Positions 1 to 64,000 of a stretch of DNA of 64,000 nt are shown here, in pieces; within the stretch, counting starts at the first letter, position 1, and every line of letters begins with the position of its first letter. This DNA comes from Planococcus halotolerans. Its GTDB lineage: Bacteria > Bacillota > Bacilli > Bacillales_A > Planococcaceae. The notes under the pieces were generated by a model. It was not told the origin of the DNA. It saw only the letters and a list, made by a program, of their open reading frames with translations, and searched no databases. The DNA is taken from assembly GCF_003289955.1 (NCBI RefSeq), contig NZ_QLZR01000001.1:372001-436000 (forward strand). Direction: 5' to 3'. The position numbers and the translations under genes were made by a program.

Positions 1-821
1 TGCTCTTGGCCTGCTCTTCTCTGGTCGTCCGGCATCCCTGCATGATATTTCGCCGCTTTAATGCCTTTTCTCAAAAGCATCTCATATACAGAGTCCACAG
101 TTTTTCGGGTGGCCGCATAAATGATGCCTGCTTCTTTATCATTTTTCTGGACATATTCCTTAAGGAAACGTTCCCGGTCTTGGCCTCGGATAACAGAAAA
201 CGTCAGATTCGCACGTTCAAAGCCCGTCATAATCGTGTGACGTTCTTCTATATTTAAAATACGGCAAATATCTTCCCGTACCTGCGGCGTAGCAGTTGCA
301 GTCAGTGCCAAAACTGTCGGGTTATTCGGGAATAGTTCCATCATGCGGCTGATCAGCCTGTAGCTTGGACGGAAATCATGTCCCCATTGGGAAATACAAT
401 GCGCTTCATCGACCGCAATCAATGGCACATGGACACCCTGCAGTTCATTCAAAAACATTTCAGAATCCAGCCGTTCTGGCGCAATATACAATAATTTTAC
501 AGCTCCGCGCTGCACATCGTATAAAGTTTCCCGAACTTCATCGAAATCCATCGAACTATTTATATAAGCAGCCGGAATCCCAGCTGCCAGCAATGCATCC
601 ACTTGGTCTTTCATCAACGAGATCAATGGCGAAACTACAATTGTCGTCCCTTCCATAACCATGGCCGGAATCTGGTAGCACATCGATTTCCCGCCGCCTG
701 TCGGCATGACGCAAATCGAATTGGATCCTTCAAAAACTTGTGAGATCGCTTGTTCCTGACCGGTCCGGAATGTTTCATAGCCAAAATAGGTCTGCAGTAA
801 TTCTCTTGCTTTTTCCAACAA
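1..821 (-). CDS. recQ: ATP-dependent DNA helicase RecQ (N-terminal part, cut by window edge)
   Basis: Superfamily 2 DNA helicase that unwinds recombination and stalled-fork intermediates. The visible 273 residues start LLEKARELLQTYFGY and carry the Walker A region (PTGGGKSMCYQIPA), motif II DEAH and the RecQ-specific segment ISQWGHDFRPSY, then motif III (ALTATAT). I place the start at TTG 821, because AGGAG lies 9 nt upstream and no ATG fits; this non-ATG start makes the gene easy to miss. The C-terminal part (second helicase lobe, zinc and HRDC regions) lies beyond position 1, so I cannot say whether it is a long RecQ or a short RecS-type protein. Confidence 0.9.
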   Translation of the reverse strand, partial: MLEKARELLQTYFGYETFRTGQEQAISQVFEGSNSICVMPTGGGKSMCYQIPAMVMEGTTIVVSPLISLMKDQVDALLAAGIPAAYINSSMDFDEVRETLYDVQRGAVKLLYIAPERLDSEMFLNELQGVHVPLIAVDEAHCISQWGHDFRPSYRLISRMMELFPNNPTVLALTATATPQVREDICRILNIEERHTIMTGFERANLTFSVIRGQDRERFLKEYVQKNDKEAGIIYAATRKTVDSVYEMLLRKGIKAAKYHAGMPDDQRRAGQE

Positions 822-897
822 TAGTAAACACTCCTAAAACTCGATTCGTACTGCCTAGCTTACCATATTTCAGGCTGTTTTTCTTTTGACAGACAGT

Positions 898-1078
898 AAG
901 AAAAGCGAGAGCGCCCGTTTAGCTCTGAAAGGCATAAGACGGTTCAATGAAGTGGCGGTTTATGCCACGTAATTGAAATGGCTTATGACCCGAAGAGTTG
1001 GGCCGCTCGAGTCTGGACAGAAATCCGCTCCTTTTAAAGCTTTCTCAAACATAAACATGTATACTTTCTTATCCAGTC
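898..1078 (+). repeat. Intergenic imperfect-palindrome repeat, copy A
   Basis: About 120 bp from AAAAGCGAGAGCGCCCG to GAGTCTGGACAG, followed by a tail (about 1021-1078: AAATCCGCTCCTTTTAAAG and onward) that reappears after copy D near 9462-9515. Internal inverted segments (AGCTCT/AGAG-TTGG side, CATAAG/CTTATG, AGTGGC/GCCAC) let one strand fold on itself. Lies between recQ and the terminator of the DUF4334 gene. Confidence 0.8.
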
Positions 1079-1080
1079 AG

Positions 1081-1111
1081 AAAAAACGCCAAAAGCAAAA
1101 GCTTTCGGCGT
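1081..1111 (-). terminator. Rho-independent terminator of the DUF4334 gene
   Basis: On the minus strand a stem ACGCCGAAAGC/GCTTTTGGCGT closes a TTTT loop and is followed by a T run, 16 nt after the stop at 1127. Confidence 0.8.
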
Positions 1112-1126
1112 CGCAATTAATCATTT

Positions 1127-1606
1127 TTATATCTTTTCCAATATGAAAAAATAAGGGATTTCAGCAGTTTTTTCATCCATCATTCCGAGCAGGACACCCT
1201 CCTCGATTTTCCTGAAATGATCAATAATCGGCAAATTATCATATATCATCGCCGCACTTACTTTCCCTCGGTGCAGCACTTTGCGCATACGTGCTTTTCC
1301 GCCGACAGCTTTTATCAGTTTTCGGCTGTCCATCATTGGCACCGGATCAACCGCAAAAACATTGCCGGTCGGGCCTTCGAACAGCAGGGGATCGACGTTT
1401 TCAGCATCATGAAAGGCTTTTCCATACCAATTCAGTCTTTTCAGCAGACCGTCCATTGGGTGGCCGGTATGAAATTCCTTTCCGCGCCAAGTACCCGGCA
1501 GTTCTTCAAGAGACACTTCGCCAAATTGATCAAACAATCGGCATGCAGTATGTGTATCTGTCCCGCCTTTTTCCAAAATCAACCTGAATTCATTCAGAGC
1601 ATCCAT
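1127..1606 (-). CDS. DUF4334 domain-containing protein (GXWXG plus DUF4334)
   Basis: 159 residues. An N-terminal GXWXG segment is visible as LPGTWRGKEFHTGHPMDG, followed by the DUF4334 half ending in a predicted beta-rich C-terminus (AEIPYFFILEKI). Proteins of this build are small, cytosolic and of unknown function. The gene lies 11 nt downstream of the SDR gene at 1618-2403 on the same strand, so the two are probably co-transcribed and end at the terminator at 1081-1111. The family assignment rests on the GXWXG motif and length. Confidence 0.75.
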   Translation of the reverse strand: MDALNEFRLILEKGGTDTHTACRLFDQFGEVSLEELPGTWRGKEFHTGHPMDGLLKRLNWYGKAFHDAENVDPLLFEGPTGNVFAVDPVPMMDSRKLIKAVGGKARMRKVLHRGKVSAAMIYDNLPIIDHFRKIEEGVLLGMMDEKTAEIPYFFILEKI

Positions 1607-1617
1607 CTCTTCACCCC

Positions 1618-2403
1618 TCAGATTTCAAGATCCCAATGCTTCGCTTCTTCCTCTTTCATTTGCTTCTCGGTTTCCTGTGGATAGACCGTACGGAATTTAT
1701 GATTGTCCTGTGGAATCACTTCCACCATTTTGGCAATCATGTCGTCCGCATCATATTGATCTTCGAGTGCCTGATCGGCTTCTTCCATATCTTCTTTTTT
1801 GGTGAAATGAATTTTTTCATCGTACCATTTCCATTTTGCTTCTGCACTGCGGTCATTGAAACCAGTATCAAAGGCGCCCGGATTAATAGTTGCCACCTGC
1901 ACGCCAAAGCCTTCCAATTCTTTTCGCATCGTTTTCGCAATCGCTTCAATGGTATGTTTGGTTGCGGTATATGGACCTACATACGGTGTTGACATGATGC
2001 CAGCCATTGAAGACATGAAAATGATTTTGCCTTTTCCTTTTTCGACAAATTTACGAGCAGCAATCTGGGCGGTTTCAAGCGTACTGAATACATTGACCTC
2101 AAAAAGTTCCCGGAAATTCATCATTGGCACTTCCCCGAGCGGTCCACCTTCATTGACTGCAGCATTGGCTACAAAGATATCAAAATCGTAGTCATACATC
2201 TGCGCAAGATCCTGCGGGTTTTTGATGTCCATTTTAAAAATATCGAGTTTTACATTTTCAGCTTCTGCCGCTTCCATTAATGAGGTTACTTGCGGTGCAG
2301 TTTCGACCGGGGCAATAACCCGGTAGCCTTTCTTCGCCAGGCCGAGAGCCGTGCCTTTAGCAAGGCCGCTTCCTGCCCCTGTAATAAAAATCGTTTTCGA
2401 CAT
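1618..2403 (-). CDS. Short-chain dehydrogenase/reductase (SDR)
   Basis: 261-residue classical SDR, an NAD(P)-dependent oxidoreductase with unknown substrate. Visible motifs: cofactor glycine motif TGAGSGLAKG near residue 8, NAA (VANAAVNEGG), catalytic Ser in MSSMAG and the YTATK active-site Tyr/Lys. I choose ATG 2403 because AGGAGGG lies just upstream and the protein then begins MSKTIFITGAGSG; the frame stays open upstream to 2532 but that extension overlaps the terminator of the preceding gene. Cofactor preference cannot be told from the sequence. Confidence 0.9.
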   Translation of the reverse strand: MSKTIFITGAGSGLAKGTALGLAKKGYRVIAPVETAPQVTSLMEAAEAENVKLDIFKMDIKNPQDLAQMYDYDFDIFVANAAVNEGGPLGEVPMMNFRELFEVNVFSTLETAQIAARKFVEKGKGKIIFMSSMAGIMSTPYVGPYTATKHTIEAIAKTMRKELEGFGVQVATINPGAFDTGFNDRSAEAKWKWYDEKIHFTKKEDMEEADQALEDQYDADDMIAKMVEVIPQDNHKFRTVYPQETEKQMKEEEAKHWDLEI

Positions 2404-2467
2404 GAAAAATCCCTCCTGAAGTTTTCTTTTCCTAATGGATATCTTCCCCTCATATTTCGGACTAAAC

Positions 2468-2509
2468 AAAAAATCGGCAAGATGCTCATATGCGCACCTT
2501 GCCGATTTT
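2468..2509 (-). terminator. Terminator of the 170-aa hypothetical gene
   Basis: Perfect 12-bp stem AAAATCGGCAAG/CTTGCCGATTTT, followed on the minus strand by T residues; 11 nt after the stop at 2520. Confidence 0.8.
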
Positions 2510-2519
2510 GGGGTTTGGG

Positions 2520-3032
2520 TCAATTCCCCCAATTTTTATTATCAAATTCTGCTGCATATTTCTCGTATTTCGCTAAAGCATCCCGTAAGGCTTTTTCATT
2601 TTTCGCCAACATCCGCTCTCTGGTCTTTTTCCGTTTGAAACGCATGCCATATGCAAGTTGCGCTTCTTCATTGGCTTCATTCAACGTTCGGAATTCCCAT
2701 GCAACGTCTCCATCAGGATCTTTCAGAAGCGAAGCAAGCAAGGAGGTTTTCCGGTAAAGCTCTTCGATCGTATATTTATCTTGGTCCCTGTGCAGCAAGC
2801 CCGCAATTATACAAGCGGGAATTTCTTCATCCACCCCTTGTGAAAGGTCGGTCAAAAGCTGGATCATGGTGCGCCTGTCACTTGCAAGCGACAGAACATA
2901 AAATACGTGGGGGATATCTTCAGTTGGGGTATTTTCAATAAACTCATCCAGTTCTTCAATCAATTCTTTCGGCTTAAAATGATCAATAAGCATGCCAAGC
3001 CGATACGTTTCGTATAAGGTATAGCGTTCCAT
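2520..3032 (-). CDS. Hypothetical protein, 170 aa, mostly helical
   Basis: Not recognised. The protein begins MERYTLYETYRLGMLIDHF and is rich in Glu, Asp, Lys and Leu. There is no signal peptide or membrane segment, and the basic stretch FKRKKTRERM precedes a Lys/Ala-rich C-terminal helix, so a soluble helical protein is likely. It has its own terminator and sits between an XRE regulator and an SDR, all on the minus strand. No catalytic motif is evident. Real coding is supported by length, codon use like its neighbours and the terminator placed right after the stop. Confidence 0.65.
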   Translation of the reverse strand: MERYTLYETYRLGMLIDHFKPKELIEELDEFIENTPTEDIPHVFYVLSLASDRRTMIQLLTDLSQGVDEEIPACIIAGLLHRDQDKYTIEELYRKTSLLASLLKDPDGDVAWEFRTLNEANEEAQLAYGMRFKRKKTRERMLAKNEKALRDALAKYEKYAAEFDNKNWGN

Positions 3033-3181
3033 GGATTAATCGCCTGCTTTTCAAAAAATTAGCTGATTCTCTAAGCACTTGCAGCATGCCGATGCCTGTA
3101 ATGCTTATATCCGTATTCTGACTTTATCATAAAACCTGCCGGGTCAGACAATGTTGGAATTTCATACTGTCCTTCTACAAT

Positions 3182-3211
3182 AAAAAAACCCATTCCAAAT
3201 ACCGGAATGAG
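3182..3211 (-). terminator. Terminator of the XRE regulator gene
   Basis: Minus strand CATTCC-N7-GGAATG followed by GG and seven T; 22 nt past the stop at 3234. Confidence 0.7.
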
Positions 3212-3233
3212 CAGCCGTGACACAAGCAGACAG

Positions 3234-3590
3234 TTATGAAGTTGCCACACCAAAGCTTCCCATGCGCCGTTTCACTTTAATATAGGAAGCAGCTTCCGCA
3301 ATTTCATCCCGATTCAGCGGCTTGTTGTCCAACAACAGGTTATAGTCTGCAAAACTCGTCAAGTTCAGGAGGTCAAGGTCAATCATACGTTCTTCTCTAT
3401 CCAATAAATTATCGATTGAAACATCAAAGTAATCCGCTAGGCGTGCAAGGTGGCTGACGGAAATTTGTTTTTTGCCGCTTTCATAAGCCCAAATCGTACT
3501 TTTTGCAAAGCCGATATCTTCCGCAAGTTTTTCTGGCGAAATCCCTTTTTCTTCACGTAGTTGTTTTATCTTTTTGCTTAAAACTTCCAT
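3234..3590 (-). CDS. XRE-family helix-turn-helix transcriptional regulator
   Basis: 118 residues. The N-terminal HTH_3 domain (about residues 5-60) is clear: KIKQLREEKGISPEKLAEDIG, then FAKSTIWAYESGKKQIS and LARLADYFDVSIDNLL. The C-terminal half (residues 65-118) has no recognised ligand domain and ends in a basic helix (KVKRRMG). It is probably a chromosomal repressor. Upstream lie about 330 AT-rich bases with no gene, a plausible site for its own operator. Target genes are not evident; neighbours do not form an obvious regulon. Confidence 0.85.
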   Translation of the reverse strand: MEVLSKKIKQLREEKGISPEKLAEDIGFAKSTIWAYESGKKQISVSHLARLADYFDVSIDNLLDREERMIDLDLLNLTSFADYNLLLDNKPLNRDEIAEAASYIKVKRRMGSFGVATS

Positions 3591-3923
3591 TTGGCTAATG
3601 CTCCTTCTTTGTTAAAATTCTAACTATTTAAAATATACTGTAACTTAAGCTTAATTACAATATCTTTATATAATATTTTGAATATATTTTCGAATATTTT
3701 GTGAACTTTTTAGACACATATAATTTAATAACCCTAATAACCGCGCTATAAGTTTCGTTAAACTAAATATTAACTGGTTATTATTGTTCATTTAATAATT
3801 ATATTAATAAAAAATACTGTATATTTGATATTTAATACCCATTTTTAATAAATGTTTAATATATACAAATTTTAAAACAAAAAAAAGCAATAGCATCCGC
3901 CATCGCTCAAAAAAAAATTATAG
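3591..3923. other. AT-rich intergenic gap, no gene seen
   Basis: About 330 bases of strongly AT-rich DNA between the XRE regulator promoter and the pentapeptide gene terminus. Stops are dense in all frames. The end near 3880-3915 has an A-rich hairpin-like stretch (GCAATAGC...GCCATCGC) that may terminate the pentapeptide gene. Nothing else supported. Confidence 0.5.
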
Positions 3924-4568
3924 TTACACATCGTTAGTTATACGCATACCAAGTTGTCGGGCGAAAGCCAACGCCTGATTCGGAGAAACTGTGCAGCCAG
4001 CCAACTTTTCAATGGTCACTTGTATATTTTCAAACCGGTTCGTACTAAGGTCGATGCCTTTAAGGTCTGTTTCAGCAAAATTAATCTCGTCCATGTCACA
4101 AGCCGAAAATATTGTTTCCTTTAACTCGGCTTCATAGAAATCTGCCTGCCGCATTGATGAGTTTTCAAATTTCGAGAACGTGCAAAGTGAAAAACCGAAT
4201 ACCGCATAATTAAGGACACATTCAGTAAACAGCGTGTGGCGGACTCCCGCTTCCACAAAGTTCGTCCCCATTAGCTTGGAATTGCGGAACTCTGTACGAT
4301 GGAAAACACATCGGCTGAAGTCTGCATTAGAAAGGTCGCAATTGATAAAGACAACGTCTACGAATTCGCTCCTGGGCCAAACGATATCGACAAAACTTAC
4401 ATTCTCGAATACCACTGTATCAATATGCAATGCACGCTCCGCTTCAAAATCAATGGTTTCCTGTGATATTCGGCAATTTGTTATGTAATGATCGTCCATC
4501 GCTTCTTCAAACAGACTGGCAGGCAGTTCCGCTGGAAGCTTAGGTTCAGCTCGTTTTATTTTGCTCAT
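3924..4568 (-). CDS. Qnr-like pentapeptide repeat protein
   Basis: 214 residues, almost entirely pentapeptide repeats of the A(D/N)LXX type (for example CDLSNADFSRCVFHRTEFRN, SSMRQADFYEAELKETIF), which form a right-handed quadrilateral beta-helix. Length and the C-terminal end (DLKGIDLSTNRFENI, then a helix AFARQLGMRI) fit Gram-positive Qnr-like proteins, which in some hosts protect DNA gyrase from quinolones. ATG 4568 is chosen because GGGGG sits 5-10 nt upstream; the open frame continues to 4613 without a ribosome binding site. That this protein protects gyrase is inference; a regulator or structural role is equally possible. Confidence 0.8.
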   Translation of the reverse strand: MSKIKRAEPKLPAELPASLFEEAMDDHYITNCRISQETIDFEAERALHIDTVVFENVSFVDIVWPRSEFVDVVFINCDLSNADFSRCVFHRTEFRNSKLMGTNFVEAGVRHTLFTECVLNYAVFGFSLCTFSKFENSSMRQADFYEAELKETIFSACDMDEINFAETDLKGIDLSTNRFENIQVTIEKLAGCTVSPNQALAFARQLGMRITNDV

Positions 4569-4696
4569 TTTTATCCCCCTACATTTGGTTCGCCTTTCTT
4601 TACTTTTAATCACTTTGTTAAATAAAGACCTTTTTTGTTAAGTTTACATCAAAATGCATAGGGAATAGCAGGAAAAAGTGGTAAAGGAGAGACAGG

Positions 4697-5392
4697 ATGA
4701 ATAATGTAAAGAACACCTTCAAAGAAGTTGTTGCTGCCATTATGCCTGTTACCATTGTAGTCATCTTTTTACAGATTGCAATTATTCGTCTGCCAATGGA
4801 AGCTTTGCTTCAATTCCTCATTGGCGTTTTTTTTGTCAGCATCGGTTTTTTCCTGTTTTTATTGGGGGTAAATGCCGGGCTCCTTCCTATCGGAGAATTA
4901 ATCGGTAAACGATTGCCGAGAACAAAAAATGCATGGCTTATCATTGGTACCGGTTTATTGCTCGGAATCGTCGTAACGATTGCGGAACCGGATTTACGGG
5001 TGCTGGCTACCCAAATCGATAATGTGTCGAAAGGAGCGATAAGCGCTACGATACTGATACTTTCCGTGTCGCTGGGATTAGCCCTCTTCGTTGCCCTAGC
5101 CATGATCCGAACACTTTTCAACATACCTTTGCATTTTGTCCTCATTGCCGGTTATGCCGCCGTTTTCCTGTTATCTTTCTTCGTCCCGGATGCTTTTGTT
5201 CCAATTTCATTTGATTCCGGCGGAGTTACGACCGGTCCGATGGCAGTCCCTTTTATCCTGGCGCTCGGCGTTGGTGTCGCATCTTCTCTGAGACCCAAAG
5301 ATTCCAAAGATGAAACAGAAGGATTCGGGTTGATCGGTCTCGCTTCAATCGGACCGATTTTGGCGGTCATGATACTGGGGGTGATTTTCTGA
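4697..5392 (+). CDS. DUF1538 membrane protein, first copy
   Basis: 231 residues with about six hydrophobic segments and the conserved face F(D/E)SGGVTTGPM (here ISFDSGGVTTGPMAVPF) typical of DUF1538, a family of probable inner-membrane transporters. Start ATG 4697 follows GGAGAGACAGG. It overlaps the next gene by one base (TGATG), so translation is coupled. The gene pair probably encodes two halves of one transporter, since each protein carries the same repeat. The linked PII gene suggests control by nucleotides or nitrogen/carbon state. Substrate unknown. Confidence 0.85.
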   Translation: MNNVKNTFKEVVAAIMPVTIVVIFLQIAIIRLPMEALLQFLIGVFFVSIGFFLFLLGVNAGLLPIGELIGKRLPRTKNAWLIIGTGLLLGIVVTIAEPDLRVLATQIDNVSKGAISATILILSVSLGLALFVALAMIRTLFNIPLHFVLIAGYAAVFLLSFFVPDAFVPISFDSGGVTTGPMAVPFILALGVGVASSLRPKDSKDETEGFGLIGLASIGPILAVMILGVIF

Positions 5393-6129
5393 TGGAAATC
5401 CATGTTTTTGAGGGATTCGGAGGTGTCTTACAGGAAGTGGCATTTGCTTTGATCCCGCTGCTTGTTTTCTTCGGAATCTTTCAGATTTTCATGTTGAAAT
5501 TACCATTAAAAAGACTTCAGCAGGTTGGCATCGGTTTTATATTGACTTTTTTGGGCCTCTCTTTTTTTCTTCAAGGCGTACATGTGGGATTTATGCCGGT
5601 CGGCGAATTGATGGGCCAGTCTCTCGGTGAAGGAAATACAAAATGGTTTCTTATCCCGATTGGCTTTGTCCTCGGGTTTGCCGCAACTTTTGCTGAACCG
5701 GCCGTCAGCATCATGAATGATGAAGTCGACGAAGTCACCGGTGGTTATATATCTGCAAGACTGATGCTTTATACATTATCCATCGGAGTCGGCTTTTCAA
5801 TAGCCTTGTCAATGCTGCGGATTCTGACAGGAATTTCACTCTGGTATTTTTTAATTCCGGGATACCTGCTTGTTTTAATACTAATTTTTCTGTCACACGA
5901 TATTTTCATTGCCATCGCCTTTGATTCTGGCGGGGTCTCCACAGGCCCTATGACAGTTACTTTCATTTCTTCGCTGGCTGTCGGCGTGGCATCTGTTACG
6001 GCCGGGCGGGATCCTCTAGCTGATGGGTTCGGGTTGATCGCGCTGGTGGCATTGACGCCGATTATCGCTGTCCTTATTTTGGGACTTATCTTTAATAGGA
6101 AAGGCGGGAACAGAACCGATGAATCTTAA
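5392..6129 (+). CDS. DUF1538 membrane protein, second copy
   Basis: 245 residues, paralogous to the preceding gene: the same topology, an MPVGELMG motif in the first third and AFDSGGVSTGPMTV in the last third. Starts within the TGATG overlap with the first copy and overlaps the PII gene start by 11 nt, so three genes form a tight operon. Likely assembles with the first copy into a membrane carrier gated by the PII protein. Function of the family is unknown; transport is inferred from topology and PII linkage. Confidence 0.85.
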   Translation: MEIHVFEGFGGVLQEVAFALIPLLVFFGIFQIFMLKLPLKRLQQVGIGFILTFLGLSFFLQGVHVGFMPVGELMGQSLGEGNTKWFLIPIGFVLGFAATFAEPAVSIMNDEVDEVTGGYISARLMLYTLSIGVGFSIALSMLRILTGISLWYFLIPGYLLVLILIFLSHDIFIAIAFDSGGVSTGPMTVTFISSLAVGVASVTAGRDPLADGFGLIALVALTPIIAVLILGLIFNRKGGNRTDES

Positions 6130-6814
6130 CCATAAACTGATGATTGCGATTGTCAAAAGAGGATTTTCGAGGCCGGTCATAGCCGAAGCGAAAAAAGCCG
6201 GTGCAGATGGCGCCACTATTGTTTACGGAGAAGGAGTCGGCAGAAACGAAAAACCGACTTTCCTTGGTCTTCCTGTGACTCATGAAAAGGACGTCATCTT
6301 TATCGCCATTGATGGAAAAAATGAAGCTCCGGTTGCAGAAGCCGTTAGCCGGGAAGGAAAATTGGGGAAATCGGGATACGGGCTTGGCTTTACAGTTCAT
6401 CTAAGCAAACTGCTTGGGGTTCCCCATTTGACGCAACGGCCTGACGACCGCAGAAAAAAGAAAGGGGAGAACATAATGGAGAATGCACTGCACGAATTCC
6501 AATTGATCGTAACTATCGTCAATACCGGCGATTCCCAGAAAGTCATCAAGGCTGCTGCTGATGCCGGAGCTGAAGGCGGAACCATTCTAAACGGCCGGGG
6601 CACAGGAGTCAATGAACAGCAGACCTTTATGAATTTCACCATTGACCCCGAAAAAGATGTTATTTTGACTTTGGTTCCTTCCAGTTATACCGATAAAGTG
6701 GTGAGCAGTATCGAGCAGGCAGTCGACCTTAACGCACCCGGGCGAGGCATCGCTTTCCTGATCGACGTGGAGAATGTGTTCGGCGTCAATCACTCGTCGT
6801 TGGATTTTAAGTAA
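6119..6814 (+). CDS. Tandem PII-like (GlnB superfamily) signalling protein
   Basis: 231 residues made of two PII-like ferredoxin-fold domains, about 1-105 and 120-231. Each has a start like LMIAIVKRG or LIVTIVNTG, a following AxxAGAxGxTI segment and a T-loop-like region (GVGRNEKPTF, GTGVNEQQTF). PII proteins bind ATP/ADP and small effectors and regulate membrane carriers; here the obvious partners are the two DUF1538 proteins encoded immediately upstream. Because PII proteins are usually trimers, a two-domain chain implies pseudo-symmetric assembly. An internal AAAGGGGAG at about 6462-6470 precedes ATG 6477, so separate expression of the second domain is possible. Confidence 0.85.
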   Translation: MNLNHKLMIAIVKRGFSRPVIAEAKKAGADGATIVYGEGVGRNEKPTFLGLPVTHEKDVIFIAIDGKNEAPVAEAVSREGKLGKSGYGLGFTVHLSKLLGVPHLTQRPDDRRKKKGENIMENALHEFQLIVTIVNTGDSQKVIKAAADAGAEGGTILNGRGTGVNEQQTFMNFTIDPEKDVILTLVPSSYTDKVVSSIEQAVDLNAPGRGIAFLIDVENVFGVNHSSLDFK

Positions 6815-6992
6815 GAAAAGCGACGGCACCCGTTTAGCTCTGAAAAGCATAAGACGGATCAGCGTAGTGGCTTCAGCCACGCAGCTGATTTGGCTTATGA
6901 CTCGAAGAGCTGGGTCGCCGGAGTCTGGACAAGGAAAAGCGGCGGCAAGAGCAACCTTTTTCGGGAGAATCTCGGCGCTGGAGTCCTGACAA
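6815..6992 (+). repeat. Intergenic repeat, copy B plus short variant
   Basis: Begins GAAAAGCGACGGCACCCG one base after the PII stop and ends GGAGTCTGGACA near 6930, then a shorter second piece (GGAAAAGCGGCGGCAAGAGC ... GAGTCCTGACA) to 6992. Same family as copies at 898, 9143, 12545 and 33490. Confidence 0.8.
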
Positions 6993-6995
6993 TAT

Positions 6996-7026
6996 AGAAG
7001 CGCCGCAATTTTTTTGCGGCGCTTCT
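6996..7026. terminator. Hairpin between convergent operons
   Basis: Perfect 13-bp inverted repeat AGAAGCGCCGCAA/TTGCGGCGCTTCT with a T-rich loop, between the plus-strand PII operon and the minus-strand sigma operon. No long U run follows on either side, so bidirectional termination is likely but not certain. Confidence 0.6.
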
Positions 7027-7030
7027 CCTA

Positions 7031-7180
7031 TTATTTTCTGAACAAAGTGATCAGGACGATCCAGATGGGATTGCGATCCGACTTTCCTACTTTACGGCAG
7101 CTTTTCATGCGGCATGCTTCCACTTCCGAGCGAATGTCTTCCATTCTTTGTTTAACTGCCATTTCATCTGTACGAAACAT
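7031..7180 (-). CDS. Small protein, 49 aa, last gene of the sigma-factor operon
   Basis: Not recognised. ATG 7180 is preceded by AGGAGGAAAACTG, a near-perfect ribosome binding site. The product begins MFRTDEMAVKQRMEDIRSEV, has two Cys (ACRMKSC) in the middle and ends with a short hydrophobic helix (PIWIVLITLFRK), so a tail-anchored peptide is possible. The stop is 5 nt from the hairpin at 6996-7026. Its place after the sigma factor and the repeat protein suggests shared regulation. Confidence 0.6.
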   Translation of the reverse strand: MFRTDEMAVKQRMEDIRSEVEACRMKSCRKVGKSDRNPIWIVLITLFRK

Positions 7181-7241
7181 CAGTTTTCCTCCTCATTTTT
7201 TGGACTCGCAGCGCCGTTCAGAAATTGTGTCCGTATATCGG

Positions 7242-7376
7242 TCACCAGAATCGCCGGCAGCGAAATCCTGTTTTATTTTTCATTGTTTGCTTTGTATTTT
7301 CATAAATATGGACATCCGATTCCATTTTGATACTCCAGGTTTTCATTGCTGCTGCCAATTCCGTGTCATATAGCAT
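7242..7376 (-). CDS. Small protein, 44 aa, possibly frameshifted
   Basis: Not recognised. ATG 7376 follows AGGAGGAGGTGCC and starts 14 nt after the stop of the 403-aa gene, so expression in the operon is credible. It begins MLYDTELAAAMKTWSIKM. The reading frame ends in an Arg/Trp-rich run (FRCRRFW). A different frame of the same strand stays open and ends (ISERRCESKK) exactly at the ribosome binding site of the next gene, which hints that the C-terminus was changed by a frameshift in the A-rich stretch near 7275-7285. Confidence 0.45.
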   Translation of the reverse strand: MLYDTELAAAMKTWSIKMESDVHIYENTKQTMKNKTGFRCRRFW

Positions 7377-7390
7377 CCTGGCACCTCCTC

Positions 7391-8602
7391 CTATAGTGAA
7401 AGCTCTCCGATATTATTGGATTTCTGTGGTTTGCTTTCTTCCTCTTTTTCCTGCTTCAGTGAAATCCGGCCTGTGTTCGCCCGGACTTTTCCTTGCAATG
7501 CACCTTTAATCTCTGCTGAAGCCGCAAGTACTTCACCGAATATATCCAATGTATTCACCTTGGACAATAATGTATCGGCATCTACATCTTCATCGATTGC
7601 CAGGATGCCGTCGACAATCAGGGTTACTGGCTCCTGCAGAGATTCAAATTGGCTGTTTGACCAGTGCTCTTCTCCTTCAATCAGGATATATCGATTGCTG
7701 TATGACAGCACTTCCGTCTCCAGCCGCTCCAATTTTTCATAGATCAGATCTTCAATTTCTTCACTGCATACGATAAATGATTTTGAATCGATGCGATCAA
7801 TTGCATTTTCAAGCGCTGTTCTTGGAACGTCCGCCTCGAATATTACCGGTTTTTTTGTCATCAATTTTTCATTGCGGAAGCTCTTGATCGAACGCGAATT
7901 AATGCGGAGTGCTTTCTTCAAGATCCGGTAACCCGCCGGAATCACTTCGATGATACCGTTTGGAGCAGAATCCATTTTCCGGTGAAGCAATGCTTCCTGC
8001 TCTTCGTGGACGGACACCATGCCGTTGACGGCTATTTTTTTGATTTTTGATTCGAATAAAGCTGCGTCAATATCTGTTGGAATGGTCAGCATACCGTTGA
8101 CAACCAGATGAACCGGCTCTTCCGCCGCTTCCAGAAAAGCATTGCTTAATGTGATGCTGCCATTTTCAAGCCGCGGGGGGGCGCCTTCATAGACTTCTAT
8201 CGTACGGCTGCCTTGCGGAAATTGCTGGTTCACTTGTCCCGCTAATTTAGAAGGTGTATAAATTTCCCCGTTCACAATAATGTCGAGCAGTCCTTTCTTT
8301 AACTGCTCCGGCTCAACGTCGTGAGCGATGATGAGCATGCCGTTCAGCACCATTTTCATCGGCTGGTCGATGGAATTGAGGTAATCTTTATTGATTTCCA
8401 ATGTACCGTTGTAATAACCGAACTCATCAGGCACTTCAACCGTCTTGCCGATATTGCCGATTTTGAGTGCTGCCAAAAGATGCGATTGGCCGCTTCTATA
8501 AAGCACCAGGCCAACGTTCCCAATCCTTTCATAAGCCTGGACACTTTGTTCTGTTGCATTCAATAAATTCAGTACTCCTACGTTGCCGACTGTCTGTTTC
8601 AT
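7391..8602 (-). CDS. Uncharacterised 403-aa protein with three internal repeats, downstream of an ECF sigma factor
   Basis: Not recognised with certainty. No signal peptide or membrane segment. A unit of about 40 residues occurs three times: MKMVLNGMLIIAHDVEPEQL near residue 82, VHLVVNGMLTIPTDIDAALF near 164 and VTLIVDGILAIDEDVDADTL near 324, each followed about 20 residues later by a V(N/F)GE/M(V/I) strand. The N-terminus (VGNVGVLNLLNATEQSV) has shorter beta-like GN(V/I)G repeats. The pattern suggests a beta-solenoid or a polymerising scaffold, possibly bactofilin-like, but this is inference. Two bases separate it from the sigma gene, so they are translationally linked, and it may act as the sigma factor's partner. 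Confidence 0.7.
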   Translation of the reverse strand: MKQTVGNVGVLNLLNATEQSVQAYERIGNVGLVLYRSGQSHLLAALKIGNIGKTVEVPDEFGYYNGTLEINKDYLNSIDQPMKMVLNGMLIIAHDVEPEQLKKGLLDIIVNGEIYTPSKLAGQVNQQFPQGSRTIEVYEGAPPRLENGSITLSNAFLEAAEEPVHLVVNGMLTIPTDIDAALFESKIKKIAVNGMVSVHEEQEALLHRKMDSAPNGIIEVIPAGYRILKKALRINSRSIKSFRNEKLMTKKPVIFEADVPRTALENAIDRIDSKSFIVCSEEIEDLIYEKLERLETEVLSYSNRYILIEGEEHWSNSQFESLQEPVTLIVDGILAIDEDVDADTLLSKVNTLDIFGEVLAASAEIKGALQGKVRANTGRISLKQEKEEESKPQKSNNIGELSL

Positions 8603-8604
8603 CC

Positions 8605-9066
8605 TTATTCCTCCTCAAGTATGTCTCTCAATTTTTTAATCGCGAAATGCAGCTTATATCTGATGGTCGCTGCCGGGACTTGAAGCTGGTCCCCGATTTC
8701 CTTGCTGGTCATCCCCAGCCAATAACGCTTGAATATAAGATCGCCCATTTCGGGAGTAAGATGCGACAGCAACTCGGTCATTTCCAGCCGGTTGAGCGCC
8801 AATGTCTGTTCCGGAAAATCCATTTCTTCTTCCCACTCTGATATGCGCTGGTCTTTTCGCCGATCATCAATCAGCCGATTTTTCATCACCCTGAAAAACC
8901 ATGCACGCTGCTTGTAGATTGGCTGATTCACCAATTCTTTTTCCTTAAGCGACTTTTCGAGAGCGTCCTGCATCAGGTCATCTGCTTCCTGCTCGTGCCG
9001 GGAAATGGAACGGGCGAAGCGGACCAAGTCATTTTTCAGATTTTCATACATCGTTTCGGTATCCAT
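8605..9066 (-). CDS. ECF-type RNA polymerase sigma factor
   Basis: 153 residues with region 2 (LVRFARSISRHEQEADDLMQ, then RAWFFRVMKNRLIDDRR) and region 4 (HLTPEMGDLIFKRYWLGMTS followed by KEIGDQLQVPAATIRYKLHF) of sigma-70 family group 4. I prefer ATG 9066 (MDTETMYENLK), preceded by GCGGGG; an upstream in-frame ATG at 9102 lacks a ribosome binding site. No classical anti-sigma factor with a membrane segment follows; instead a soluble repeat protein and two tiny proteins do. A weak ECF-like promoter lies 43-69 nt upstream of the start. Confidence 0.88.
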   Translation of the reverse strand: MDTETMYENLKNDLVRFARSISRHEQEADDLMQDALEKSLKEKELVNQPIYKQRAWFFRVMKNRLIDDRRKDQRISEWEEEMDFPEQTLALNRLEMTELLSHLTPEMGDLIFKRYWLGMTSKEIGDQLQVPAATIRYKLHFAIKKLRDILEEE

Positions 9067-9108
9067 TCCATTCCCCGCTTTCTCATTTATTGCCTCTCTC
9101 ATTAAGAT

Positions 9109-9135
9109 AACGGATGAACATGCAAAAGTGTTTGA
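9109..9135 (-). promoter_or_regulatory. Possible ECF-type promoter for the sigma operon
   Basis: Minus strand TCAAAC, 17 nt, then CGTT resembles the AAC/CGT pattern of ECF promoters, suggesting autoregulation. Short motifs like this occur by chance. Confidence 0.3.
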
Positions 9136-9142
9136 AGAATTT

Positions 9143-9261
9143 TAGAAAAGCGACGGCACCCGTTTAGCTCTGACAAGCATAAGACGAATCAGCGAAGTGG
9201 CCTTGGCCACACAGCTGATTTGGCTTATGACTCGAAGAGCTGGGTCGCCGGAGTCTGGACA
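9143..9261 (+). repeat. Intergenic repeat, copy C
   Basis: From GAAAAGCGACGGCACCCG to GGAGTCTGGACA; nearly identical to copy B over its length, differing mostly at the centre around CAGCGAAGTGGCC. Confidence 0.85.
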
Positions 9262-9262
9262 G

Positions 9263-9515
9263 TAGAAAAGCGGAAACGGCTGCTCAGCTCCGACAAGCAA
9301 GAGATGGACCAAATGTAATTTGGGACATCTCTTTGCGACGAAGCTAGCGCAGCGATGCAGGAGCAGTAAGGTTTTTCACGATCTGGCGAAGCGGCATCGC
9401 TTCAGCGGCACAGCTAGAGGGGCTTACGACTCGAGGAGTTGGCCGTTGGAGTCTAGACAGAAATTCGCTCCTTTTAGCGTTTTCTCAAACATTAAAAAAT
9501 TTATACTTTCTTAAC
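9263..9515 (+). repeat. Intergenic repeat, variant copy D with tail
   Basis: Begins GAAAAGCGGAAACGGCTG directly after copy C and ends GAGTCTAGACAG near 9461, then carries the tail seen after copy A. The middle (9332-9366) holds the module TTTGCGACGAAGC ... GCGATGCAGGAGCA, which is found in both orientations in the mosaic at 21820-22400. Confidence 0.75.
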
Positions 9516-9517
9516 CT

Positions 9518-9557
9518 AAAAAAAAATCCGGCAAACCGTCGAAACGGCTTGCCGGAC
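9518..9557 (-). terminator. Terminator of katA
   Basis: 13-bp stem TCCGGCAAGCCGT/ACGGTTTGCCGGA with TTTCG-like loop, followed on the minus strand by nine T; 12 nt after the katA stop. Confidence 0.9.
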
Positions 9558-9569
9558 TTTCAGCTTCTA

Positions 9570-11192
9570 TTAGTATCTTTCAGCTTCGTGCCCTTTTTTA
9601 GCTGCACCCTGCGCCAATTTATTGGAAGCCGGTTGGCCCATCAATTTTGGCTCAGCATCTTTCATTTCTTTCATTGCTTTTAATTTTTCTTCAAGACTCT
9701 CACGTACACGGCGGCCATAATCTTCATCGGCCTGAGTGAAGTGCTCAATCATTTCATCTTGAATACGTGGATCACAGACAGACAGCGCATCGCCGAGATT
9801 ATTGATCAGCTCATCACGTTCCCAATCTTCGAAGCTGCGGTATGTCTCACCCGCTTGTCCATAGTTATTGGTACGGTCAATTGGTGCTTTCATAAGACGG
9901 TCGTTATAAGCTGGTTCATGATCCGGTGTGCCTTCCTTGTCTGCTTCCTTAAATCCGCCCAGTACGGAAGGTTCATAGTTAATAGAAGGATTCGACGGAT
10001 TTTCATGTGGATTCTTGACATCCATCATACCGCGCTGCTGATTCGTCGCTACACGTTTCTTCGGTGCGTTGACCGGAAGTTTCAAGTAGTTGGCACCCAA
10101 ACGGTAACGTTGAGTATCAGAGTACGAGAACGTGCGGCCCTGCAGCATTTTATCGTCTGAGAAATCCAGACCATCCACAAGTACCCCTGTTCCGAATGCA
10201 GCCTGCTCAATTTCAGCATGGTGATCGACCGGATTGCGGTTCAATACCATTTTGCCGACAGGAAGGAATGGGAATTTATCCTGCGGCCATAGTTTTGTAT
10301 CATCCAATGGATCGAAATCGAGTTCCGGGTGCTCATCATCACTCATGATCTGAACGAATAATTCCCATTCCGGATAATCTCCATTTTCGATTGCTTCGTA
10401 CAGGTCCTGTGTAGCGTGGCCTACGTTTTCAGCCTGGATTTCACTGGCTTCTTTCTGCGTTAAATTGCGGATGCCCTGTTTCGGCTCCCAATGATATTTA
10501 ACGAGTACCGCTTCACCTTTGTCATTGACCCATTTATAGGTGTTAACGCCGGAACCCTGCATATGGCGATAAGTTGCCGGAATGCCCCATGGCGAGAACA
10601 GCAGTGTAATCATATGCGTCGCTTCAGGTGAACGCGCCACAAAATCGAACATGCGCTGCGGATCTGCAATATTTGAAGCAGGATCTGTTTTAAAGGCATG
10701 AATCATATCCGGGAATTTCATCGCATCGCGGATAAAGAAGATTTTTAAGTTATTGCCGACCAAATCCCAGTTGCCGTCTTCGGTATACATCTTAACTGCA
10801 AATCCGCGCGGGTCACGTTCTGTTTCCGGCGAGTGGCGTGATCCCGCCACTGTGGAAAAGCGGACCATCAACGGTGTTTGCTTGCCTTTGCCTGAAAATA
10901 CCTTAGCTCGTGTATATTTTTCCACCGGCTCGTCGCCGACTGTTCCGTACGTTTCGAAATAACCGAAAGCTCCTGTACCTCGTGCATGGACAATACGCTC
11001 TGGAATCTCTTCACGGTCGAAATGCGAGATTTTTTCTATGAAATGATAGTTTTCCAATGTAGCCGGACCCCGGTTGCCGACAGTCCGTATATTCTGATTG
11101 TCTTTGACCGGATGGCCTTGCCGGGTCGTTAGAGTTTCTTCGCTTTCTCCCGTTCCCATCTTCCGGTGTTTATCTTCATTGTTTTCCTTCAT
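9570..11192 (-). CDS. katA: Catalase (monofunctional, haem)
   Basis: 540-residue clade-3-like catalase that dismutates hydrogen peroxide in the cytoplasm. The active-site signature [17 protein letters not shown] supplies the distal His, and RTFSYSDTQ supplies the proximal haem-ligand Tyr; [11 protein letters not shown] and the long C-terminal helical part are as in small-subunit catalases. ATG 11192 is chosen because GGAGGAGG precedes it; the frame extends upstream to 11222 without support. The N-terminus (about 30 residues) is charged and Lys-rich. I looked for a PerR box upstream and found no convincing one. Confidence 0.95.
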
Positions 11193-11357
11193 ATTGAATC
11201 CTCCTCCGCATTCTTGTATCACCTTATAAACTTCCCATTATCAAGAATATTAAACCTCTATTTCGTTGAAATATGAATATTTTTCTGCAGATGGACAAAG
11301 CGTCGGGGATATGAAAAAATTAGAATCAGAACAATCATTATGAAAGCAGGGCTGAAC

Positions 11358-12545
11358 ATGAGCATCGAGTTGAAGGAAAGAGGGAGATTTGATCCCCTGA
11401 AAGTTTTTTTGAAAGTTTCTGCAGCTTATATACTTTCTTTCTTCCCCTCCAGGAAAGGTGATAAGAAAATCGTTTTGGTCGGTGGTAACCTTGGAGAGAA
11501 ATACGAAGACAATGCGGCTGTTTTTCATAAATACCTGATAGAGAACCACCAGGATAAAGTGACGGCATACTGGATGTATGATCCGAAGAAATCATATGCT
11601 CAGGACAAACAGCTGGCCAATGCCGTGGCGCTTGGCAGTTTTCGGAACTACCGCCTGTTCTTCAAGGCGGACTATACATTCCACGGTCATTCCCTGATGT
11701 ATGACATTGCGCCAGCCGTCGATAAATTTTTGTTTCTGAACAGGAAAACCACCATCACCCATGTCAGCCACGGAATCGAAGGATTCAAGAAAATCCTGAT
11801 CCAAAAAGAAGATGTCCCTTTATTGGCACGGACGGATTACTTCAACTGTGCATCGGAATATGAAAAAGATTTGAAATTGAACCAATGGGAGATTTCCGAG
11901 AACAAACTGATTGTCACCGGGTTTCCGCGCTTTGACCGCTTCAAGACAAATCAGCCTGCTCCGCAAGTCCGGAAAATTTTAATGATGATGACTTGGCGAG
12001 AATGGCTTTTCGATCTGACGGAAGAAGAATTTGTCGAAAGCGATTATTTCAAAAACACGCTCGGACTGGTCAGCCACGAAGGCATACGCAAACTGATTTC
12101 CGACAACGACCTGCATATGCGCGTCGCACTTCACCCATTCATGCGGAAATTCGAGAAACATTTCACCGGCCTCGACCATCCGGAAAGCGGCATCGAATTC
12201 CAGGATTTTAACCATTCCTCCATCGAAAAGGCCATTGTCGAAAACGACATGCTGCTCACCGATATCACGAGCGTCTCCTGGGATTTCCTTTACCTCAATA
12301 AACCTATCATCTTCAATATGTTCGATAAAGAGGAATATATGGCGCGGCGCGGGACTTACCTGAGCCTCGATACAGACCTCTACGGCTATAAAGCAGATTC
12401 GCTCGAGGAAGTTTATCAGTACCTCAAAAAAATCGTCGAGGAAAACATCACGACAAACGAGTGGTATCCAAAAGCACCGCTCTACATCGATTATTTCGAC
12501 CAGAACAATTGCGAGCGGCTGGCGAAGAATGTGATGGGGATTTGA
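11358..12545 (+). CDS. CDP-glycerol glycerophosphotransferase family protein (TagB/TagF-like)
   Basis: 395 residues. The family transfers glycerol phosphate (or a related unit) from a CDP-activated donor to a wall teichoic acid or capsule acceptor at the inner face of the membrane. Typical segments: THVSHGIEGFKK with the catalytic-type His, TGFPRFDRF, and the C-terminal LLTDITSVSWDFLYLNKPII. It lacks the long N-terminal domain of TagF. ATG 11358 is preferred (AGGG 6 nt upstream) over ATG 11340. It stands alone between catalase (minus) and exonuclease III (minus), not in a visible wall-polymer cluster. Confidence 0.85.
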   Translation: MSIELKERGRFDPLKVFLKVSAAYILSFFPSRKGDKKIVLVGGNLGEKYEDNAAVFHKYLIENHQDKVTAYWMYDPKKSYAQDKQLANAVALGSFRNYRLFFKADYTFHGHSLMYDIAPAVDKFLFLNRKTTITHVSHGIEGFKKILIQKEDVPLLARTDYFNCASEYEKDLKLNQWEISENKLIVTGFPRFDRFKTNQPAPQVRKILMMMTWREWLFDLTEEEFVESDYFKNTLGLVSHEGIRKLISDNDLHMRVALHPFMRKFEKHFTGLDHPESGIEFQDFNHSSIEKAIVENDMLLTDITSVSWDFLYLNKPIIFNMFDKEEYMARRGTYLSLDTDLYGYKADSLEEVYQYLKKIVEENITTNEWYPKAPLYIDYFDQNNCERLAKNVMGI

Positions 12546-12715
12546 AGAAAAGCGACGGTGCCCGTTAAGCCACGACAAGCGCTGGAGGGCTTGAAAGTAA
12601 TGGCGTTCTTTGCCATTGCTGGCAAGACCGAAGCGACTCGAGAGGCTGGGCCACCGGAGTCTGGACACCAAGAAAAGCGACGGCGCCCGTTAAGATTTGA
12701 CAAGCATAAGACAGA
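12546..12715 (+). repeat. Intergenic repeats, copies E and F
   Basis: Copy E runs from GAAAAGCGACGGTGCCCG to CCGGAGTCTGGACAC at about 12668, with a diverged centre (GGCGTTCTTTGCCATTGC). Copy F starts at once with GAAAAGCGACGGCGCCCG and stops after about 45 bp at CATAAGACAG, where the terminator begins, so it is a truncated copy. Confidence 0.8.
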
Positions 12716-12720
12716 ATAAC

Positions 12721-12760
12721 GAAAAGAGCGTCCGGAGAATTTACTCCGGACGCTCTTTTC
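12721..12760. terminator. Bidirectional terminator
   Basis: Perfect 17-bp inverted repeat GAAAAGAGCGTCCGGAG/CTCCGGACGCTCTTTTC with a 6-nt loop. It serves the minus-strand exonuclease gene, whose stop overlaps it, and also the plus-strand transferase gene. Confidence 0.9.
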
Positions 12761-13511
12761 ATTTCAATTCAAGTTCAATCGGGCAATGGTCGGACCCTAA
12801 AACATCTTTATGGATTTTCGCCTGTTCCATATTGGGTGCCATGCGATCGGAAACGATAAAGTAATCGATGCGCCATCCGATATTCCGCGGCCTGCACTCG
12901 GTGCGGTAGGACCACCAGGTATAGGCCCCGCTCAAGTCAGGATGGAAATAACGGAACGAATCGGTAAATCCGCTCGCCAGAAATTCAGTCATTTTTCCGC
13001 GTTCTTCCGGTGTGAACCCGGAGTTTTTCAAATTCGCCTTCGGATTCTTCAGATCAATTTCCTGATGCGCCACATTCAAGTCGCCGCACAGGATGACCGG
13101 CTTCCGGCTGTCGAGTTCCTTCACGTAATCGAGCACCGCTTCTTCCCATTCGAGACGGAAATCAAGCCTGAGCAACCCGTGCTGGGAATTCGGGGTGTAG
13201 ACATTCACCAAGTAGAAATCGTCAAATTCCAAAGTGATTGCGCGTCCTTCATTCGTGTGATTTACATGGTTAATGCCGTATTGTACCGAAAGCGGTTTGC
13301 GTTTTGTGAAAATCGCCGTCCCCGAATAGCCTTTCTTCTCCGCATAATTCCAGTAAAGATAGTAATCGGGAAGGTCCATTTCAATTTGCCCTTCCTGCAA
13401 TTTAATCTCCTGCAGGCAGAATATATCTGCGTCCGCTGCCTCAAAAAACTCCATAAAGCCTTTTTTTACAACAGCACGCAAGCCGTTTACGTTCCATGAA
13501 ATCAATTTCAA
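12759..13511 (-). CDS. exoA: Exodeoxyribonuclease III / AP endonuclease
   Basis: 250-residue Xth-family enzyme of base-excision repair. It cleaves DNA at abasic sites and degrades 3' ends. Conserved metal and catalytic motifs are all present: SWNVNGLRA, FCLQEIK, VYTPNS, CGDLNVAH, NIGWRIDYF and GSDHCP. The start is TTG 13511, with AGGAGA 8 nt upstream and the expected KLISWN beginning. Single gene with its own terminator. Confidence 0.95.
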   Translation of the reverse strand: MKLISWNVNGLRAVVKKGFMEFFEAADADIFCLQEIKLQEGQIEMDLPDYYLYWNYAEKKGYSGTAIFTKRKPLSVQYGINHVNHTNEGRAITLEFDDFYLVNVYTPNSQHGLLRLDFRLEWEEAVLDYVKELDSRKPVILCGDLNVAHQEIDLKNPKANLKNSGFTPEERGKMTEFLASGFTDSFRYFHPDLSGAYTWWSYRTECRPRNIGWRIDYFIVSDRMAPNMEQAKIHKDVLGSDHCPIELELK

Positions 13512-13698
13512 AAGCCATTCTCCTCATTTCACTGTCTTTTATTAGTTTAACTGAATCAAAGATTCGGCTCAAATAAAGATGTTTTATCAACCTTCAGCCT
13601 GAAATTATGTAAACTTTCAGTAAATATATTCAAAAATGAATCTTTTCTCCTGTCGTTCTTGTACAATGAAATTATCATTTACTAAGGGGAATCAGGAG

Positions 13699-14979
13699 AT
13701 GAAAAAGTTCACGAAGACAGAGAAAAGCTGGGCGCTGTATGACTGGGGAAGTTCAGCTTATTCAATTATCATCACTACGGCCGTCTTTCCGCTCTATTAT
13801 AAAGCTGCTGCGACTGATGCGGGAGTCAGTTTATCCGATTCCACCGCATATCTCGGCTATACCATTGCAATTTTCACATTTATCCTGGCGATGATCGGAC
13901 CAATCCTTGGAACAATTGCTGATTACGAAGGAATGAAAAAGAAATTTTTCACAGCATTCTTCCTGTTGGGTACAGTTTCAACTGCGATGCTGGCTTTTGT
14001 ACCGAGCGATAATTGGCTGCTGATGCTCGTCTGTTATATATTCGCAGCACTCGGCGCGACTGGAGCCAACCTTTTCTATGATGCATTTATCGTGGATGTT
14101 GCAACGGAAAAACGCATGAACCGTGTTTCTTCATTCGGCTACGGCCTTGGCTATATCGGTTCCACCATTCCATTTATCATTTCAATTGCCATTATTCTTC
14201 TAGCGCAAAATGGAATTCTTCCTTTGTCCGTCACCAACGCGAGCCGCGTCGCCTTTTTGATCACAGCTGTCTGGTGGATCAGTTTCTCGATTCCGATGTT
14301 CAAAAATGTCCATCAGCGTTATTTCATCAAACGGGAGCCGAATCCGGTCGCTCAAAGTTTCAAGCGCCTCGGCAAGACGATAAAAGAAATTCGGCAATAC
14401 CGCGCCATCGTTCTGTTCCTGATCGCTTACTTCTTCTATATTGATGGCGTCGGCACGATTATTGCGATGTCGACTGCATATGGAACTGATTTAGGCCTCA
14501 CTTCCACCAGCTTGCTGATCGTCCTATTCGCAACGCAGGTCGTCGCCGCTCCGTTCGCGCTCCTTTACGGACGGCTCGCTGACCGCTTTACCGGCAAAAA
14601 GATGCTGTATGTCGGCATCTGCGTTTATATTGTCGTTTGTATCTACGCCATGTTCATGGAAACGATCGGCGACTTCTGGGTTCTCGCGATGCTCGTCGCT
14701 TCCAGCCAGGGCGGCATCCAGGCCTTGAGCCGCTCCTACTTCGGCAAACTTGTGCCGAAAGAGAATTCCAATGAGTTTTTCGGTTTCTATAACGTCTTCG
14801 GCAAATTCGCTGCCATCATGGGACCCATCTTGGTTGCCGTTACCGCTCAACTGACCGGCGACTCCCGCTTTGGGGTATTCAGCCTCGTCATCCTGTTCAT
14901 CATCGGATTGATCGTCCTGTCGCGTGTGCCGGAACCGGAACCGCATGACTCGGTTGATGAAGTTGCTTTGGAGTCATAA
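13699..14979 (+). CDS. MFS transporter, UMF1/YxiO type
   Basis: 426 residues, 11-12 membrane segments. The N-terminal motif WALYDWGSSAYSIIITTAVF is characteristic of the UMF1 family of the major facilitator superfamily (B. subtilis YxiO is a member). The MFS loop motif is seen as GRLADRFTGKK, and the second half carries GGIQALSRSYFGKLVP. ATG 13699 is preferred because AAGGGG lies 9 nt upstream. Substrate unknown. It is followed by a strong terminator and stands alone. Confidence 0.9.
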   Translation: MKKFTKTEKSWALYDWGSSAYSIIITTAVFPLYYKAAATDAGVSLSDSTAYLGYTIAIFTFILAMIGPILGTIADYEGMKKKFFTAFFLLGTVSTAMLAFVPSDNWLLMLVCYIFAALGATGANLFYDAFIVDVATEKRMNRVSSFGYGLGYIGSTIPFIISIAIILLAQNGILPLSVTNASRVAFLITAVWWISFSIPMFKNVHQRYFIKREPNPVAQSFKRLGKTIKEIRQYRAIVLFLIAYFFYIDGVGTIIAMSTAYGTDLGLTSTSLLIVLFATQVVAAPFALLYGRLADRFTGKKMLYVGICVYIVVCIYAMFMETIGDFWVLAMLVASSQGGIQALSRSYFGKLVPKENSNEFFGFYNVFGKFAAIMGPILVAVTAQLTGDSRFGVFSLVILFIIGLIVLSRVPEPEPHDSVDEVALES

Positions 14980-14985
14980 GATTAT

Positions 14986-15020
14986 AATGCACCAGCCCGT
15001 TATGGGCGGTGCATTTTTTT
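14986..15020 (+). terminator. Terminator of the UMF1 transporter gene
   Basis: Stem AATGCACC/GGTGCATT plus inner GCCCG/GGGCG, then a run of T. Confidence 0.85.
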
Positions 15021-15133
15021 GTGCGCAAATCTCATTTTCGGCGCTTATACGGCGTTCAAATCTTTATTTTAAATGAAAGTATGGGCATGTGCTGGGCTTA
15101 ATGGTATGTTCAAATCAAAAACGAGGGATGCCG

Positions 15134-16075
15134 GTGATCTGGAAAGAACGCGAGGAGTCACGAACGAAAGAAGAGCTGGAAGTACTGCTGCGGCGTTTAC
15201 CGAAACGGCATGCACAGTACGGTCAAGTCGAAAAAGACCATTATGTGGAGGTTGCCGGGCAAGCCGGAGAAGAGCGTTTCGACCATTATTACGCGAGAAG
15301 CCAAGTGACATTTCCGCATCTGATGCTGCATAACGTCAGATTGAGCTCGTTCCGCGCATTCCAAATGGATTCAGTGATGATTACCCAATGGGGTATTTAT
15401 GTTTTCGAAGTGAAGAATATGAATGGCCGCATGCTCTTCAATAGCCATCCTGTTCAGATGCTGCAGATGAAGGAAGACGGAACGGTCATCGGAAGAAAGT
15501 CGCCGCTCGAACAGATGGCTGAAAATGAATGGCTGCTGGAGGAGTGGCTGAGAGAGCGGGAGATTCTGTTTCCTTTGAGGTCTGTACTGGTCTTGTCCTA
15601 TTCCAAACAAATCGCTGAAAATGTTCCGGCTACGCAGCCCATCCTCTTCTCCCACCAGCTGCCGCGGTTCCTTCATACGCTGCCGGTTGAAAAAGCCATT
15701 TTTAATCTGGATGAAATGAAGGCGTTGGCTGATATGATGATTGCGTCGCTGGTCCATTTCACTCCGAAACCGATTTGTGAAAATGCGAGATATCCGATCG
15801 AGGTGATGCGGCGCGGCGTTTGGTGTGCGGCATGCGACCGGATCGGCATGGTGCGGCAATATGGCAATTGGTGTTGTCCGGGCTGCGGCGTTCTGGATAA
15901 AAACGCTCACGTCCGGACGATCCGTGATTGGTTTCTGCTGACCGGCGAGCCCATGACGAACCGGTTGGGGCGGGAGATTTTGTGTGTGGATGATCGAAGA
16001 TTAGTGACGCGATTGTTAGGTGGCATGGATTTGAATAAAAACGGATCTTTCAAAGATTCCAGTTACCGACTGTAA
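15134..16075 (+). CDS. NERD domain protein with C-terminal zinc ribbon (first of two)
   Basis: About 313 residues. NERD (nuclease-related) domain of the PD-(D/E)xK fold: FQMDSVMITQWGIYVFEVKN gives the D...ExK metal/catalytic set. The C-terminus holds a zinc ribbon, WCAACDRIG then CCPGCG, followed by a helical tail. Function in Bacilli is not established; DNA processing is inferred. Start uncertain: GTG 15134 has AGGG at a 6-nt spacing, ATG 15128 is too close to it, and an upstream ATG 15089 has no ribosome binding site. A paralogue lies at 35627-36589. Confidence 0.8.
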   Translation: MIWKEREESRTKEELEVLLRRLPKRHAQYGQVEKDHYVEVAGQAGEERFDHYYARSQVTFPHLMLHNVRLSSFRAFQMDSVMITQWGIYVFEVKNMNGRMLFNSHPVQMLQMKEDGTVIGRKSPLEQMAENEWLLEEWLREREILFPLRSVLVLSYSKQIAENVPATQPILFSHQLPRFLHTLPVEKAIFNLDEMKALADMMIASLVHFTPKPICENARYPIEVMRRGVWCAACDRIGMVRQYGNWCCPGCGVLDKNAHVRTIRDWFLLTGEPMTNRLGREILCVDDRRLVTRLLGGMDLNKNGSFKDSSYRL

Positions 16076-16079
16076 CTTA

Positions 16080-16196
16080 GTTTGTCGCATTTATATGGAG
16101 TTGGGCGTATTTTGGATGAAGTTGGGCATATTTCCATCGAAGTTGGGCGTATTCTTGAGAAAGTTGGGCGTATTTCCACTAAAGTTGGGCGTAAAT
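16080..16196 (+). repeat. Array of 21-nt repeats, core GTTGGGCGTA
   Basis: Cores start at 16080 (degenerate), 16100, 16121, 16142, 16163 and 16184: spacing 20, then 21 four times. The 11 nt between cores vary. Because the period is 21, one plus frame reads as heptads VGRI(L/S)xK, but there is no ribosome binding site and the frame continues antisense to the next gene. One of four such arrays in this window. Confidence 0.85.
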
Positions 16197-16235
16197 CAAA
16201 AATCAGTCACCACCATCCCATACTTCCGCCCAAAA

Positions 16236-16269
16236 TAAAACCGGCGCCCCCCATTAGGAGGCGCCGGTT
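16236..16269 (-). terminator. Terminator of the YkuS/YtxH fusion gene
   Basis: 10-bp stem AACCGGCGCC/GGCGCCGGTT, followed on the minus strand by TTTTATTTT. Confidence 0.8.
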
Positions 16270-16275
16270 CCATTA

Positions 16276-17094
16276 TTATTTATTGTCTTTGCCGGCAGGA
16301 TGGATGTTAACATCGCCGCTGTCATTTTTTTCAACAGCTGAGTTGCCGAATTCAACGACTTCAATGCCGCCGTTTTCCTTCTTCTCTTCTTTTTCAGCTT
16401 GCTTCTCTTCTTTTTCAGCTTTCTTCACAGCTTTTTCATGTTCTTTTTTAGCTTTTTCTTCTTCTTTTGCTTCTTTTTCAACAGCTTTTTTCTGCTTCTT
16501 CAATTCTTTATCTTCTTTCTTTTCTTCACGCTTCGCTTTTAGCTCATCGGCTTTGCCTTTTGCTTTTTCAGTCACGCCACTTGTTTTTTCTTTGACCTGG
16601 CCGACTTTCTCTTTTACTTGGTCAAGCTTGCCGGGACCAGAATCTTCTTCCGATTTCGCTTGAGCTTTTTCTTCTTTCTTCTCTTTCATTTCAGCGGCTT
16701 TTTCTTTCACCGTTTGCTGCAATTCCTTGCCGCTCTTCGGTGCCAGCATTAATCCTGCAGCTGCGCCAATCAATGCGCCAGTCGCTGCTCCGGCGATAAA
16801 TCCACCGCCGCCGCCCGACTTATTGTCAGATGTAATTGGAGATGGAGGCATAATTTTTCCGCTGCGCACCAAGCGCTCTTCAACTTCTTCGATAATTTCG
16901 AATAAAGTGCGGCCTTTTGCTTCCACTAACGGTGCGTTCATATGGAAGTCAGCAAAATCTTCTTTGTCGCGCACAACCACACAATCATAGCTTGTGGCAT
17001 CGGTTTTATCCTCCAGCATGACTGCTTTATACCCTTTTTTCACTAATGCTTGCTGTACGGACGTAAACGGTTCTTCAACTGCAATTTTCACCAT
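16276..17094 (-). CDS. YkuS (UPF0180)-YtxH fusion with long charged C-terminus
   Basis: 272 residues in three parts. Residues 1-80 match the YkuS/UPF0180 type (MVKIAVEEPFTSVQQALVKK ... YDCVVVR). Residues 96-120 form a glycine-rich membrane segment (GGGGGFIAGAATGALIGAAA) continuing into the YtxH signature LMLAPKSGKELQ. Residues 130-250 are a Lys/Glu-rich coiled coil. YtxH proteins are general-stress proteins in Bacillus. ATG 17094 is chosen by alignment with YkuS and AGGAG upstream. The combination of a YkuS domain with YtxH is unusual in my experience. Role unknown; a membrane-tethered stress protein is inferred. Confidence 0.75.
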   Translation of the reverse strand: MVKIAVEEPFTSVQQALVKKGYKAVMLEDKTDATSYDCVVVRDKEDFADFHMNAPLVEAKGRTLFEIIEEVEERLVRSGKIMPPSPITSDNKSGGGGGFIAGAATGALIGAAAGLMLAPKSGKELQQTVKEKAAEMKEKKEEKAQAKSEEDSGPGKLDQVKEKVGQVKEKTSGVTEKAKGKADELKAKREEKKEDKELKKQKKAVEKEAKEEEKAKKEHEKAVKKAEKEEKQAEKEEKKENGGIEVVEFGNSAVEKNDSGDVNIHPAGKDNK

Positions 17095-17211
17095 CAATAT
17101 CACCACTCCTTTTCCAAAAATGTCTATTCCTTTATTTTCCCTAATGAAGGAAACTTAAACACTATACATCATTATAAATTGAAAATTCTTATAAAATTTA
17201 AATTTTCCTGA

Positions 17212-17246
17212 AAAAAAATAAAGCCACTCCTCTTAAAAGGAGTGGC
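17212..17246 (-). terminator. Terminator of the MsmX-type gene
   Basis: Stem GCCACTCCT/AGGAGTGGC, then TTTATTTTTTT on the minus strand; 14 nt after the stop. Confidence 0.85.
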
Positions 17247-17259
17247 AGATTGACAATAA

Positions 17260-18390
17260 TTATACAGTTTCACCAGCAGCTTGCAGTTCTCCAGCTTTTA
17301 AGCGTTCGCCTGTTTCGATATCGAAGAAATGCACGTGCGACATATCGAAAGCCAGTGTCGCTGTATGGCCCGCTTCGATTGCTGTGTCGGCATCAACACG
17401 GGCAATGAATTCCTGATTTGCATAGACTGCATACAGAATCGTTTCTGCTCCAGTCAATTCCGATACAGTAATTTCGGCTTCAAACTCGCTTGCCGGCAAA
17501 CCGCTGAGGTCTTCATTGTTAACATGGATATGTTCCGGACGGATTCCAAGGGCAATCGGCTTACCGTCATAACCAAGATCTTTCAATAAAGCTGCAGTTT
17601 CAGAGGGAATCGCCACTGATTTATCGTCGACCAGAAAGTTTCCATTGGAAATTGTTCCTTCGAAGAAATTCATGGCCGGTGATCCGATAAATCCGCCTAC
17701 GAAGCGATTTGCCGGGAAATCATAAACTTCTTTCGGCGTGCCCACCTGCTGGATGACGCCGTCTTTCAGAATGACAATCCGGGTTGCCATCGTCATCGCT
17801 TCTGTTTGGTCGTGTGTCACGTAAATAGTTGTCGTTTTGAGGCGCTGGTGCAATTTGGCGATTTCCGCGCGCATCTGCACCCGCAATTTTGCGTCCAAGT
17901 TTGATAAAGGCTCATCCATGAGGAACACTTTAGCATCCCGCACAATCGCGCGTCCAAGAGCGACACGTTGACGCTGCCCTCCGGAAAGCGCTTTCGGTTT
18001 CCGGTTCAGATAATCTTCAAGCCCAAGAATCTTGGCCGCCTCTTCTACACGCCGTTTGATTTCCGGTTTCTTAAATTTCCTTAATTTTAGTCCAAAAGCC
18101 ATGTTTTCATAGACCGTCATATGGGGATATAAAGCATAGTTCTGAAAAACCATCGCGATATCCCGTTCTTTGGGTTCAACTTCATTCATACGTTTGCCAT
18201 CTATGAAGAATTCACCTTCCGTAATTTCTTCCAATCCCGCAATCATCCGCAATGTTGTTGATTTACCGCAACCAGACGGTCCGACAAACACGATGAACTC
18301 CTCGTCTTTTATATGAAGATTAAAATCGGTCACAGCCAAAGCACCTTTATCATATCTTTTACCCAGATTATTGATTTTTATCTCAGCCAT
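17260..18390 (-). CDS. msmX: Sugar ABC transporter ATPase, MsmX/UgpC type
   Basis: 376 residues. Energises CUT1 sugar importers at the inner face of the membrane. Walker A GPSGCGKST, Q-loop MVFQNYALYPHMTV, signature LSGGQRQRVALGRA, Walker B VFLMDEPLSNLDAKL and switch His VTHDQTEAMT are all present, followed by the C-terminal regulatory OB-fold part (IGSPAMNFFEG, GIRPEHIHV). Very close to B. subtilis MsmX, a shared ATPase used by several importers. It is transcribed divergently from the solute-binding protein/permease operon at 18639, which lacks its own ATPase, so this is its probable partner. Confidence 0.92.
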   Translation of the reverse strand: MAEIKINNLGKRYDKGALAVTDFNLHIKDEEFIVFVGPSGCGKSTTLRMIAGLEEITEGEFFIDGKRMNEVEPKERDIAMVFQNYALYPHMTVYENMAFGLKLRKFKKPEIKRRVEEAAKILGLEDYLNRKPKALSGGQRQRVALGRAIVRDAKVFLMDEPLSNLDAKLRVQMRAEIAKLHQRLKTTTIYVTHDQTEAMTMATRIVILKDGVIQQVGTPKEVYDFPANRFVGGFIGSPAMNFFEGTISNGNFLVDDKSVAIPSETAALLKDLGYDGKPIALGIRPEHIHVNNEDLSGLPASEFEAEITVSELTGAETILYAVYANQEFIARVDADTAIEAGHTATLAFDMSHVHFFDIETGERLKAGELQAAGETV

Positions 18391-18434
18391 ATGCGACTCC
18401 CCTTAACTCATTTTTATTTTAATTATAGAGAGTT

Positions 18435-18451
18435 ATTTGTAAATTACAAAT
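18435..18451. promoter_or_regulatory. Perfect palindrome between divergent sugar-transport units
   Basis: ATTTGTAAATTACAAAT: two perfect 8-nt arms around one A, 45 nt upstream of the msmX start and about 190 nt from the binding-protein start. Form and position fit a dimeric repressor operator; the regulator is unknown. Confidence 0.5.
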
Positions 18452-18579
18452 CTGGGTTGGAAAAGCAAGGAGAAGTGATGTATACTCCTAACTAAGAAGT
18501 AAATTGAATTTTTAGTTATTTTGTCATAATTCTTGAAAGGGGTGCATTACTTTTCTGAAAAGAAAGTCGTAGGACCATC

Positions 18580-18600
18580 ACTTCGGAAGTCGAAGTTTTT
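18580..18600 (+). promoter_or_regulatory. Leader hairpin in front of the sugar ABC operon
   Basis: ACTTCG-GAAGT-CGAAGT followed by TTTT, 39 nt before the binding-protein ATG. Could be a weak attenuator or an mRNA-stabilising structure. Short stem, so tentative. Confidence 0.35.
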
Positions 18601-18638
18601 CAGAATTCAATTTCTATTAAAAAAGGAGTGTTAGACTA

Positions 18639-19961
18639 ATGAAAAAAGTGCGAATGCCTCTATTGGTACTAACCAGCGCCACTTTAATGCTCAGTGGATG
18701 TGCCGGTTTCCAGACCAGTGACAACAGTGAAGGCCAGACAAATGATGAAGGTAAAACAGTAGTCGACTTCTGGTCATTCTGGGGTTCCGAACTTAGACGC
18801 CCGGTCATCGATAAGATTGTGGCAGACTTCAATGCTTCACAGGATGAAATTGAAGTGAAACACACCTACAGCCCGTGGGGTGATATCTGGACAAAAGAAC
18901 TTGCGGCTATTGCTGCAGGAAATCCGCCGGATGTTGTTATCAATGACATTAACGCCACCGCAATCCGCGGAAAAGAAAATCAGGCGATGAATCTTTCCGA
19001 ATTCATGGATGACGGTTTCTCGGATAAATTCTATCCGGAACTTTGGAATGCAACTCTTTATGAAGGTGATTCCTATGGCATTCCGTTTAACACTGATACA
19101 CGGGTTCTCTTCTATAATAAAGACGCATTCGAAGAAGTCGGCCTCGATCCTGAAGATCCGCCGGAAACATGGGCAGAACTTGAAGAATATGCAGCTATGC
19201 TCGATGTGAAAAACGGCGATGACTATGATCGCCTCGGTTTTTATCCGTTATGGGGCGTCGGCTATGACGTATGGCTATTGAATGCAAATGGCGAAAACTA
19301 TTTCGGCGCAGATAATAACGTCGATACTGTAAATATCAATACAGAAACAAATGTGGAAGTGCTTAACTGGCTGAAATCGTGGAGAGACCGTATCGGCGAA
19401 GATGTCGTCAATTCATACCAGGCACAAATTGACAGCCAACAAGGCAATCCATTCTTCAGTGGAGATTTGGCGATGCTCGTTCAGCAGCCGACTTTTTATA
19501 CACAAATCAGTGAGTATGCTGAAGATCTGAATTTCGGTGTAGCACCGCTGCCGGAATATGAGCCTGGAAACGGCCATACCAGCTGGGGCGGCGGATTTGT
19601 CGCTGAGATTCCAGAAGGGTCAAGCGATCCAGAAGCTGCCTGGGCATTCATAGAATATCTGACAGGCGCTGAAGCGCAGGAATATTGGGCGGTTGAAAAC
19701 TTTGATAATGTAGCGAATATTGAAGCTGCAGAAGCAGCTGCCCAATCTGATGAACTGTCCGAAGAAGGCCAGATGGTCTATCAGATGGCTATTGAAAGTA
19801 TGGAAAATACTTTGCTGACCCCTGCACCGGTTGAAGCTCCAGGATTCTATAATTACATCAATCCGCATGTAGACGAATTCTTCCTCGGCTCAATGACTGC
19901 CGAAGAAGCGTTGGCACAGGCGCAGGCGGATGTTGAAAATCTCATCGAGAGTAACCAGTAA
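18639..19961 (+). CDS. Sugar ABC transporter substrate-binding lipoprotein (CUT1)
   Basis: 440 residues. Lipoprotein signal with lipobox LMLSGC, the lipid-modified Cys at residue 21, followed by an acidic linker. The family-1 solute-binding fold is indicated by VVDFWSFWGSELRRPVIDKI, a PPDVVINDI segment, YGIPFNTDTRVLFYNKDAFE and WAFIEYLTG. It captures an oligosaccharide or similar polyol outside the membrane for the two downstream permeases. Good ribosome binding site (AAGGAG). The specific sugar cannot be told; no glycosidase lies nearby. Confidence 0.9.
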   Translation: MKKVRMPLLVLTSATLMLSGCAGFQTSDNSEGQTNDEGKTVVDFWSFWGSELRRPVIDKIVADFNASQDEIEVKHTYSPWGDIWTKELAAIAAGNPPDVVINDINATAIRGKENQAMNLSEFMDDGFSDKFYPELWNATLYEGDSYGIPFNTDTRVLFYNKDAFEEVGLDPEDPPETWAELEEYAAMLDVKNGDDYDRLGFYPLWGVGYDVWLLNANGENYFGADNNVDTVNINTETNVEVLNWLKSWRDRIGEDVVNSYQAQIDSQQGNPFFSGDLAMLVQQPTFYTQISEYAEDLNFGVAPLPEYEPGNGHTSWGGGFVAEIPEGSSDPEAAWAFIEYLTGAEAQEYWAVENFDNVANIEAAEAAAQSDELSEEGQMVYQMAIESMENTLLTPAPVEAPGFYNYINPHVDEFFLGSMTAEEALAQAQADVENLIESNQ

Positions 19962-19978
19962 ACAAGGGGGGAAGTCCT

Positions 19979-20890
19979 TTGGGTAAAAGAAAATTGACCA
20001 TACGGCGCAAGGAAAGTATATACGGCTATATTTTCATCATGCCTTTCATTGTCGGCTTCTTCGCTTTCACCGCTGGGCCATTATTGTTTTCCTTAGCCGG
20101 AAGTTTTACAGATTATAATATTACATCCAGAATGGATTTCGTCGGAGTGGAAAACTATCAATCGCTCATCGTTGATGATGGTCTTTTTAGGACTTCCCTT
20201 TGGAATACAATCTATTATGTCGCTTTTTCAGTTCCTTTGACGACACTCGGCGCCATTTTCATTTCAGCATTGCTGAACCAGGACGTTCCAGGCATCCGTG
20301 TTTTTCGGACCTTGTATTATCTGCCTGCCGTCCTTTCCGGCGTTGGCGTCTATCTTTTATGGATGCAATTGCTTGAACCGGGAACCGGGATGGTGAATCT
20401 GCTGCTCGGCTGGGTGGGCATCGATGGCCCTAACTGGCTTTATGATCCGGATTGGACCAAACCTTCACTTATCCTGATGAAACTTTGGAGTGTTGGCGGT
20501 TCTATGCTTCTTTATCTCGCAAGTATGCAGGGAGTTTCCAGATCTCTCTATGAAGCAGCAGAAATCGATGGTGCCAGCCGATGGCGCCAATTTGTCCACA
20601 TTACCATTCCGATGATTACACCTGTTATTTTCTTTGATGTCGTAACAAGCCTGATTGGCGGTTTCCAGATTTTCCAGGAAGCCTATATCATGTCGGGCAA
20701 CGGTGAAGGCGGACCGGCAAACTCCTTGCTGTTCTATAATCTTTATATGTGGAATCAGGCCTTCGAAAGCTTTGATATGGGCTATGCCATGGCAATGTCC
20801 TGGATTTTATTCGTCATCGTTTTCGTTCTGACCCTGATCAACCTTAAACTCGCTCCCCGGTGGGTGCATTATGAAGGGGAGGAGAAGTAA
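19979..20890 (+). CDS. Sugar ABC transporter permease, MalF-like
   Basis: 303 residues, six membrane segments. The permease EAA loop is visible (SLYEAAEIDGASRWRQFVHI TIP), which contacts the ATPase. Start is TTG 19979 preceded by GGGGGGAAG, 17 nt after the binding-protein stop. First of two permeases of the importer; the next gene begins immediately after its stop. Confidence 0.9.
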   Translation: MGKRKLTIRRKESIYGYIFIMPFIVGFFAFTAGPLLFSLAGSFTDYNITSRMDFVGVENYQSLIVDDGLFRTSLWNTIYYVAFSVPLTTLGAIFISALLNQDVPGIRVFRTLYYLPAVLSGVGVYLLWMQLLEPGTGMVNLLLGWVGIDGPNWLYDPDWTKPSLILMKLWSVGGSMLLYLASMQGVSRSLYEAAEIDGASRWRQFVHITIPMITPVIFFDVVTSLIGGFQIFQEAYIMSGNGEGGPANSLLFYNLYMWNQAFESFDMGYAMAMSWILFVIVFVLTLINLKLAPRWVHYEGEEK

Positions 20891-21817
20891 ATGGCTAAAA
20901 CAACTGACCAATCAGATTATTTAACTGACGCGGAAAAAGCGGAAAGCCAATCCGCTGTAAATACCAAGCCCCGTTACTGGGAACATCGGGGAAATCGCAA
21001 TAATATGTGGCGCGTGCTGAATTTCGTTTTATTGGCTGCCGGCAGCCTCTTGATCTTGTCACCACTCTGGTGGATGTTTGCGACTTCGCTTAAGACGATG
21101 GCGGAAGTCATGTCCTATCCCCCCTCCTTTTTTCCGGAGTCATGGGAATGGAGCAATTACATCAGGGCTTGGCGGGCTGCGCCATTCACAACCTACACAA
21201 TTAATACGATAACAATTACAACACTGGTTGTAATTGGCAGCGTGCTAGCTAACTCTTTTATTGCCTACGGATTTGCAAAAATCCCTTTCCGCGGCAAAGG
21301 GATTTGGTTCGCCATCGTCTTGTCGACGATGATGATTCCGGGGTTTGTAACACTCATTCCGCAATATGTACTGTTTGCGAACCTGGGCTGGGTCAATACG
21401 TATTATCCTTTGATTGTCCCGCATTTCTTCGGAAGCGCTTTTTATATCTTCCTGCTGCGGCAATTTTACATGACGATTCCTACTGAATTGATTGAGGCAG
21501 CGAAAATCGAAGGCGCCAGCCATTTCTATATCTGGTGGAAGATCGGCCTTCCTTTAACGAAACCGGCGCTTGCCACTGTAGCAATTTTTTCGTTCAACGG
21601 TGCATGGAACGATTTTCTCGGTCCCCTGCTCTACTTGAATGATGAAAATCTTTATACGCTCCAATTAGGGCTTGCCGTCTTTAAAGGACAGCTTAGCACA
21701 CAATGGAATTATCTGATGGCTGGATCACTTCTTGTGCTCCTCCCCGTCATTCTGCTGTTCTTCTTCTTCCAGAAATACTTTATCCAGGGAATAAACCTTT
21801 CTTCTGGTGGAAAATAA
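20891..21817 (+). CDS. Sugar ABC transporter permease, MalG-like
   Basis: 308 residues, six membrane segments and a long polar N-terminus (about 45 residues). EAA loop: ELIEAAKIEGASHFYIWWKI. Last gene of the binding-protein/permease operon. No terminator is obvious right after the stop; the region downstream is a repeat mosaic. Pairs with the previous gene to form the transmembrane pore, with MsmX as likely ATPase. Confidence 0.9.
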   Translation: MAKTTDQSDYLTDAEKAESQSAVNTKPRYWEHRGNRNNMWRVLNFVLLAAGSLLILSPLWWMFATSLKTMAEVMSYPPSFFPESWEWSNYIRAWRAAPFTTYTINTITITTLVVIGSVLANSFIAYGFAKIPFRGKGIWFAIVLSTMMIPGFVTLIPQYVLFANLGWVNTYYPLIVPHFFGSAFYIFLLRQFYMTIPTELIEAAKIEGASHFYIWWKIGLPLTKPALATVAIFSFNGAWNDFLGPLLYLNDENLYTLQLGLAVFKGQLSTQWNYLMAGSLLVLLPVILLFFFFQKYFIQGINLSSGGK

Positions 21818-21819
21818 CG

Positions 21820-22440
21820 AAAAGCGGAAGTTCTCAATAAGGTTCAATAAAAACCGATATTGCGCAAAACAACTTCGCGAAAACAGGTGCTCCTGCATCG
21901 CTTCGCTAGCTTCGTCACAAAGACCCGGCCGAACTTCCTTCGACCAAGTCTTTCCTGGGGGCTTGCGCTGAGCTAACTCGGACTCGTTGCACTTCGCCCG
22001 AGTGGATCTTGCACTTCGTCGGCATTCGCCTGCTCCCCTGGGAGTCTTCGCTGTTTTGCTCCATATCTCAGGATCACCTTCTATAAAGGGATATCCTTTA
22101 AAGTCTGTTTCAAGAACACATACCCTGATTCTATACAGAATCTGAATGAAGCGGCAGGCAGTGAAGGACTGAGATGTGCTCCTGCATCGCTGCGCTGCTT
22201 CGTCGCAAAGACTTGTCCTCACAGGCTTCGGCCAATGTCTTTCCTGCGGGACCAAGAGCGAGACTGAGACCCCGCAAGAAAGGTTTGACCGAACGTCATT
22301 CGGTCGAACCTTTGCGACGAAGCGTGCAACGCTGCAGGAGCACAGGGTTTTCGAAGCGATGAGGAGGCTCAGGCCGCTCCCCGCGGAAAGCATCTGCCTA
22401 GAGCATAATGATTTAAGAAGTTGATCATTTCTCGACAGCC
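21820..22440. repeat. Long intergenic repeat mosaic, no gene
   Basis: About 620 bases built from repeat pieces. It opens with GAAAAGCGGAAG like the palindromic repeats. The module GTGCTCCTGCATCGC appears at about 21887 and 22177 in the same orientation and inverted at about 22331-22343; the same module is inside copy D near 9351. Between these are stretches such as TTTGCGACGAAGC. Long open frames cross it but have no ribosome binding sites and unnatural composition (Arg/Ser/Cys-rich), so I call no gene. Confidence 0.65.
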
Positions 22441-22441
22441 T

Positions 22442-22481
22442 AAAAACAGCCCTCCGATTGAATTCGGAGGGCTGTTTTTTT
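22442..22481. terminator. Terminator of rlmN
   Basis: 15-bp stem ACAGCCCTCCGA/TCGGAGGGCTGT extended by A/T pairs, with T run on both strands; directly after the rlmN stop on the minus strand. Confidence 0.9.
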
Positions 22482-22487
22482 ACATTA

Positions 22488-23561
22488 TTAAACTGTAGCT
22501 GGTTTTTTCTCTTTTTTGATTTGTTTGCTTCGCAATTGGCCACAAGCAGCGTCGATATCTGCGCCTTGTTCGTGGCGTACACCACAGTTGATGCCTTTTT
22601 TCTTCAGTGCATCGTAGAAAGCCGAAATTGCTTCCGGTGTGCTTTGCTGATATTGATCGTGCTCGCTGACTGCGTTGTAAGGAATCAGGTTGACATAGGA
22701 AAGATGACGTTTGTTTTCAAGCAGTTTCGCCAGTTGATTCGCTTCTTCCACATGGTCATTGACGTCACGCAGCATAATGTATTCGAACGTGATGCGGCGG
22801 TTGGATTTTTCCAGGTAATAATCGATTGCAGCCATCAACTTCTCGATTGGGTACGCTTTGTTGATTTTCATGATGCGCGTACGCAAATCATTTGTTGGGG
22901 CATGGATTGAAATAGCCAAGTTGACTTGCAGGCCTTCATCCGCGTAATCGTAGATTTTCGGAACGATACCACTTGTTGAAACAGTGATATGGCGTGCTCC
23001 GATAGCAAGTCCTTTTTGAGAGTTGACCACATGCAGGAAGTCCATCAGGTTCGTGTAGTTATCGAACGGTTCGCCGATACCCATAACAACGATGTGGCTG
23101 ACGCGCTCTTCTTTTTGCTGAGCGTCGAAATGCGCCTGCACTTGCATGATCTGTTCAACGATTTCGCCCGCGTTTAAATCGCGGCTCTTTTTCAAAAGTC
23201 CGCTGGCGCAGAAACTGCAGCCGATATTACAGCCAACCTGTGTTGTAACGCAGACGGAATTACCGTATTTGAAACGCATTAGAACCGTTTCGATCAGGTT
23301 GCCGTCCTGAAGACGGAAAAGGAATTTGATCGTGCCATCTGCAGATTCCTGTTTTACCGTTTGTTCCAGTGTGCGGATTGAGAAATTATCTTCCAGCAAC
23401 TGTATAACTTCCTTGCTCAGGTTGTTCATTTCAGAAAACTGCGCTACGCGTTTAATATATAACCAGTCCCATACCTGCTCGGCACGGTACTTTTTCTGTC
23501 CATTTTCCAGGAACCATTCTTTTAGTTGATCTATCGTCAATCCATATATAGAATTTTTCAT
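22488..23561 (-). CDS. rlmN: Dual-specificity 23S rRNA/tRNA methyltransferase RlmN
   Basis: 357-residue radical SAM enzyme that makes 2-methyladenosine at 23S rRNA A2503 and at A37 of some tRNAs. The iron-sulfur motif CxxxCxxC reads [12 protein letters not shown], and [14 protein letters not shown] plus the C-terminal [17 protein letters not shown] (second catalytic Cys) are typical. ATG 23561 is chosen because GAGGG precedes it; the upstream open extension to 23588 is unsupported. Cfr-type resistance enzymes belong to the same family but this sequence fits the housekeeping form. Confidence 0.95.
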
Positions 23562-23719
23562 TTTAGAACCCTCATTTCGGAATTTCACAATTGCTTATTA
23601 TAATACTAAAGATCACGGTTTACAACAACTATTTTCGTTTAAACAGAAAAGTCTGCTTTTTAGAAGGCTTAAAACCTTATTCCTCCGGGTATCAGAAATT
23701 ATAAGAGGAGGTTTTACAT

Positions 23720-24193
23720 ATGAGTTCAGTAGTCACCCATATCGGTCTCGCAGTTCCGGACCTGGACCGGGCAATCGATTGGTACAGCAAAGTTTTCGGC
23801 TTTTATATACTTGCCGGCCCTTATGAATTCGATGAACGAAATGAAGAACTTTTTTCCATGACACAGGACCTCCAGGGACCTGAAGTGAAAAAGATGCGGA
23901 ATGTCCACCTGATGACCAACAGTGGTGTCGGGCTTGAGTTATTTGAATTTCAGCAACCCGAATTCGCCGACGAAAAGCCGGCGCAGCACGCCGGCTTTTT
24001 CCATATCTGCCTGATTGTCGAAGATATTGTGGAAACGATTGAAAAAGTTGTGCTTCAAGGCGGCAAGCAGCGCAGCAAGATTTGGAACATCAATAAAGGC
24101 AAGCCGCATTATCTCGTGTATGCCGAAGATCCTTTCGGCCATATCATCGAGCTTTATACCCGCAGCACTGCAGAGGTTTATGGCAATAATTAA
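23720..24193 (+). CDS. Glyoxalase/VOC superfamily protein
   Basis: 157 residues with two beta-alpha-beta-beta-beta VOC modules: THIGLAVPDLDRAIDWYSKV at the start and AGFFHICLIVEDIVETIEKV in the second half. Metal-ligand positions are plausible (His 7, Glu 75 in GLELFEF, His 94, Glu 140 in GHIIELY). It looks like a lactoylglutathione-lyase-type enzyme, but VOC proteins also include dioxygenases and resistance proteins. Ribosome binding site AGAGGAGG. Monocistronic with a shared downstream terminator. Confidence 0.85.
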   Translation: MSSVVTHIGLAVPDLDRAIDWYSKVFGFYILAGPYEFDERNEELFSMTQDLQGPEVKKMRNVHLMTNSGVGLELFEFQQPEFADEKPAQHAGFFHICLIVEDIVETIEKVVLQGGKQRSKIWNINKGKPHYLVYAEDPFGHIIELYTRSTAEVYGNN

Positions 24194-24197
24194 TTAC

Positions 24198-24237
24198 AAG
24201 AGCCAGTTCCCTTCTATAGAAGGGAACTGGCTCTTTT
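24198..24237. terminator. Bidirectional terminator
   Basis: Perfect stem CAAGAGCCAGTTCCCTTC/GAAGGGAACTGGCTCTTTTG between the convergent VOC and CoA-transferase genes. Confidence 0.9.
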
Positions 24238-24270
24238 GAAAACCGATATAAATTTAAGCGAATCGGTTCT

Positions 24271-25785
24271 TTACACCAATTGCTCTTTTTCCTGCAGCAT
24301 CGAACCTTTTTCTGCAAGTGCAGTGTGCCATGAGAATGCTTTTTCAAGGACGTGCGGAGTCTGGCCGCCGCGTGTCAGCGCTTCTTCGTAATACTCGCGC
24401 ATCTGCGCCTTGTAGTCGGGGTGGATACAGTTTTCGATAATCACTTCGACGCGCTGGCGCGGTGCCAAGCCGCGAAGATCTGCATAGCCCTGCTCAGTTA
24501 CAAGCACATCAACGTCATGTTCCGTATGGTCAATATGCGAAACGAACGGTACGACGCTCGAGATTTTGCCGCCTTTTGCAATAGACTTCGTAACAAAAAT
24601 AGCCAAACGCGCATTACGGGCAAAGTCACCAGAGCCCCCAATGCCGTTCATCATTTTTGTGCCCGATACATGAGTCGAGTTGACGTTGCCGTAAATATCG
24701 AATTCGAGTGCCGTATTGATGGAAATCAAACCGAGACGACGGATAAGCTCCGGATGGTTCGAAATTTCCTGTGGGCGCATGACGATTTTATTGCGATAAT
24801 TTTCAAATTCACCGAAGACCTGTTTCATTTTCGGTTCGGACAATGTAATCGAACAGCAGGAAGCAAAATCCACTTTGCCTGCGTCGATCAGATCGAATAC
24901 TGCGTCCTGCAGCACTTCCGAATAGACTTCAAGGTTCTCAAATTCCGAATCGATCATGCCGTGAAGCACAGCATTCGCAACTGAACCGATGCCGGACTGC
25001 AGCGGCGCCAGTTTTTCAGTCAGGCGGCCAGCTCTGATTTCCGAACGGAAAAATTCCAACAGATGATCAGCCATGATTTTTGTTTCTGCATCCGGCGGAA
25101 CGATATTCGACGGAGAATCCTTCTGTTCCGTGAAGACGATGCCGCGGATTTTCTCCATGTCCACCGGGATGCCGATTGTTCCGATGCGGTCTTTAACAGA
25201 CGTCAATGGAATTGGATCACGTTCTCCCTGTTTGCCGGTATCGTAAATATCATGCAATCCTTCGAATTGTTCCGGCTGCGCCATATTAATCTCCACAATA
25301 ATATTGCGCGCATGTTTCGCAAAAATGGCTGAGTTGCCGACAGAAGTTGTCGGAATGATCATGCCGTCCGCTGTGATCGACAGCGCCTCGATGATTGCAA
25401 AATCGATTGGTTCAATTACATTGGAGCGCACCCATTCAGCTGTATGTGACAGATGGTGATCGACAAAGAACATTTCTCCCGAATTGATTTTGCTGCGCAT
25501 TGCAGGTTCAGCCTGGAACGGCAAACGTTTGCCGACGATTCCCGCTTCTGCAAACAGGCGGTCGATATCCGAGCCCAATGATGCACCAGTGAAGACATTT
25601 ACTTTGAAGCTTTCAGTTGCCGCCCGCTCCACCAATGCAAAAGGCACCGCTTTCACGTCGCCAGCGCGCGTAAAGCCGCTGAGGCCCAGCGTCATTCCGT
25701 CCTGTATCCAGGAAGCCGCTTCCTGCGGAGAAACCACGCGCTCCTGAAGTTCTGCTGCTTTGATCCGGTTAATGGTATTTGTCAT
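24271..25785 (-). CDS. Acetyl-CoA hydrolase/transferase family, succinate CoA-transferase type (copy 1)
   Basis: 504 residues. Family I CoA-transferase fold in two halves; EVYSEVLQDAVFDLID holds the Glu that forms the acyl-glutamyl intermediate in succinyl-CoA:acetate CoA-transferases, and EFDIYGNVNSTHV plus GGSGDFARNA form the CoA site. It would interconvert acetyl-CoA/succinyl-CoA with acetate/succinate. Start ATG 25785 inside a longer open frame. A close paralogue lies at 26741-28240 with a LytTR regulator between. A CcpA-site-like sequence lies about 60 nt upstream, suggesting carbon control. Confidence 0.9.
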   Translation of the reverse strand: MTNTINRIKAAELQERVVSPQEAASWIQDGMTLGLSGFTRAGDVKAVPFALVERAATESFKVNVFTGASLGSDIDRLFAEAGIVGKRLPFQAEPAMRSKINSGEMFFVDHHLSHTAEWVRSNVIEPIDFAIIEALSITADGMIIPTTSVGNSAIFAKHARNIIVEINMAQPEQFEGLHDIYDTGKQGERDPIPLTSVKDRIGTIGIPVDMEKIRGIVFTEQKDSPSNIVPPDAETKIMADHLLEFFRSEIRAGRLTEKLAPLQSGIGSVANAVLHGMIDSEFENLEVYSEVLQDAVFDLIDAGKVDFASCCSITLSEPKMKQVFGEFENYRNKIVMRPQEISNHPELIRRLGLISINTALEFDIYGNVNSTHVSGTKMMNGIGGSGDFARNARLAIFVTKSIAKGGKISSVVPFVSHIDHTEHDVDVLVTEQGYADLRGLAPRQRVEVIIENCIHPDYKAQMREYYEEALTRGGQTPHVLEKAFSWHTALAEKGSMLQEKEQLV

Positions 25786-25841
25786 ATCAATCACTCTCTT
25801 TCTGGAAGGTTTTTAAGGGTTAAAAATCCGTCTGCCATAAA

Positions 25842-25857
25842 AATAAAGCGTTTTCAT
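25842..25857 (-). promoter_or_regulatory. Candidate cre (CcpA) site upstream of CoA-transferase copy 1
   Basis: AATAAAGCGTTTTCAT matches the cre consensus WTGNAANCGNWWNCAW except at two positions on the left arm. The central AAnCG and the right arm are intact. Confidence 0.4.
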
Positions 25858-25972
25858 TGTATTGGTAGGAAATAAAAGCAGATTCCGAGGTTAATTATTA
25901 GATAATTTTAAACTATTCAGAGAGCGCTTTGAGTGATTAATGGTCGGAAGAGCAGTTATTGCGCTAAAGCAG

Positions 25973-26001
25973 AAAATCCCCTGCGTAAAGCAAGGGATTT
26001 T
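25973..26001 (-). terminator. Terminator of the LytTR regulator gene
   Basis: Minus strand stem AAAATCCCTTGC/GCAGGGGATTTT around a TTTAC-type loop, 20 nt past the stop. The right side lacks a long T run, so efficiency is uncertain. Confidence 0.6.
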
Positions 26002-26020
26002 CACATTTTCTATTTTTCTA

Positions 26021-26665
26021 TCAAAACCCCAGCAGCTTCCTGAAATAACTTGAATAGGATTGGCTGACCGGGATACGGCTGCCGTTGTCCATTGCGAGCA
26101 TGAAAGTCGAGTGGGTGTCCGGGTAGATTTCTTCTATATGATGGACATTCACGATGAACGACCTGTGGCAGCGGATGAACGTTTCCCGAGGCAGCGAATA
26201 TTCGAATTCCTGAAGCGAGTTTTTATTCGTTCCCGAAAAACCTCCCGCATGAATATGCGTCTTGCGGTCCTTCACTTCAAGGCAGACGACGTCGTCGAAA
26301 GGAACGGGCTTCCAGCCGTCGGGACTTTTTACGGTCACCACCGACTTCCCTTCTGTATAGGAAGGATAAATCGCCATGACGCAGCCTTGCAGCTTCCCGT
26401 TTTCCTCGAAAGGCACAGCCATTCCGTGATAGGGAACGCCGAACACTTCGCGGTCGATGAATTCGGAAGCTTTCTGATTGGTCATCAACGCTTTATGTGC
26501 GATAGTGCCTTCCTTTACCGGGTCGCCGGGTTTTATCTTTAAATCGATGCGCTTGCTTGGCCTGTAATAGATATATTGTTCAGTGTCCGCTACTGCGATG
26601 GAAATTTCATCGGAGAACAGTTCCCCCATGACGTCCAATAGCGAACCGAATGTAAATTTTTCCAT
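26021..26665 (-). CDS. LytTR-domain transcriptional regulator
   Basis: 214 residues. The C-terminal LytTR DNA-binding domain (about 115-214) is clear: VVCLEVKDRKTHIHAGG, ETFIRCHRSFIVNVHHIEEI and GSRIPVSQSYSSYFRKLLGF. The N-terminal half resembles a PAS-like sensor (ISIAVADTEQYIYYRPSKRI, FGVPYHGMAVPFEENGKLQG) rather than a receiver, so it probably binds a small ligand directly. ATG 26665 follows AGGAGG. It lies 75 nt after CoA-transferase copy 2 and before copy 1, all minus strand, so control of these two genes is the natural inference. Confidence 0.85.
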   Translation of the reverse strand: MEKFTFGSLLDVMGELFSDEISIAVADTEQYIYYRPSKRIDLKIKPGDPVKEGTIAHKALMTNQKASEFIDREVFGVPYHGMAVPFEENGKLQGCVMAIYPSYTEGKSVVTVKSPDGWKPVPFDDVVCLEVKDRKTHIHAGGFSGTNKNSLQEFEYSLPRETFIRCHRSFIVNVHHIEEIYPDTHSTFMLAMDNGSRIPVSQSYSSYFRKLLGF

Positions 26666-26740
26666 AAGAGTCCTCCTGTTTCTGCTGATTGCTTCATTAT
26701 AATGCATTTTCGGCAATCAAGGGGCAGAAGGATGTCAGGA

Positions 26741-28240
26741 CTATTTCTCAAGCATGCTTCCTGTCTCGGCGAGGCGCTGATACCAGGAAAATGCTTTTTC
26801 AAGGACATGCGGAGTTTGGCCACCTCGGGTCAGCGCTTCTTCGTAATAACCGCTCAATTGATCCCGGTAAGTGGGATCTGCACAGTTCTCAATGATCAAG
26901 CCGGCGCGTTCTCTCGGAGCAAGGCCGCGCAAATCCGCATAACCGTGTTCAGTAATGAGGACATCCACATCGTGTTCAGTATGGTCAACATGTGTAACAA
27001 ACGGCACGACACTCGAGATATTACCGCCTTTGGCTGTCGACTTGCTGACGAAAATCGACAGTCTTGAGTTGCGGGCAAAATCGCCGGATCCGCCGATGCC
27101 ATTCATCATTTTCGTTCCTGATACATGGGTGGAATTGACGTTGCCGTAAATATCAAATTCCAGAGCCGTATTAACCGCAATCAAACCAAGTCGGCGGATG
27201 AGTCCCGGGTGGTTGGTAATTTCCTGTGGCCTTAAAACGATTTTATCTTCATATTTCCTGAAGTCTGAGTAGACCTGGGCCATCTTTTCTTTGGACAGCG
27301 TAATGGCCGAACCGGAAGCGAAACGCAATACGTCCGCGTCGATCAAGTCAAACACCGCATCCTGTAAAACTTCCGAGTACATTTCAAGATCATGGAATTC
27401 GGAATCGATCAGCCCGCGCAGAGCTGAATTGGCCACTGAACCGACTCCCGACTGGATCGGCGCCAGTTTTTCCGTCAGCCGCCCAGCCTTGATTTCCGAA
27501 CGCAGCAGTGCAAGCAGATGACTGGCGATGGCTTCTGTCTCACTGTCCGGCGGCACGATTGTAGACGGTGAATCGATCTGGTCCGTAAAGACGATTCCTC
27601 GGATTTTCTCCATATCCACCGGTATTCCCGTCGTGCCGATGCGGTCTGCAACGTGCGTAAGCGGAATCGGATTCCTCCCTTCATGTGTTCCTGTGTCATA
27701 AATATCATGCAGGCGGTAAAGGCGCTCCGGCTGCTCCGTATTGATTTCCACGATGACATTTTTGGCGTATTGAGCAAAAATCGCAGAGTTGCCCACAGAT
27801 GTTGTCGGTATGATCATGCCGTCTTTTGTAATGGAAATCGCTTCGATGATGGCAAAATCGATGGGAGTGATAACACCGTCCCGAATCCATTCAGCTGTGT
27901 GTGATAAATGATGATCCGTATAAAGCATTGCGCCTTCGTTTATTTTTCTGCGCATCACTGGATCCGACTGAAACGGCAGCCGTTTGTGGACGATACCGGA
28001 TTGTGCAAAAACCGTGTCAATGTTCGAACCGAGAGAAGCCCCCGTATAAACGTTTACTTTGAAAGTTTCGAACTCCGCACGTTTTGCCAATGCCAGCGGC
28101 ACCGCTTTTGCATCCCCTGCCTGCGTAAACCCGCTGAGGCCCAGCGTCATGCCGTCCTGTATCCAGGAAGCTGCCTCTTCGGCACTGACTACCCGCTCCT
28201 GTAATTCCGGTGCTTTGATCCGCTCAAATCGTTTACCCAT
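26741..28240 (-). CDS. Acetyl-CoA hydrolase/transferase family, succinate CoA-transferase type (copy 2)
   Basis: 499 residues, colinear with copy 1 from end to end (shared LQERVVSxxEAASWIQDGMT start, EMYSEVLQDAVFDLID catalytic segment, GGSGDFARNSR). Start ATG 28240 with GGTGAGGG. Differences concentrate around residues 55-65 and in the segment between residues 285 and 320, so the two may differ in acyl specificity. Whether it works as hydrolase or CoA-transferase cannot be told; the intact Glu favours transferase. Confidence 0.9.
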   Translation of the reverse strand: MGKRFERIKAPELQERVVSAEEAASWIQDGMTLGLSGFTQAGDAKAVPLALAKRAEFETFKVNVYTGASLGSNIDTVFAQSGIVHKRLPFQSDPVMRRKINEGAMLYTDHHLSHTAEWIRDGVITPIDFAIIEAISITKDGMIIPTTSVGNSAIFAQYAKNVIVEINTEQPERLYRLHDIYDTGTHEGRNPIPLTHVADRIGTTGIPVDMEKIRGIVFTDQIDSPSTIVPPDSETEAIASHLLALLRSEIKAGRLTEKLAPIQSGVGSVANSALRGLIDSEFHDLEMYSEVLQDAVFDLIDADVLRFASGSAITLSKEKMAQVYSDFRKYEDKIVLRPQEITNHPGLIRRLGLIAVNTALEFDIYGNVNSTHVSGTKMMNGIGGSGDFARNSRLSIFVSKSTAKGGNISSVVPFVTHVDHTEHDVDVLITEHGYADLRGLAPRERAGLIIENCADPTYRDQLSGYYEEALTRGGQTPHVLEKAFSWYQRLAETGSMLEK

Positions 28241-28613
28241 AATCCCTCACCTTTCTTTGCTGGAATAAAAACCGCTATTGAATTTACCTATACCCCAATT
28301 CAGGATGCTTAAATAAACTATTTGAGTTCACCGTGCACTTCCATTCTTCTTACCCATCCATTCACAAATTTGCAACAAATTTTAAGTATTTTCCCATAAC
28401 TTAGAGACACGAATTAATCCAAAATGCCTTGAAATCAAGCTTTCTGAAATTATTAGAAAATTCCTTTTATACAATAATATAATACGCTAAATTTATGATA
28501 AAAATATGAGTTTATCCCGTTGACTTTAGGGTTTATCTATCATAATATATGAAAAGTTGTCAAAACGATTAGCGTTTGTACAATAATTTTAAATTGAAAG
28601 AGGGCTTTTTTAA
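28241..28613 (+). promoter_or_regulatory. Promoter region of MFS exporter 1 with operator-like inverted repeat
   Basis: About 370 AT-rich bases without a gene. A good sigma-A promoter lies at 28557-28584: TTGTCA, 16 nt, TACAAT. The spacer is filled by AAACGATTAGCGTTT (28563-28577), a 5-5-5 inverted repeat, where a repressor would block polymerase. The remainder shows nothing further. Confidence 0.55.
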
Positions 28614-29849
28614 TTGTCTAACAGCCAACGTAAAAAAATGTCCATATTGATGATCAATATGTTTATTGCTATAGCAAGTTTTGGAATTGTAGTCCCTATT
28701 CTCCCTGCCTATCTTCTATCCATCGGCCAAGGCGGCACAGCAGCCGGCCTGATGATCGCGATATTCGCAGGCGCACAGCTCCTGTTCTCTCCACTTGGAG
28801 GAAGCTGGGCCGATAAATACGGTCCCCGCAAAGTAATTATTCTTGGTCTTGCATTACTGACTATCTCGATGCTTATGTTCTACTCAACTGATTCAATCTG
28901 GGTCATCTACGCTTCACGTGTAGTCGGCGGTATCGGTGATGCCTTCCTTATTCCGGGAGTCTTCACATATGTAGCCGGCATCACTACTGCAGCCCAGCGC
29001 GCTAAAGGAACCGGCCTTGTGACGGCTTCCATGTCGCTCGGACTCGTTATCGGACCTGGCTTCGGCGGATTCCTTGCTGACATCAGCTTGAAATTGCCGT
29101 TCTTAATCGCCGCAGGAGTTACATTCAGCGCGATGATTTTCTCTTTGATCATGCTGAAAGAAATTGTCCCTAACGCAGAAAGCAAAAAGCAGGCGGAGGA
29201 ATTTTCAAAAGACGAGTCGATGCTCGAACAAATCGGCCGCTCCACCCGCATGCCGTATTTCATTCCTTTGGTAATCATTTTCATCATGAGCTTCGGCCTT
29301 GTCGCTTATGAATCTGTTATCGGTATGTATTTGACGACGCAATATGGTTCATCGTCAGCGGACATCGCCATGATGATTACGGCTACCGGAATTGTCAGCG
29401 TAACGGTTCAATTCTTTGTAGTCGACCGTCTCGTCCGCCGTTTCGGCGAAGTGAAAACGATGATTGCCTTCCTTGGACTGGCAACTGCCGGTTTCCTGAT
29501 TTCCCTGACAGCTGGCAGCTACGGCGCATTTTTCGGCGTCTCGCTTGTGATTTTCCTGGCGATGGCCATCCTTCGTCCGGTGCTTAACATTCTTGTATCG
29601 AAAATGGCTGCCGGCGAAATCGGCTTCGCAATGGGTATGGCAACTGCATATATGAGCCTCGGCAACGTCCTTGGCCCAATTTCGGCAGGCATGCTGTTTG
29701 ATGTCAACATCAACTACCCGTTCATCCTTGGGCTCGGCCTTTTGGTAGTTACTTTATCGATTGCCATGGCTTGGCGCAAAACGAACAATGCAAAATCAGT
29801 GGACTATGCTACTGCCAATGAAACACCTGAAGCTGAACCTTTAACATAA
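28614..29849 (+). CDS. MFS drug exporter, TetA/NorA-like (copy 1)
   Basis: 411 residues, 12 membrane segments, DHA1-type proton antiporter. MFS motif A is GSWADKYGPRKVIILG, and motif C region is SLGLVIGPGFGGFLAD. Start TTG 28614 with AAGAGGG 10 nt upstream. The first 20 residues (KMSILMINMFIAIASFGIVV) are almost identical to those of the next gene, a tandem duplicate. Probable efflux of tetracycline-like or other amphipathic compounds; the substrate is not identifiable. Terminator overlaps the stop. Confidence 0.88.
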   Translation: MSNSQRKKMSILMINMFIAIASFGIVVPILPAYLLSIGQGGTAAGLMIAIFAGAQLLFSPLGGSWADKYGPRKVIILGLALLTISMLMFYSTDSIWVIYASRVVGGIGDAFLIPGVFTYVAGITTAAQRAKGTGLVTASMSLGLVIGPGFGGFLADISLKLPFLIAAGVTFSAMIFSLIMLKEIVPNAESKKQAEEFSKDESMLEQIGRSTRMPYFIPLVIIFIMSFGLVAYESVIGMYLTTQYGSSSADIAMMITATGIVSVTVQFFVVDRLVRRFGEVKTMIAFLGLATAGFLISLTAGSYGAFFGVSLVIFLAMAILRPVLNILVSKMAAGEIGFAMGMATAYMSLGNVLGPISAGMLFDVNINYPFILGLGLLVVTLSIAMAWRKTNNAKSVDYATANETPEAEPLT

Positions 29850-29864
29850 AGGTTCAGTTTTTTA
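29833..29864 (+). terminator. Terminator of MFS exporter 1
   Basis: CTGAACCTTT-N5-AAAGGTTCAG then six T; the left arm lies in the last codons of the gene. Confidence 0.85.
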
Positions 29865-30106
29865 TTTGAACGAGGTTTAACTAATTGACAACAAGATGCA
29901 GCCGGCATAATATGTAAAATTGAGTGTAAAAATTTTATAGGTAATGAATGGTAATTGATACTCTTCTCCACTTTCCTTCATACATATGAAAACTGTTTGA
30001 GCAACACCGCTTTTACTTGATTCTCCGTCTTAAGTTTTGTTGCCGGTATATATAGAAGAAACTCCAACAGGCAACTCCATCCACATAATAAGAAAAGAGG
30101 CACACC

Positions 30107-31303
30107 ATGTCAGCAGATCAACGCAAAAAGATTATCATCCTGATGATCAATATGTTCATCGCCATCGCAAGTTTCGGGATCATCATCCCCATCCTGCCGT
30201 CTTATCTGCAATCCATCGGACAGGGCGGCATGGCTGCCGGTCTTATGATCGCCATTTTTGCGGCGGCACAATTCCTGTTCTCTCCGATTGCCGGCAAATG
30301 GGCGGACCAATATGGCCGCCGCAGAATGATCATTTACGGACTTATCGGATTGACCCTTTCAATGTTTGTCTTTTACGCTTCCGACATTATCTGGGTGCTT
30401 TACTTCTCCCGCGTCATTGGAGGAATTGGCGCCGCGATGCTGGTACCGGCAATTTTCGCCTATATCGCTGACATCACAACTTTCGACCAGCGCGCGAAAG
30501 GCACCAGCCTCGTATCAGCGGCTATGTCGCTCGGTATCGTCGTCGGCCCCGGAATCGGTGGATTCCTCGCCGATTACAGCATCAAATTACCGTTTCTCGT
30601 TTCAGCACTAGTGTCACTTGGTGCAGTAGTGTTTTCACTCGTCCTGTTGAAAGACAGCGATGCTGCAAATGCGGATGCTCAGCATACACTTGATATGACA
30701 CAATCGGAATCAATGCTGTCGAAAATTGCTTCTTCCACAAAGAAACAGTATTTCATTCCTTTGGTTATCACGCTTGTGATGAGTTTCGGCCTGCTTGCCT
30801 ATGAATCCGTCGTCGGACTTTATCTGGACAATCAATTCAATTCGACCGCCAAAGACATCGCCTTTATGATTACTGCGACAGGTATCGTCAGTGTCATCGT
30901 CCAGTTGTTCATCGTCGACCGTATTGTCCGCCGCTTTGGTGAAGTGGCGATTCTTGTAACATTCCTGGGCGTCGCGGCATTCGGTTTCCTGCTCTCACTT
31001 TTTGCAGGCAGCTATGCCATGTTCTTCGGTGTTTCGCTTGTCATTTTCCTTGCGACATCGATCCTGCGGCCGGTACTGAACACGCTGATCTCCAAAATGG
31101 CAGACGGCGAAGTCGGGTTTGCAATGGGCATGAACAACGCTTATATGAGTATCGGCAATGTCGCCGGACCTCTGCTTGCGGGCATGCTTTATGATGTCAA
31201 CATTGTCTTCCCGTTCATCCTTGGTCTGGTTATGCTGATGATCACTATCTTCATCACGGTGGGGTGGCAGCGTTCACGTGCAGTCAAAGCTGCAACCGCA
31301 TGA
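30107..31303 (+). CDS. MFS drug exporter, TetA/NorA-like (copy 2)
   Basis: 398 residues, 12 membrane segments, paralogue of the preceding gene (shared MINMFIAIASFGI start, GKWADQYGRRRMIIYGLIGL motif A, SLGIVVGPGIGGFLAD motif C). ATG 30107 with AAGAGG upstream. It has its own leader of about 240 nt without the inverted repeat seen before copy 1, so the two are probably regulated separately. Substrate unknown. A strong terminator follows. Confidence 0.88.
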   Translation: MSADQRKKIIILMINMFIAIASFGIIIPILPSYLQSIGQGGMAAGLMIAIFAAAQFLFSPIAGKWADQYGRRRMIIYGLIGLTLSMFVFYASDIIWVLYFSRVIGGIGAAMLVPAIFAYIADITTFDQRAKGTSLVSAAMSLGIVVGPGIGGFLADYSIKLPFLVSALVSLGAVVFSLVLLKDSDAANADAQHTLDMTQSESMLSKIASSTKKQYFIPLVITLVMSFGLLAYESVVGLYLDNQFNSTAKDIAFMITATGIVSVIVQLFIVDRIVRRFGEVAILVTFLGVAAFGFLLSLFAGSYAMFFGVSLVIFLATSILRPVLNTLISKMADGEVGFAMGMNNAYMSIGNVAGPLLAGMLYDVNIVFPFILGLVMLMITIFITVGWQRSRAVKAATA

Positions 31304-31320
31304 TACTAATCAAATAAATT

Positions 31321-31356
31321 GAAAGCAGAAAGAGCCGCGGCTCTTTCTGCTTTTTT
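31321..31356 (+). terminator. Terminator of MFS exporter 2
   Basis: Perfect stem AAGCAGAAAGAGCC/GGCTCTTTCTGCTT then T run. Confidence 0.9.
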
Positions 31357-31427
31357 GATGGCGAATGGAAAAAACGTGTATAAAACAATTGCCTGTCATA
31401 TTGGCTGCACCCAGTAAACCCTTAGGC

Positions 31428-31466
31428 TTTACGGGGTGTATATGTACTTGTATAATAAATATACAA
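31428..31466 (+). promoter_or_regulatory. Promoter with overlapping palindromic operator in front of the CarH-like gene
   Basis: TTTACG, 17 nt, TATAAT (31451-31456) form a promoter. The palindrome TTGTATA-N5-TATACAA (31448-31466) covers the -10, and further TGTATA/TGTACT elements precede it at 31437 and 31443, giving roughly 11-12-nt spaced TGTAnA units like those bound by CarH/LitR tetramers. Autorepression in the dark is inferred. Confidence 0.55.
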
Positions 31467-31493
31467 CTAACTTATAGAAATGTGGGTCATGCC

Positions 31494-32396
31494 ATGTACA
31501 ATATAAAAGCTGCTGCAAAGATCCTTGATATGCCCAAGGTGACAATCCGGTCATGGGAAACACGGTATAATGCGATCACTCCAGCCCGAACAGAGTCAGG
31601 CCATCGCCTGTATTCTGATCAGAACCTGGAGGATTTGAAGTGGCTTAAAATCCAAGTTCAGGAGAACGGCATCAAAATCAGTGAAGCGGTCAAACAATTG
31701 CATGTTTCGCGGAAAAAGTTTGTAAAGACTGCCGCCGAGTTGCCTCAGTCTCCTGAAGGTTCTTCCCAGTATGAGAAACAGATTGACGAACTCTATAATG
31801 CCGGAGCCGAAATGGACAGCGAACGTTTCCAGTATTTATTGGATTTGAATTTCTCGATGTTCCATTATCGAACTGTGTTCTTCTCGATTCTGGCACCATT
31901 AATGGTGCGTATCGGTGAAGAATGGGAAAACGGCACCATTACCGTGGCACATGAACATATGCTTAGCCATTTGGTGCTGCAGCGCTTTACCCAGTTTTTC
32001 CGCATATTCCCGACTTCCGACACTTTGCCGAAAGCTTTGGCATTCTGCCCAAGCGGCGAGCATCATCAGCTCGGCTTGCTCCTATTCACTTTATTCCTCC
32101 GCGAACGCGGTTATCCGGTAACCTATATTGGTCCTGATACGCCGCTAGAAGGCCTCCCTGAACTTGTTGGCAAGCAGGATTTTAGGATTGCCTGCATGTC
32201 CATCGGCAACGAACGGCTGCTTCCGGCTGCAGATGAATATATAACTGCTTTAACAGCAGCCAAGCCCGAACTGCGATTTGTCATCGGCGGACGCGGCCTT
32301 GAAAATGTTCAAAATACCGCCAACAAGTATTATCTCGGAACTACTTATGAAGACTGGGAGCACTGGCTCGAAGATACCCAGACTTCCCGGAATTAA
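31494..32396 (+). CDS. MerR-type regulator with cobalamin-binding domain, CarH/LitR-like photoreceptor
   Basis: 300 residues. MerR winged helix at 1-70 (MYNIKAAAKILDMPKVTIRS W), a helical bundle at 95-175, and a Rossmann B12 domain from 180. The bundle has the Wx9EH motif (W144, E154, H155), the adenosylcobalamin-capping signature of CarH; GEHHQLG (E189, H191, G194) is the lower-ligand ExHxxG motif. CarH represses carotenoid and other genes as a tetramer in the dark, and light breaks the Co-C bond. No carotenoid gene is in the window. The longer upstream frame (from 31365) runs through the promoter and is rejected. Confidence 0.85.
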   Translation: MYNIKAAAKILDMPKVTIRSWETRYNAITPARTESGHRLYSDQNLEDLKWLKIQVQENGIKISEAVKQLHVSRKKFVKTAAELPQSPEGSSQYEKQIDELYNAGAEMDSERFQYLLDLNFSMFHYRTVFFSILAPLMVRIGEEWENGTITVAHEHMLSHLVLQRFTQFFRIFPTSDTLPKALAFCPSGEHHQLGLLLFTLFLRERGYPVTYIGPDTPLEGLPELVGKQDFRIACMSIGNERLLPAADEYITALTAAKPELRFVIGGRGLENVQNTANKYYLGTTYEDWEHWLEDTQTSRN

Positions 32397-32399
32397 GAA

Positions 32400-32436
32400 G
32401 ACCTTTTCAGACTCCTTGTCTGAAAAGGTTTTTTTA
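32400..32436 (+). terminator. Terminator of the CarH-like gene
   Basis: Stem GACCTTTTCAGAC/GTCTGAAAAGGTT followed by T run. Confidence 0.9.
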
Positions 32437-32526
32437 TTTGCCAGGATATCATGCTGCTGTACTTTTCCAAATAATTGTATGGTAAAATTTATTTATCAGA
32501 ATTTTCCGAGTCAGGAAGTGGTCCGG

Positions 32527-33120
32527 TTGAAAAGAATCTTTAACATGAATACCTTGTATATTTCTGCCGCAATTATTGCGGTCAGCGCTTTTATGCTACC
32601 GCGCGTAATCGAAGCCGTCAATCTTCATATTCATGGAATCTCTTATATCGCCGAACAAACCGAGGAATATTTCAAAATCACAGAACCCATTGAAGGCGAA
32701 TATTCAGTCGAACTCGATTTAAGTGATCCGGAAAGTAATGAAGGCCAAATCCTCTTTGATGACGGTGACAATACGATATCCGTCCTCGAAGTTGTGCCTC
32801 GTGATGAAGCAGGCTATGAAGTGATATTCCGGTCGCACGCCTCGGAGCGCGCTGACGGAGCTGCGTTGATTTCAGGGGTAGAACATGACTATACTGATGA
32901 GGGTTTCACGCATTCCTTTAAAGCAGAAGCGGTTGCAAGCATTGATGGCGGAGAGCCATTCGAATTGTCTCCCACTGGTTCAACGGGACTGAGCTACCAG
33001 GACGGTGACCAATTTGGATTTATTTTGGATGCCTCTAGTGCAGATGCCGTTTCCGCAAAGGTGACAGTCACAAACCTGCAACTGAATTTATGGGCGGAGA
33101 TGTGGTGGCCGCAGAGCTGA
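32527..33120 (+). CDS. Hypothetical membrane-anchored or secreted protein, 197 aa
   Basis: Not recognised. TTG 32527 is preceded by AGGAAG 8 nt upstream and gives MKRIFNMNTLYISAAIIAVS, a short N-terminal membrane anchor or signal peptide. The rest is acidic and beta-rich (VELDLSDPESNEGQILFDDG, ISVLEVVPRDEAGYEVIFRS), ending in WAEMWWPQS. The open frame upstream of TTG runs antisense-free through the previous terminator and is not credible. It could be an extracytoplasmic beta-sandwich; no function is assigned. Confidence 0.6.
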   Translation: MKRIFNMNTLYISAAIIAVSAFMLPRVIEAVNLHIHGISYIAEQTEEYFKITEPIEGEYSVELDLSDPESNEGQILFDDGDNTISVLEVVPRDEAGYEVIFRSHASERADGAALISGVEHDYTDEGFTHSFKAEAVASIDGGEPFELSPTGSTGLSYQDGDQFGFILDASSADAVSAKVTVTNLQLNLWAEMWWPQS

Positions 33121-33138
33121 CTGGACGTATAAAAGCAT

Positions 33139-33163
33139 AAAAAAAGACCCGCTCTTTTAGAGC
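33139..33163 (-). terminator. Terminator of the 61-aa gene
   Basis: Minus strand GCTCT-AAA-AGAGC GGGTC then seven T; the stem overlaps the last codons of the gene. Confidence 0.65.
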
Positions 33164-33342
33164 AAGTCAAGGTCCTGATAGGCGGACTGGTAAGGTCCAT
33201 TGTCTGTTACTTCTGAATGGTAAAGTGCTTTTAAGGCAAAGCCTTTTTCAAGCTCCATGTCTTTCATCAAAGTCTTCAAGCGCTTTTTCAGCTCGGGATT
33301 TTCACTGACAAGGGTTTCCATCTTCGATTTCGTGTATTTCAT
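33157..33342 (-). CDS. Small hypothetical protein, 61 aa
   Basis: Not recognised. ATG 33342 follows AAAGGAGCG; the product is MKYTKSKMETLVSENPELKK then a helical Lys/Leu/Glu-rich body and an acidic C-terminus (QDLDLL). Soluble, helical. Convergent with the 197-aa gene. Ribosome binding site and terminator support a real gene. Confidence 0.6.
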   Translation of the reverse strand: MKYTKSKMETLVSENPELKKRLKTLMKDMELEKGFALKALYHSEVTDNGPYQSAYQDLDLL

Positions 33343-33403
33343 AATGCGGTCGCTCCTTTCAGTTGCTGTTGAGTTCATTGTATCATCTATAGCCTTATTT
33401 AAT

Positions 33404-33436
33404 GAAAAAACGCACTTGCATCCGGCAAGTGCGTTT
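33404..33436 (-). terminator. Terminator of the purine permease transcript
   Basis: AACGCACTTGC/GCAAGTGCGTT stem with T run on the minus strand. It lies beyond the repeat block that follows the permease gene, so the repeats are probably transcribed in its 3' UTR. Confidence 0.7.
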
Positions 33437-33489
33437 ATTTTTATTGGACAAGAACGTATAACTTTTTAGTATGAAGATTTTTGGAAAAA

Positions 33490-33618
33490 AGTGTTTCGGT
33501 GTCCAGGCTCCGGCGACCCAGCTCTTCGAGTCATAAGCCAACTTAGCTGCGCGGCCAAGGCCACTACGCTAATCTGTCTTATGCTTTTCAGAGCTAAACG
33601 GGTGCCGTCGCTTTTCTA
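33490..33618 (-). repeat. Intergenic repeat, copy G (minus orientation)
   Basis: Reads TGTCCAGGCTCCGGCGACCC ... GTGCCGTCGCTTTTC on the plus strand, the reverse complement of copies B and C, complete at about 120 bp. Confidence 0.85.
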
Positions 33619-33858
33619 GTGTCCAGGCTCCGGCGACCCAGCTCTTCGAGTCATAAGCCTGCTCATGTCTAGACTCCAACGGCCAACTCCCCGGACTTAA
33701 GCTGCTCTTCCTATGCGGCAAAGAACGCCGCTCCGGAAGTTCAGCTTAAGTTTGTCGGAGCTGAACGGCCGTTTCCACTTTTCAAGTCTGCGCGGCCAAG
33801 GCCACTACGCTGATCCGTCTTATGCTTTTCAGAGCTAAACGGGTGCCGTCGCTTTTCT
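33618..33858 (-). repeat. Intergenic repeat copy H interrupted by a second repeat element
   Basis: The left part (33618-33660) and right part (33786-33858) together rebuild one copy like G. Between them, about 33666-33783, sits a complete element of the copy D type in the same orientation, from TGTCTAGACTCCAACGGCC to CGGCCGTTTCCACTTTTC. The few bases at the junction differ from copy G, so the site was altered on insertion. Shows that these elements have moved. Confidence 0.75.
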
Positions 33859-33871
33859 TTATTGATATAAA

Positions 33872-35170
33872 TCAGCCGATGACCTGGAAAATATAATTCG
33901 CGAGGAACAGCGCTGCGATCACATAAAGCGCCGGTGTAACTTCGCGCCATTTGCCGAGACCGACCTTCAATAACGGATACATGATAAAGCCGATGGCGAT
34001 GCCGTCAGCGATACTGTACGTAAACGGAATGAGGACGATGATCAGAAACGCCGGAATGCTTTCGCTCATATCTTTCATATCGAGGTCCTTGATGTTCTGC
34101 AGCATCAATGCGCCAATGATGATCAGGATCGGTGCAATCGCACTGTCCGGGATCAATTTGATGACAGGAATGAAAAACGCGGCACCAAGAAACAGCAAGC
34201 CGGTTGTAATGGCCGTCAGACCTGTGCGTCCGCCTGCTGCCATGCCCGCTAAGGTTTCGACACTGGCAACTGTCGGACTCGTACCGAAAACACCGGAAGC
34301 CATCGAACCGATGGACGTTGCCTGGAATGCACGCTTGTATTTCTCTGGACGTTCAATGAAATTGACCTGTCCATGAACAAGGCCGATGTTCTCAAACACC
34401 AAGACCATTGTCAGCGAGAAAACCGCTACCCAGAATCCCATGGTCAGGAAACTGGTGAAACTCAATGCACCGAATCCGGCAAACGCTTCAGAAGCGCTCA
34501 TCGCCGGTTCATTCAGCTGGCTAAGGTCAATCATGCCGAATAAAAAGGCGATCACTGTTCCAGCCACAATCGTGATGAGGAAATTCCCCGGCACGTTGCG
34601 GATGAATAGGATGATAGCGATGACGAACGTCAAAGCGGTCGACAGCACCAGCGGGTCGGAAACCGATCCGAGTGCCAAAATTGCCCCTTCGCCATTGATG
34701 ACGATTCCGCCTTTTTCAAGGCCCAGCAGCATCAGGAATAAACCCAGACCTACTGTAATCGCCTCTTTCAGCGAATGCGGCACTGCAGCACTCAGCACTT
34801 TCGCAAAACGCGTAAACGCCACTGCGACAAAAATAGCACCTGATACGAATACGACCGCTAATGCTTCTTGCCAGGTAAGGCCCATCGCCTGTACCAGTGT
34901 ATACGAAAACAGTGCGTTGATGCCCATGCCCGGAATCAGCAGAATCGGAACATTGCCCCAGAATCCCATGACGAGCGCTCCAAAAACAGATGCCCCAATC
35001 GTCGCGATAATTGCCGCTTCGATCGGCATGCCGGATTCCGACAGGATCAGTGAATTGACTGCGATAATATAGACCACTGTGAAAAAGCCAATCAGACCGG
35101 CCAATAGCTCACGCTTAACCGATGTACCATTTTCTTTAAGACCGAAAAAACGATCCATCCAATTATACAT
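33872..35170 (-). CDS. NCS2 family purine permease (AzgA/PbuG-PbuO type)
   Basis: 432 residues, about 13 membrane segments. Proton-driven uptake of adenine, guanine or hypoxanthine. Family landmarks: LAGLIGFFTVVYIIAVNSLI at the N-terminus, the substrate-site segment GMGINALFSYTLV and the second signature FGTSPTVASVETLAGMAAGG RTG. ATG 35170 has AGAAGG at 8 nt; ATG 35176 is too close. The leader shows no purine riboswitch. Monocistronic. Confidence 0.92.
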   Translation of the reverse strand: MYNWMDRFFGLKENGTSVKRELLAGLIGFFTVVYIIAVNSLILSESGMPIEAAIIATIGASVFGALVMGFWGNVPILLIPGMGINALFSYTLVQAMGLTWQEALAVVFVSGAIFVAVAFTRFAKVLSAAVPHSLKEAITVGLGLFLMLLGLEKGGIVINGEGAILALGSVSDPLVLSTALTFVIAIILFIRNVPGNFLITIVAGTVIAFLFGMIDLSQLNEPAMSASEAFAGFGALSFTSFLTMGFWVAVFSLTMVLVFENIGLVHGQVNFIERPEKYKRAFQATSIGSMASGVFGTSPTVASVETLAGMAAGGRTGLTAITTGLLFLGAAFFIPVIKLIPDSAIAPILIIIGALMLQNIKDLDMKDMSESIPAFLIIVLIPFTYSIADGIAIGFIMYPLLKVGLGKWREVTPALYVIAALFLANYIFQVIG

Positions 35171-35214
35171 ATACATAACCTTCTATTAAATTAGCCCTCT
35201 CCCTACCCGCTCTG

Positions 35215-35273
35215 CCTGAATAAATTCAGGTAAGCCAAGATAGAAGTGTAATGCAAAAACGCCGCCACGTCAA
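35215..35273 (-). promoter_or_regulatory. Promoter and leader hairpin of the purine permease gene
   Basis: Minus strand TTGACG (35273-35268), 17 nt, TACACT (35250-35245): a good sigma-A promoter. A small hairpin CCTGAAT-TT-ATTCAGG (35215-35230) lies near the transcript start. The leader is about 65 nt. Confidence 0.65.
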
Positions 35274-35351
35274 GGGTTTGGGGTTGGTCCGGAGAATATG
35301 CTTCAGCAAAATGAAATGGTGAATATTTTGGAGTAAGGGTTTAGATTTTAA

Positions 35352-35520
35352 TGCATTTTGCGCAGTGAAATGCAGGGTAATTAACGGGTTTGGTTCTCAT
35401 CGCATTTCGCATAGCGAAATGCAATGCATTCAATGGTCTTGGTTCTAATCGCATTTCGCTCAGCGAAATGCAATGCATTCAATGGTCTTGGTTCTAATCG
35501 CATTTCGCTCAGCGAAATGC
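35352..35520. repeat. Array of four hairpin repeats with 49-nt period upstream of NERD gene 2
   Basis: Four near-perfect palindromes of 21 nt, GCATTTCG-N5-CGAAATGC type, start at 35353, 35402, 35451 and 35500, exactly 49 nt apart. The 28-nt spacers are also repeated (AATGCATTCAATGGTCTTGG). Unit 1 is degenerate, units 3 and 4 are identical. The array ends about 105 nt before the NERD start. Related hairpins recur downstream of that gene. Confidence 0.85.
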
Positions 35521-35626
35521 CATCCATTAAATGGTTTCGGTTAGCTTTTAAATATATTTTTAGAGAGACATTTCTGGAGTGTTTGCAAATGCTATACTTC
35601 AATTAATATTGGAAAAGAGGTGTTAC

Positions 35627-36589
35627 ATGGAAAAAGAACCATTGGAATTACTTTCGGCTGATGAAGCGCTCTGTTCCTTGATTGGCCGCTTGCCGGCCGT
35701 CCACCCACAGCGTCATTATCTTGCAGGCGAGCAGCGGCAAATTGCAGCAGGCATCCGAGGAGAAGATCGGATGCGGAAACACTTCGTTGAATTTCATCCA
35801 CAAGAAGAGTTCCATATACTGTGGGACGTCAGTCTTGCGATGGGCGACTGGAAAATACAGATGGACGGCTTGCTGTTGACCGAAGGCTGCGCTATCATCA
35901 TGGATTCAAAGAACATCAGCGGCAAAATCCATTTTGACGAGCAGACCGGTGAATTCTACCGCTTCGATGACGATAACGTCAAAAGCGTAATGAAGGATCC
36001 ACGTATCCAGTTAAACAAGAATATTCGCTTCCTATCGGCATGGTTCGAGCTGAAGAAAATTAAACTGCCTGTCAGCGGACTTATCATTTTTACCCCGAAG
36101 AGCTGTGAATTCATTGTCAGGCCAAAAAGCAAACACCTCTGCAAAGTCTATCAGATGCCTGAATATTTATTGCAAATCCTAAAGGCTTTCCCCCTTGAAG
36201 CCGAACCGCCGAAACTGCCGAAAATTAAAAAACAGATTATCGGCGCACATTCCCCTTATCTGAGAACCCCTTTATGCGGCAAATACTATATTGAAGCGAG
36301 TGAAATTCGCCGCGGCATTCAATGTACAGAATGCCGCGAATACGGAATGAAACGAATAAAGAAAAGCTGGCAATGCCCCGGTTTCGGGCACCGGGATCGG
36401 CAGGCGCATAAATTCGCGCTGAGTGAATATTTTTCACTGGTTGATACCCATATTACGAATCAGGCGTTTCGTGAGTGGTGTGGTGTGGAATCGCGGTCCG
36501 TGGCTAAAAGATTATTAGCGCAATTCGACTTAGAGAATTCTGGCGAAAAGAAGGCATGGAAATATAGTTTAAGAACGAAGAAGGAGTGA
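35627..36589 (+). CDS. NERD domain protein with degenerate zinc ribbon (second of two)
   Basis: 320 residues, paralogous to the gene at 15134. NERD core: IQMDGLLLTEGCAIIMDSKN, where the usual ExK is DxK. C-terminal ribbon CTECREYG ... QCPGFGH has lost the last Cys of the CxxC...CxxC set seen in the paralogue. ATG 35627 follows AAAAGAGGTG; the longer frame to 35579 runs into the hairpin spacer region. Flanked on both sides by palindromic repeats. Nuclease-like role inferred from fold only; the changes suggest relaxed or altered activity. Confidence 0.8.
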   Translation: MEKEPLELLSADEALCSLIGRLPAVHPQRHYLAGEQRQIAAGIRGEDRMRKHFVEFHPQEEFHILWDVSLAMGDWKIQMDGLLLTEGCAIIMDSKNISGKIHFDEQTGEFYRFDDDNVKSVMKDPRIQLNKNIRFLSAWFELKKIKLPVSGLIIFTPKSCEFIVRPKSKHLCKVYQMPEYLLQILKAFPLEAEPPKLPKIKKQIIGAHSPYLRTPLCGKYYIEASEIRRGIQCTECREYGMKRIKKSWQCPGFGHRDRQAHKFALSEYFSLVDTHITNQAFREWCGVESRSVAKRLLAQFDLENSGEKKAWKYSLRTKKE

Positions 36590-36604
36590 AAACTCCTTCT
36601 TTTT
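36579..36604 (+). terminator. Terminator of NERD gene 2
   Basis: AGAAGGAGT-GAAA-ACTCCTTCT then TTTT, overlapping the stop region. Confidence 0.8.
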
Positions 36605-37187
36605 GTGTGTATTTTATGGGAACGCCCACAAATGAAATTAATCGCCCAAAACGTATTTCCTTGAACAATATACACCTCTCACCACAACCCAAAAACCAAA
36701 AAAGAAGCTTTTCACCGAGTGAAAAGCCTCCAATCTTCCCTTTCAGCCTCACCTAACGCAAGAAAAGTCGTTTTTACCTCCCATTCCCCCTAAACTTCCA
36801 CTCTCCCACTCTCACTCCGCCCTTCATCGCATTTCGCAGAGCGAAATGCAATCCATTCAATCACTTGACCTCCTCTTTAGCATCGCCTCATACAAAAAAC
36901 ATCTTATTCTGCCACCATTTCCCCAAGAAATCCCACTCTTCCACCATCACTCCGCCCTTCACGCATTTCGCCTCGCGAAATGCCATCCATTTAACGGTTT
37001 TCGATTTACCCGCACGCGCACTGACTTCGCCACGATCCTGCACTTTTCCCGCACTCCCAAAACCCTTGAACGGATGCTTTTCGCCAAAGCGAAAAGCGAA
37101 AAACCTACAAATCATAAACCCTCAAACCCACAAATCTACACATCTACAAATCTACAAATCTACAAACCCCACCGAAAATCTCCCATC
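36605..37187. repeat. Gene-free stretch with hairpins and short tandem repeats
   Basis: Contains palindromes related to the upstream array: GCATTTCG-N5-CGAAATGC at 36829 and 36963, GCTTTTCAC-N3-GTGAAAAGC at 36707, and GCTTTTCG-N6-CGAAAAGC at 37076. From about 37127 to 37170 a 10-nt unit TCTACAAA(T/C)C-like is tandemly repeated four to five times. Strong C/A versus G/T strand bias. Open frames here are repetitive and lack start signals; I see no gene. Confidence 0.6.
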
Positions 37188-37215
37188 AAAAAAACCACAC
37201 GCAAAATGCGTGTGG
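37188..37215 (-). terminator. Terminator of the nucleoside transporter gene
   Basis: Minus strand CCACACGC-N5-GCGTGTGG followed by seven T. Confidence 0.9.
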
Positions 37216-37231
37216 CTCCGTACTTTATTGA

Positions 37232-38443
37232 TTAAAAGAACATACCAGCGATAGAGGCGCTCAAAAGTGAAGCGAGTGCTCCGGCTGCTACTGCTTTCAT
37301 GCCAAGTTTTGCGATTTGTGGACGGCGGCTTGGTGCAAGTGCCCCAAGTCCTCCAAGCAAGATCGCTAGTGAGCTCAAGTTGGCGAAACCACATAGCGCG
37401 AAGCTGACAATAAGGACAGTTTTCGGCGATAGGTTCGCCATTTCCGCTGTAAAGGAAACGTAAGCGACAAATTCGTTCAGCACGAGTTTCTGGCCGATGA
37501 AGCTGCCGGCTTGGACTGCTTCAGCCCAAGGTACACCGATTGCAAAGGCAAGTGGAGCGAAGATGAATCCTAGAATTTGCTGGATAGTCAGACCTTCAAA
37601 TCCGAAGAATCCTCCAAGACCCCCAAGCAATCCGTTCATTAACGCAATCAATGCGATAAACGCAAGAAGCATTGCCCCAACATTTAATGCTAATTGCAAA
37701 CCATCAGCCGCACCGCGTGCAGCAGCATCTACTACGTTTGCTGATTCTTTATCTTTTTCAAGCTTAAATTCTTTTTCTTCAATTTCCTCTTGTTCCGGAA
37801 TCATGATTTTAGCCATGATCAAACCGGCCGGAGCCGCCATGAAACTTGCAGCAAGCAAATATTCAAGAGGCACGCCAAGAAGCGCATAACCCGCAAGTGT
37901 AGAACCTGCGACCGAGGCAAGTCCACCAGTCATAACCGCGAACAGTTCGGATTTCGTCATTCCGGCAAGGAATGGACGCACAACAAGCGGTGCTTCTGTC
38001 TGGCCCACGAAAATATTGGCCGAAGCGGAAATGGATTCCGCTTTGCTTGTGCCTAGCAGCCAAGCTAATGCACCGCCAAGGAAACGGATAACAAGTTGCA
38101 TAATTCCTAAATAATATAGCACTGAAATTAAAGAAGAGAAGAAAATGATAATCGTCAGTACCTGGAAAGCAAAGACGAAGCCGAACCCTTCTGTATCAGC
38201 TGCCGGACCGAAAACGAAGGCAATTCCTTCACCCGCGTAACCGATTACATTATTGACTAACTCAGATAACTTGAGCAGCCAACCACGCCCAGTTTCCCAT
38301 TCCAGTACGATAAATGCGAAGCTGATTTGTATCGCTAACCCGCCTAAAATTGTCCGTGGCTTAATGGATTTTTTCCCATCAGATAAAAGGAAGGCCAGTC
38401 CCAGAACGACGAAAATGCCGAAGATGCCCCATAATATATTCAC
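37232..38443 (-). CDS. Concentrative nucleoside transporter, NupC family
   Basis: 403 residues. CNT family ion-coupled uptake of nucleosides. Eight to ten membrane segments. Family signatures: [20 protein letters not shown] (substrate-site helix hairpin 1), [20 protein letters not shown] and [21 protein letters not shown] (hairpin 2), then [16 protein letters not shown]. subtilis has more than one paralogue, so I do not choose between nupC and nupG. Monocistronic with its own terminator. Confidence 0.92.
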
Positions 38444-38707
38444 AACTTCACCTCATAAATAGTATTTTATCAGAAAATTAGGCTATTAAATGTCTAACTC
38501 ATCCGTCGTCTGACATCTTACCAAAGGAAAACGAATAAGTAAATGTACATTATGTTACAAAAACCTGATTTAATCGTATTCCCAATCAAATGAAAATTCG
38601 CAATTGAATTGATATTTCCCGGGAAATGATTGCCCTGCCATAATTCCCGGTTTATCCTCGATTACCATTCAGCGGAGCTGAAGAACCCCGCTGAATGAAT
38701 TTTTTCT
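38444..38707. other. Intergenic: promoter of nucleoside transporter gene, hairpin after DHA2 gene
   Basis: About 260 bases. A hairpin at 38665-38697 (CATTCAGCGG/CCGCTGAATG) follows the DHA2 gene; its T run is on the plus strand, so its role as terminator of the minus-strand gene is unclear. The rest is AT-rich promoter DNA. Confidence 0.45.
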
Positions 38708-40123
38708 TTATTCGTCTTCAGTTGACGGTGCTGCTTTCTTAAGAAAGAAGGAAAGAAAAACGCCGACGAGGCTAAGAATTCCGGCTACGATAAAGGAGAT
38801 ATTCACTCCTCGGATAAGTCCTTGCACACCATACTGTTCCGGATCGAGTGCCGTGCTCGTCATGATAGTGACAAGCAAAGCGGTGCCGATCGAACCGGAA
38901 ACCTGGCGCATAGTATTGCTCATAGCCGTACCGTGCGGGATCAGCCTTTCCGGCAGCTGATTGAGTCCAGCGGTCGTCACCGGCATCATCACCATGGCAA
39001 CACCAAACATCCGGATCGCATGCATCACTGTTAAATAAGTAAACGAAGTTTCAGCGGTCAGCACGGTGAATTGGAATGTGCTGACCGTCACAATCAAGAG
39101 GCCGATGATTGCCAGCCATTTGCCGCCGAACGCATCGAAAATCCGGCCTGTAATTGGGTTCATGATTCCCATAATGATAGCGCCGGGCAACAGCATCAAG
39201 CCGGATTCGAGCGCAGTGAAGCCGTGCATATCCTGCATATAGATCGGCAGAATTGTAGCACCGCCGATCATTGAAATAAAAACAATGACGCTGAGAATCG
39301 TCGACAAGGTAAAAATCTTGTATTTAAAGACCCGAAATTCAAGCAATGGCTCTTTGAGCCGGCCCTGCCGCTGAATGAAAAGAAACAGCGAAACCGCTCC
39401 GATGGCGATAGACAAAAGGACCGGCAAGCTTCCCCAGCCTGTCGTGCCGGCACTGGAAAAGCCGTAAAGAATACCACCGAAACCAAATGTCGATAAGATA
39501 ACCGAAGAGATGTCCAGTTTCGGGAAAGTCTGTTTCGTGACATTCTTCAAGAAGAAATAAGCAAAAATCAAATCGATTAAGGCAATCGGGATGACAATAT
39601 AGAATAACGCGCGCCATGGATACTGTCCGACAATCCATCCCGATAATGTCGGTCCGATTGCCGGCGCGAATGAAATGACGAGGCCGAATAGACCCATCGC
39701 CTGCCCTCTTTTCTCAATCGGGAAGATGACGAAGAAAATGGTTTGGGTCAGTGGCATCATTATCCCCGCACCCGAAGCCTGAATGATGCGGCCAATCATC
39801 AGTACCGAAAATCCAGGCGCAAACGCAGCCACAATTGTTCCGATGGTGAAGAGCCCCATCGCCGTCAGGAATAAAGCACGGGTAGAAAATTTGCCGATTA
39901 AAAAAGCGGTTACCGGAATCATGACGCCGTTGACAAGCATGAAAACGGTAGTCAGCCATTGCGCCGTATTCGCAGTAATGCTCAAGTCGTCCATAATATG
40001 CGGCAATGCCGTTGCCAGCAAAGTCTGATTCAAGATGGCGACAAAAACTCCTGCCATCAGCACCGCAAGCAGCGGCCCTATTTTTATATCTTTTTTATCA
40101 TGGACATCATGCTTACTTGCCAA
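38708..40123 (-). CDS. MFS multidrug exporter, DHA2 (EmrB/QacA) family
   Basis: 471 residues, 14 membrane segments. Typical motifs: LNQTLLATALPHIMDDLSIT in segment 1, NTAQWLTTVFMLVNGVMIPV, GAGIMMPLTQTIFFVIFP and the late TAMSNTMRQVSGSIGTALL. Resembles B. subtilis LmrB/Mdr-type lincomycin or multidrug exporters. Start TTG 40123, with AGGTG at 6 nt, fits better than GTG 40132, which overlaps that site. No adjacent TetR/MarR regulator. Substrate not identifiable. Confidence 0.9.
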   Translation of the reverse strand: MASKHDVHDKKDIKIGPLLAVLMAGVFVAILNQTLLATALPHIMDDLSITANTAQWLTTVFMLVNGVMIPVTAFLIGKFSTRALFLTAMGLFTIGTIVAAFAPGFSVLMIGRIIQASGAGIMMPLTQTIFFVIFPIEKRGQAMGLFGLVISFAPAIGPTLSGWIVGQYPWRALFYIVIPIALIDLIFAYFFLKNVTKQTFPKLDISSVILSTFGFGGILYGFSSAGTTGWGSLPVLLSIAIGAVSLFLFIQRQGRLKEPLLEFRVFKYKIFTLSTILSVIVFISMIGGATILPIYMQDMHGFTALESGLMLLPGAIIMGIMNPITGRIFDAFGGKWLAIIGLLIVTVSTFQFTVLTAETSFTYLTVMHAIRMFGVAMVMMPVTTAGLNQLPERLIPHGTAMSNTMRQVSGSIGTALLVTIMTSTALDPEQYGVQGLIRGVNISFIVAGILSLVGVFLSFFLKKAAPSTEDE

Positions 40124-40225
40124 TAGCTTCACCTCACCGTCTTTAGCAATCTGCTTTTTTCAGTGTAATCCGCGTTCTATTATCCTAGTTACCCTCATCG
40201 GTTTCAACTAATCCGGTTCATAAAG

Positions 40226-40250
40226 AAAAGCGCAAGCGCCCGTTAAGCAC
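40226..40250 (+). repeat. Truncated copy J of the GAAAAGCG repeat
   Basis: GAAAAGCGCAAGCGCCCG then TTAAGC, the first 25 nt of the repeat family only. Confidence 0.6.
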
Positions 40251-40311
40251 AGTAACATTATTAAAAGAGAAAACTAATTATAAGAATAAAAAATATCGCA
40301 ACAGAAAATTT

Positions 40312-40348
40312 AAAAACAGCACAGCCAAACTCAGGCTGTGCTGTTTTA
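40312..40348. terminator. Terminator of the RND exporter gene
   Basis: AAAACAGCACAGCC/GGCTGTGCTGTTTT stem, symmetric, directly after the stop at 40352 on the minus strand. Confidence 0.85.
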
Positions 40349-40351
40349 AGT

Positions 40352-43300
40352 TTAAGCTTTCGCGTTTTCTTTACGATGGCTGATGCGGTAGAAGACCAGG
40401 TAAAGAGCCGGAATCATCACTAAAGTGAACAAACTGGAGAAAGCCAGTCCAGCGATGATCGTAACTGCAAGCGGTTCGAATAATGGGTCACCTGATAAGG
40501 CAACCGGGATCAGAGCCACAATCGAAGTGATCGTGGTCAAAATGATTGGCTTGATGCGCGCGTATCCGGATTCCAAAATCGCTTCTTTAATGGAGAAGTC
40601 GCCTGACAAACGGCGCGCTTCGACAAAGTCGATCAGTACAACCGCGTTTCGCACAACAATCCCTGTCAGGGAGACAATCCCCATGACACCAAGGAAGCTG
40701 AGCGGTGTCTGCGTCAGGAACAGGCCAAGGATGGCGCCTGAAATTCCCAGATAAACCGCAATCAGTACCAGGAACGGCAAGCTGAACGATTTGAATTGGA
40801 AAGCGATTACGAGATAAACCAGCAACAATACAACTAGGAACAGAATGCCGATTTCAGCAAAGAATGCTTCCTGGTCAGAGTTTTCGCCTCCGGTGGAAAT
40901 TTCATACCCTTCCGTTAGGTCAGCCCTTTGCTTATCTACCACTTCCAGCATAGATGCTTCAAAATCATCCGTTGTACCGAAAGCACGCAATGTAATGGCG
41001 CGTTCGCCGTCTTCATGCGGCACTTGGGCAATGGCAGTCGTCTGCTGCTCATCTAATAATTCATTGAGCGGAACCAGTTGCGGCGGACCTTGCTGGCCCC
41101 CTTGTGCGCCAGTTGCAGGTACGGCGAAATCCGAAAGGTCAATTTCTTCCCCTTCTTCAATTCCCGCTTGTTTCAAGACCACATCATAAAAATCATTGTC
41201 TTCATAGATTGAGTAAAGCGGGATTCCCTGCGTCAAAAGCTGCAGCTGGTTCGTCACTGTGTTCAGCGCGATGCTGTTGCTTTCGAGCACATCGCGGTTT
41301 GGCTCGTATTCAATGGCCGGAACCGGATCGCCAAGGTTATCCGTCACAATATCTGCTCCGTTATCGAGCATCTGCTCTTTCAGTGTATCGCGCAAACTTT
41401 CAAGTTCCGCAATTTTTTCACCCATAACCGTTACTGTCACCGGCGCTCCGACTGGAGGTCCCTGGACAATCGTATCAAGGAAAATTTCAGCATCCGGATA
41501 ACGCTCACGCAGTTCCGGTTCCCATTTATCGATGAAAGCGGAAGCCGATGTATTGTCGCGATTGATGCGGATGGCTGCCTGGCCGGTATTTGAACCCGTA
41601 TTATCCATCGATGAAGCAAACAGATTCGGCAAGCCTTCACCAGTAAAAATCGCCACCTCTTTAATATTGTCATCTTCTTCTGCAAGTTCTTCGGTAATTT
41701 CTGCAATGAATGCATCGGTTTCTTCAATCGGTGTTCCTTCCGCCAAACGGACGTTTATCGTCACTTCTTCGCGGTCAGCTTCTGGGAAGAATTCGAACGG
41801 CGTGAACAATGCGAGTGACAATAAACCTGTCGCTATCAAGAGACCGCCAATTCCTACCCATAACGGGCGCTTTAAAACGCCGCGCAACACTTTTTCCGAA
41901 TAGAATACTGCCAGCTTCTCAAGCGGTTTGCCGAGGAATCCCGGAGTATCGGAAATTTTCTTGGCTTTTCGTTTCGTTTTCAAATACTGCATCATTGGCA
42001 CCAAAGTAATCGACAGTATAGTCGATGCGATGATTGTGGTGATTAGAATACTTGGCAGGGCCTTGATGAACGCTCCATTGCCCCCTGACAGCAGCAACAA
42101 TGGAGAAAACGTCACGACAATCGCCAAACTGGACGAGATGATTGATGGGTATACTTCTCGGACACCTTTTATCGCGCCTTCACGCGGTGAGTCCCCCAGT
42201 TTATAACGCCGCTGGATATTATCGTTGACGACGATGCTGTCATCCACCAATATCCCGATGGCGATGATAAGTCCGATGACCGAAATCTGGTTTAGGTCAA
42301 CGCCCATATAAGGAATCGGAATCAGCCCGATCAACACAGAAGCAAGCACCGTCAATGCAACGGCGAATGCACCGAACAAGGTGAGACCCGCTGTAGTAGT
42401 AATGAGTACGGCCAACACGGCAATCAACAATGAAATATAGAGTCCGCTGAAGATTTCATTGACATTATCAGCCTGGGATTCGTATTTATCCGCTTCTACA
42501 CCAGCAGGCAAGGTTCCGTTGAATTCTTCAATCACTTCTGTCACACGTTCATCGACAGACGGCACATCCTGGCCAGTCTGCAGGAAAACAGTGTAGGAAA
42601 TGGCGTCTTCACCTTCGTAAGTGACAATATCGGAAGTTTCCTGGTCAACCGTTTCAATCGTCGCCACGTCACTCAGCGGCACTGCCGCCTGGCCGACCTG
42701 CAATTGCTCCAGCTTTTCGATTCCCTCTTCCTGGCTGACCGTCAACACAAGACGTTCATTGCCGTTATCATGCGTACCGAGCGACAGCGGCTGATTGGCC
42801 TGCTGCAGCGATTCAAGCACGGCAAAGGGCTGCAGATTGTTTTCAGCAAGTGCGTCGCTGTCCAGTTCAATCAGGATCTGCTGATCGTTCAGCCCCTTTA
42901 CGGTAGTGCCGGCCACACCCGAAACAGCTTCCACATCTTCAGACAAATCGGCAAGCGCCTGCTTCATACCATCCAGTTCTGCGCGGTCACCGTAGAACAT
43001 ATACGACACCAGCGGGAATGTCAGATCAAGCTTTTCGACAGATGTGTCCTGTGCCTGGTCCGGGAAATCAGCTGAGGCGCTTTGCGCTTCCTGTTGAATC
43101 GAATTGATCAGCGCATCCGGTTCGAAACCGTCTTCGATCTCCAAAGTGATGATGGAAGCCGAATTGGAAGAAATAGATTGGATGGAAGAAATGCCATCCA
43201 CTTTCTGTATTTCATTTTCCAGCGGCGTCGTGATTGACCGCTCCACTTCTTCCGGTCCTGCACCTGGCAGAATCGTTGATACCAACACGAGGCCTGGCGG

Positions 43301-43411
43301 CGTTTCGGGAATTTCACGCTGAGGCAATGTCAGAAATGTATAAACACCCACAAGCATAAAGATAAAAATCAAGAAAATAAACAACTTGCTTCGTTCTAAT
43401 ATGTAATTCAT
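40352..43411 (-). CDS. RND (AcrB/SwrC-like) efflux transporter
   Basis: 1019 residues, 12 membrane segments with two large extracytoplasmic loops (about 30-330 and 545-850). Proton-driven export. Landmarks: the N-terminal FTLPQREIPETPPG region, the motif GILVDDSIVVNDNIQRR with the conserved Asp pair of TM4 (VDD), and GIVVRNAVVLIDFVEARR in the second half. Close in plan to B. subtilis SwrC (YerP), which exports surfactin-like compounds. ATG 43411 follows GAAGG. No membrane-fusion protein or outer factor is adjacent, as usual in Gram-positives. Confidence 0.92.
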   Translation of the reverse strand: MNYILERSKLFIFLIFIFMLVGVYTFLTLPQREIPETPPGLVLVSTILPGAGPEEVERSITTPLENEIQKVDGISSIQSISSNSASIITLEIEDGFEPDALINSIQQEAQSASADFPDQAQDTSVEKLDLTFPLVSYMFYGDRAELDGMKQALADLSEDVEAVSGVAGTTVKGLNDQQILIELDSDALAENNLQPFAVLESLQQANQPLSLGTHDNGNERLVLTVSQEEGIEKLEQLQVGQAAVPLSDVATIETVDQETSDIVTYEGEDAISYTVFLQTGQDVPSVDERVTEVIEEFNGTLPAGVEADKYESQADNVNEIFSGLYISLLIAVLAVLITTTAGLTLFGAFAVALTVLASVLIGLIPIPYMGVDLNQISVIGLIIAIGILVDDSIVVNDNIQRRYKLGDSPREGAIKGVREVYPSIISSSLAIVVTFSPLLLLSGGNGAFIKALPSILITTIIASTILSITLVPMMQYLKTKRKAKKISDTPGFLGKPLEKLAVFYSEKVLRGVLKRPLWVGIGGLLIATGLLSLALFTPFEFFPEADREEVTINVRLAEGTPIEETDAFIAEITEELAEEDDNIKEVAIFTGEGLPNLFASSMDNTGSNTGQAAIRINRDNTSASAFIDKWEPELRERYPDAEIFLDTIVQGPPVGAPVTVTVMGEKIAELESLRDTLKEQMLDNGADIVTDNLGDPVPAIEYEPNRDVLESNSIALNTVTNQLQLLTQGIPLYSIYEDNDFYDVVLKQAGIEEGEEIDLSDFAVPATGAQGGQQGPPQLVPLNELLDEQQTTAIAQVPHEDGERAITLRAFGTTDDFEASMLEVVDKQRADLTEGYEISTGGENSDQEAFFAEIGILFLVVLLLVYLVIAFQFKSFSLPFLVLIAVYLGISGAILGLFLTQTPLSFLGVMGIVSLTGIVVRNAVVLIDFVEARRLSGDFSIKEAILESGYARIKPIILTTITSIVALIPVALSGDPLFEPLAVTIIAGLAFSSLFTLVMIPALYLVFYRISHRKENAKA

Positions 43412-43631
43412 AATGAAACCTTCTTTCCATTTTGTATAAGTATTGTATAACTCATTCATTTGGACTGTCCACTCTTGATACTTGAAAAAGCTGTAAATTT
43501 TTAGAAACGATTTTCTTCCTGTAATTTATGTACTTTAATTGTGTATACCCTCATTTTTCCAATACAACTACTTTTTCCAGGAAAATTGGTAAATTTGGAA
43601 GTTGATCTAGCGACATTTTTTTCTCCATATG

Positions 43632-43666
43632 AAAAGCCTGTCCAGTATGGAACTAGACAGGCTTTT
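43632..43666. terminator. Terminator of the TraB-family gene
   Basis: AAAAGCCTGTC/GACAGGCTTTT stem, 5 nt past the stop at 43671 on the minus strand. Confidence 0.8.
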
Positions 43667-43670
43667 GCTT

Positions 43671-44837
43671 TCATATATTCTCGAAAAACAGGCGGATGAC
43701 ATCTGCACCGCCGATAAAAGTACCAAGGGAACTGCCGAGATTCGTCAGAACGACGACCAGCAGGACACGCGTGACTTTATTGTCCCAGAAACCTTTGACT
43801 GTGAACACGTCTTTTGACAAGGTTTCGAAATCGCCGATATTCGGCTTGCGGATCGATGCCTGGGTCAGCCCCGAGAACCAGCCTGCCGCCACCAGCGGAT
43901 TGAGCGAGGAAATCGGTGCTGCGACAAACGCCGTCAAGATGGCGAGCGGATGGCCGAAAGCAATAGTGGCTCCAATTGCGGCCAATGTGCCGTTCCATAA
44001 GATCCAACTGATTGTCTGGTCGATGCCGGCTGCAGGATTGGCGATAAATGTATAGGCAATGATTCCGATAATGATCAGTGGAATCGCCCAGCCGATGATT
44101 TTCGGCCATTTGGATTTCGGCGGTACTTCTGAAAGTTTTTCTAGGTCATGTTCGTTATGGATTTCTTTCGTAATTCCCGGAATGTGCGCGGCGCCGAGTA
44201 CAGCGACGATTTTTTTGCCCGGTGCTTCTTTTATTTTCTGCGCGAGGTATTGATCACGTTCATCGATCAACGGCGTTTTCAGCCGTGGAAAGGCTTTGGT
44301 GAAATCGTCCATGACCGCGCTCAGCGTATCCTGGGATTTCATCTTCTCAAGGTCTTCTTCAGAAATTGTTTCTTTGCTGAAGATGCTGAAAAATACCGAA
44401 GACAGCAATTGCACTTTGCCCCACAGACCGATATTGCCCCAGATGCGCGAAAATGTCACCTGGATATTACGGTCGGCAAGCACCAGTTCTGCGCCAGTCT
44501 CTTTTGCCGATTCGATTCCCTGGATCATTTCCTGCCCCGGTTTAATGCCGAATTGATCGGCCAAACGGTTCTGGAAAGATGAAATTGCCAGGTTCATCAA
44601 CAGGAGGCTCGATTTCTTCTCTTTGATCACTTTGAAGATATCAGTTTCCTTCCATTTACTGTTTTCCGTAACCGACTGGTAGCGCTGTGCATCCAATTCG
44701 ATGCAGATTGAGTCCGGCTGCTCAGCATCAATCACTTCTTTGACTTGTTCTGCGCTGCGTTTCGAAACGTGGGCCGTGCCGATCAGGATCAATTCTTTAT
44801 CGCCATATTGCAGGCGTGTGATATTTTCTTCTTGCAT
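43671..44837 (-). CDS. TraB/PrgY-family membrane protein
   Basis: 388 residues. The N-terminal soluble TraB/Tiki-like domain (1-235) begins with the metal-site motif ILIGTAHVSKRSAEQV (His) and PDSICIELDAQRY (Glu), with AVLGAAHIPGI later. The C-terminal third has four or five membrane segments. Relatives include enterococcal PrgY/TraB, which lower pheromone activity, and Tiki proteases, so a membrane-bound metalloprotease-like role is possible. ATG 44837 with AAGGAAG upstream; an upstream in-frame ATG 44873 lacks a ribosome binding site. Monocistronic. Confidence 0.88.
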   Translation of the reverse strand: MQEENITRLQYGDKELILIGTAHVSKRSAEQVKEVIDAEQPDSICIELDAQRYQSVTENSKWKETDIFKVIKEKKSSLLLMNLAISSFQNRLADQFGIKPGQEMIQGIESAKETGAELVLADRNIQVTFSRIWGNIGLWGKVQLLSSVFFSIFSKETISEEDLEKMKSQDTLSAVMDDFTKAFPRLKTPLIDERDQYLAQKIKEAPGKKIVAVLGAAHIPGITKEIHNEHDLEKLSEVPPKSKWPKIIGWAIPLIIIGIIAYTFIANPAAGIDQTISWILWNGTLAAIGATIAFGHPLAILTAFVAAPISSLNPLVAAGWFSGLTQASIRKPNIGDFETLSKDVFTVKGFWDNKVTRVLLVVVLTNLGSSLGTFIGGADVIRLFFENI

Positions 44838-45099
44838 GGATTTACTTCCTTCATAGAATTTATTTCTTTTCATATTAATGCATGAAAAGACTGTCTATTC
44901 TATATAATGGATTACTGAGCGGAAAATATCAATCCTGCGCATCCCTTTTCCCCATGTTTCACAAAAGCTTCTTATAATCCGTCCGCGCTGAAGGTATCCC
45001 CTTCATCCAGGTTGCCGGCTTCAAAGCCTTTATAGAACCATTCCCGCCCACGCCATCGAGCAGCACACCCCCGGATCTCCTCCGAGGAACGTAAGATTG
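44838..45099. other. Intergenic with a coding-like remnant
   Basis: Between the methyltransferase stop and the TraB promoter. One minus-strand frame (about 45100 down to 44973) stays open and reads like protein (REWFYKGFEAGNLDEGDTFS, ending DGL), but it has no start codon and overlaps the methyltransferase end. It may be a decayed small gene. Otherwise promoter DNA. Confidence 0.35.
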
Positions 45100-45720
45100 T
45101 TAAATCATCTGCGGCGAGTATCTGTATACCAGAAACTGCTCAGCAGGGTCTCTATTGATGGCCGGTAGATTGATCTCCTCCAGCAGTTCAAATACGGTAT
45201 TGCGCTCAAGGAAATTGATATATTCGCGGGTTGGATAATAGAGGATGATTTTCATGTCTCTTGGATAGGTTTCCGCAGACTTCAAAATATTGTCCACGAC
45301 TTTCATAAAGATTTGCACCGAAAACGGATTAAAGAAATAAAACACAGTGTCTTGTGGCTGCACATCGTAATCCTGGGCCATCCCACACCGAAAACGGATA
45401 TATTCCGCCGCCCTGCGATGCCTGCTGATGCGGCTGTAATTTTCGAGATTCTGCTGCGCCTCTCCGCAAAAACTGGTATTTAGTTCAACGCCTGTTGCCC
45501 GGCAGCTGAAACGGTCATGAACATAAAAATTCAGCCGCCCTTTGCCGCAGCCGAAATCCACCAGGCCATCATCACTGTCCAGGGGATGGCGGTTGAATAA
45601 TTCTTTTAAATGTATATAGGGGGTCGGTTCGTAGCGGTTATGGTGGAGTGTCGCTTCGGATATCCACTGTGTGCCTTCAGTCGCGATATTCAGATACTGG
45701 TCGCCTTCATATTCTTTCAT
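45100..45720 (-). CDS. SAM-dependent methyltransferase, class I
   Basis: 206 residues. The SAM-binding motif I is GLVDFGCGKGRLNFYVHDRF at about residues 52-71, with an acidic strand-2 end (TGVELN) and a post-motif FYFFNPFSVQIF where a catalytic Asn/Asp-Pro-type motif would sit. Target unknown; the NPF segment is reminiscent of amino-methyltransferases. ATG 45720 with GGGGAG upstream. Transcribed divergently from the lysine riboswitch. Confidence 0.82.
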   Translation of the reverse strand: MKEYEGDQYLNIATEGTQWISEATLHHNRYEPTPYIHLKELFNRHPLDSDDGLVDFGCGKGRLNFYVHDRFSCRATGVELNTSFCGEAQQNLENYSRISRHRRAAEYIRFRCGMAQDYDVQPQDTVFYFFNPFSVQIFMKVVDNILKSAETYPRDMKIILYYPTREYINFLERNTVFELLEEINLPAINRDPAEQFLVYRYSPQMI

Positions 45721-45781
45721 ATCGTTCTCCCCGCCTCTTCATGCATAATTGCTATTCTTGCCTATCAATACCCGATTCCAC

Positions 45782-45809
45782 TTGCAAATAACAGCGGTTT
45801 TTGATAAAG
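45782..45809 (+). promoter_or_regulatory. Possible promoter of the lysine riboswitch transcript
   Basis: TTGCAA, 17 nt, TAAAGT, ending about 40 nt before the aptamer. The -10 is poor. Confidence 0.35.
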
Positions 45810-45849
45810 TCGAGCTAATTCAATAGTTCTTGCTCCCTTTTTCAGTGGA

Positions 45850-46026
45850 GTGAGGATAGAGGCGCAAACACCATCAGTAAGCAGAATGAGGAGCACGGGC
45901 TCCGACGACTTCTGCCGGAAGGGGTGCTTGCCGAAGCGGCGGGGAGCCCCTGATCCCTGTTGCTGGTCCTGCATTTAAGAGATGCCGGACTGTCATGCGG
46001 AATGTTCCGTATGGAGGGCTATCTGG
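45850..46026 (+). ncRNA. Lysine riboswitch (L-box) aptamer
   Basis: Conserved L-box blocks in order: GAGGATAGAGGCGC, CATCAGTAA, the GGGGTGCTTGCCGAAG segment, then CTGTCATGCGG and GGAGGGCTATCT, whose GCTATC end closes helix P1 with GATAG near the 5' side. Binds lysine and controls transcription by choosing between terminator and antiterminator. A terminator hairpin follows at 46059 and dapA at 46299. Confidence 0.9.
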
Positions 46027-46058
46027 CGTACAGCGACACAAGCGGTTTGTGTTGCTGC

Positions 46059-46090
46059 AGCAGCAGCGGTCCTTTGCTGCTGCTTTTTTA
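46059..46090 (+). terminator. Riboswitch expression-platform terminator
   Basis: AGCAGCAGC/GCTGCTGCT 9-bp stem and T run, 33 nt after the aptamer. Formed when lysine is bound, inferred from the general L-box mechanism. Confidence 0.85.
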
Positions 46091-46132
46091 TTTGGCGTAA
46101 AACCGAGTTAGCATAAGACAGAAATCGGCTGA

Positions 46133-46227
46133 CCGCACCTCAGATGATGAAAAGCGCACCTCAAATGACTATAACCGCACCTCAAGTGATCAAGACCGCA
46201 CCTCATCCGCCGACAACCGCACCTCGG
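46133..46227 (+). repeat. Array of 21-nt repeats, core CCGCACCTCA
   Basis: Five cores at 46133, 46154, 46175, 46196 and 46217, all exactly 21 nt apart, with variable 11-nt spacers. Read on the minus strand the core is TGAGGTGCGG, similar to the cores of the other arrays. It lies between the riboswitch terminator and dapA and so is in the dapA leader. Confidence 0.9.
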
Positions 46228-46298
46228 ATGGAATGACGCTGGATTTTATCATGAATAACGAATAAGATTTTTAAAAAATTGAAAAAGGATGGGATACT

Positions 46299-47186
46299 AT
46301 GAACTTCGGAAAAATCATCACTGCAATGGTCACGCCTTTTGACACAAACGGCGACATCGACTTTCCAGCAACAGAAAAACTGATCGAGCACCTCATCGCC
46401 AACGGTTCCGACGGCCTTGTCGTTGCCGGCACTACCGGTGAATCGCCGACTTTAACGGCGGCTGAAAAACTGGCGCTGTTCAAATTTACTGCTGAAACGG
46501 TGAACGGCCGCATCCCTGTAATTGCCGGAACCGGTTCGAACGATACCCGGTCATCGGTTATTTTGACCAAGCAAGCCGAAGAAGCTGGTGTCGACTGCAT
46601 CATGCTTGTCACGCCTTATTATAATAAGCCTGCCCAGGAAGGCTTGTTCCAGCATTTCAAAGCCATCGCTGAAGCAACGCGCCTGCCGGTCATGCTCTAT
46701 AACATCCCCGGACGCAGCGCTGTCAATATGGCTCCAGAAACGATTATTCGTTTGTCGGCTGTCGAAAACATCGTCTCTGTTAAAGAAGCCAGCGGCAACC
46801 TTGACGCTGCGTCAGTGATTATCGATGGAACGCCGGATGACTTTACGGTCTACAGCGGAGACGACGGATTGACTTTGCCGCTGATGGCCATCGGAGCAGA
46901 CGGCATCGTTTCAGTTGCTTCCCACATCATCGGCAATGAAATGCAGGAAATGGTAGCAAGTTTTACCGCCGGCAACATCAAAGAAGCAGCCGCACAGCAT
47001 CGCAGACTGCTGCCGATCATGAACGCTCTTTTCGCGGCACCAAGTCCTGTACCGGTTAAAACCGCATTGCAATTACTCGGTATCCAGACAGGCAAAGTCC
47101 GCCTGCCGATGATTCCATTGAATGACGAGGAAACTGCTACCTTACGTCAGCTCCTCGAAGCCGGCAATATCAAGGTTTCTGTTTAA
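46299..47186 (+). CDS. dapA: 4-hydroxy-tetrahydrodipicolinate synthase
   Basis: 295 residues, aldolase-like TIM barrel. Condenses pyruvate with aspartate semialdehyde, the first committed step to diaminopimelate and lysine. The Schiff-base Lys is in VSVKEASGNLD; the catalytic Tyr/Thr triad members are seen in GTTGESPTL, VTPYYNKP and MLYNIPGRS. The upstream lysine riboswitch gives feedback control. It stands alone rather than in a dap operon; other dap genes are not in the window. Confidence 0.96.
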   Translation: MNFGKIITAMVTPFDTNGDIDFPATEKLIEHLIANGSDGLVVAGTTGESPTLTAAEKLALFKFTAETVNGRIPVIAGTGSNDTRSSVILTKQAEEAGVDCIMLVTPYYNKPAQEGLFQHFKAIAEATRLPVMLYNIPGRSAVNMAPETIIRLSAVENIVSVKEASGNLDAASVIIDGTPDDFTVYSGDDGLTLPLMAIGADGIVSVASHIIGNEMQEMVASFTAGNIKEAAAQHRRLLPIMNALFAAPSPVPVKTALQLLGIQTGKVRLPMIPLNDEETATLRQLLEAGNIKVSV

Positions 47187-47201
47187 ATAAAAATGAAAAT
47201 G

Positions 47202-47237
47202 AAAAAAACGCTGAAGCAATGCGCTTCAGCGTTTTTT
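47202..47237. terminator. Bidirectional terminator between dapA and the RsbR-like gene
   Basis: AACGCTGAAGC/GCTTCAGCGTT stem with A run before and T run after. Confidence 0.9.
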
Positions 47238-47246
47238 CGTAACTGC

Positions 47247-48092
47247 TTATAATTTTGTGAAATCAAGTTTCTCAAGCGTCTGTTTCAAGCTGCCGCCCGT
47301 TACAAGTGAACGTGTATCGACACCTAACTGGGACAGAGTAATCGCGATTTCTGAACGGATGCCCGTCAGGATTGCTTTAACCCCTACCATGTTCAACGCC
47401 TGGACAATCTTGATGATTTGCTCAGCTACCATCGAATCCACTTTGACAACTCCTGAAAGGTCGATGACCAGTGTGGAAATCCGCAGTTTATTGGCTGCTG
47501 TCAGCGTTTTTTCAAGGATGAACTGGGCACGGTCAATTTCAAGATCTCCGACAAGCGGAAGAATCGCCACTTTATCGGCAATCGGCACAACAGGCGCGGA
47601 AAATTCGAAAAATTCCCCTCTGGCTGTAGTGAGCCTTTCCTGGTATGCGTTAATATAGGCACTGCTGTAGGAATACATGGCGTGGTCCAATAAGGTATGG
47701 AAAAATTCCATCGCTTCAAAGATGGTTTCCATGGGAATCCCTTGGAGTTTGCCTTCCGTTTTGATTAATTTCGCCAAATGTTTCCGATACAACGAAGATT
47801 CAGCAAGTGCAGCGTCGAGCATCATATTCGCTTCCAGGAAATAACGGCCGGTTGCAAGCCCCCACGAGTCGATGGCCTCATAGACCTTTTTTTCATCGCA
47901 GGAATTTTTTAAGGAGTCACCAAGCAGTTCAATGAACCCTGCTCTGGCTGCTATAACCTGTTCGATGAATGCGTCGTTATGGACCCTGTCTTTATCAGCG
48001 GCATCTTTCATTACTTCTTCGTTAATCAGTTCTGCGATCAGGTATTTATCGTCTATGACACGCTGGCCCAAAATTTCATAATCTTTATTCAT
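47247..48092 (-). CDS. RsbR-like stressosome co-antagonist (STAS domain)
   Basis: 281 residues. The N-terminal half (1-155) is helical like the globin-fold sensor of RsbR proteins; the C-terminal STAS domain (165-281) reads VAILPLVGDLEIDRAQFILE ... LVIDLSGVVKVDSMVAEQII. The two RsbR phospho-sites align as Ser (VDSMVA, where RsbRA has Thr) and Thr (IAITLSQ). These proteins build stressosomes that control RsbT and sigma-B. No rsbS, rsbT or sigB is in the window, so partners must be elsewhere. ATG 48092 with GGAGG. Follows the RsbQ gene on the same strand with a likely promoter between. Confidence 0.85.
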   Translation of the reverse strand: MNKDYEILGQRVIDDKYLIAELINEEVMKDAADKDRVHNDAFIEQVIAARAGFIELLGDSLKNSCDEKKVYEAIDSWGLATGRYFLEANMMLDAALAESSLYRKHLAKLIKTEGKLQGIPMETIFEAMEFFHTLLDHAMYSYSSAYINAYQERLTTARGEFFEFSAPVVPIADKVAILPLVGDLEIDRAQFILEKTLTAANKLRISTLVIDLSGVVKVDSMVAEQIIKIVQALNMVGVKAILTGIRSEIAITLSQLGVDTRSLVTGGSLKQTLEKLDFTKL

Positions 48093-48209
48093 CAGTACCT
48101 CCATAGGCTAAAGTTCTGTGTTATTTGAATTTATTATACCTGTAGAGCATAGTTCAGTGTACTGCTTTCTGAATAAAAAATATCGGGTTTTTTGCGTACT
48201 TTCGAAATT

Positions 48210-49031
48210 TCAGGAAACAGATAGATATTCAGCTATTTTGCTGATGGTTTCTTCCGCATCGCTGACGTGCGGGCTGTGGCCTTCGGCGTCCATCAGTTTG
48301 TACTCGCTGTTTTCAATTTGGCTATGTACATATTCACCGACTTCTTCAGGTGCTACTGCATCATTGCGAGTCTGCAAAATCAGGGTTGGCACTTTTACTT
48401 TTTCCAAATCTTCACGGACATCCGCGAGGAAAGTTGCTTCTGCAAAATCGCTCATCACTTCCGGATCATTTTGGCAGAGCAGTTGTTCAAATTCTTCAGC
48501 CAAGTGTGGCCGGCTCGCATTCTGCATTACGACAGGCGAAAGAAAGCGAGCGAACTCGTTATAGTCCCCTTTAATCATCTGGATCATACCTTCGATATCA
48601 GCTTTTTCAAATCCTCCGTGATATCCGGGTTCATTTAAAAAGTATGGTGAAGGTCCGATCATGATCAGGTTCTTCATCAGTTCCGGACGTTCGACTGCCG
48701 CAAGGGCACCAATCATACTGCTGACCGAATGACCGATAAACACTATATTTTCAAGAGACAAGGCATCACATAATTCAAGAAGATCCTGTTTATACCCATG
48801 TAATGTCCGATATCGCTCTTTATTATAAGCCGATTTGTCGCTTTTACCGGAACCGACATAATCAAACAGCACAACCCGGTATTTCGTTTCAAACGCTGGC
48901 GCTATTTTATCCCATACATATTGGTCACAGCCGAAGCCATGTGCAAAAACCAGAACTTTCTGACCCTGCCCCACGATACTAACGTTATTTCTTCTGACCA
49001 ATTGTGCAGCTGATTCTTTTATTTCAGTCAT
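48210..49031 (-). CDS. rsbQ: RsbQ-like alpha/beta hydrolase
   Basis: 273 residues, closely similar in plan to B. subtilis RsbQ (shared FAHGFGCDQYVWDKIAPAFE, RVVLFDYVGSGKSDKSAYN, MIGPSPYFLNEPGYHGGFE). Catalytic triad: Ser in GHSVSSM, Asp in TRNDAVAP, His in EGHSPH. RsbQ supplies a small ligand or signal to the PAS phosphatase RsbP in the energy-stress branch of sigma-B control; plant karrikin and strigolactone receptors are relatives. No rsbP is adjacent here; an RsbR-like gene is downstream instead. ATG 49031 with AAGGGG. Confidence 0.9.
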   Translation of the reverse strand: MTEIKESAAQLVRRNNVSIVGQGQKVLVFAHGFGCDQYVWDKIAPAFETKYRVVLFDYVGSGKSDKSAYNKERYRTLHGYKQDLLELCDALSLENIVFIGHSVSSMIGALAAVERPELMKNLIMIGPSPYFLNEPGYHGGFEKADIEGMIQMIKGDYNEFARFLSPVVMQNASRPHLAEEFEQLLCQNDPEVMSDFAEATFLADVREDLEKVKVPTLILQTRNDAVAPEEVGEYVHSQIENSEYKLMDAEGHSPHVSDAEETISKIAEYLSVS

Positions 49032-49218
49032 ATAAGTCTTCACCCCTTGCAATAAAATCACGTTTTTCAGGTTACAATGCTGGTTTCATACTAACAAACT
49101 TAATGCCAATCTCCTAAGAGAAGGGCTTAAATATTATACAAATCCTAATTTGTGAGCCGAAAATTTCAAACGGATTTAATTGCTGTGTGGGCAAATCGTA
49201 ACTTTCTATTTTCTAAAA

Positions 49219-49254
49219 ACAAAAAGAAAACCGTCAGACCATCCTCTGCCGGTT
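49219..49254 (-). terminator. Terminator of the tandem SDR genes
   Basis: Minus strand AACCG-G-CAGA ... TCTG-A-CGGTT stem followed by TTCTTTTTG, 30 nt past the stop at 49284. Confidence 0.6.
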
Positions 49255-49283
49255 CTCCTAGTTTTTCATAAACAATAAACAAT

Positions 49284-50192
49284 TTAATCTCTTCTCTCCA
49301 CCTTCATCCGCTCCCTCATGCCGCCATCCACTTCTGTCCCGATCATCGACGGCTCATGCAGGCTGCCGGAAGTCGGAGCAATAACCGGTGCCTCGCGCAT
49401 CACTTTCAATACTTGTCTGGCATTGAAATCTTCCGTTGCTCCAGGCGCCAGTCTGCTCGAAATCGTCGTGCCCTTTGTTTTCATGCCGACATTAATGGTA
49501 TTTTGCGGGTTATCAATCAAACCAACGATTGCGTCGATGACGATTTCGGGGTCATCCATCGGTTTCATTTCCGCTGCATGTCCCGTGTAATTAGCGGTGT
49601 GCTCAAACCAGGGCGTATCGGTGGCCCAGGGATAGACCGCACAAATATGAATATCTTTGTGACCCGCCAATTCCATTTCCTGCTGGAGCGCTGCTGTCAA
49701 TCCGCTGACTGCATGTTTGCTGGCGCTGTAGGGTGTGTAATATGGAAATGCCACGTTGGCAGCGACAGATGAAATATTGATCAAAGTCCCCCTGCCTTGC
49801 TGCTGGAACTGGTGAAGCGCGTAATGACTGCCGTAAATCGTTCCGTGCACGTTGATTTCGACCATGCGCCGCATGTCTTCCAGTGGAACCTGATCGTATA
49901 CCCCGATTGTTCCTACTGCCGCATTATTGATCCACACATCGATCTTGCCAAATTTCCGTATGCCGGCATCCACCAGATTTTCAATGTCTTGTTCTTTGCT
50001 GACATCTGTTTCAACCGCCAGCACATGCGGGCCGCATTCTTCCGCCAATGCATCCAGCAGGTTTTTGCGGCGGGCAGCTGCCACCACATTTGCCCCGCCT
50101 TCAGCCAAGCGGCGCACCACGCCTTTGCCAATGCCGCTTGAGGCACCTGTCACTACTACCGTTAAGTTCTGATAAGGTTTGTGATCACCCAT
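49284..50192 (-). CDS. Short-chain dehydrogenase/reductase, tandem copy 2
   Basis: 302 residues. TVVVTGASSGIGKGVVRRLA cofactor motif, NNAAVG, catalytic SSVAANVAFPYYTPYSASK. Extended C-terminus of about 60 residues beyond the core SDR, shared with the gene just upstream (both contain TSGSLHE). ATG 50192 with GAAGGAGG, 16 nt after the stop of copy 1. Oxidoreductase of unknown substrate. Confidence 0.9.
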   Translation of the reverse strand: MGDHKPYQNLTVVVTGASSGIGKGVVRRLAEGGANVVAAARRKNLLDALAEECGPHVLAVETDVSKEQDIENLVDAGIRKFGKIDVWINNAAVGTIGVYDQVPLEDMRRMVEINVHGTIYGSHYALHQFQQQGRGTLINISSVAANVAFPYYTPYSASKHAVSGLTAALQQEMELAGHKDIHICAVYPWATDTPWFEHTANYTGHAAEMKPMDDPEIVIDAIVGLIDNPQNTINVGMKTKGTTISSRLAPGATEDFNARQVLKVMREAPVIAPTSGSLHEPSMIGTEVDGGMRERMKVERRD

Positions 50193-50208
50193 TCTTTCAC
50201 ATCCTCCT

Positions 50209-51123
50209 TCACTTTTCGCCTTCTGCTTTCATTTGCAGTCTTTTCCGTAAATCGCCTGAAACCCCGGTACCTTCCGCTCTCGCCTCGTGGAGACTTCCTG
50301 AAGTGTCGGGCGATGGCGGCGCCTGTTTCAGCATGTCGGACATAAACCGTCCAGTCGACTTGTCCGTCACTGAAGGCGCAAGCTTCCTTGCAACTGTCGC
50401 CATTGTTGATTTGCCGCCAATATCGACAATTTCTTCCTGTTCATCAATTTGGCCGATTACAGTATCCACCACTTTCTCGGGATCATCCGCAGGGCCCACA
50501 AGAATCTCATGACCGCTGTAATTGCCGGCATGAATTGTCCATGGCGTATCGGTGATCCACGGATTGACCAAACATACATGGATATCGTTCCGGCCCTCCA
50601 GATCCATTTCCTGATAAATCCCTGTCGTCAGTCCGGCAACGCCGAACTTCGAGGCGCTGTACACTGCTCCGGAAGGAATCGCCACCCGTCCTCCGAACGA
50701 ACCGATATTGATCAGTGTGCCGTAGCCTTGCCGCTTAAACTGGGCAATAGCAAAATGGCTGCCGAACATCGTGCCGAGCAAATTGACATCAATCGTCCGT
50801 ACCAGGTCCTTTAACGGCGTATCCGTAAATTCCCCGTAAGTGCCGACACCTGTGTTGTTGATCCACACATCGATGCTGCCGAACCGCTCCATCGCCGCTT
50901 CATAGAGTTTTTCGACATCGCTTTCCCTGCTGACATCTGCTGTCACCGCCAAAGCTTGCGGCCCGAGTTCCGATGCCATCTCTTCAATGATTTCCGTTCG
51001 CCTTGCACAAAAGACGACATTCGCTCCCTGCTCTGCCAGCTTCAGCACAATTCCTTTGCCGATGCCGCTCGAAGCCCCAGTGACCACTACTGTCAAACCT
51101 TCCCTTGTTTTTTCTTCAGGCAT
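50209..51123 (-). CDS. Short-chain dehydrogenase/reductase, tandem copy 1
   Basis: 304 residues, same domain plan as copy 2: TVVVTGASSGIGKGIVLKLA, WINNTGVGTYG (NNTG instead of NNAG), GSFGGRVAIPSGAVYSASKF with catalytic Tyr and Lys, and DTSGSLHEARAEG near the end. ATG 51123 after GGGAGG. Both copies form an operon arising from tandem duplication; they could form a heteromer or use related substrates. Confidence 0.9.
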   Translation of the reverse strand: MPEEKTREGLTVVVTGASSGIGKGIVLKLAEQGANVVFCARRTEIIEEMASELGPQALAVTADVSRESDVEKLYEAAMERFGSIDVWINNTGVGTYGEFTDTPLKDLVRTIDVNLLGTMFGSHFAIAQFKRQGYGTLINIGSFGGRVAIPSGAVYSASKFGVAGLTTGIYQEMDLEGRNDIHVCLVNPWITDTPWTIHAGNYSGHEILVGPADDPEKVVDTVIGQIDEQEEIVDIGGKSTMATVARKLAPSVTDKSTGRFMSDMLKQAPPSPDTSGSLHEARAEGTGVSGDLRKRLQMKAEGEK

Positions 51124-51194
51124 AGCTGTACCTCCCTGTATGAAAATGGAATTGCCTTAGAAATACCCCTTTTTGGTAAATGGAAACACCATAG

Positions 51195-51220
51195 AAAAAA
51201 CCGGCCATTAACTGGCCGGT
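51195..51220 (-). terminator. Terminator of the wall-anchored protein gene
   Basis: Minus strand ACCGGCCA-N5-TGGCCGGT followed by six T; 21 nt past the stop. Confidence 0.9.
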
Positions 51221-51241
51221 CCGTAACTTTCTTCTATCTAT

Positions 51242-52612
51242 TTATTGTTTACGTGCTCTGAACGCCATAGTTGTTGTCAATGCCGCAAGCATCAAGCCAG
51301 CGAAGATCCATAGGTAAGGGATTGTTCCAGCACCTTCAGCTCCGCCAAAACCAGTGGCAGGCATTTTTTCCGGCATTTCAGCACCGCCGAATTGTTCAGG
51401 GAATTGATCAGTGATAGCTGCTGACAATCCAGCAGCCGGCATAGTCATATGCGCATAAGCTTCGCGCATTGAAGCGTAAGCTGCGTCATAGTCACCTGCT
51501 ACATACGAATCGAATGAAGCAAGCAATTGGCTGACGTGCATTGTCAATCCTTCTTCCAAAGCATCAGCCGGAACGCGTCCTTCTGTTGCTGCATCAAGCA
51601 ATGCTGCTTGTTCTACAATGTACCCGTCAAGGTCAGCTTTTGCCTGTTCCTGAGCTTCAGTATCTCCAGCTCCAGTCGCTTTCACGTAGTCGACGAAGTA
51701 CCCGATGTGCGAGCCCCAGATTTCAGCGAATTGTGCTCCCGCTTCTTCACCGTAAACTGATGCAACTGCTGCAGAAAGGTCATCAGCGTTGGCCATCAAT
51801 GCACCGGCTGCCTGATCGAAACTTGCTGCTCCATCAGCGCCGTCCTGCATAGCCATTACCGCAAGACCAGCATGCTCCGTAAATGTATAGTTCAATGTTG
51901 CGCGCAAATCAATTGCCGGTGTATCAGGGTTTGTACCATCAACCAATTCAGGGAATTGATCAGCGATTGCGATTGATAGAGTTTCAGCGAACATGCTCAT
52001 GTGATGGATGGCTTCACGCTCTAATGTATATGCTGTTTCGAAATCTCCTTCAACGTATGCGTCGAACGCTGTGATCAATTGATCAACGTGCATGTCCAAG
52101 CCTTCTTGAATGGCTGCTGCAGGTAAACGTCCTTCAGATGCTGAGTCAAAGAATGCAGATTGCTCTTTTTTGTATTCTTCAAGTGCAGCTAACGCTTCAT
52201 CTTTTGCTGCTTGGTCGCCTTCAGCTGTTGCTGATACATAGTCAACGAAATAGCCGATATGCGAGTTCCAGATTTCCTGGAATGCTGCGCCGCCTTCTTC
52301 ACCATAGACTGAAGATACTGCCGCTGTAAGGTCGTCCGAGTTTGCAAGAAGTGCAGCTGAAGCCTGATCGAAATCTTCTGCGCCGTCAGCACCTTTTCTC
52401 ATTGCTTCGACTGCCAGGAAAGCATGTTCCGTAAGAACAGTATCCAATTGGATACGAAGTTCAGCAGCTGCTGTATCCGTCGCTACAGCTGTTTGTGCCG
52501 ATTCGTTTGTTCCGCTCGAATGTGATCCGTGACTGTCGGCAAGAGCCGCCGTTGGTACCAACATTGCCAAGCTAAGTGGAAGTGCTACTAAAAGTTTGTT
52601 CATTTTCATCAT
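51242..52612 (-). CDS. Secreted two-repeat helical protein with MPATG sorting signal
   Basis: 456 residues. Signal peptide ending LVPTAALA|DSHG. Two homologous repeats of about 170 residues (about 50-220 and 228-400), each with TEHAxLAVxAM, GADGA, a W-x-SHIGYFVDY helix, an MHVxQL helix and an AxxHM(S/T)M helix. The His residues recur at matching positions, so a metal- or haem-binding four-helix bundle is plausible. The C-terminus is a sortase signal: MPATG, a hydrophobic segment (IPYLWIFAGLMLAALTTTMA) and RARKQ. No known family name comes to mind with confidence. Confidence 0.75.
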   Translation of the reverse strand: MMKMNKLLVALPLSLAMLVPTAALADSHGSHSSGTNESAQTAVATDTAAAELRIQLDTVLTEHAFLAVEAMRKGADGAEDFDQASAALLANSDDLTAAVSSVYGEEGGAAFQEIWNSHIGYFVDYVSATAEGDQAAKDEALAALEEYKKEQSAFFDSASEGRLPAAAIQEGLDMHVDQLITAFDAYVEGDFETAYTLEREAIHHMSMFAETLSIAIADQFPELVDGTNPDTPAIDLRATLNYTFTEHAGLAVMAMQDGADGAASFDQAAGALMANADDLSAAVASVYGEEAGAQFAEIWGSHIGYFVDYVKATGAGDTEAQEQAKADLDGYIVEQAALLDAATEGRVPADALEEGLTMHVSQLLASFDSYVAGDYDAAYASMREAYAHMTMPAAGLSAAITDQFPEQFGGAEMPEKMPATGFGGAEGAGTIPYLWIFAGLMLAALTTTMAFRARKQ

Positions 52613-52780
52613 GAATCTCTCCTTTTTCCTGTTTTATTTTTTCGTTCTGACTGTATAACGCAGGCGGATCTTTTTTAGATCACATTTTTTTAAATAAAAT
52701 TTGGGGGAGTGGTTTTTGGGATTGGATTCGTATGGAATTAGGGATGGAGAAAGGTTGAAGATCGTGGTGTGATGGGGTTG

Positions 52781-52890
52781 TGGGCGATTAATGGGATTTG
52801 TGGGCGATTAAAATTTTTTGTGGGCGATTAAATTAATTTATGGGCGTTCAGAAAATTTTGTGGGCGATTAATTCTATTTATGAGCGGTGA
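52781..52890 (+). repeat. Array of 20-nt repeats, core TGGGCGATTA
   Basis: Six cores at 52781, 52801, 52821, 52841 (TGGGCGTTCA), 52861 and 52881 (TGAGCGGTGA), exactly 20 nt apart, spacers A/T-rich and variable. It lies between the start of the wall-anchored gene and the SulP terminator. Cores 4 and 6 are decayed. Confidence 0.9.
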
Positions 52891-52946
52891 GCGCAATCCT
52901 CTCGATTTGCTGGTACAGAACTGCCCCTCCCAATTTTTTGCCCATA

Positions 52947-52980
52947 GAAAAACAGCCTTTCTACTATAAGAAAGGCTGTT
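52947..52980 (-). terminator. Terminator of the SulP gene
   Basis: AACAGCCTTTCT/AGAAAGGCTGTT stem, T run on the minus strand; 12 nt past the stop. Confidence 0.9.
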
Positions 52981-52992
52981 CCAATAAATTAT

Positions 52993-54453
52993 TTAATGTG
53001 TAGGCAATTTTGCATTATCGCTCTTGAAGATCGCCAGCTGGTCAATCAGCTTCTGGCTGCCTGTATCGAGGCCGACAATATCGACTTGATTGCCATTCTC
53101 CCTGAACTTCAGGACGACACGGTCAACGGCGCCGACGCCGGAATCATCCCAGATGTGGGCATCCGTGAAATCAACGACCACTCTTTCATCTTTGATGTCA
53201 TAGTCGAATTTCTCAAGGAAATCTTCGACAGAAGCAAAGAACAATTGGCCTTCCACCTGATAATGTGTAGCATCAAGCAATCGCTTCTGAACTTTGATCT
53301 TCGAAATCTTGGCTACGAAGAAAATAGCACTCAACAATACGCCGGCCAGCACACCCATCGATAAATCATGTGTGTACACGACGATAGCGACTGTCGCTAC
53401 CATTACAATTGCATCTGCTTTTGGTGCTTTTCTCAAATAAGAGAAAGACTTCCAGTCGAATGTTCCGATCGATACCATAATCATGATGCCGACAAGCACC
53501 GGCATTGGGATCTGAATGACAACATCGCCCAAAACAATGATCAGGAACATCAACAAGGCACCAGCAACAAGAGCCGATAACCGTCCTCTGCCTCCGGACT
53601 TCACATTGATAATTGACTGGCCGATCATCGCACAGCCAGCCATTCCTCCGAAGAATCCAGTAACGAAGTTGGCGATACCTTGGCCGCGTGCTTCTTTATT
53701 TTTATTGCTTCCCGTATCTGTCATGTCATCGACGATGTTGGCCGTTAATAAGGTTTCCAGCAGCCCGACAACTGCCAATGCCAATGAATACGGCAGGATG
53801 ATCATCAGGGTTTCCAGATTAAAAGGCACGTCCGGCAGCAAAAATGCAGGAAGTGTCTGGCTGATGGTTCCCAGGTCACCCACTGTCCGCATCTCAAAAC
53901 CTGAATAGATGGCGACAGCTGTAAGCAGTACAAGTGCAATCAGCGGAGCCGGTATGGCTTTAAAGAATCTCGGTACAATATAAACGATTGCCAAGGTAAT
54001 AGCGACAAACACATAAGTAATATTGTTAATGCCAAGGAAATGCGGCACCTGTGCCATAAAAATCAGGATGGCGAGTGCATTGACGAAGCCGATCATAACA
54101 GCGCGCGGGATGAACTTCATCACTTTTGCGACTTTGAACACGCCGAACAAAATTTGGATGACCCCCGTCAGAATGGTCGCTGCCAGCAGATATTCCAATC
54201 CATGATCGCGGACCAACGGCACCATCAACAGGGCCATTGCGCCTGTTGCAGCTGAAATCATGCCGGGCCGTCCACCGACAAATGCAATAATAACGGCTAT
54301 ACTGAATGATGCATACAAGCCGACCATCGGATCGACGCCTGCAATGATTGAAAAGGCAATGGCTTCAGGAATTAATGCAAGGGCGACGACAGTTCCTGCT
54401 AGAATATCGCCGCGTATATTTCCGAACCATTCCTTTTTTAAAGTTTCCCCCAC
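52993..54453 (-). CDS. SulP family anion transporter with STAS domain
   Basis: 486 residues. About 12-14 membrane segments (to residue 385) with the SulP signature [20 protein letters not shown] and [17 protein letters not shown], then a C-terminal STAS domain ([36 protein letters not shown]). Uptake of sulfate, bicarbonate or another small anion; the substrate is not determined by sequence. Start is GTG 54453 with GAGGAG. In a selenium-using organism, a sulfate carrier could also bring in selenate, but nothing here shows that. Confidence 0.9.
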
Positions 54454-54627
54454 GATATCTTACTCCTCTTGTTGTACAATTTTGAGTGCTGCCCCAGATT
54501 ACGGAGCCACGATTTCACAATGAGAATAGTGTATCATCAGAAATCCGAAAATGGAACCTTTTTGGTCCTTTTTCCGAAAAATAATATGTTATAATAGAAG
54601 CAATATGTTAGACGAGGAGTTTTAACC

Positions 54628-55170
54628 GTGCAGATTGGCTATGCGAGACCCATAGAAGGGGATATTAATTGTGACAAGCAAAAAGAGCTGTTTATTGACT
54701 TGAATTGTGATGAAGCTTATATTGAAAGCCATTCTTCTCCCAAGAAGAGGGAAGAGCTGAAAAGTGCACTGGCACTCCTTGCACCGGGAGACCGGCTGAT
54801 CGTAAAAAGCTTGCACGCTTTGGCAGATTCGACGCGGCATCTCGTGGAATTGCTTGATGCGCTGGAGCAAAAAGGCTGCACGTTGTATTCGCACCACGAA
54901 CAGATTGATACAGCGCCGGGCAATTTGTTTACCTTCCAAGAAATTGTCCAGTGCCTCGCGGATTTTCAAAGTGATTCAATCAGCGCCAAAACAAAGGCCG
55001 GTCTTACGGTCGCCAAGGAAAAAGGCATGCACGCGGGACGCCCGAGAAAACCCGATGCCAATGTCAAAAAAGCGATCAAAATGTACGAAAGCAAAAAGTA
55101 CAATTTGGCAGAAATCAAAGAACAGACCGGCATCAGTAAATCCACCTTATACCGCTACCTGGAAAATTAA
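54628..55170 (+). CDS. Serine-recombinase-like protein lacking catalytic residues
   Basis: 180 residues with the overall plan of a small resolvase/invertase: N-terminal catalytic-like domain (MQIGYARPIEGDINCDKQKE), long E-helix and a C-terminal HTH (KYNLAEIKEQTGISKSTLYR). However, the nucleophile position YARxS reads YARPI (Ile 9 instead of Ser), and the usual LDRLxRS motif reads LHALADS, losing the Asp-Arg and the second Arg. Start GTG 54628 with GAGGAG; promoter -10 TATAAT near 54590. Probably inactive for recombination and kept as a DNA-binding protein. Confidence 0.8.
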   Translation: MQIGYARPIEGDINCDKQKELFIDLNCDEAYIESHSSPKKREELKSALALLAPGDRLIVKSLHALADSTRHLVELLDALEQKGCTLYSHHEQIDTAPGNLFTFQEIVQCLADFQSDSISAKTKAGLTVAKEKGMHAGRPRKPDANVKKAIKMYESKKYNLAEIKEQTGISKSTLYRYLEN

Positions 55171-55187
55171 AAAATCCAGACATGAAG

Positions 55188-55215
55188 AAAAGAGCGCCTC
55201 GGCGCTCTTTTTTTG
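55188..55215. terminator. Bidirectional terminator
   Basis: AAAGAGCGCC-TC-GGCGCTCTTT stem between the recombinase-like gene and the convergent Usp gene, T run on the plus strand. Confidence 0.9.
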
Positions 55216-55222
55216 TCTTCTT

Positions 55223-55642
55223 TTATTTCACAATCAGCACGGGGCAGTTTGCGCGTTTAACCACTTTGTGGCTGACGCTGCCGAGCACCATTTCCTGTAA
55301 AGAATTCAAGCCACGGCTGCCGATGACCAGAATATCGAAGCTTTCCGAATTGGCATATTCCACGATAGCCGGTCCGGGAGTGCCATGCAGAATTTTTACA
55401 CGGTGTTTGATGTTGCCTGCAGCAATCGCTTCTTCCACCGGCTGTAATTTTTTGCGCCGCTGGAAATCCAATTCTGCGGTACTTCCACTATGCAGCACAT
55501 CGTTTTTTGCATCGTCATGGTCTGCCACATAAACGATTGTGATTTGTGAGTTTGGATTGTTGCCCGCAATGGTGATTGCCTCTTTTGCCGCGCGGAGGGA
55601 ATGATTGGAACCATCCACTGCCAATAATATTTTTCCGTACAT
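55223..55642 (-). CDS. Universal stress protein UspA family
   Basis: 139 residues, single Usp domain: start YGKILLAVDGSNHSLRAAKE, ATP-binding motif G2xG9xGS in VIGSRGLNSLQEMVLGSVSH and the C-terminal CPVLIVK strand. An ATP-binding type Usp, likely dimeric. ATG 55642 with AAAGGAG. The gene has its own promoter region (about 200 nt upstream to the patatin gene). Confidence 0.93.
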   Translation of the reverse strand: MYGKILLAVDGSNHSLRAAKEAITIAGNNPNSQITIVYVADHDDAKNDVLHSGSTAELDFQRRKKLQPVEEAIAAGNIKHRVKILHGTPGPAIVEYANSESFDILVIGSRGLNSLQEMVLGSVSHKVVKRANCPVLIVK

Positions 55643-55844
55643 TTGTCAACACTCCTTTTACCTATTCAAAGGCTGGCAATAAACCCTTGCCACATTGCTT
55701 AGCCAGCTGATATCCCGTTGTCAACAGTGTACCACCAAACTTCCCAAAATTTAACCTTTATAGGAAAAATAAATTATGTGTTATGATGTAGAAAAATAAC
55801 TGGAAGTTAGAGATTTTACGTTAAATCGATATGGAGGGATCGAT

Positions 55845-56714
55845 ATGTACGATTCTGGATTAGTCTTGGAAGGCGGCGGTATGAGGGGAATATATACAGC
55901 CGGCGTACTGGAGTATTTCATGGAAAAAGACCGTTATTTTCCCTATGTCATCGGCGTATCGGCTGGTGCCTGCAATGCAGCTTCCTACATCTCCAGGCAG
56001 CCGGGAAGAAACAAATCGGTGATGATCGATTATGTCCGCCATCCCGATTACATTTCCCTGCGCAATCTCATGCAAAAAAGAGAGTTGTTCGGCATGGATT
56101 TGATTTTTGACCAGATCCCGAACAAACTGGTTCCGTTTGATTTCCCGGCATTTCACGAGGCAAAAGAGCGGTTTGTCATAGGCACGACCGATTGCGTTAC
56201 AGGTGAACCGGTTTATTTTGAAAAAAATGAAAACCCGGATGACATCCTGTCGATTATCCGTGCGTCCAGCTCCTTGCCTTTTATGGCCAAAGCCGTTACG
56301 TATAAAGGCCATCAGCTGATGGACGGCGGTGTAGCAGATCCGATACCTTTTAAAAAGGCGATGGCGGACGGCGTTGAAAAGCCCGTTATCATTCTGACGA
56401 AAAGCAAAGGTTACCGTAAGAAACCGACCCGTTTCTCCAAAACCGGCCGCTATTTCTATAAAGAGTATATGGGCCTTACACATGCGCTCGAAATGCGCCG
56501 GGAAGTTTATAACAATCAAGTGGACGAGATCGAACGGCTTGAAAGAGAAGGAAAAGTATTCATCATCCGTCCATCCCAGGATATAAAAGTAAAACGGGCT
56601 GAACGTGATCCCGAAAAACTTGACCAGCTTTACCGCCAGGGCTATTCGGATGCCCAGCATGCATATGAAGCGATGGAAAACTGGCTGCAGGCAAAAGCAG
56701 TGGAAACCAGTTAA
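55845..56714 (+). CDS. Patatin-like phospholipase
   Basis: 289 residues. Patatin fold with the oxyanion motif LEGGGMRGIYTAGVL, nucleophile elbow GVSAGACNA (GxSxG) and catalytic Asp in MDGGVADPIP. Ser-Asp dyad acyl hydrolase acting on lipids. ATG 55845 with GGAGGG. Similar proteins are annotated as YlbK/RssA-like esterases in many bacteria; the physiological lipid is unknown. Confidence 0.9.
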   Translation: MYDSGLVLEGGGMRGIYTAGVLEYFMEKDRYFPYVIGVSAGACNAASYISRQPGRNKSVMIDYVRHPDYISLRNLMQKRELFGMDLIFDQIPNKLVPFDFPAFHEAKERFVIGTTDCVTGEPVYFEKNENPDDILSIIRASSSLPFMAKAVTYKGHQLMDGGVADPIPFKKAMADGVEKPVIILTKSKGYRKKPTRFSKTGRYFYKEYMGLTHALEMRREVYNNQVDEIERLEREGKVFIIRPSQDIKVKRAERDPEKLDQLYRQGYSDAQHAYEAMENWLQAKAVETS

Positions 56715-56747
56715 CTCTGCTAGTCTAACTTAACGTAAGAGTAACGA

Positions 56748-56797
56748 AAGCCCCGGCCACCCCTCTTTTTTTACAGAGGGTTGGCCGGGGCTCTTTT
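56748..56797. terminator. Bidirectional terminator between patatin and selA
   Basis: Long stem AAAGCCCCGGCCA/TGGCCGGGGCTCTTT with an inner CCCTCT/AGAGGG helix and a T-rich loop; overlaps the selA stop. Confidence 0.9.
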
Positions 56798-58209
56798 TAT
56801 ATCATTGCGTTAATATCTACAAGACTCTGCATGACTTCTTCCACTTCTTCTTCACGAACTGTACGGAAGTCGATGCACACTTTATCATCCTGAATTCTCG
56901 CAATGACCGGCGGACGGCTTTCTCGCAGACGCGCCGCCAGTTCTTGCGCCGGCAGCGATTTATGGCTGATAGCCGTCAGATGCGTGGGAATTTGGACTTC
57001 CGGCATCGTGCCGCCGCCAATTTGTGAAAAGCCGTCCAGCAATTCCAGCCGGTAATCGCCTGTGCGTGATTCCAAGGCTGAGATAAAATTTTCTGCCTGC
57101 TGCTTAATGTCACTGGAAGAACGCATGATATCCCGCACTGTCGGAATTTCCATTACCGCATTGCCGCCGGCAACATAAGCTTTCAGCGTTTCTTCCAATG
57201 CGGCAAACGTCATTTTATCGACCCGCAGCACACGGGCCAGCTGATGTTTCTTGAGTTTATCAATGAGGTCTTTGTTGCCGGCGATGATGCCGGCTTGGGG
57301 GCCACCGAGCAATTTGTCGCCGCTGAAGCTGACAATATCCACGCCTGCTGCAATCACATCCCGCACATGCGGTTCGTTGCCGATACCGTGCTTCTTAAAA
57401 TCGAAAAGCGCACCGCTGCCGAGGTCTTCATAGAAAACCAGCCCTTCATGGCGTTTTTTTAATTCTGCCAATTCTTCCGTTTCAACTGTTGCCGTAAAAC
57501 CCGACATGACGAAATTGCTGGTATGGACTTTCATGATCATCGCCGTCTCCTCGTTGACCGCGTTTTCATAATCAAATAAATGCGTTTTATTGGTAGTACC
57601 GACTTCATGGAGATATGCACCGCTTTCTTCCATTATGGAAGAAACCCGGAATGATCCGCCGATTTCAACAAGCTGGCCTCGGGATACGATGACTTCTTTG
57701 TTTTTCGCCATCGCGCTTAATATCAAAAACACTGCCGCAGCGTTATTGTTCACGACCATGGCTGCTTCAGCCCCTGTCGCCTGCTTAATCAGATCTTCCA
57801 GAATGTCATGACGCGAACCGCGCTTTCCTTCGGCGATGCGATATTCCAGATTGGAGTAGTCACACGCTGCCCGTGCGACGTGTTCGACTGCCCGGCTGCT
57901 CAGCCGTGAGCGCCCGAGATTGGTATGCAGCACCGTACCTGTTCCGTTGATGACGCGCATGAGCCGGTCTTCATTCCATTCGCCTGCTTTTTTTTCCGCA
58001 TTGCTGAAAATCAGGCCTATGAAATTTTCTTCAGAAGGCGAAACAGCCGACTCACCATTCAGCAGACTTTCGCGCAGCTTACTCAATTCCTGCTGGATAA
58101 ATTTTGTGCCTTGATCGGCAGTCAGTTGGAAAGAATTCAAAAAATCTTCAAAACGCCTGTCTTTCTGCAATTCATGGACGGGCGGTAACTGGCGCAAATA
58201 TTGCTTCAT
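56797..58209 (-). CDS. selA: L-seryl-tRNA(Sec) selenium transferase
   Basis: 470-residue PLP enzyme that converts Ser-tRNA(Sec) to Sec-tRNA(Sec) with selenophosphate. The N-terminus begins MKQYLRQLPPVHELQKD; INGTGTVLHTNLGRSRLS is the tRNA/PLP-proximal signature, and the PLP Lys is in FSGDKLLGGPQAG. Length matches bacterial SelA. ATG 58209 with GGAGG. Third gene of the selB-selW-selA unit, 67 nt after the SelW-like stop. Ends at the strong terminator. Confidence 0.97.
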   Translation of the reverse strand: MKQYLRQLPPVHELQKDRRFEDFLNSFQLTADQGTKFIQQELSKLRESLLNGESAVSPSEENFIGLIFSNAEKKAGEWNEDRLMRVINGTGTVLHTNLGRSRLSSRAVEHVARAACDYSNLEYRIAEGKRGSRHDILEDLIKQATGAEAAMVVNNNAAAVFLILSAMAKNKEVIVSRGQLVEIGGSFRVSSIMEESGAYLHEVGTTNKTHLFDYENAVNEETAMIMKVHTSNFVMSGFTATVETEELAELKKRHEGLVFYEDLGSGALFDFKKHGIGNEPHVRDVIAAGVDIVSFSGDKLLGGPQAGIIAGNKDLIDKLKKHQLARVLRVDKMTFAALEETLKAYVAGGNAVMEIPTVRDIMRSSSDIKQQAENFISALESRTGDYRLELLDGFSQIGGGTMPEVQIPTHLTAISHKSLPAQELAARLRESRPPVIARIQDDKVCIDFRTVREEEVEEVMQSLVDINAMI

Positions 58210-58276
58210 CTCAAATCCTCCATCTGTCGGCTGCTCTTGCAGGCAGTGCAGTTTCTATAGCTGCCGTCCGAACAAC

Positions 58277-58510
58277 CTACTTTTCAATAATTCGAATGAT
58301 TTCACTGAGTTCCGGATACTGCCTGGTCTCCAGTTTCGAGTGGATTTTCGTCCCATCCACCAGTATCTCAAATGCCCCGCCGGAACTCGGTACCAGTTCG
58401 AGCGATGCGATTTCGTTCCGGAAATGGGTAAACAATTGTTCCGCAAAACTTGCGGCTTTGGGTGCGTAATTTCACTGCATGCAAAATTCGATTACAATTC
58501 TCATTGCCAT
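58277..58510 (-). CDS. SelW/Rdx-type selenoprotein with in-frame UGA (Sec13)
   Basis: 77 residues if UGA 58474-58472 is read as Sec: MAMRIVIEFCMQ-Sec-NYAPK and onward. The Cys10-x-x-Sec13 redox motif, a following helix (AASFAEQLF), PSSGGAFEILVDG and ELSEIIRIIE match the thioredoxin-like SelT/SelW/SelH family. ATG 58510 is preceded by AGGAGGG and lies 16 nt after the selB stop. A hairpin just after the UGA (see the SECIS entry) supports Sec insertion. Without Sec the frame would encode only 12 residues. Likely a cytosolic thiol redox protein. Strong evidence by motif, position and hairpin. Confidence 0.92.
58436..58474 (-). promoter_or_regulatory. Candidate bacterial SECIS element of the SelW-like gene
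   Basis: Directly after the UGA, the mRNA forms CCGCAA-GUU-UUGCGG, a 6-bp stem whose loop starts with G, about 23 nt after the codon. Distance and apical G fit bacterial SECIS hairpins read by SelB. Confidence 0.75.
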
Positions 58511-58526
58511 CACACTCCCTCCTTCA

Positions 58527-60425
58527 TTACTTACCTGTCCACCGGCGCTGATCCTCTTCGCGCTCTGTGATGTCCAACAAATCAAACAGTTCCAATAACG
58601 GAATCAGATATTTTCTCGATAAATCCAGCGAATCTTTGGCCTCTTTCAAGCCGAATGCCTCGGCAGTATCCTGCTTGAGTTTTGTAACTGCCCTTTTAAC
58701 GGCATTGCGGTGGATCATCGTATCAGCCTGCAGCCGGTAAATTTGCCCCGTCTCCAGTAAATACAGCGTCAAATCCGTAATCTCATCCTTCGGCAAAGGC
58801 GTGCCTTCGAAATACTGCTCCCATTTCTTCACTTGGATGCCGTCCTTCTCAAGCGCTGAAATGATTCCTACCATACGCACCTTCCATTGTTTCGGCAAAT
58901 GCGGTTCGAATGTGCCGAGCGCAATAAATTGTCCGGTCTTCTTCAATTCTCCCTGAGCGGCCAAAGCATTCAGGCTGTATTCAATAAAAGGCTTCGGATA
59001 CCCCGCGCTCAGCGACTGGGTCAATTCTGCCTTGCTCATGCCCGGCCTCATCGGATAGTCTGTATGATAACTTTCCACACGCGCACCGATTTCCCCTTTG
59101 ATCTTCGAAAAAGTTTTGGCCAGGCTGAATTTCTGCGAACCCACTTCCAGCAGGCTGCCGTCCTCCACCCCTTTTGCAATGGTTTCTTTCAGGACCGGTT
59201 CATCCAGTGAAGTTTGTTGAATCAGCTGCTGCAGATCAAGCAGGATATTTTTCGATAACACTTCTTCAACGAGATCTTCCGGAGTTCCCTGCATCACGTT
59301 CTGCAGCATCTCAATCGTTTCCGGACCGAAACGGTATTTACCGCCTCTCGGCTGGATCACCCAGCCGCCGCCCAGTGTTTCAACCGGCGTTGGCCGCCGC
59401 AGGATAAAGCGGTCGCCGCGCCGGACCACGATTTCTTCATCGAGCCGGATCTGGCACAGCACTTCCTCATCGGTCTGCTCCAGTTCATTGCGGTCAAAAA
59501 AGACAATTTTCCCCATCACTTCCGAAGTCCCCACGTGCACTTTCACCGGCGACCGCTGCTTGAGTGGCGTAAATGCGCCACTGGTAAGGTTCAATGCCAC
59601 ATCAATCGTGTCGGTCACCAGAAAATGGTCGGACGCCACCAGCACATTTCCCCGAAAAACATCTGTCTTTTCGATTCCTCCAAGATTGATCGCTGTCCGC
59701 TGTCCTGCACGCGCTTCTTCCCGCTCTTCGTGATGAACTTGAATCTGGCGCGCTTTCACTTTCAGCCCTTTTGGCAATAAAGTCAGCTGCGTCCCTTTTT
59801 GGACTGCCCCTTCATAAATTGTTCCGCGGACAACCGTGCCTTGTCCTTGAACAGTAAATACCTGATCAATCGGCAAACGGAATGAACCATAGGCGTCACG
59901 GAATTTTACCGCCTGCAGGCTATCGATGATCGTTGACTTCAATTGATCGATGCCTGTTCCCGATAAACTGTCGACCAGCATATACGGCGCTCCATCAAAA
60001 ATTGTTCCTTCAAGTCGTTCCTGAATGTCTTCCTGAACGAGCTCCAGCATAATTTCATCGACGCGGTCGATTTTCGTGATGGCCACGATGCAATGTTCGA
60101 CGCCCAGAAACTGAAGAATTTCCAGATGTTCCTCAGTTTGCGGCATGACACCTTCATCTGCCGCAATGACAAGAACCACTAGATCGATTCCAGCCACGCC
60201 CGCAATCATCTGGCGGATAAAACGCTCGTGCCCCGGCACGTCGATGATGGATAATTGCGTTCCATCTTCTGTCTGGAATGGCGCGTAACCGGGTTCAATG
60301 GAAATGCCCCGCTCTTTCTCTTCCTTTAAGCGGTCCGTATCCACATTCGTCAACGCCTTCGTCAGCGCCGTTTTGCCGTGGTCGATATGCCCGGCCATGC
60401 CGATTGTATAATATGTCTTCTCCAT
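58527..60425 (-). CDS. selB: Selenocysteine-specific translation elongation factor SelB
   Basis: 632 residues. GTPase domain with [14 protein letters not shown] (P loop), DVPGHERF (G3) and ITKID (G4), a switch region [15 protein letters not shown] typical of SelB, beta-barrel domains 2-3, and four C-terminal winged helices (about 370-632) that bind the SECIS hairpin. It delivers Sec-tRNA to UGA on SECIS-bearing mRNAs. ATG 60425 with GGGTGAG. First gene of the minus-strand operon, divergent from tRNA-Sec. Confidence 0.97.
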
Positions 60426-60512
60426 ATGCTCACCCGTCTTCTCTATTTGGTCGTATCTTAACTTTAAGCTTCCGCCTGAATGGTTTCAAGCACAGCGTTC
60501 CAAACTCCTTTC

Positions 60513-60541
60513 TTGCGAATCTGTGATTTTCAATATACAAT
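60513..60541 (+). promoter_or_regulatory. Promoter of tRNA-Sec
   Basis: TTGCGA, 17 nt, TACAAT; the start point would be about 14 nt before the mature tRNA 5' end. Confidence 0.65.
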
Positions 60542-60561
60542 TAAAATCGCTTACTGATTAT

Positions 60562-60658
60562 GGGGTTGGATGAGTGACTGGTGTCTTCCTGGGTCTTCAA
60601 AACCCTGAGGGACCTGCGTGCCAGGTCCGGTGGGTTCGATTCCCACACGATCCCGCCA
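60562..60658 (+). tRNA. selC: tRNA-Sec (anticodon UCA)
   Basis: 97 nt ending in encoded GCCA. Anticodon TCA (60597-60599) in loop CTTCAAA; a long variable arm GGACCTG/CAGGTCC with 5-nt loop and a T arm GTGGG/CCCAC. The acceptor pairs GGGGTTG with CGATCCC; an eighth pair, expected in bacterial tRNA-Sec, would be G-A here. The anticodon stem has one T-T apposition. Length, variable arm and UCA identify it. Confidence 0.93.
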
Positions 60659-60673
60659 ATACATAATTGATGC

Positions 60674-60697
60674 AAGCCGCCGATTCGGCGGCTTTTT
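60674..60697 (+). terminator. Terminator of tRNA-Sec
   Basis: AAGCCGCCGATTCGGCGGCTT then T run, 15 nt after CCA. Confidence 0.9.
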
Positions 60698-60722
60698 CTA
60701 TGATAAAACAAGCTGGCGTAAA

Positions 60723-60820
60723 TTTGCGTGCGATTAAAATGATTTGCGTGCGATCCGGGACTGCTTGCGTGCGGTTAATTTCATTTGCGTGCGATTAACG
60801 CTCTCTTGCGTGCGTTCCGC
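60723..60820 (+). repeat. Array of 20/21-nt repeats, core TTGCGTGCGATTAA
   Basis: Five cores (TTTGCGTGCG alignment) at 60723, 60743, 60764, 60784 and 60805: spacing 20, 21, 20, 21. Cores 1 and 4 are complete (GCGATTAA), 2, 3 and 5 vary at the right end. Lies between the tRNA-Sec terminator and the glycosyltransferase promoter region. Confidence 0.9.
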
Positions 60821-60963
60821 CCAATTCTCGACGATATTATTGAAATAAAGGATCATCAAGTGGTTAAAGATGACAAATTACACTAGTTTCAAGATAATTA
60901 GATGGAGACATCTTATATCCAGCTAGTTCTTCACGCCAAAACACATAAAGGATTGGATCAACG

Positions 60964-61974
60964 ATGAAAATAGTATTGGCCGCGCCCAATTATCCGCAGC
61001 CGCGAGGCAACACTGTAACTGTGCGAAGAATTGCAGCGAATTTGGAGAAAATTGGCGTACGGACTGAAATTGTTTCAATTACAGGAGAAAACTGCGCCCG
61101 CACATTACCGGAAGCGAACCTGGTGCATGGCTTTCACGCCTATTACTTCCATCAGTTTCTGCAGCAGCTTGATCAAAAACCGGAATCTTATATCATCACG
61201 ATGACCGGCACTGATTTGAATGCGGATCTTTTTAATCCTGAAAAACGCCCTAAGGTTCTCAGCACGCTGGAAGGCGCCCAGGCGATCCACGTTTTTGATG
61301 AAGCCGCAAAAACCACTGTGCTGCAGGAAGCGCCGCAATTCGAAGGAAAAGTCTTCGCGATTGCCCAAGGCACCAGCGAATTTTCTCCGACGCACAGTTC
61401 CCAGCTCGAAAAAGAAGCGGACACATTTTTATTCGTATTGCCGGCGGGCATCCGGAAAGTGAAAAATATCCCGTTTGCCATCAACGCTATCCGCAAGCTT
61501 CATGAAGACTTTCAAAATCTTCGCCTGTGGCTGGCTGGCCCTATTCTCGAACAAGCGGAAGCGGACATGGTGCTCGCTTTGGCGGAAGAACATGCCGACT
61601 GGCTGACATATATCGGTGAAATTCCCCATGCGGAAATGGGCGCTGTTTTCGAAAAAGCAGACGTCGTGCTGAATACTTCCCATTCAGAAGGGCAGCCCGC
61701 CGCGATTCTGGAAGCGATGGGTTATGGCAAACCGGTTCTGGTTTCCAACGTTCCTGGCAACAAAGGAATGGTTGAAAATGGAAAAACCGGGTATTTGTAT
61801 AATGACCAAAATCAATTCCTTGATTACGCAGCCAAGCTGATTAATAATAACGAAGCAAGGCAACGCATCGGCATGCAGGCAAAACAATATGCGGCCGATC
61901 ACCATTCCCCTTCCTTCGAAGCGGAAGCTTTGCTGAAGATTTATACTTCAATCACACAGCAAGACAATACTTAA
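60964..61974 (+). CDS. GT4-type glycosyltransferase, SenB-like, upstream of selD
   Basis: 336 residues, GT-B fold. N-terminal APNYPQPRGNTVTVRRIAAN, then YIITMTGTDLNADLF; C-terminal donor site VLPAGIRKVKNIPFAINAIR and the GT4 E-x7-E motif in SEGQPAAILEAMGYGKPVLV. The GN-x-x-T-x-R start and the TGTDL motif recall SenB (TIGR04348-type) selenosugar synthases, which join selenophosphate to a sugar nucleotide. The gene ends 22 nt before selD with only a ribosome binding site between, so co-transcription is likely. Assignment as selenosugar synthase is inference; a plain glycosyltransferase is the alternative. Confidence 0.8.
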   Translation: MKIVLAAPNYPQPRGNTVTVRRIAANLEKIGVRTEIVSITGENCARTLPEANLVHGFHAYYFHQFLQQLDQKPESYIITMTGTDLNADLFNPEKRPKVLSTLEGAQAIHVFDEAAKTTVLQEAPQFEGKVFAIAQGTSEFSPTHSSQLEKEADTFLFVLPAGIRKVKNIPFAINAIRKLHEDFQNLRLWLAGPILEQAEADMVLALAEEHADWLTYIGEIPHAEMGAVFEKADVVLNTSHSEGQPAAILEAMGYGKPVLVSNVPGNKGMVENGKTGYLYNDQNQFLDYAAKLINNNEARQRIGMQAKQYAADHHSPSFEAEALLKIYTSITQQDNT

Positions 61975-61996
61975 TATAGAAAAGAGGCGGATCCTA

Positions 61997-63046
61997 ATGA
62001 CTGAAAAAGATATGGTTAAATTGACTTCTTTATCATCTAAAGGTGGTTGAGGATGCAAAATTGGTCCTGAGGACCTGGCGCAGGTTCTGCGTCATTTACC
62101 GAGAAATGCAGAAAACCCTAATTTACTGGTCGGGCTGGATACAGCCGACGATGCCGGTGTTTACAAAATCAGCGACGATGTGGCGCTTGTCCAAACTTTG
62201 GACTTTTTCACACCAATCGTCGACGATCCTTATATGTTCGGACAAATCGGTGCAGCCAACTCATTGAGCGATGTTTATGCAATGGGCGGCAAGCCGCTGA
62301 CCGTTATGAATATCGTGGCGTTTCCGATCAACACGCTTGATAAGAGCATCCTGGCTGACATTTTAGCCGGCGCTTCCGATAAAGTGAAAGAATCCGGCGC
62401 CACTTTGGTTGGCGGACATTCAATCGACGACGAGGAGCCGAAATTCGGATTATCCGTGACCGGCACGATTCACCCTGACCGCATCCGCTCCAACGCTGGT
62501 GCACAGGCTGGCGACCGCTTGATTTTGACCAAGCCGATTGGTGTCGGCATATTGACGACAGCCATCAAACGGGACTTGCTTGAAAAAGACGATCTTACAG
62601 AAGTGATGGACGTTATGGCTACGCTGAATAAAAAAGCGGCTGAAGCGATGGAAAACTATACCGTCAATGCATGCACGGATGTAACTGGCTTCGGCCTTCT
62701 TGGCCACACGATGGAAATCGCAAAAGGCAGCAGCACCGGTGTAACAATCTACAACGATGAAGTACCAGTTCTTTCAAAAGCAAAAGAACTTGCCGAACAG
62801 AACATCATTCCCGGCGGCACTTATAAAAATCACAAATGGCTTGCAGCCGATATCGATTACGCGGACAACATCAGCGAAATCGATCAGCTTATCCTATGTG
62901 ACGCTGTAACTTCCGGCGGCTTATTGATTTCTGTTCCGGCAGCTGAAGCTGATGCACTGCAGCGCGATCTTCAGAGCAGCGGTGTTCAATCTTCAATTAT
63001 CGGAGAAGTTACCGAAGACAATGCGGGACGCATTAAAGTTATCTAA
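61997..63046 (+). CDS. selD: Selenophosphate synthase SelD with in-frame UGA (Sec18)
   Basis: 349 residues when UGA 62048-62050 is read as Sec: MTEKDMVKLTSLSSKGG-Sec-GCKIGPEDL and onward. Sec18 takes the place of the active-site Cys (Cys17 in E. coli), followed by the essential Lys in GCKI. ATP-site motifs VGLDTADDAGVY and LVGGHSIDDEEPKFGLS are present, as is the C-terminal domain (CDVTGFGLLGH-like ACTDVTGFGLLGHTME). Makes selenophosphate for SelA and possibly for the SenB-like enzyme. ATG 61997 with AAAGAGGCGG. If UGA is taken as stop, a gene finder would wrongly start at 62180. Confidence 0.96.
62048..62080 (+). promoter_or_regulatory. Candidate bacterial SECIS element of selD
   Basis: About 14 nt after UGA the mRNA forms GGTCC-TGA-GGACC, a 5-bp stem with G in a 3-nt loop, about 19 nt from the codon. 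Fits the compact bacterial SECIS pattern. Confidence 0.65.
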
Positions 63047-63071
63047 TTAAAAGCGTTAAAGACTGTACAAT

Positions 63072-63103
63072 AAAAACAAGGACTCGCAACGAGTCCTTGT
63101 TTT
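63072..63103. terminator. Terminator of the glycosyltransferase-selD operon
   Basis: Perfect 14-bp stem AAAACAAGGACTCG/CGAGTCCTTGTTTT, 26 nt after the selD stop. Confidence 0.9.
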
Positions 63104-63162
63104 AAAATTACAGGCAATACGATAAGCCGTAGCGGCATCACCAAAGAATAGAGTTGATTTTG

Positions 63163-63918
63163 ATGTGGTTTAAAAAGAGAAGTTTAATAATATACGCTTT
63201 ATTGGTTGTGGCGATATTCATCAGTATGCGGCTGACTGAGTTCGATCTGACGAAATTCCGGGATTTCTGGAACATGATAGACTTCTTGTCGCAATGGTTC
63301 CCGATGGATTTCACACGCCTGCCCGGTATGCTTGAAGATACCCTGGCCACTTTGGCGATGGCGTTTCTCGGCAGTTTTCTTGGACTGATTATCGGTCTGC
63401 CACTGAGTTTTCTGGCAGCGCGGAATACAGCACATTCCAAGCCCGTTTTTCATTTTTTCCGGGTGGCACTCAGTTTTGTGCGTTCTGTACCGGAAATCGT
63501 CTTTGGTTTGATTCTCCTGACTACACTTGGGCTCGGGCCATTCCCGGCAGTTCTGGCGATTACATTCCATAATATCGGCGTCATGGGCAAACTGATTTCC
63601 GAGCTAATCGAAGCGGCGGATACCGGACCACAGGAAGCGATGAAAGCGGTCGGCGCAAAACGCTGGGTCGCTTCCCTCTTCAGCATTCTTCCCCAAATTT
63701 GGCCGAATGTCCTGTCCAACTTTTTCTATCGTTTCGAAGTGGCGATCCGCACTTCATTGATATTGGGATTCATCGGCGGCGGCGGCATCGGCCAGCGTCT
63801 GTTCAATGATTTCAATACGTTTAACTATTCATCTGTGTCGCTCGACGTCCTGATCATCATGGTCATGGTAATTCTCGTCGATTCGCTCGGAAGCTTTGTC
63901 CGGAATCGTGTTATCTAA
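63163..63918 (+). CDS. ABC transporter permease, PhnE family
   Basis: 251 residues, about six membrane segments. Typical PhnE pattern: TLATLAMAFLGSFLGLIIGL, SFVRSVPEIVFGLILL, the permease loop AMKAVGAKRWVASLF and ILGFIGGGGIGQRLFNDFN. Such permeases import phosphonates, phosphite or related oxyanions with PhnC and PhnD. ATG 63163 is preferred but its ribosome binding site is weak; TTG 63154 is an alternative. No binding protein lies upstream. Its nearness to selD raises the possibility of a selenium oxyanion or other anion as substrate, which is only inference. Confidence 0.85.
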   Translation: MWFKKRSLIIYALLVVAIFISMRLTEFDLTKFRDFWNMIDFLSQWFPMDFTRLPGMLEDTLATLAMAFLGSFLGLIIGLPLSFLAARNTAHSKPVFHFFRVALSFVRSVPEIVFGLILLTTLGLGPFPAVLAITFHNIGVMGKLISELIEAADTGPQEAMKAVGAKRWVASLFSILPQIWPNVLSNFFYRFEVAIRTSLILGFIGGGGIGQRLFNDFNTFNYSSVSLDVLIIMVMVILVDSLGSFVRNRVI

Positions 63919-63931
63919 AGGAGGCATGAAA

Positions 63932-64000
63932 ATGCTTGAACTGAAAAATGTATCAGTCCGGTACCCAGGAATGAAGAAAAATGCCCTTTCCGATTTGAAT
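63932..64000 (+). CDS. ABC transporter ATP-binding protein, PhnC-type (start only)
   Basis: The first 23 residues, MLELKNVSVRYPGMKKNALS DLN, look like the start of a PhnC-type ATPase. ATG 63932 has AAGGAGG at 7 nt, while ATG 63926 is too close. The gene runs out of the window before Walker A. Confidence 0.75.
   Translation, partial: MLELKNVSVRYPGMKKNALSDLN

Follow-up and report, generated by a model that had tools for sequence, protein, structure and literature searches.

The glycosyltransferase (GT) encoded directly upstream of selD in Planococcus halotolerans has a real link to selenium. Judged by its sequence, the enzyme is a distant relative of SenB that lies outside the TIGR04348 family by the cut-off of that model, and it is likely to work like SenB. 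Together with a deacetylase and an importer encoded near selD, it hints at an undescribed route to small selenium compounds. A first-pass annotation of the window (the whole stretch of 64,000 nucleotides analysed here) had proposed a SenB-like GT that draws on SelD for a selenosugar pathway. New here are a PhnCDE-type transporter and a NodB-like deacetylase in the same block, and a PIG-L protein in nine relatives from other classes.

The selenium locus of Planococcus halotolerans

The features of the locus are listed in Table 1. The spacing of 22 nt between the GT stop and the selD start, given by the first-pass annotation, was confirmed; likewise, this gap is free of terminator-like sites in the consensus scan, and the strong terminator described after selD corresponds to a stable hairpin. 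This hairpin, a likely terminator, is absent from the list of the scan, and its four-T run sits within the stem. Predicted stem-loops 3' of the selD UGA fold no better than shuffled sequences (z -1.4). Past the window end follow phnC, a gene for a NodB-like deacetylase, a gene for a PhnD-like binding protein on the opposite strand, and one for a YedE-like transporter. The PhnD-like protein passes the general model TIGR01098 (219.4 bits, cut-off 112.05) and scores below the cut-offs of the PhnD model TIGR03431 (207.1 bits, cut-off 261.1) and of TIGR04553, a putative selenate ABC transporter binding protein (172.6 bits, cut-off 250).

Between tRNA-Sec and the GT, positions 60724-60814 hold five copies of TTGCGTGCG at a spacing of about 20 bp. 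Copies also occur in the relatives L005 (5), L006 (3) and L013 (4); there are none elsewhere in the window, nor in L004 and 12 other loci inspected.

Table 1. Features of the P. halotolerans locus, in window positions
Feature	Position	Strand	Details
Lysine riboswitch	45849-46029	+	120 bits
selA	56797..58209	-	TIGR00474 568.8 bits, cut-off 267.9
selB	58527..60425	-	TIGR00475 368.7 bits, cut-off 242.25
tRNA-Sec	60562..60658	+	ARAGORN and Rfam
SenB-like GT-B glycosyltransferase (GT)	60964..61974	+	336 aa ORF
selD	61997..63046	+	349 aa; TIGR00476 420.6 bits, above the cut-off of 125
In-frame TGA of selD	62048-62050	+	codon 18
Stretch from the selD UGA with predicted stem-loops	62048..62095	+	SECIS-like by position only
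Hairpin 3' of selD, likely terminator	63073..63103	+	14 pairs, -19.9 kcal/mol, z -9.4 versus shuffles
phnE-like permease	63154..63918	+	TIGR01097 254.1 bits, cut-off 216.7
phnC-like ATPase, 5' part	63926..64000	+	continues past the window; ATG start chosen by us

Family, fold and conserved residues of the GT

Among NCBIfam models, the GT fits NF038229 best (GPMC system family 4 glycosyltransferase), matching it over the full length with 302 bits. Its cut-off of 400 is reached neither by the GT nor by any genome of the phylum, window's-family and class samples or of the family around G211. The letters GPMC presumably point to Geobacter or Pelobacter loci, and a search for 'GPMC system' with glycosyltransferase found no paper. 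SenB (TIGR04348) is the second model, covering residues 7-326 with 93 bits; as the cut-off is 300, the membership in this family that the first-pass annotation wished to see checked does not hold. The BshA model TIGR03999 scores 57.1 bits, below its cut-off of 273.7.

SenB is the top phmmer match of the GT in the PDB (53.6 bits, runner-up 42.5), whereas a profile built from 23 members of the GT family scores BshA (95.6 bits) above SenB (89.8 bits). Comparison of a structural model with SenB, also suggested by the annotation, gave a divided answer. With the AlphaFold2 model (pLDDT 93.8), Foldseek places SenB at ranks 1-9, but VIA-align 2 ranks BshA (Z 35.2) and MshA (34.4) above SenB (33.1), even as the highest identity to the GT, 24%, belongs to SenB. 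Since the two methods disagree, the modelled fold alone does not decide whether SenB or BshA is the nearer relative.

One tree also included BshA and five further GT4 proteins from the same genome; there the GT family and SenB stand on one side of a branch with 99/100 support, long branches being flagged among the outside rows. A tree built before that, with BshA and a single GT4 protein, sets them apart with 100/100. Grouping with ordinary GT4 enzymes, which the annotation had named as the outcome that would speak against it, is thus not seen. SenB is nested inside the clade of the GT family, and the window GT falls in a subclade without SenB (support 92/87 in the five-GT4 tree and 96/88 in the one-GT4 tree). 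Subfamilies A and B of the GT were assigned by eye from the alignment, and L035, L041, L047 and L048, labelled A, yet lie outside the A subclade in both trees.

The SenB structure paper assigns N20 and T23 to a GNxxT motif and T83, T85 and D86 to a TGTDL motif (PMC10891094). Both motifs had been noted in the GT, and both are present, GNxxT as RGNTVT. Using the SenB numbering of that paper, we compared 15 positions, leaving out L209 and T214, and 13 of them match in the window GT: N20, T23, H58, T83, T85, D86, Q131, R155, V157, K158, E231, G232 and E239; the GT counterpart of N20 is N16. The exceptions are R61 of the SenB selenophosphate pocket, which is Tyr, and H235, which is Ala; in the same alignment the EGGAHV motif reads EGQPAA. 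The BshA of the window genome keeps 7 of 14 tabulated residues. N20, T23, H58, T83, Q131 and G232 discriminate SenB from BshA, and the GT sides with SenB at all six. RxVK and GTD were dropped as SenB marks: alone they carry no weight, because BshA has both. The earlier description of the enzyme as SenB-like stands on its place in the SenB clade and its conserved linkage with selD, and is weakened by the missed TIGR04348 cut-off and by Tyr in place of R61.

These results bear on a different chemistry, in which the acceptor is not selenophosphate and the GT and deacetylase make a bacillithiol-like conjugate of malate, thiophosphate or another small acid, selD being close by for some other reason. 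The motifs RxVK and GTD, common to BshA, and the equally high scores of BshA by profile and fold would fit such chemistry. Yet the window genome encodes a separate bona fide BshA (554 bits, cut-off 273.7), the BshA cut-off is passed in 14 of 33 genomes searched, and the trees and residues N20, T23, H58, T83 and Q131 go with SenB. The trees and the separate BshA speak against ordinary GT4 function as well. We regard a bacillithiol-like conjugate as unlikely.

In two relatives, L101 (GT 7995-9020, minus strand; genome G660) and L102 (GT 8001-9020, plus strand; genome G672), the GT has an in-frame TGA at residue 44, near which several relatives carry Trp. A hairpin with the loop GAGGGU is predicted 3' of the TGA in both, and the GT itself may be a selenoprotein there.

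Linkage with selD and partner genes

GT presence was called at E <= 1e-40 to NF038229 and selD presence at E <= 1e-30 to TIGR00476. Because few candidates per genome were scored (about five in the phylum sample, about nine or ten in the window's family and the class sample), absences of either gene are not absolute. In the window's family, 23 of 220 genomes have the GT and 61 have selD. In-frame TGA codons occur in the selD of these 23 GT genomes and of no others; in the remaining 38, selD is free of TGA and no GT was seen. Matches to the two genes lie less than 200 nt apart in all 23, so that the conserved linkage, whose absence the annotation would have counted against its proposal, is there. 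Nine named relatives in the genome collection, all Planococcus or Planomicrobium, start selD 21-60 nt after the GT without exception; in L008-L012 selD is followed on the same strand by phnD, phnE and phnC.

The genus divides into 20 genomes with both genes and 16 with neither. Co-occurrence at this level is not independent evidence, because the block is gained and lost as a unit. Such behaviour would also suit a GT and a NodB-like enzyme that modify cell-surface glycans and are passengers in a selenium island, as would the top NCBIfam scores of the NodB-like protein, which go to the PdaB and PdaA models, below cut-off. We think this very improbable, since gene order around selD varies across several families and the tree and residues place the GT on the SenB side.

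Evidence from beyond the family comes from a class sample of 200 genomes, where the GT occurs in 37, selD in 67 and both in 33 (Fisher 6e-15, kinship not corrected): selD is present in 33 of 37 GT genomes versus 34 of 163 others. It lies within 10 kb of the GT in 13 of the 33, spread over seven families, which again argues against a bacillithiol-like conjugate. By subfamily, selD is found in 19 of 20 A genomes and 14 of 17 B genomes. No selD was found in G650, whose subfamily A GT sits on a 3.4-kb contig with selU adjoining, or in G632, G648 and G661 (loci L089, L088 and L087), which carry subfamily-B relatives. These three genomes fit an acceptor other than selenophosphate, which the subfamily-B branch may indeed use.

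Gene order differs among loci. In L091, L093, L094, L096 and L100, selA and selD flank the GT and selU comes behind; L085 reads GT, phnD, phnE, phnC, selD, with selU divergent; and phnD, phnE and phnC come after the GT in L071, L098, L101 and L102. Behind phnC, L071 encodes a 204-aa protein that looks by eye like a SAM methyltransferase (4736-5350, minus strand). Directly upstream of the GT, L036 (9159-10016, minus) and L046 (681-1538, plus) encode a soluble protein with a chemotaxis MCP signalling domain.

Across the phylum sample (398 genomes) the GT was found in 18, all of which have selD, compared with 263 of 398 overall (hypergeometric 5e-4). At the 17 loci outside the class, as judged from kinship labels, no sel gene was seen in the fetched stretches, several of which are short contigs. 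In the family around G211, the GT count is one of nine genomes. Plasmid records gave 166 matches to the GT, two of which span 80% of the query. A Streptomyces GT ranks first, and no sel gene is annotated close to it.

The NodB-like partner (202 aa) passes PF01522 with 121.7 bits and carries the CE4 motifs TFDDGP, HxxxH and RPPYG. None of the nine NCBIfam models listed is passed, and the highest scores go to PdaB and PdaA. Inspection revealed no signal stretch, and the deacetylase is cytosolic-looking. In the window's family, every one of the 23 genomes with a GT has an orthologue at most 5.5 kb from it (57-100% identity to that of the window genome), and none of 16 congeners that lack the GT has one: 14 of these have no match at E 1e-25 and two have matches of 33-36%. 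Among the nine named Planococcus and Planomicrobium relatives, the block includes NodB in eight. An orthologue also adjoins the GT in L032, where selD is on a separate contig, and in L071 and L074; L095 has only a NodB-type neighbour of 31% on the opposite strand.

Among the 17 loci from other classes, nine have a PIG-L (BshB-like) protein adjoining the GT on the same strand. For four such partners a scan gave BshB1 as the nearest model, with 100-126 bits against a cut-off of 182.5, a further point that a bacillithiol-like conjugate would explain. Four other loci outside the class have a protein of 452-486 aa behind the GT; of two scanned with Pfam, one passes PF01522 weakly (24.6, cut-off 23.1) and one has no match, and NCBIfam gave no match in two. 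That one GT family is accompanied by de-N-acetylases of two unrelated families suggests an N-acetyl-amino-sugar conjugate as the product of the GT.

The deacetylases may also be beside the point. The GT could be a Se-glycosyltransferase whose selenosugar serves, without deacetylation, as a selenium reserve or detoxified form, the NodB-like enzyme having another substrate or merely travelling along. It would then be no surprise that an orthologous deacetylase was not seen by the GT in 15 of the 17 subfamily-A class loci outside the window's family (L071 and L074 being the two that have it), or that L010 has a GT-selD-PhnDEC block in which NodB was not seen. The NodB neighbours in L032, L071 and L074, and the second, unrelated deacetylase type in nine relatives, make this improbable in our view.

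The first-pass annotation had seen no SenA partner in the window, and we found none on searching the window genome (G000), where the best score on the SenA model is 114.6 bits (cut-off 420). The search of 46 genomes gave matches at E 1e-5 in 15 of them, at 17 places. An NCBIfam scan of three of the 17 shows two that exceed the EgtB cut-off but not that of SenA; the third, in G000, reaches neither.

A candidate selenosugar route and its relation to known systems

We give an even chance to a route in which a SenB-like Se-glycosyltransferase and SelD make Se-GlcNAc, this is deacetylated to a selenol, and PhnCDE supplies the selenium source. We infer acceptor, donor, deacetylation, product, transported substrate and role from gene content, linkage, co-occurrence, homology and conserved residues. 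The neighbouring SelD would make selenophosphate, and the GT, as a Se-glycosyltransferase of the SenB-like clade, would let it attack C1 of a UDP-sugar, most likely UDP-GlcNAc. The C-Se bond thereby formed would give a selenosugar (Se-GlcNAc), to be freed by K167, the equivalent of SenB K158. This chemistry is that of SenB, transferred by homology from two papers (PMC10891094, PMC10702425). In the window's family the NodB-like (CE4) enzyme of the block would then deacetylate Se-GlcNAc to seleno-glucosamine, a step that the unrelated PIG-L (BshB-like) deacetylase would take on Se-GlcNAc in the nine relatives of other classes, while the selenium source would be brought in by the PhnCDE-type importer of the block. 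The resulting small selenol would act as a redox compound, a selenium reserve or a precursor. The selenosugar pathway proposed earlier gains from the GT-selD linkage, and its product would be shaped by the deacetylase and transporter, which lie beyond the gene pair considered then.

More tentatively, bacteria of the phylum may make 1-seleno-glucosamine, a small selenol, by a bacillithiol-like logic: a Se-glycosyl transfer would join the sugar of UDP-GlcNAc to selenophosphate, and one of two unrelated deacetylases would then remove the acetyl group. This would be a SelD-dependent selenium trait that is neither Sec nor selenouridine, the Se cofactor, selenoneine or ovoselenol.

Some organisms carry selD although no selenium trait is known for them (2022 review, PMC9312934). 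In Slackia, the functional partners listed for selenium genes include the glycosyltransferase Shel_25140 (2015 survey, PMC5322559). A 2026 review gives selenoneine and ovoselenol as the two bacterial selenometabolites characterised recently (PMC13188914). A 2024 paper calls SenB the only Se-glycosyltransferase identified until then, and itself adds two SenB orthologues (PMC10891094). No paper was found for Planococc-, selenocysteine and selD together. Among the matches listed, no title or opening abstract names a selD-linked GT with a deacetylase; Kayrouz 2022 or the 2024 ovoselenol paper may describe such a linkage. A branch of SenB-like enzymes that is linked to selD in several families, lacks SenA and has a deacetylase in some places would point to one more selenium metabolite, a new one should the deacetylated product prove real. 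The GT and deacetylase are a directly testable enzyme pair.

Among known systems, SenB, the selenosugar synthase of senABC (TIGR04348; PDB 8JJN, 8FBX), is like the GT in its clade, in the GNxxT, TGTD, RxVK and EG motifs, and as the best PDB match by phmmer and Foldseek; it differs by the score of 93 out of 300 bits and at R61 (Tyr) and H235 (Ala). Unlike senABC, the window genome has no SenA found but a whole Sec locus, a transporter and a deacetylase. NF038229 is the best full-length match, with 302 bits, but its cut-off of 400 is missed. With BshA and BshB of bacillithiol synthesis the GT shares the GT4 fold, RxVK and GTD and, we infer, the logic of glycosyl transfer followed by de-N-acetylation, whereas it differs from BshA at N20, T23, H58, T83 and Q131 and is encoded alongside a separate BshA. 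The NodB-like partner resembles the polysaccharide deacetylases PdaB, PdaA and NodB (CE4) in PF01522, TFDDGP, HxxxH and RPPYG, but differs in its length of 202 aa, its lack of a signal stretch on inspection and its scores below the NCBIfam cut-offs.
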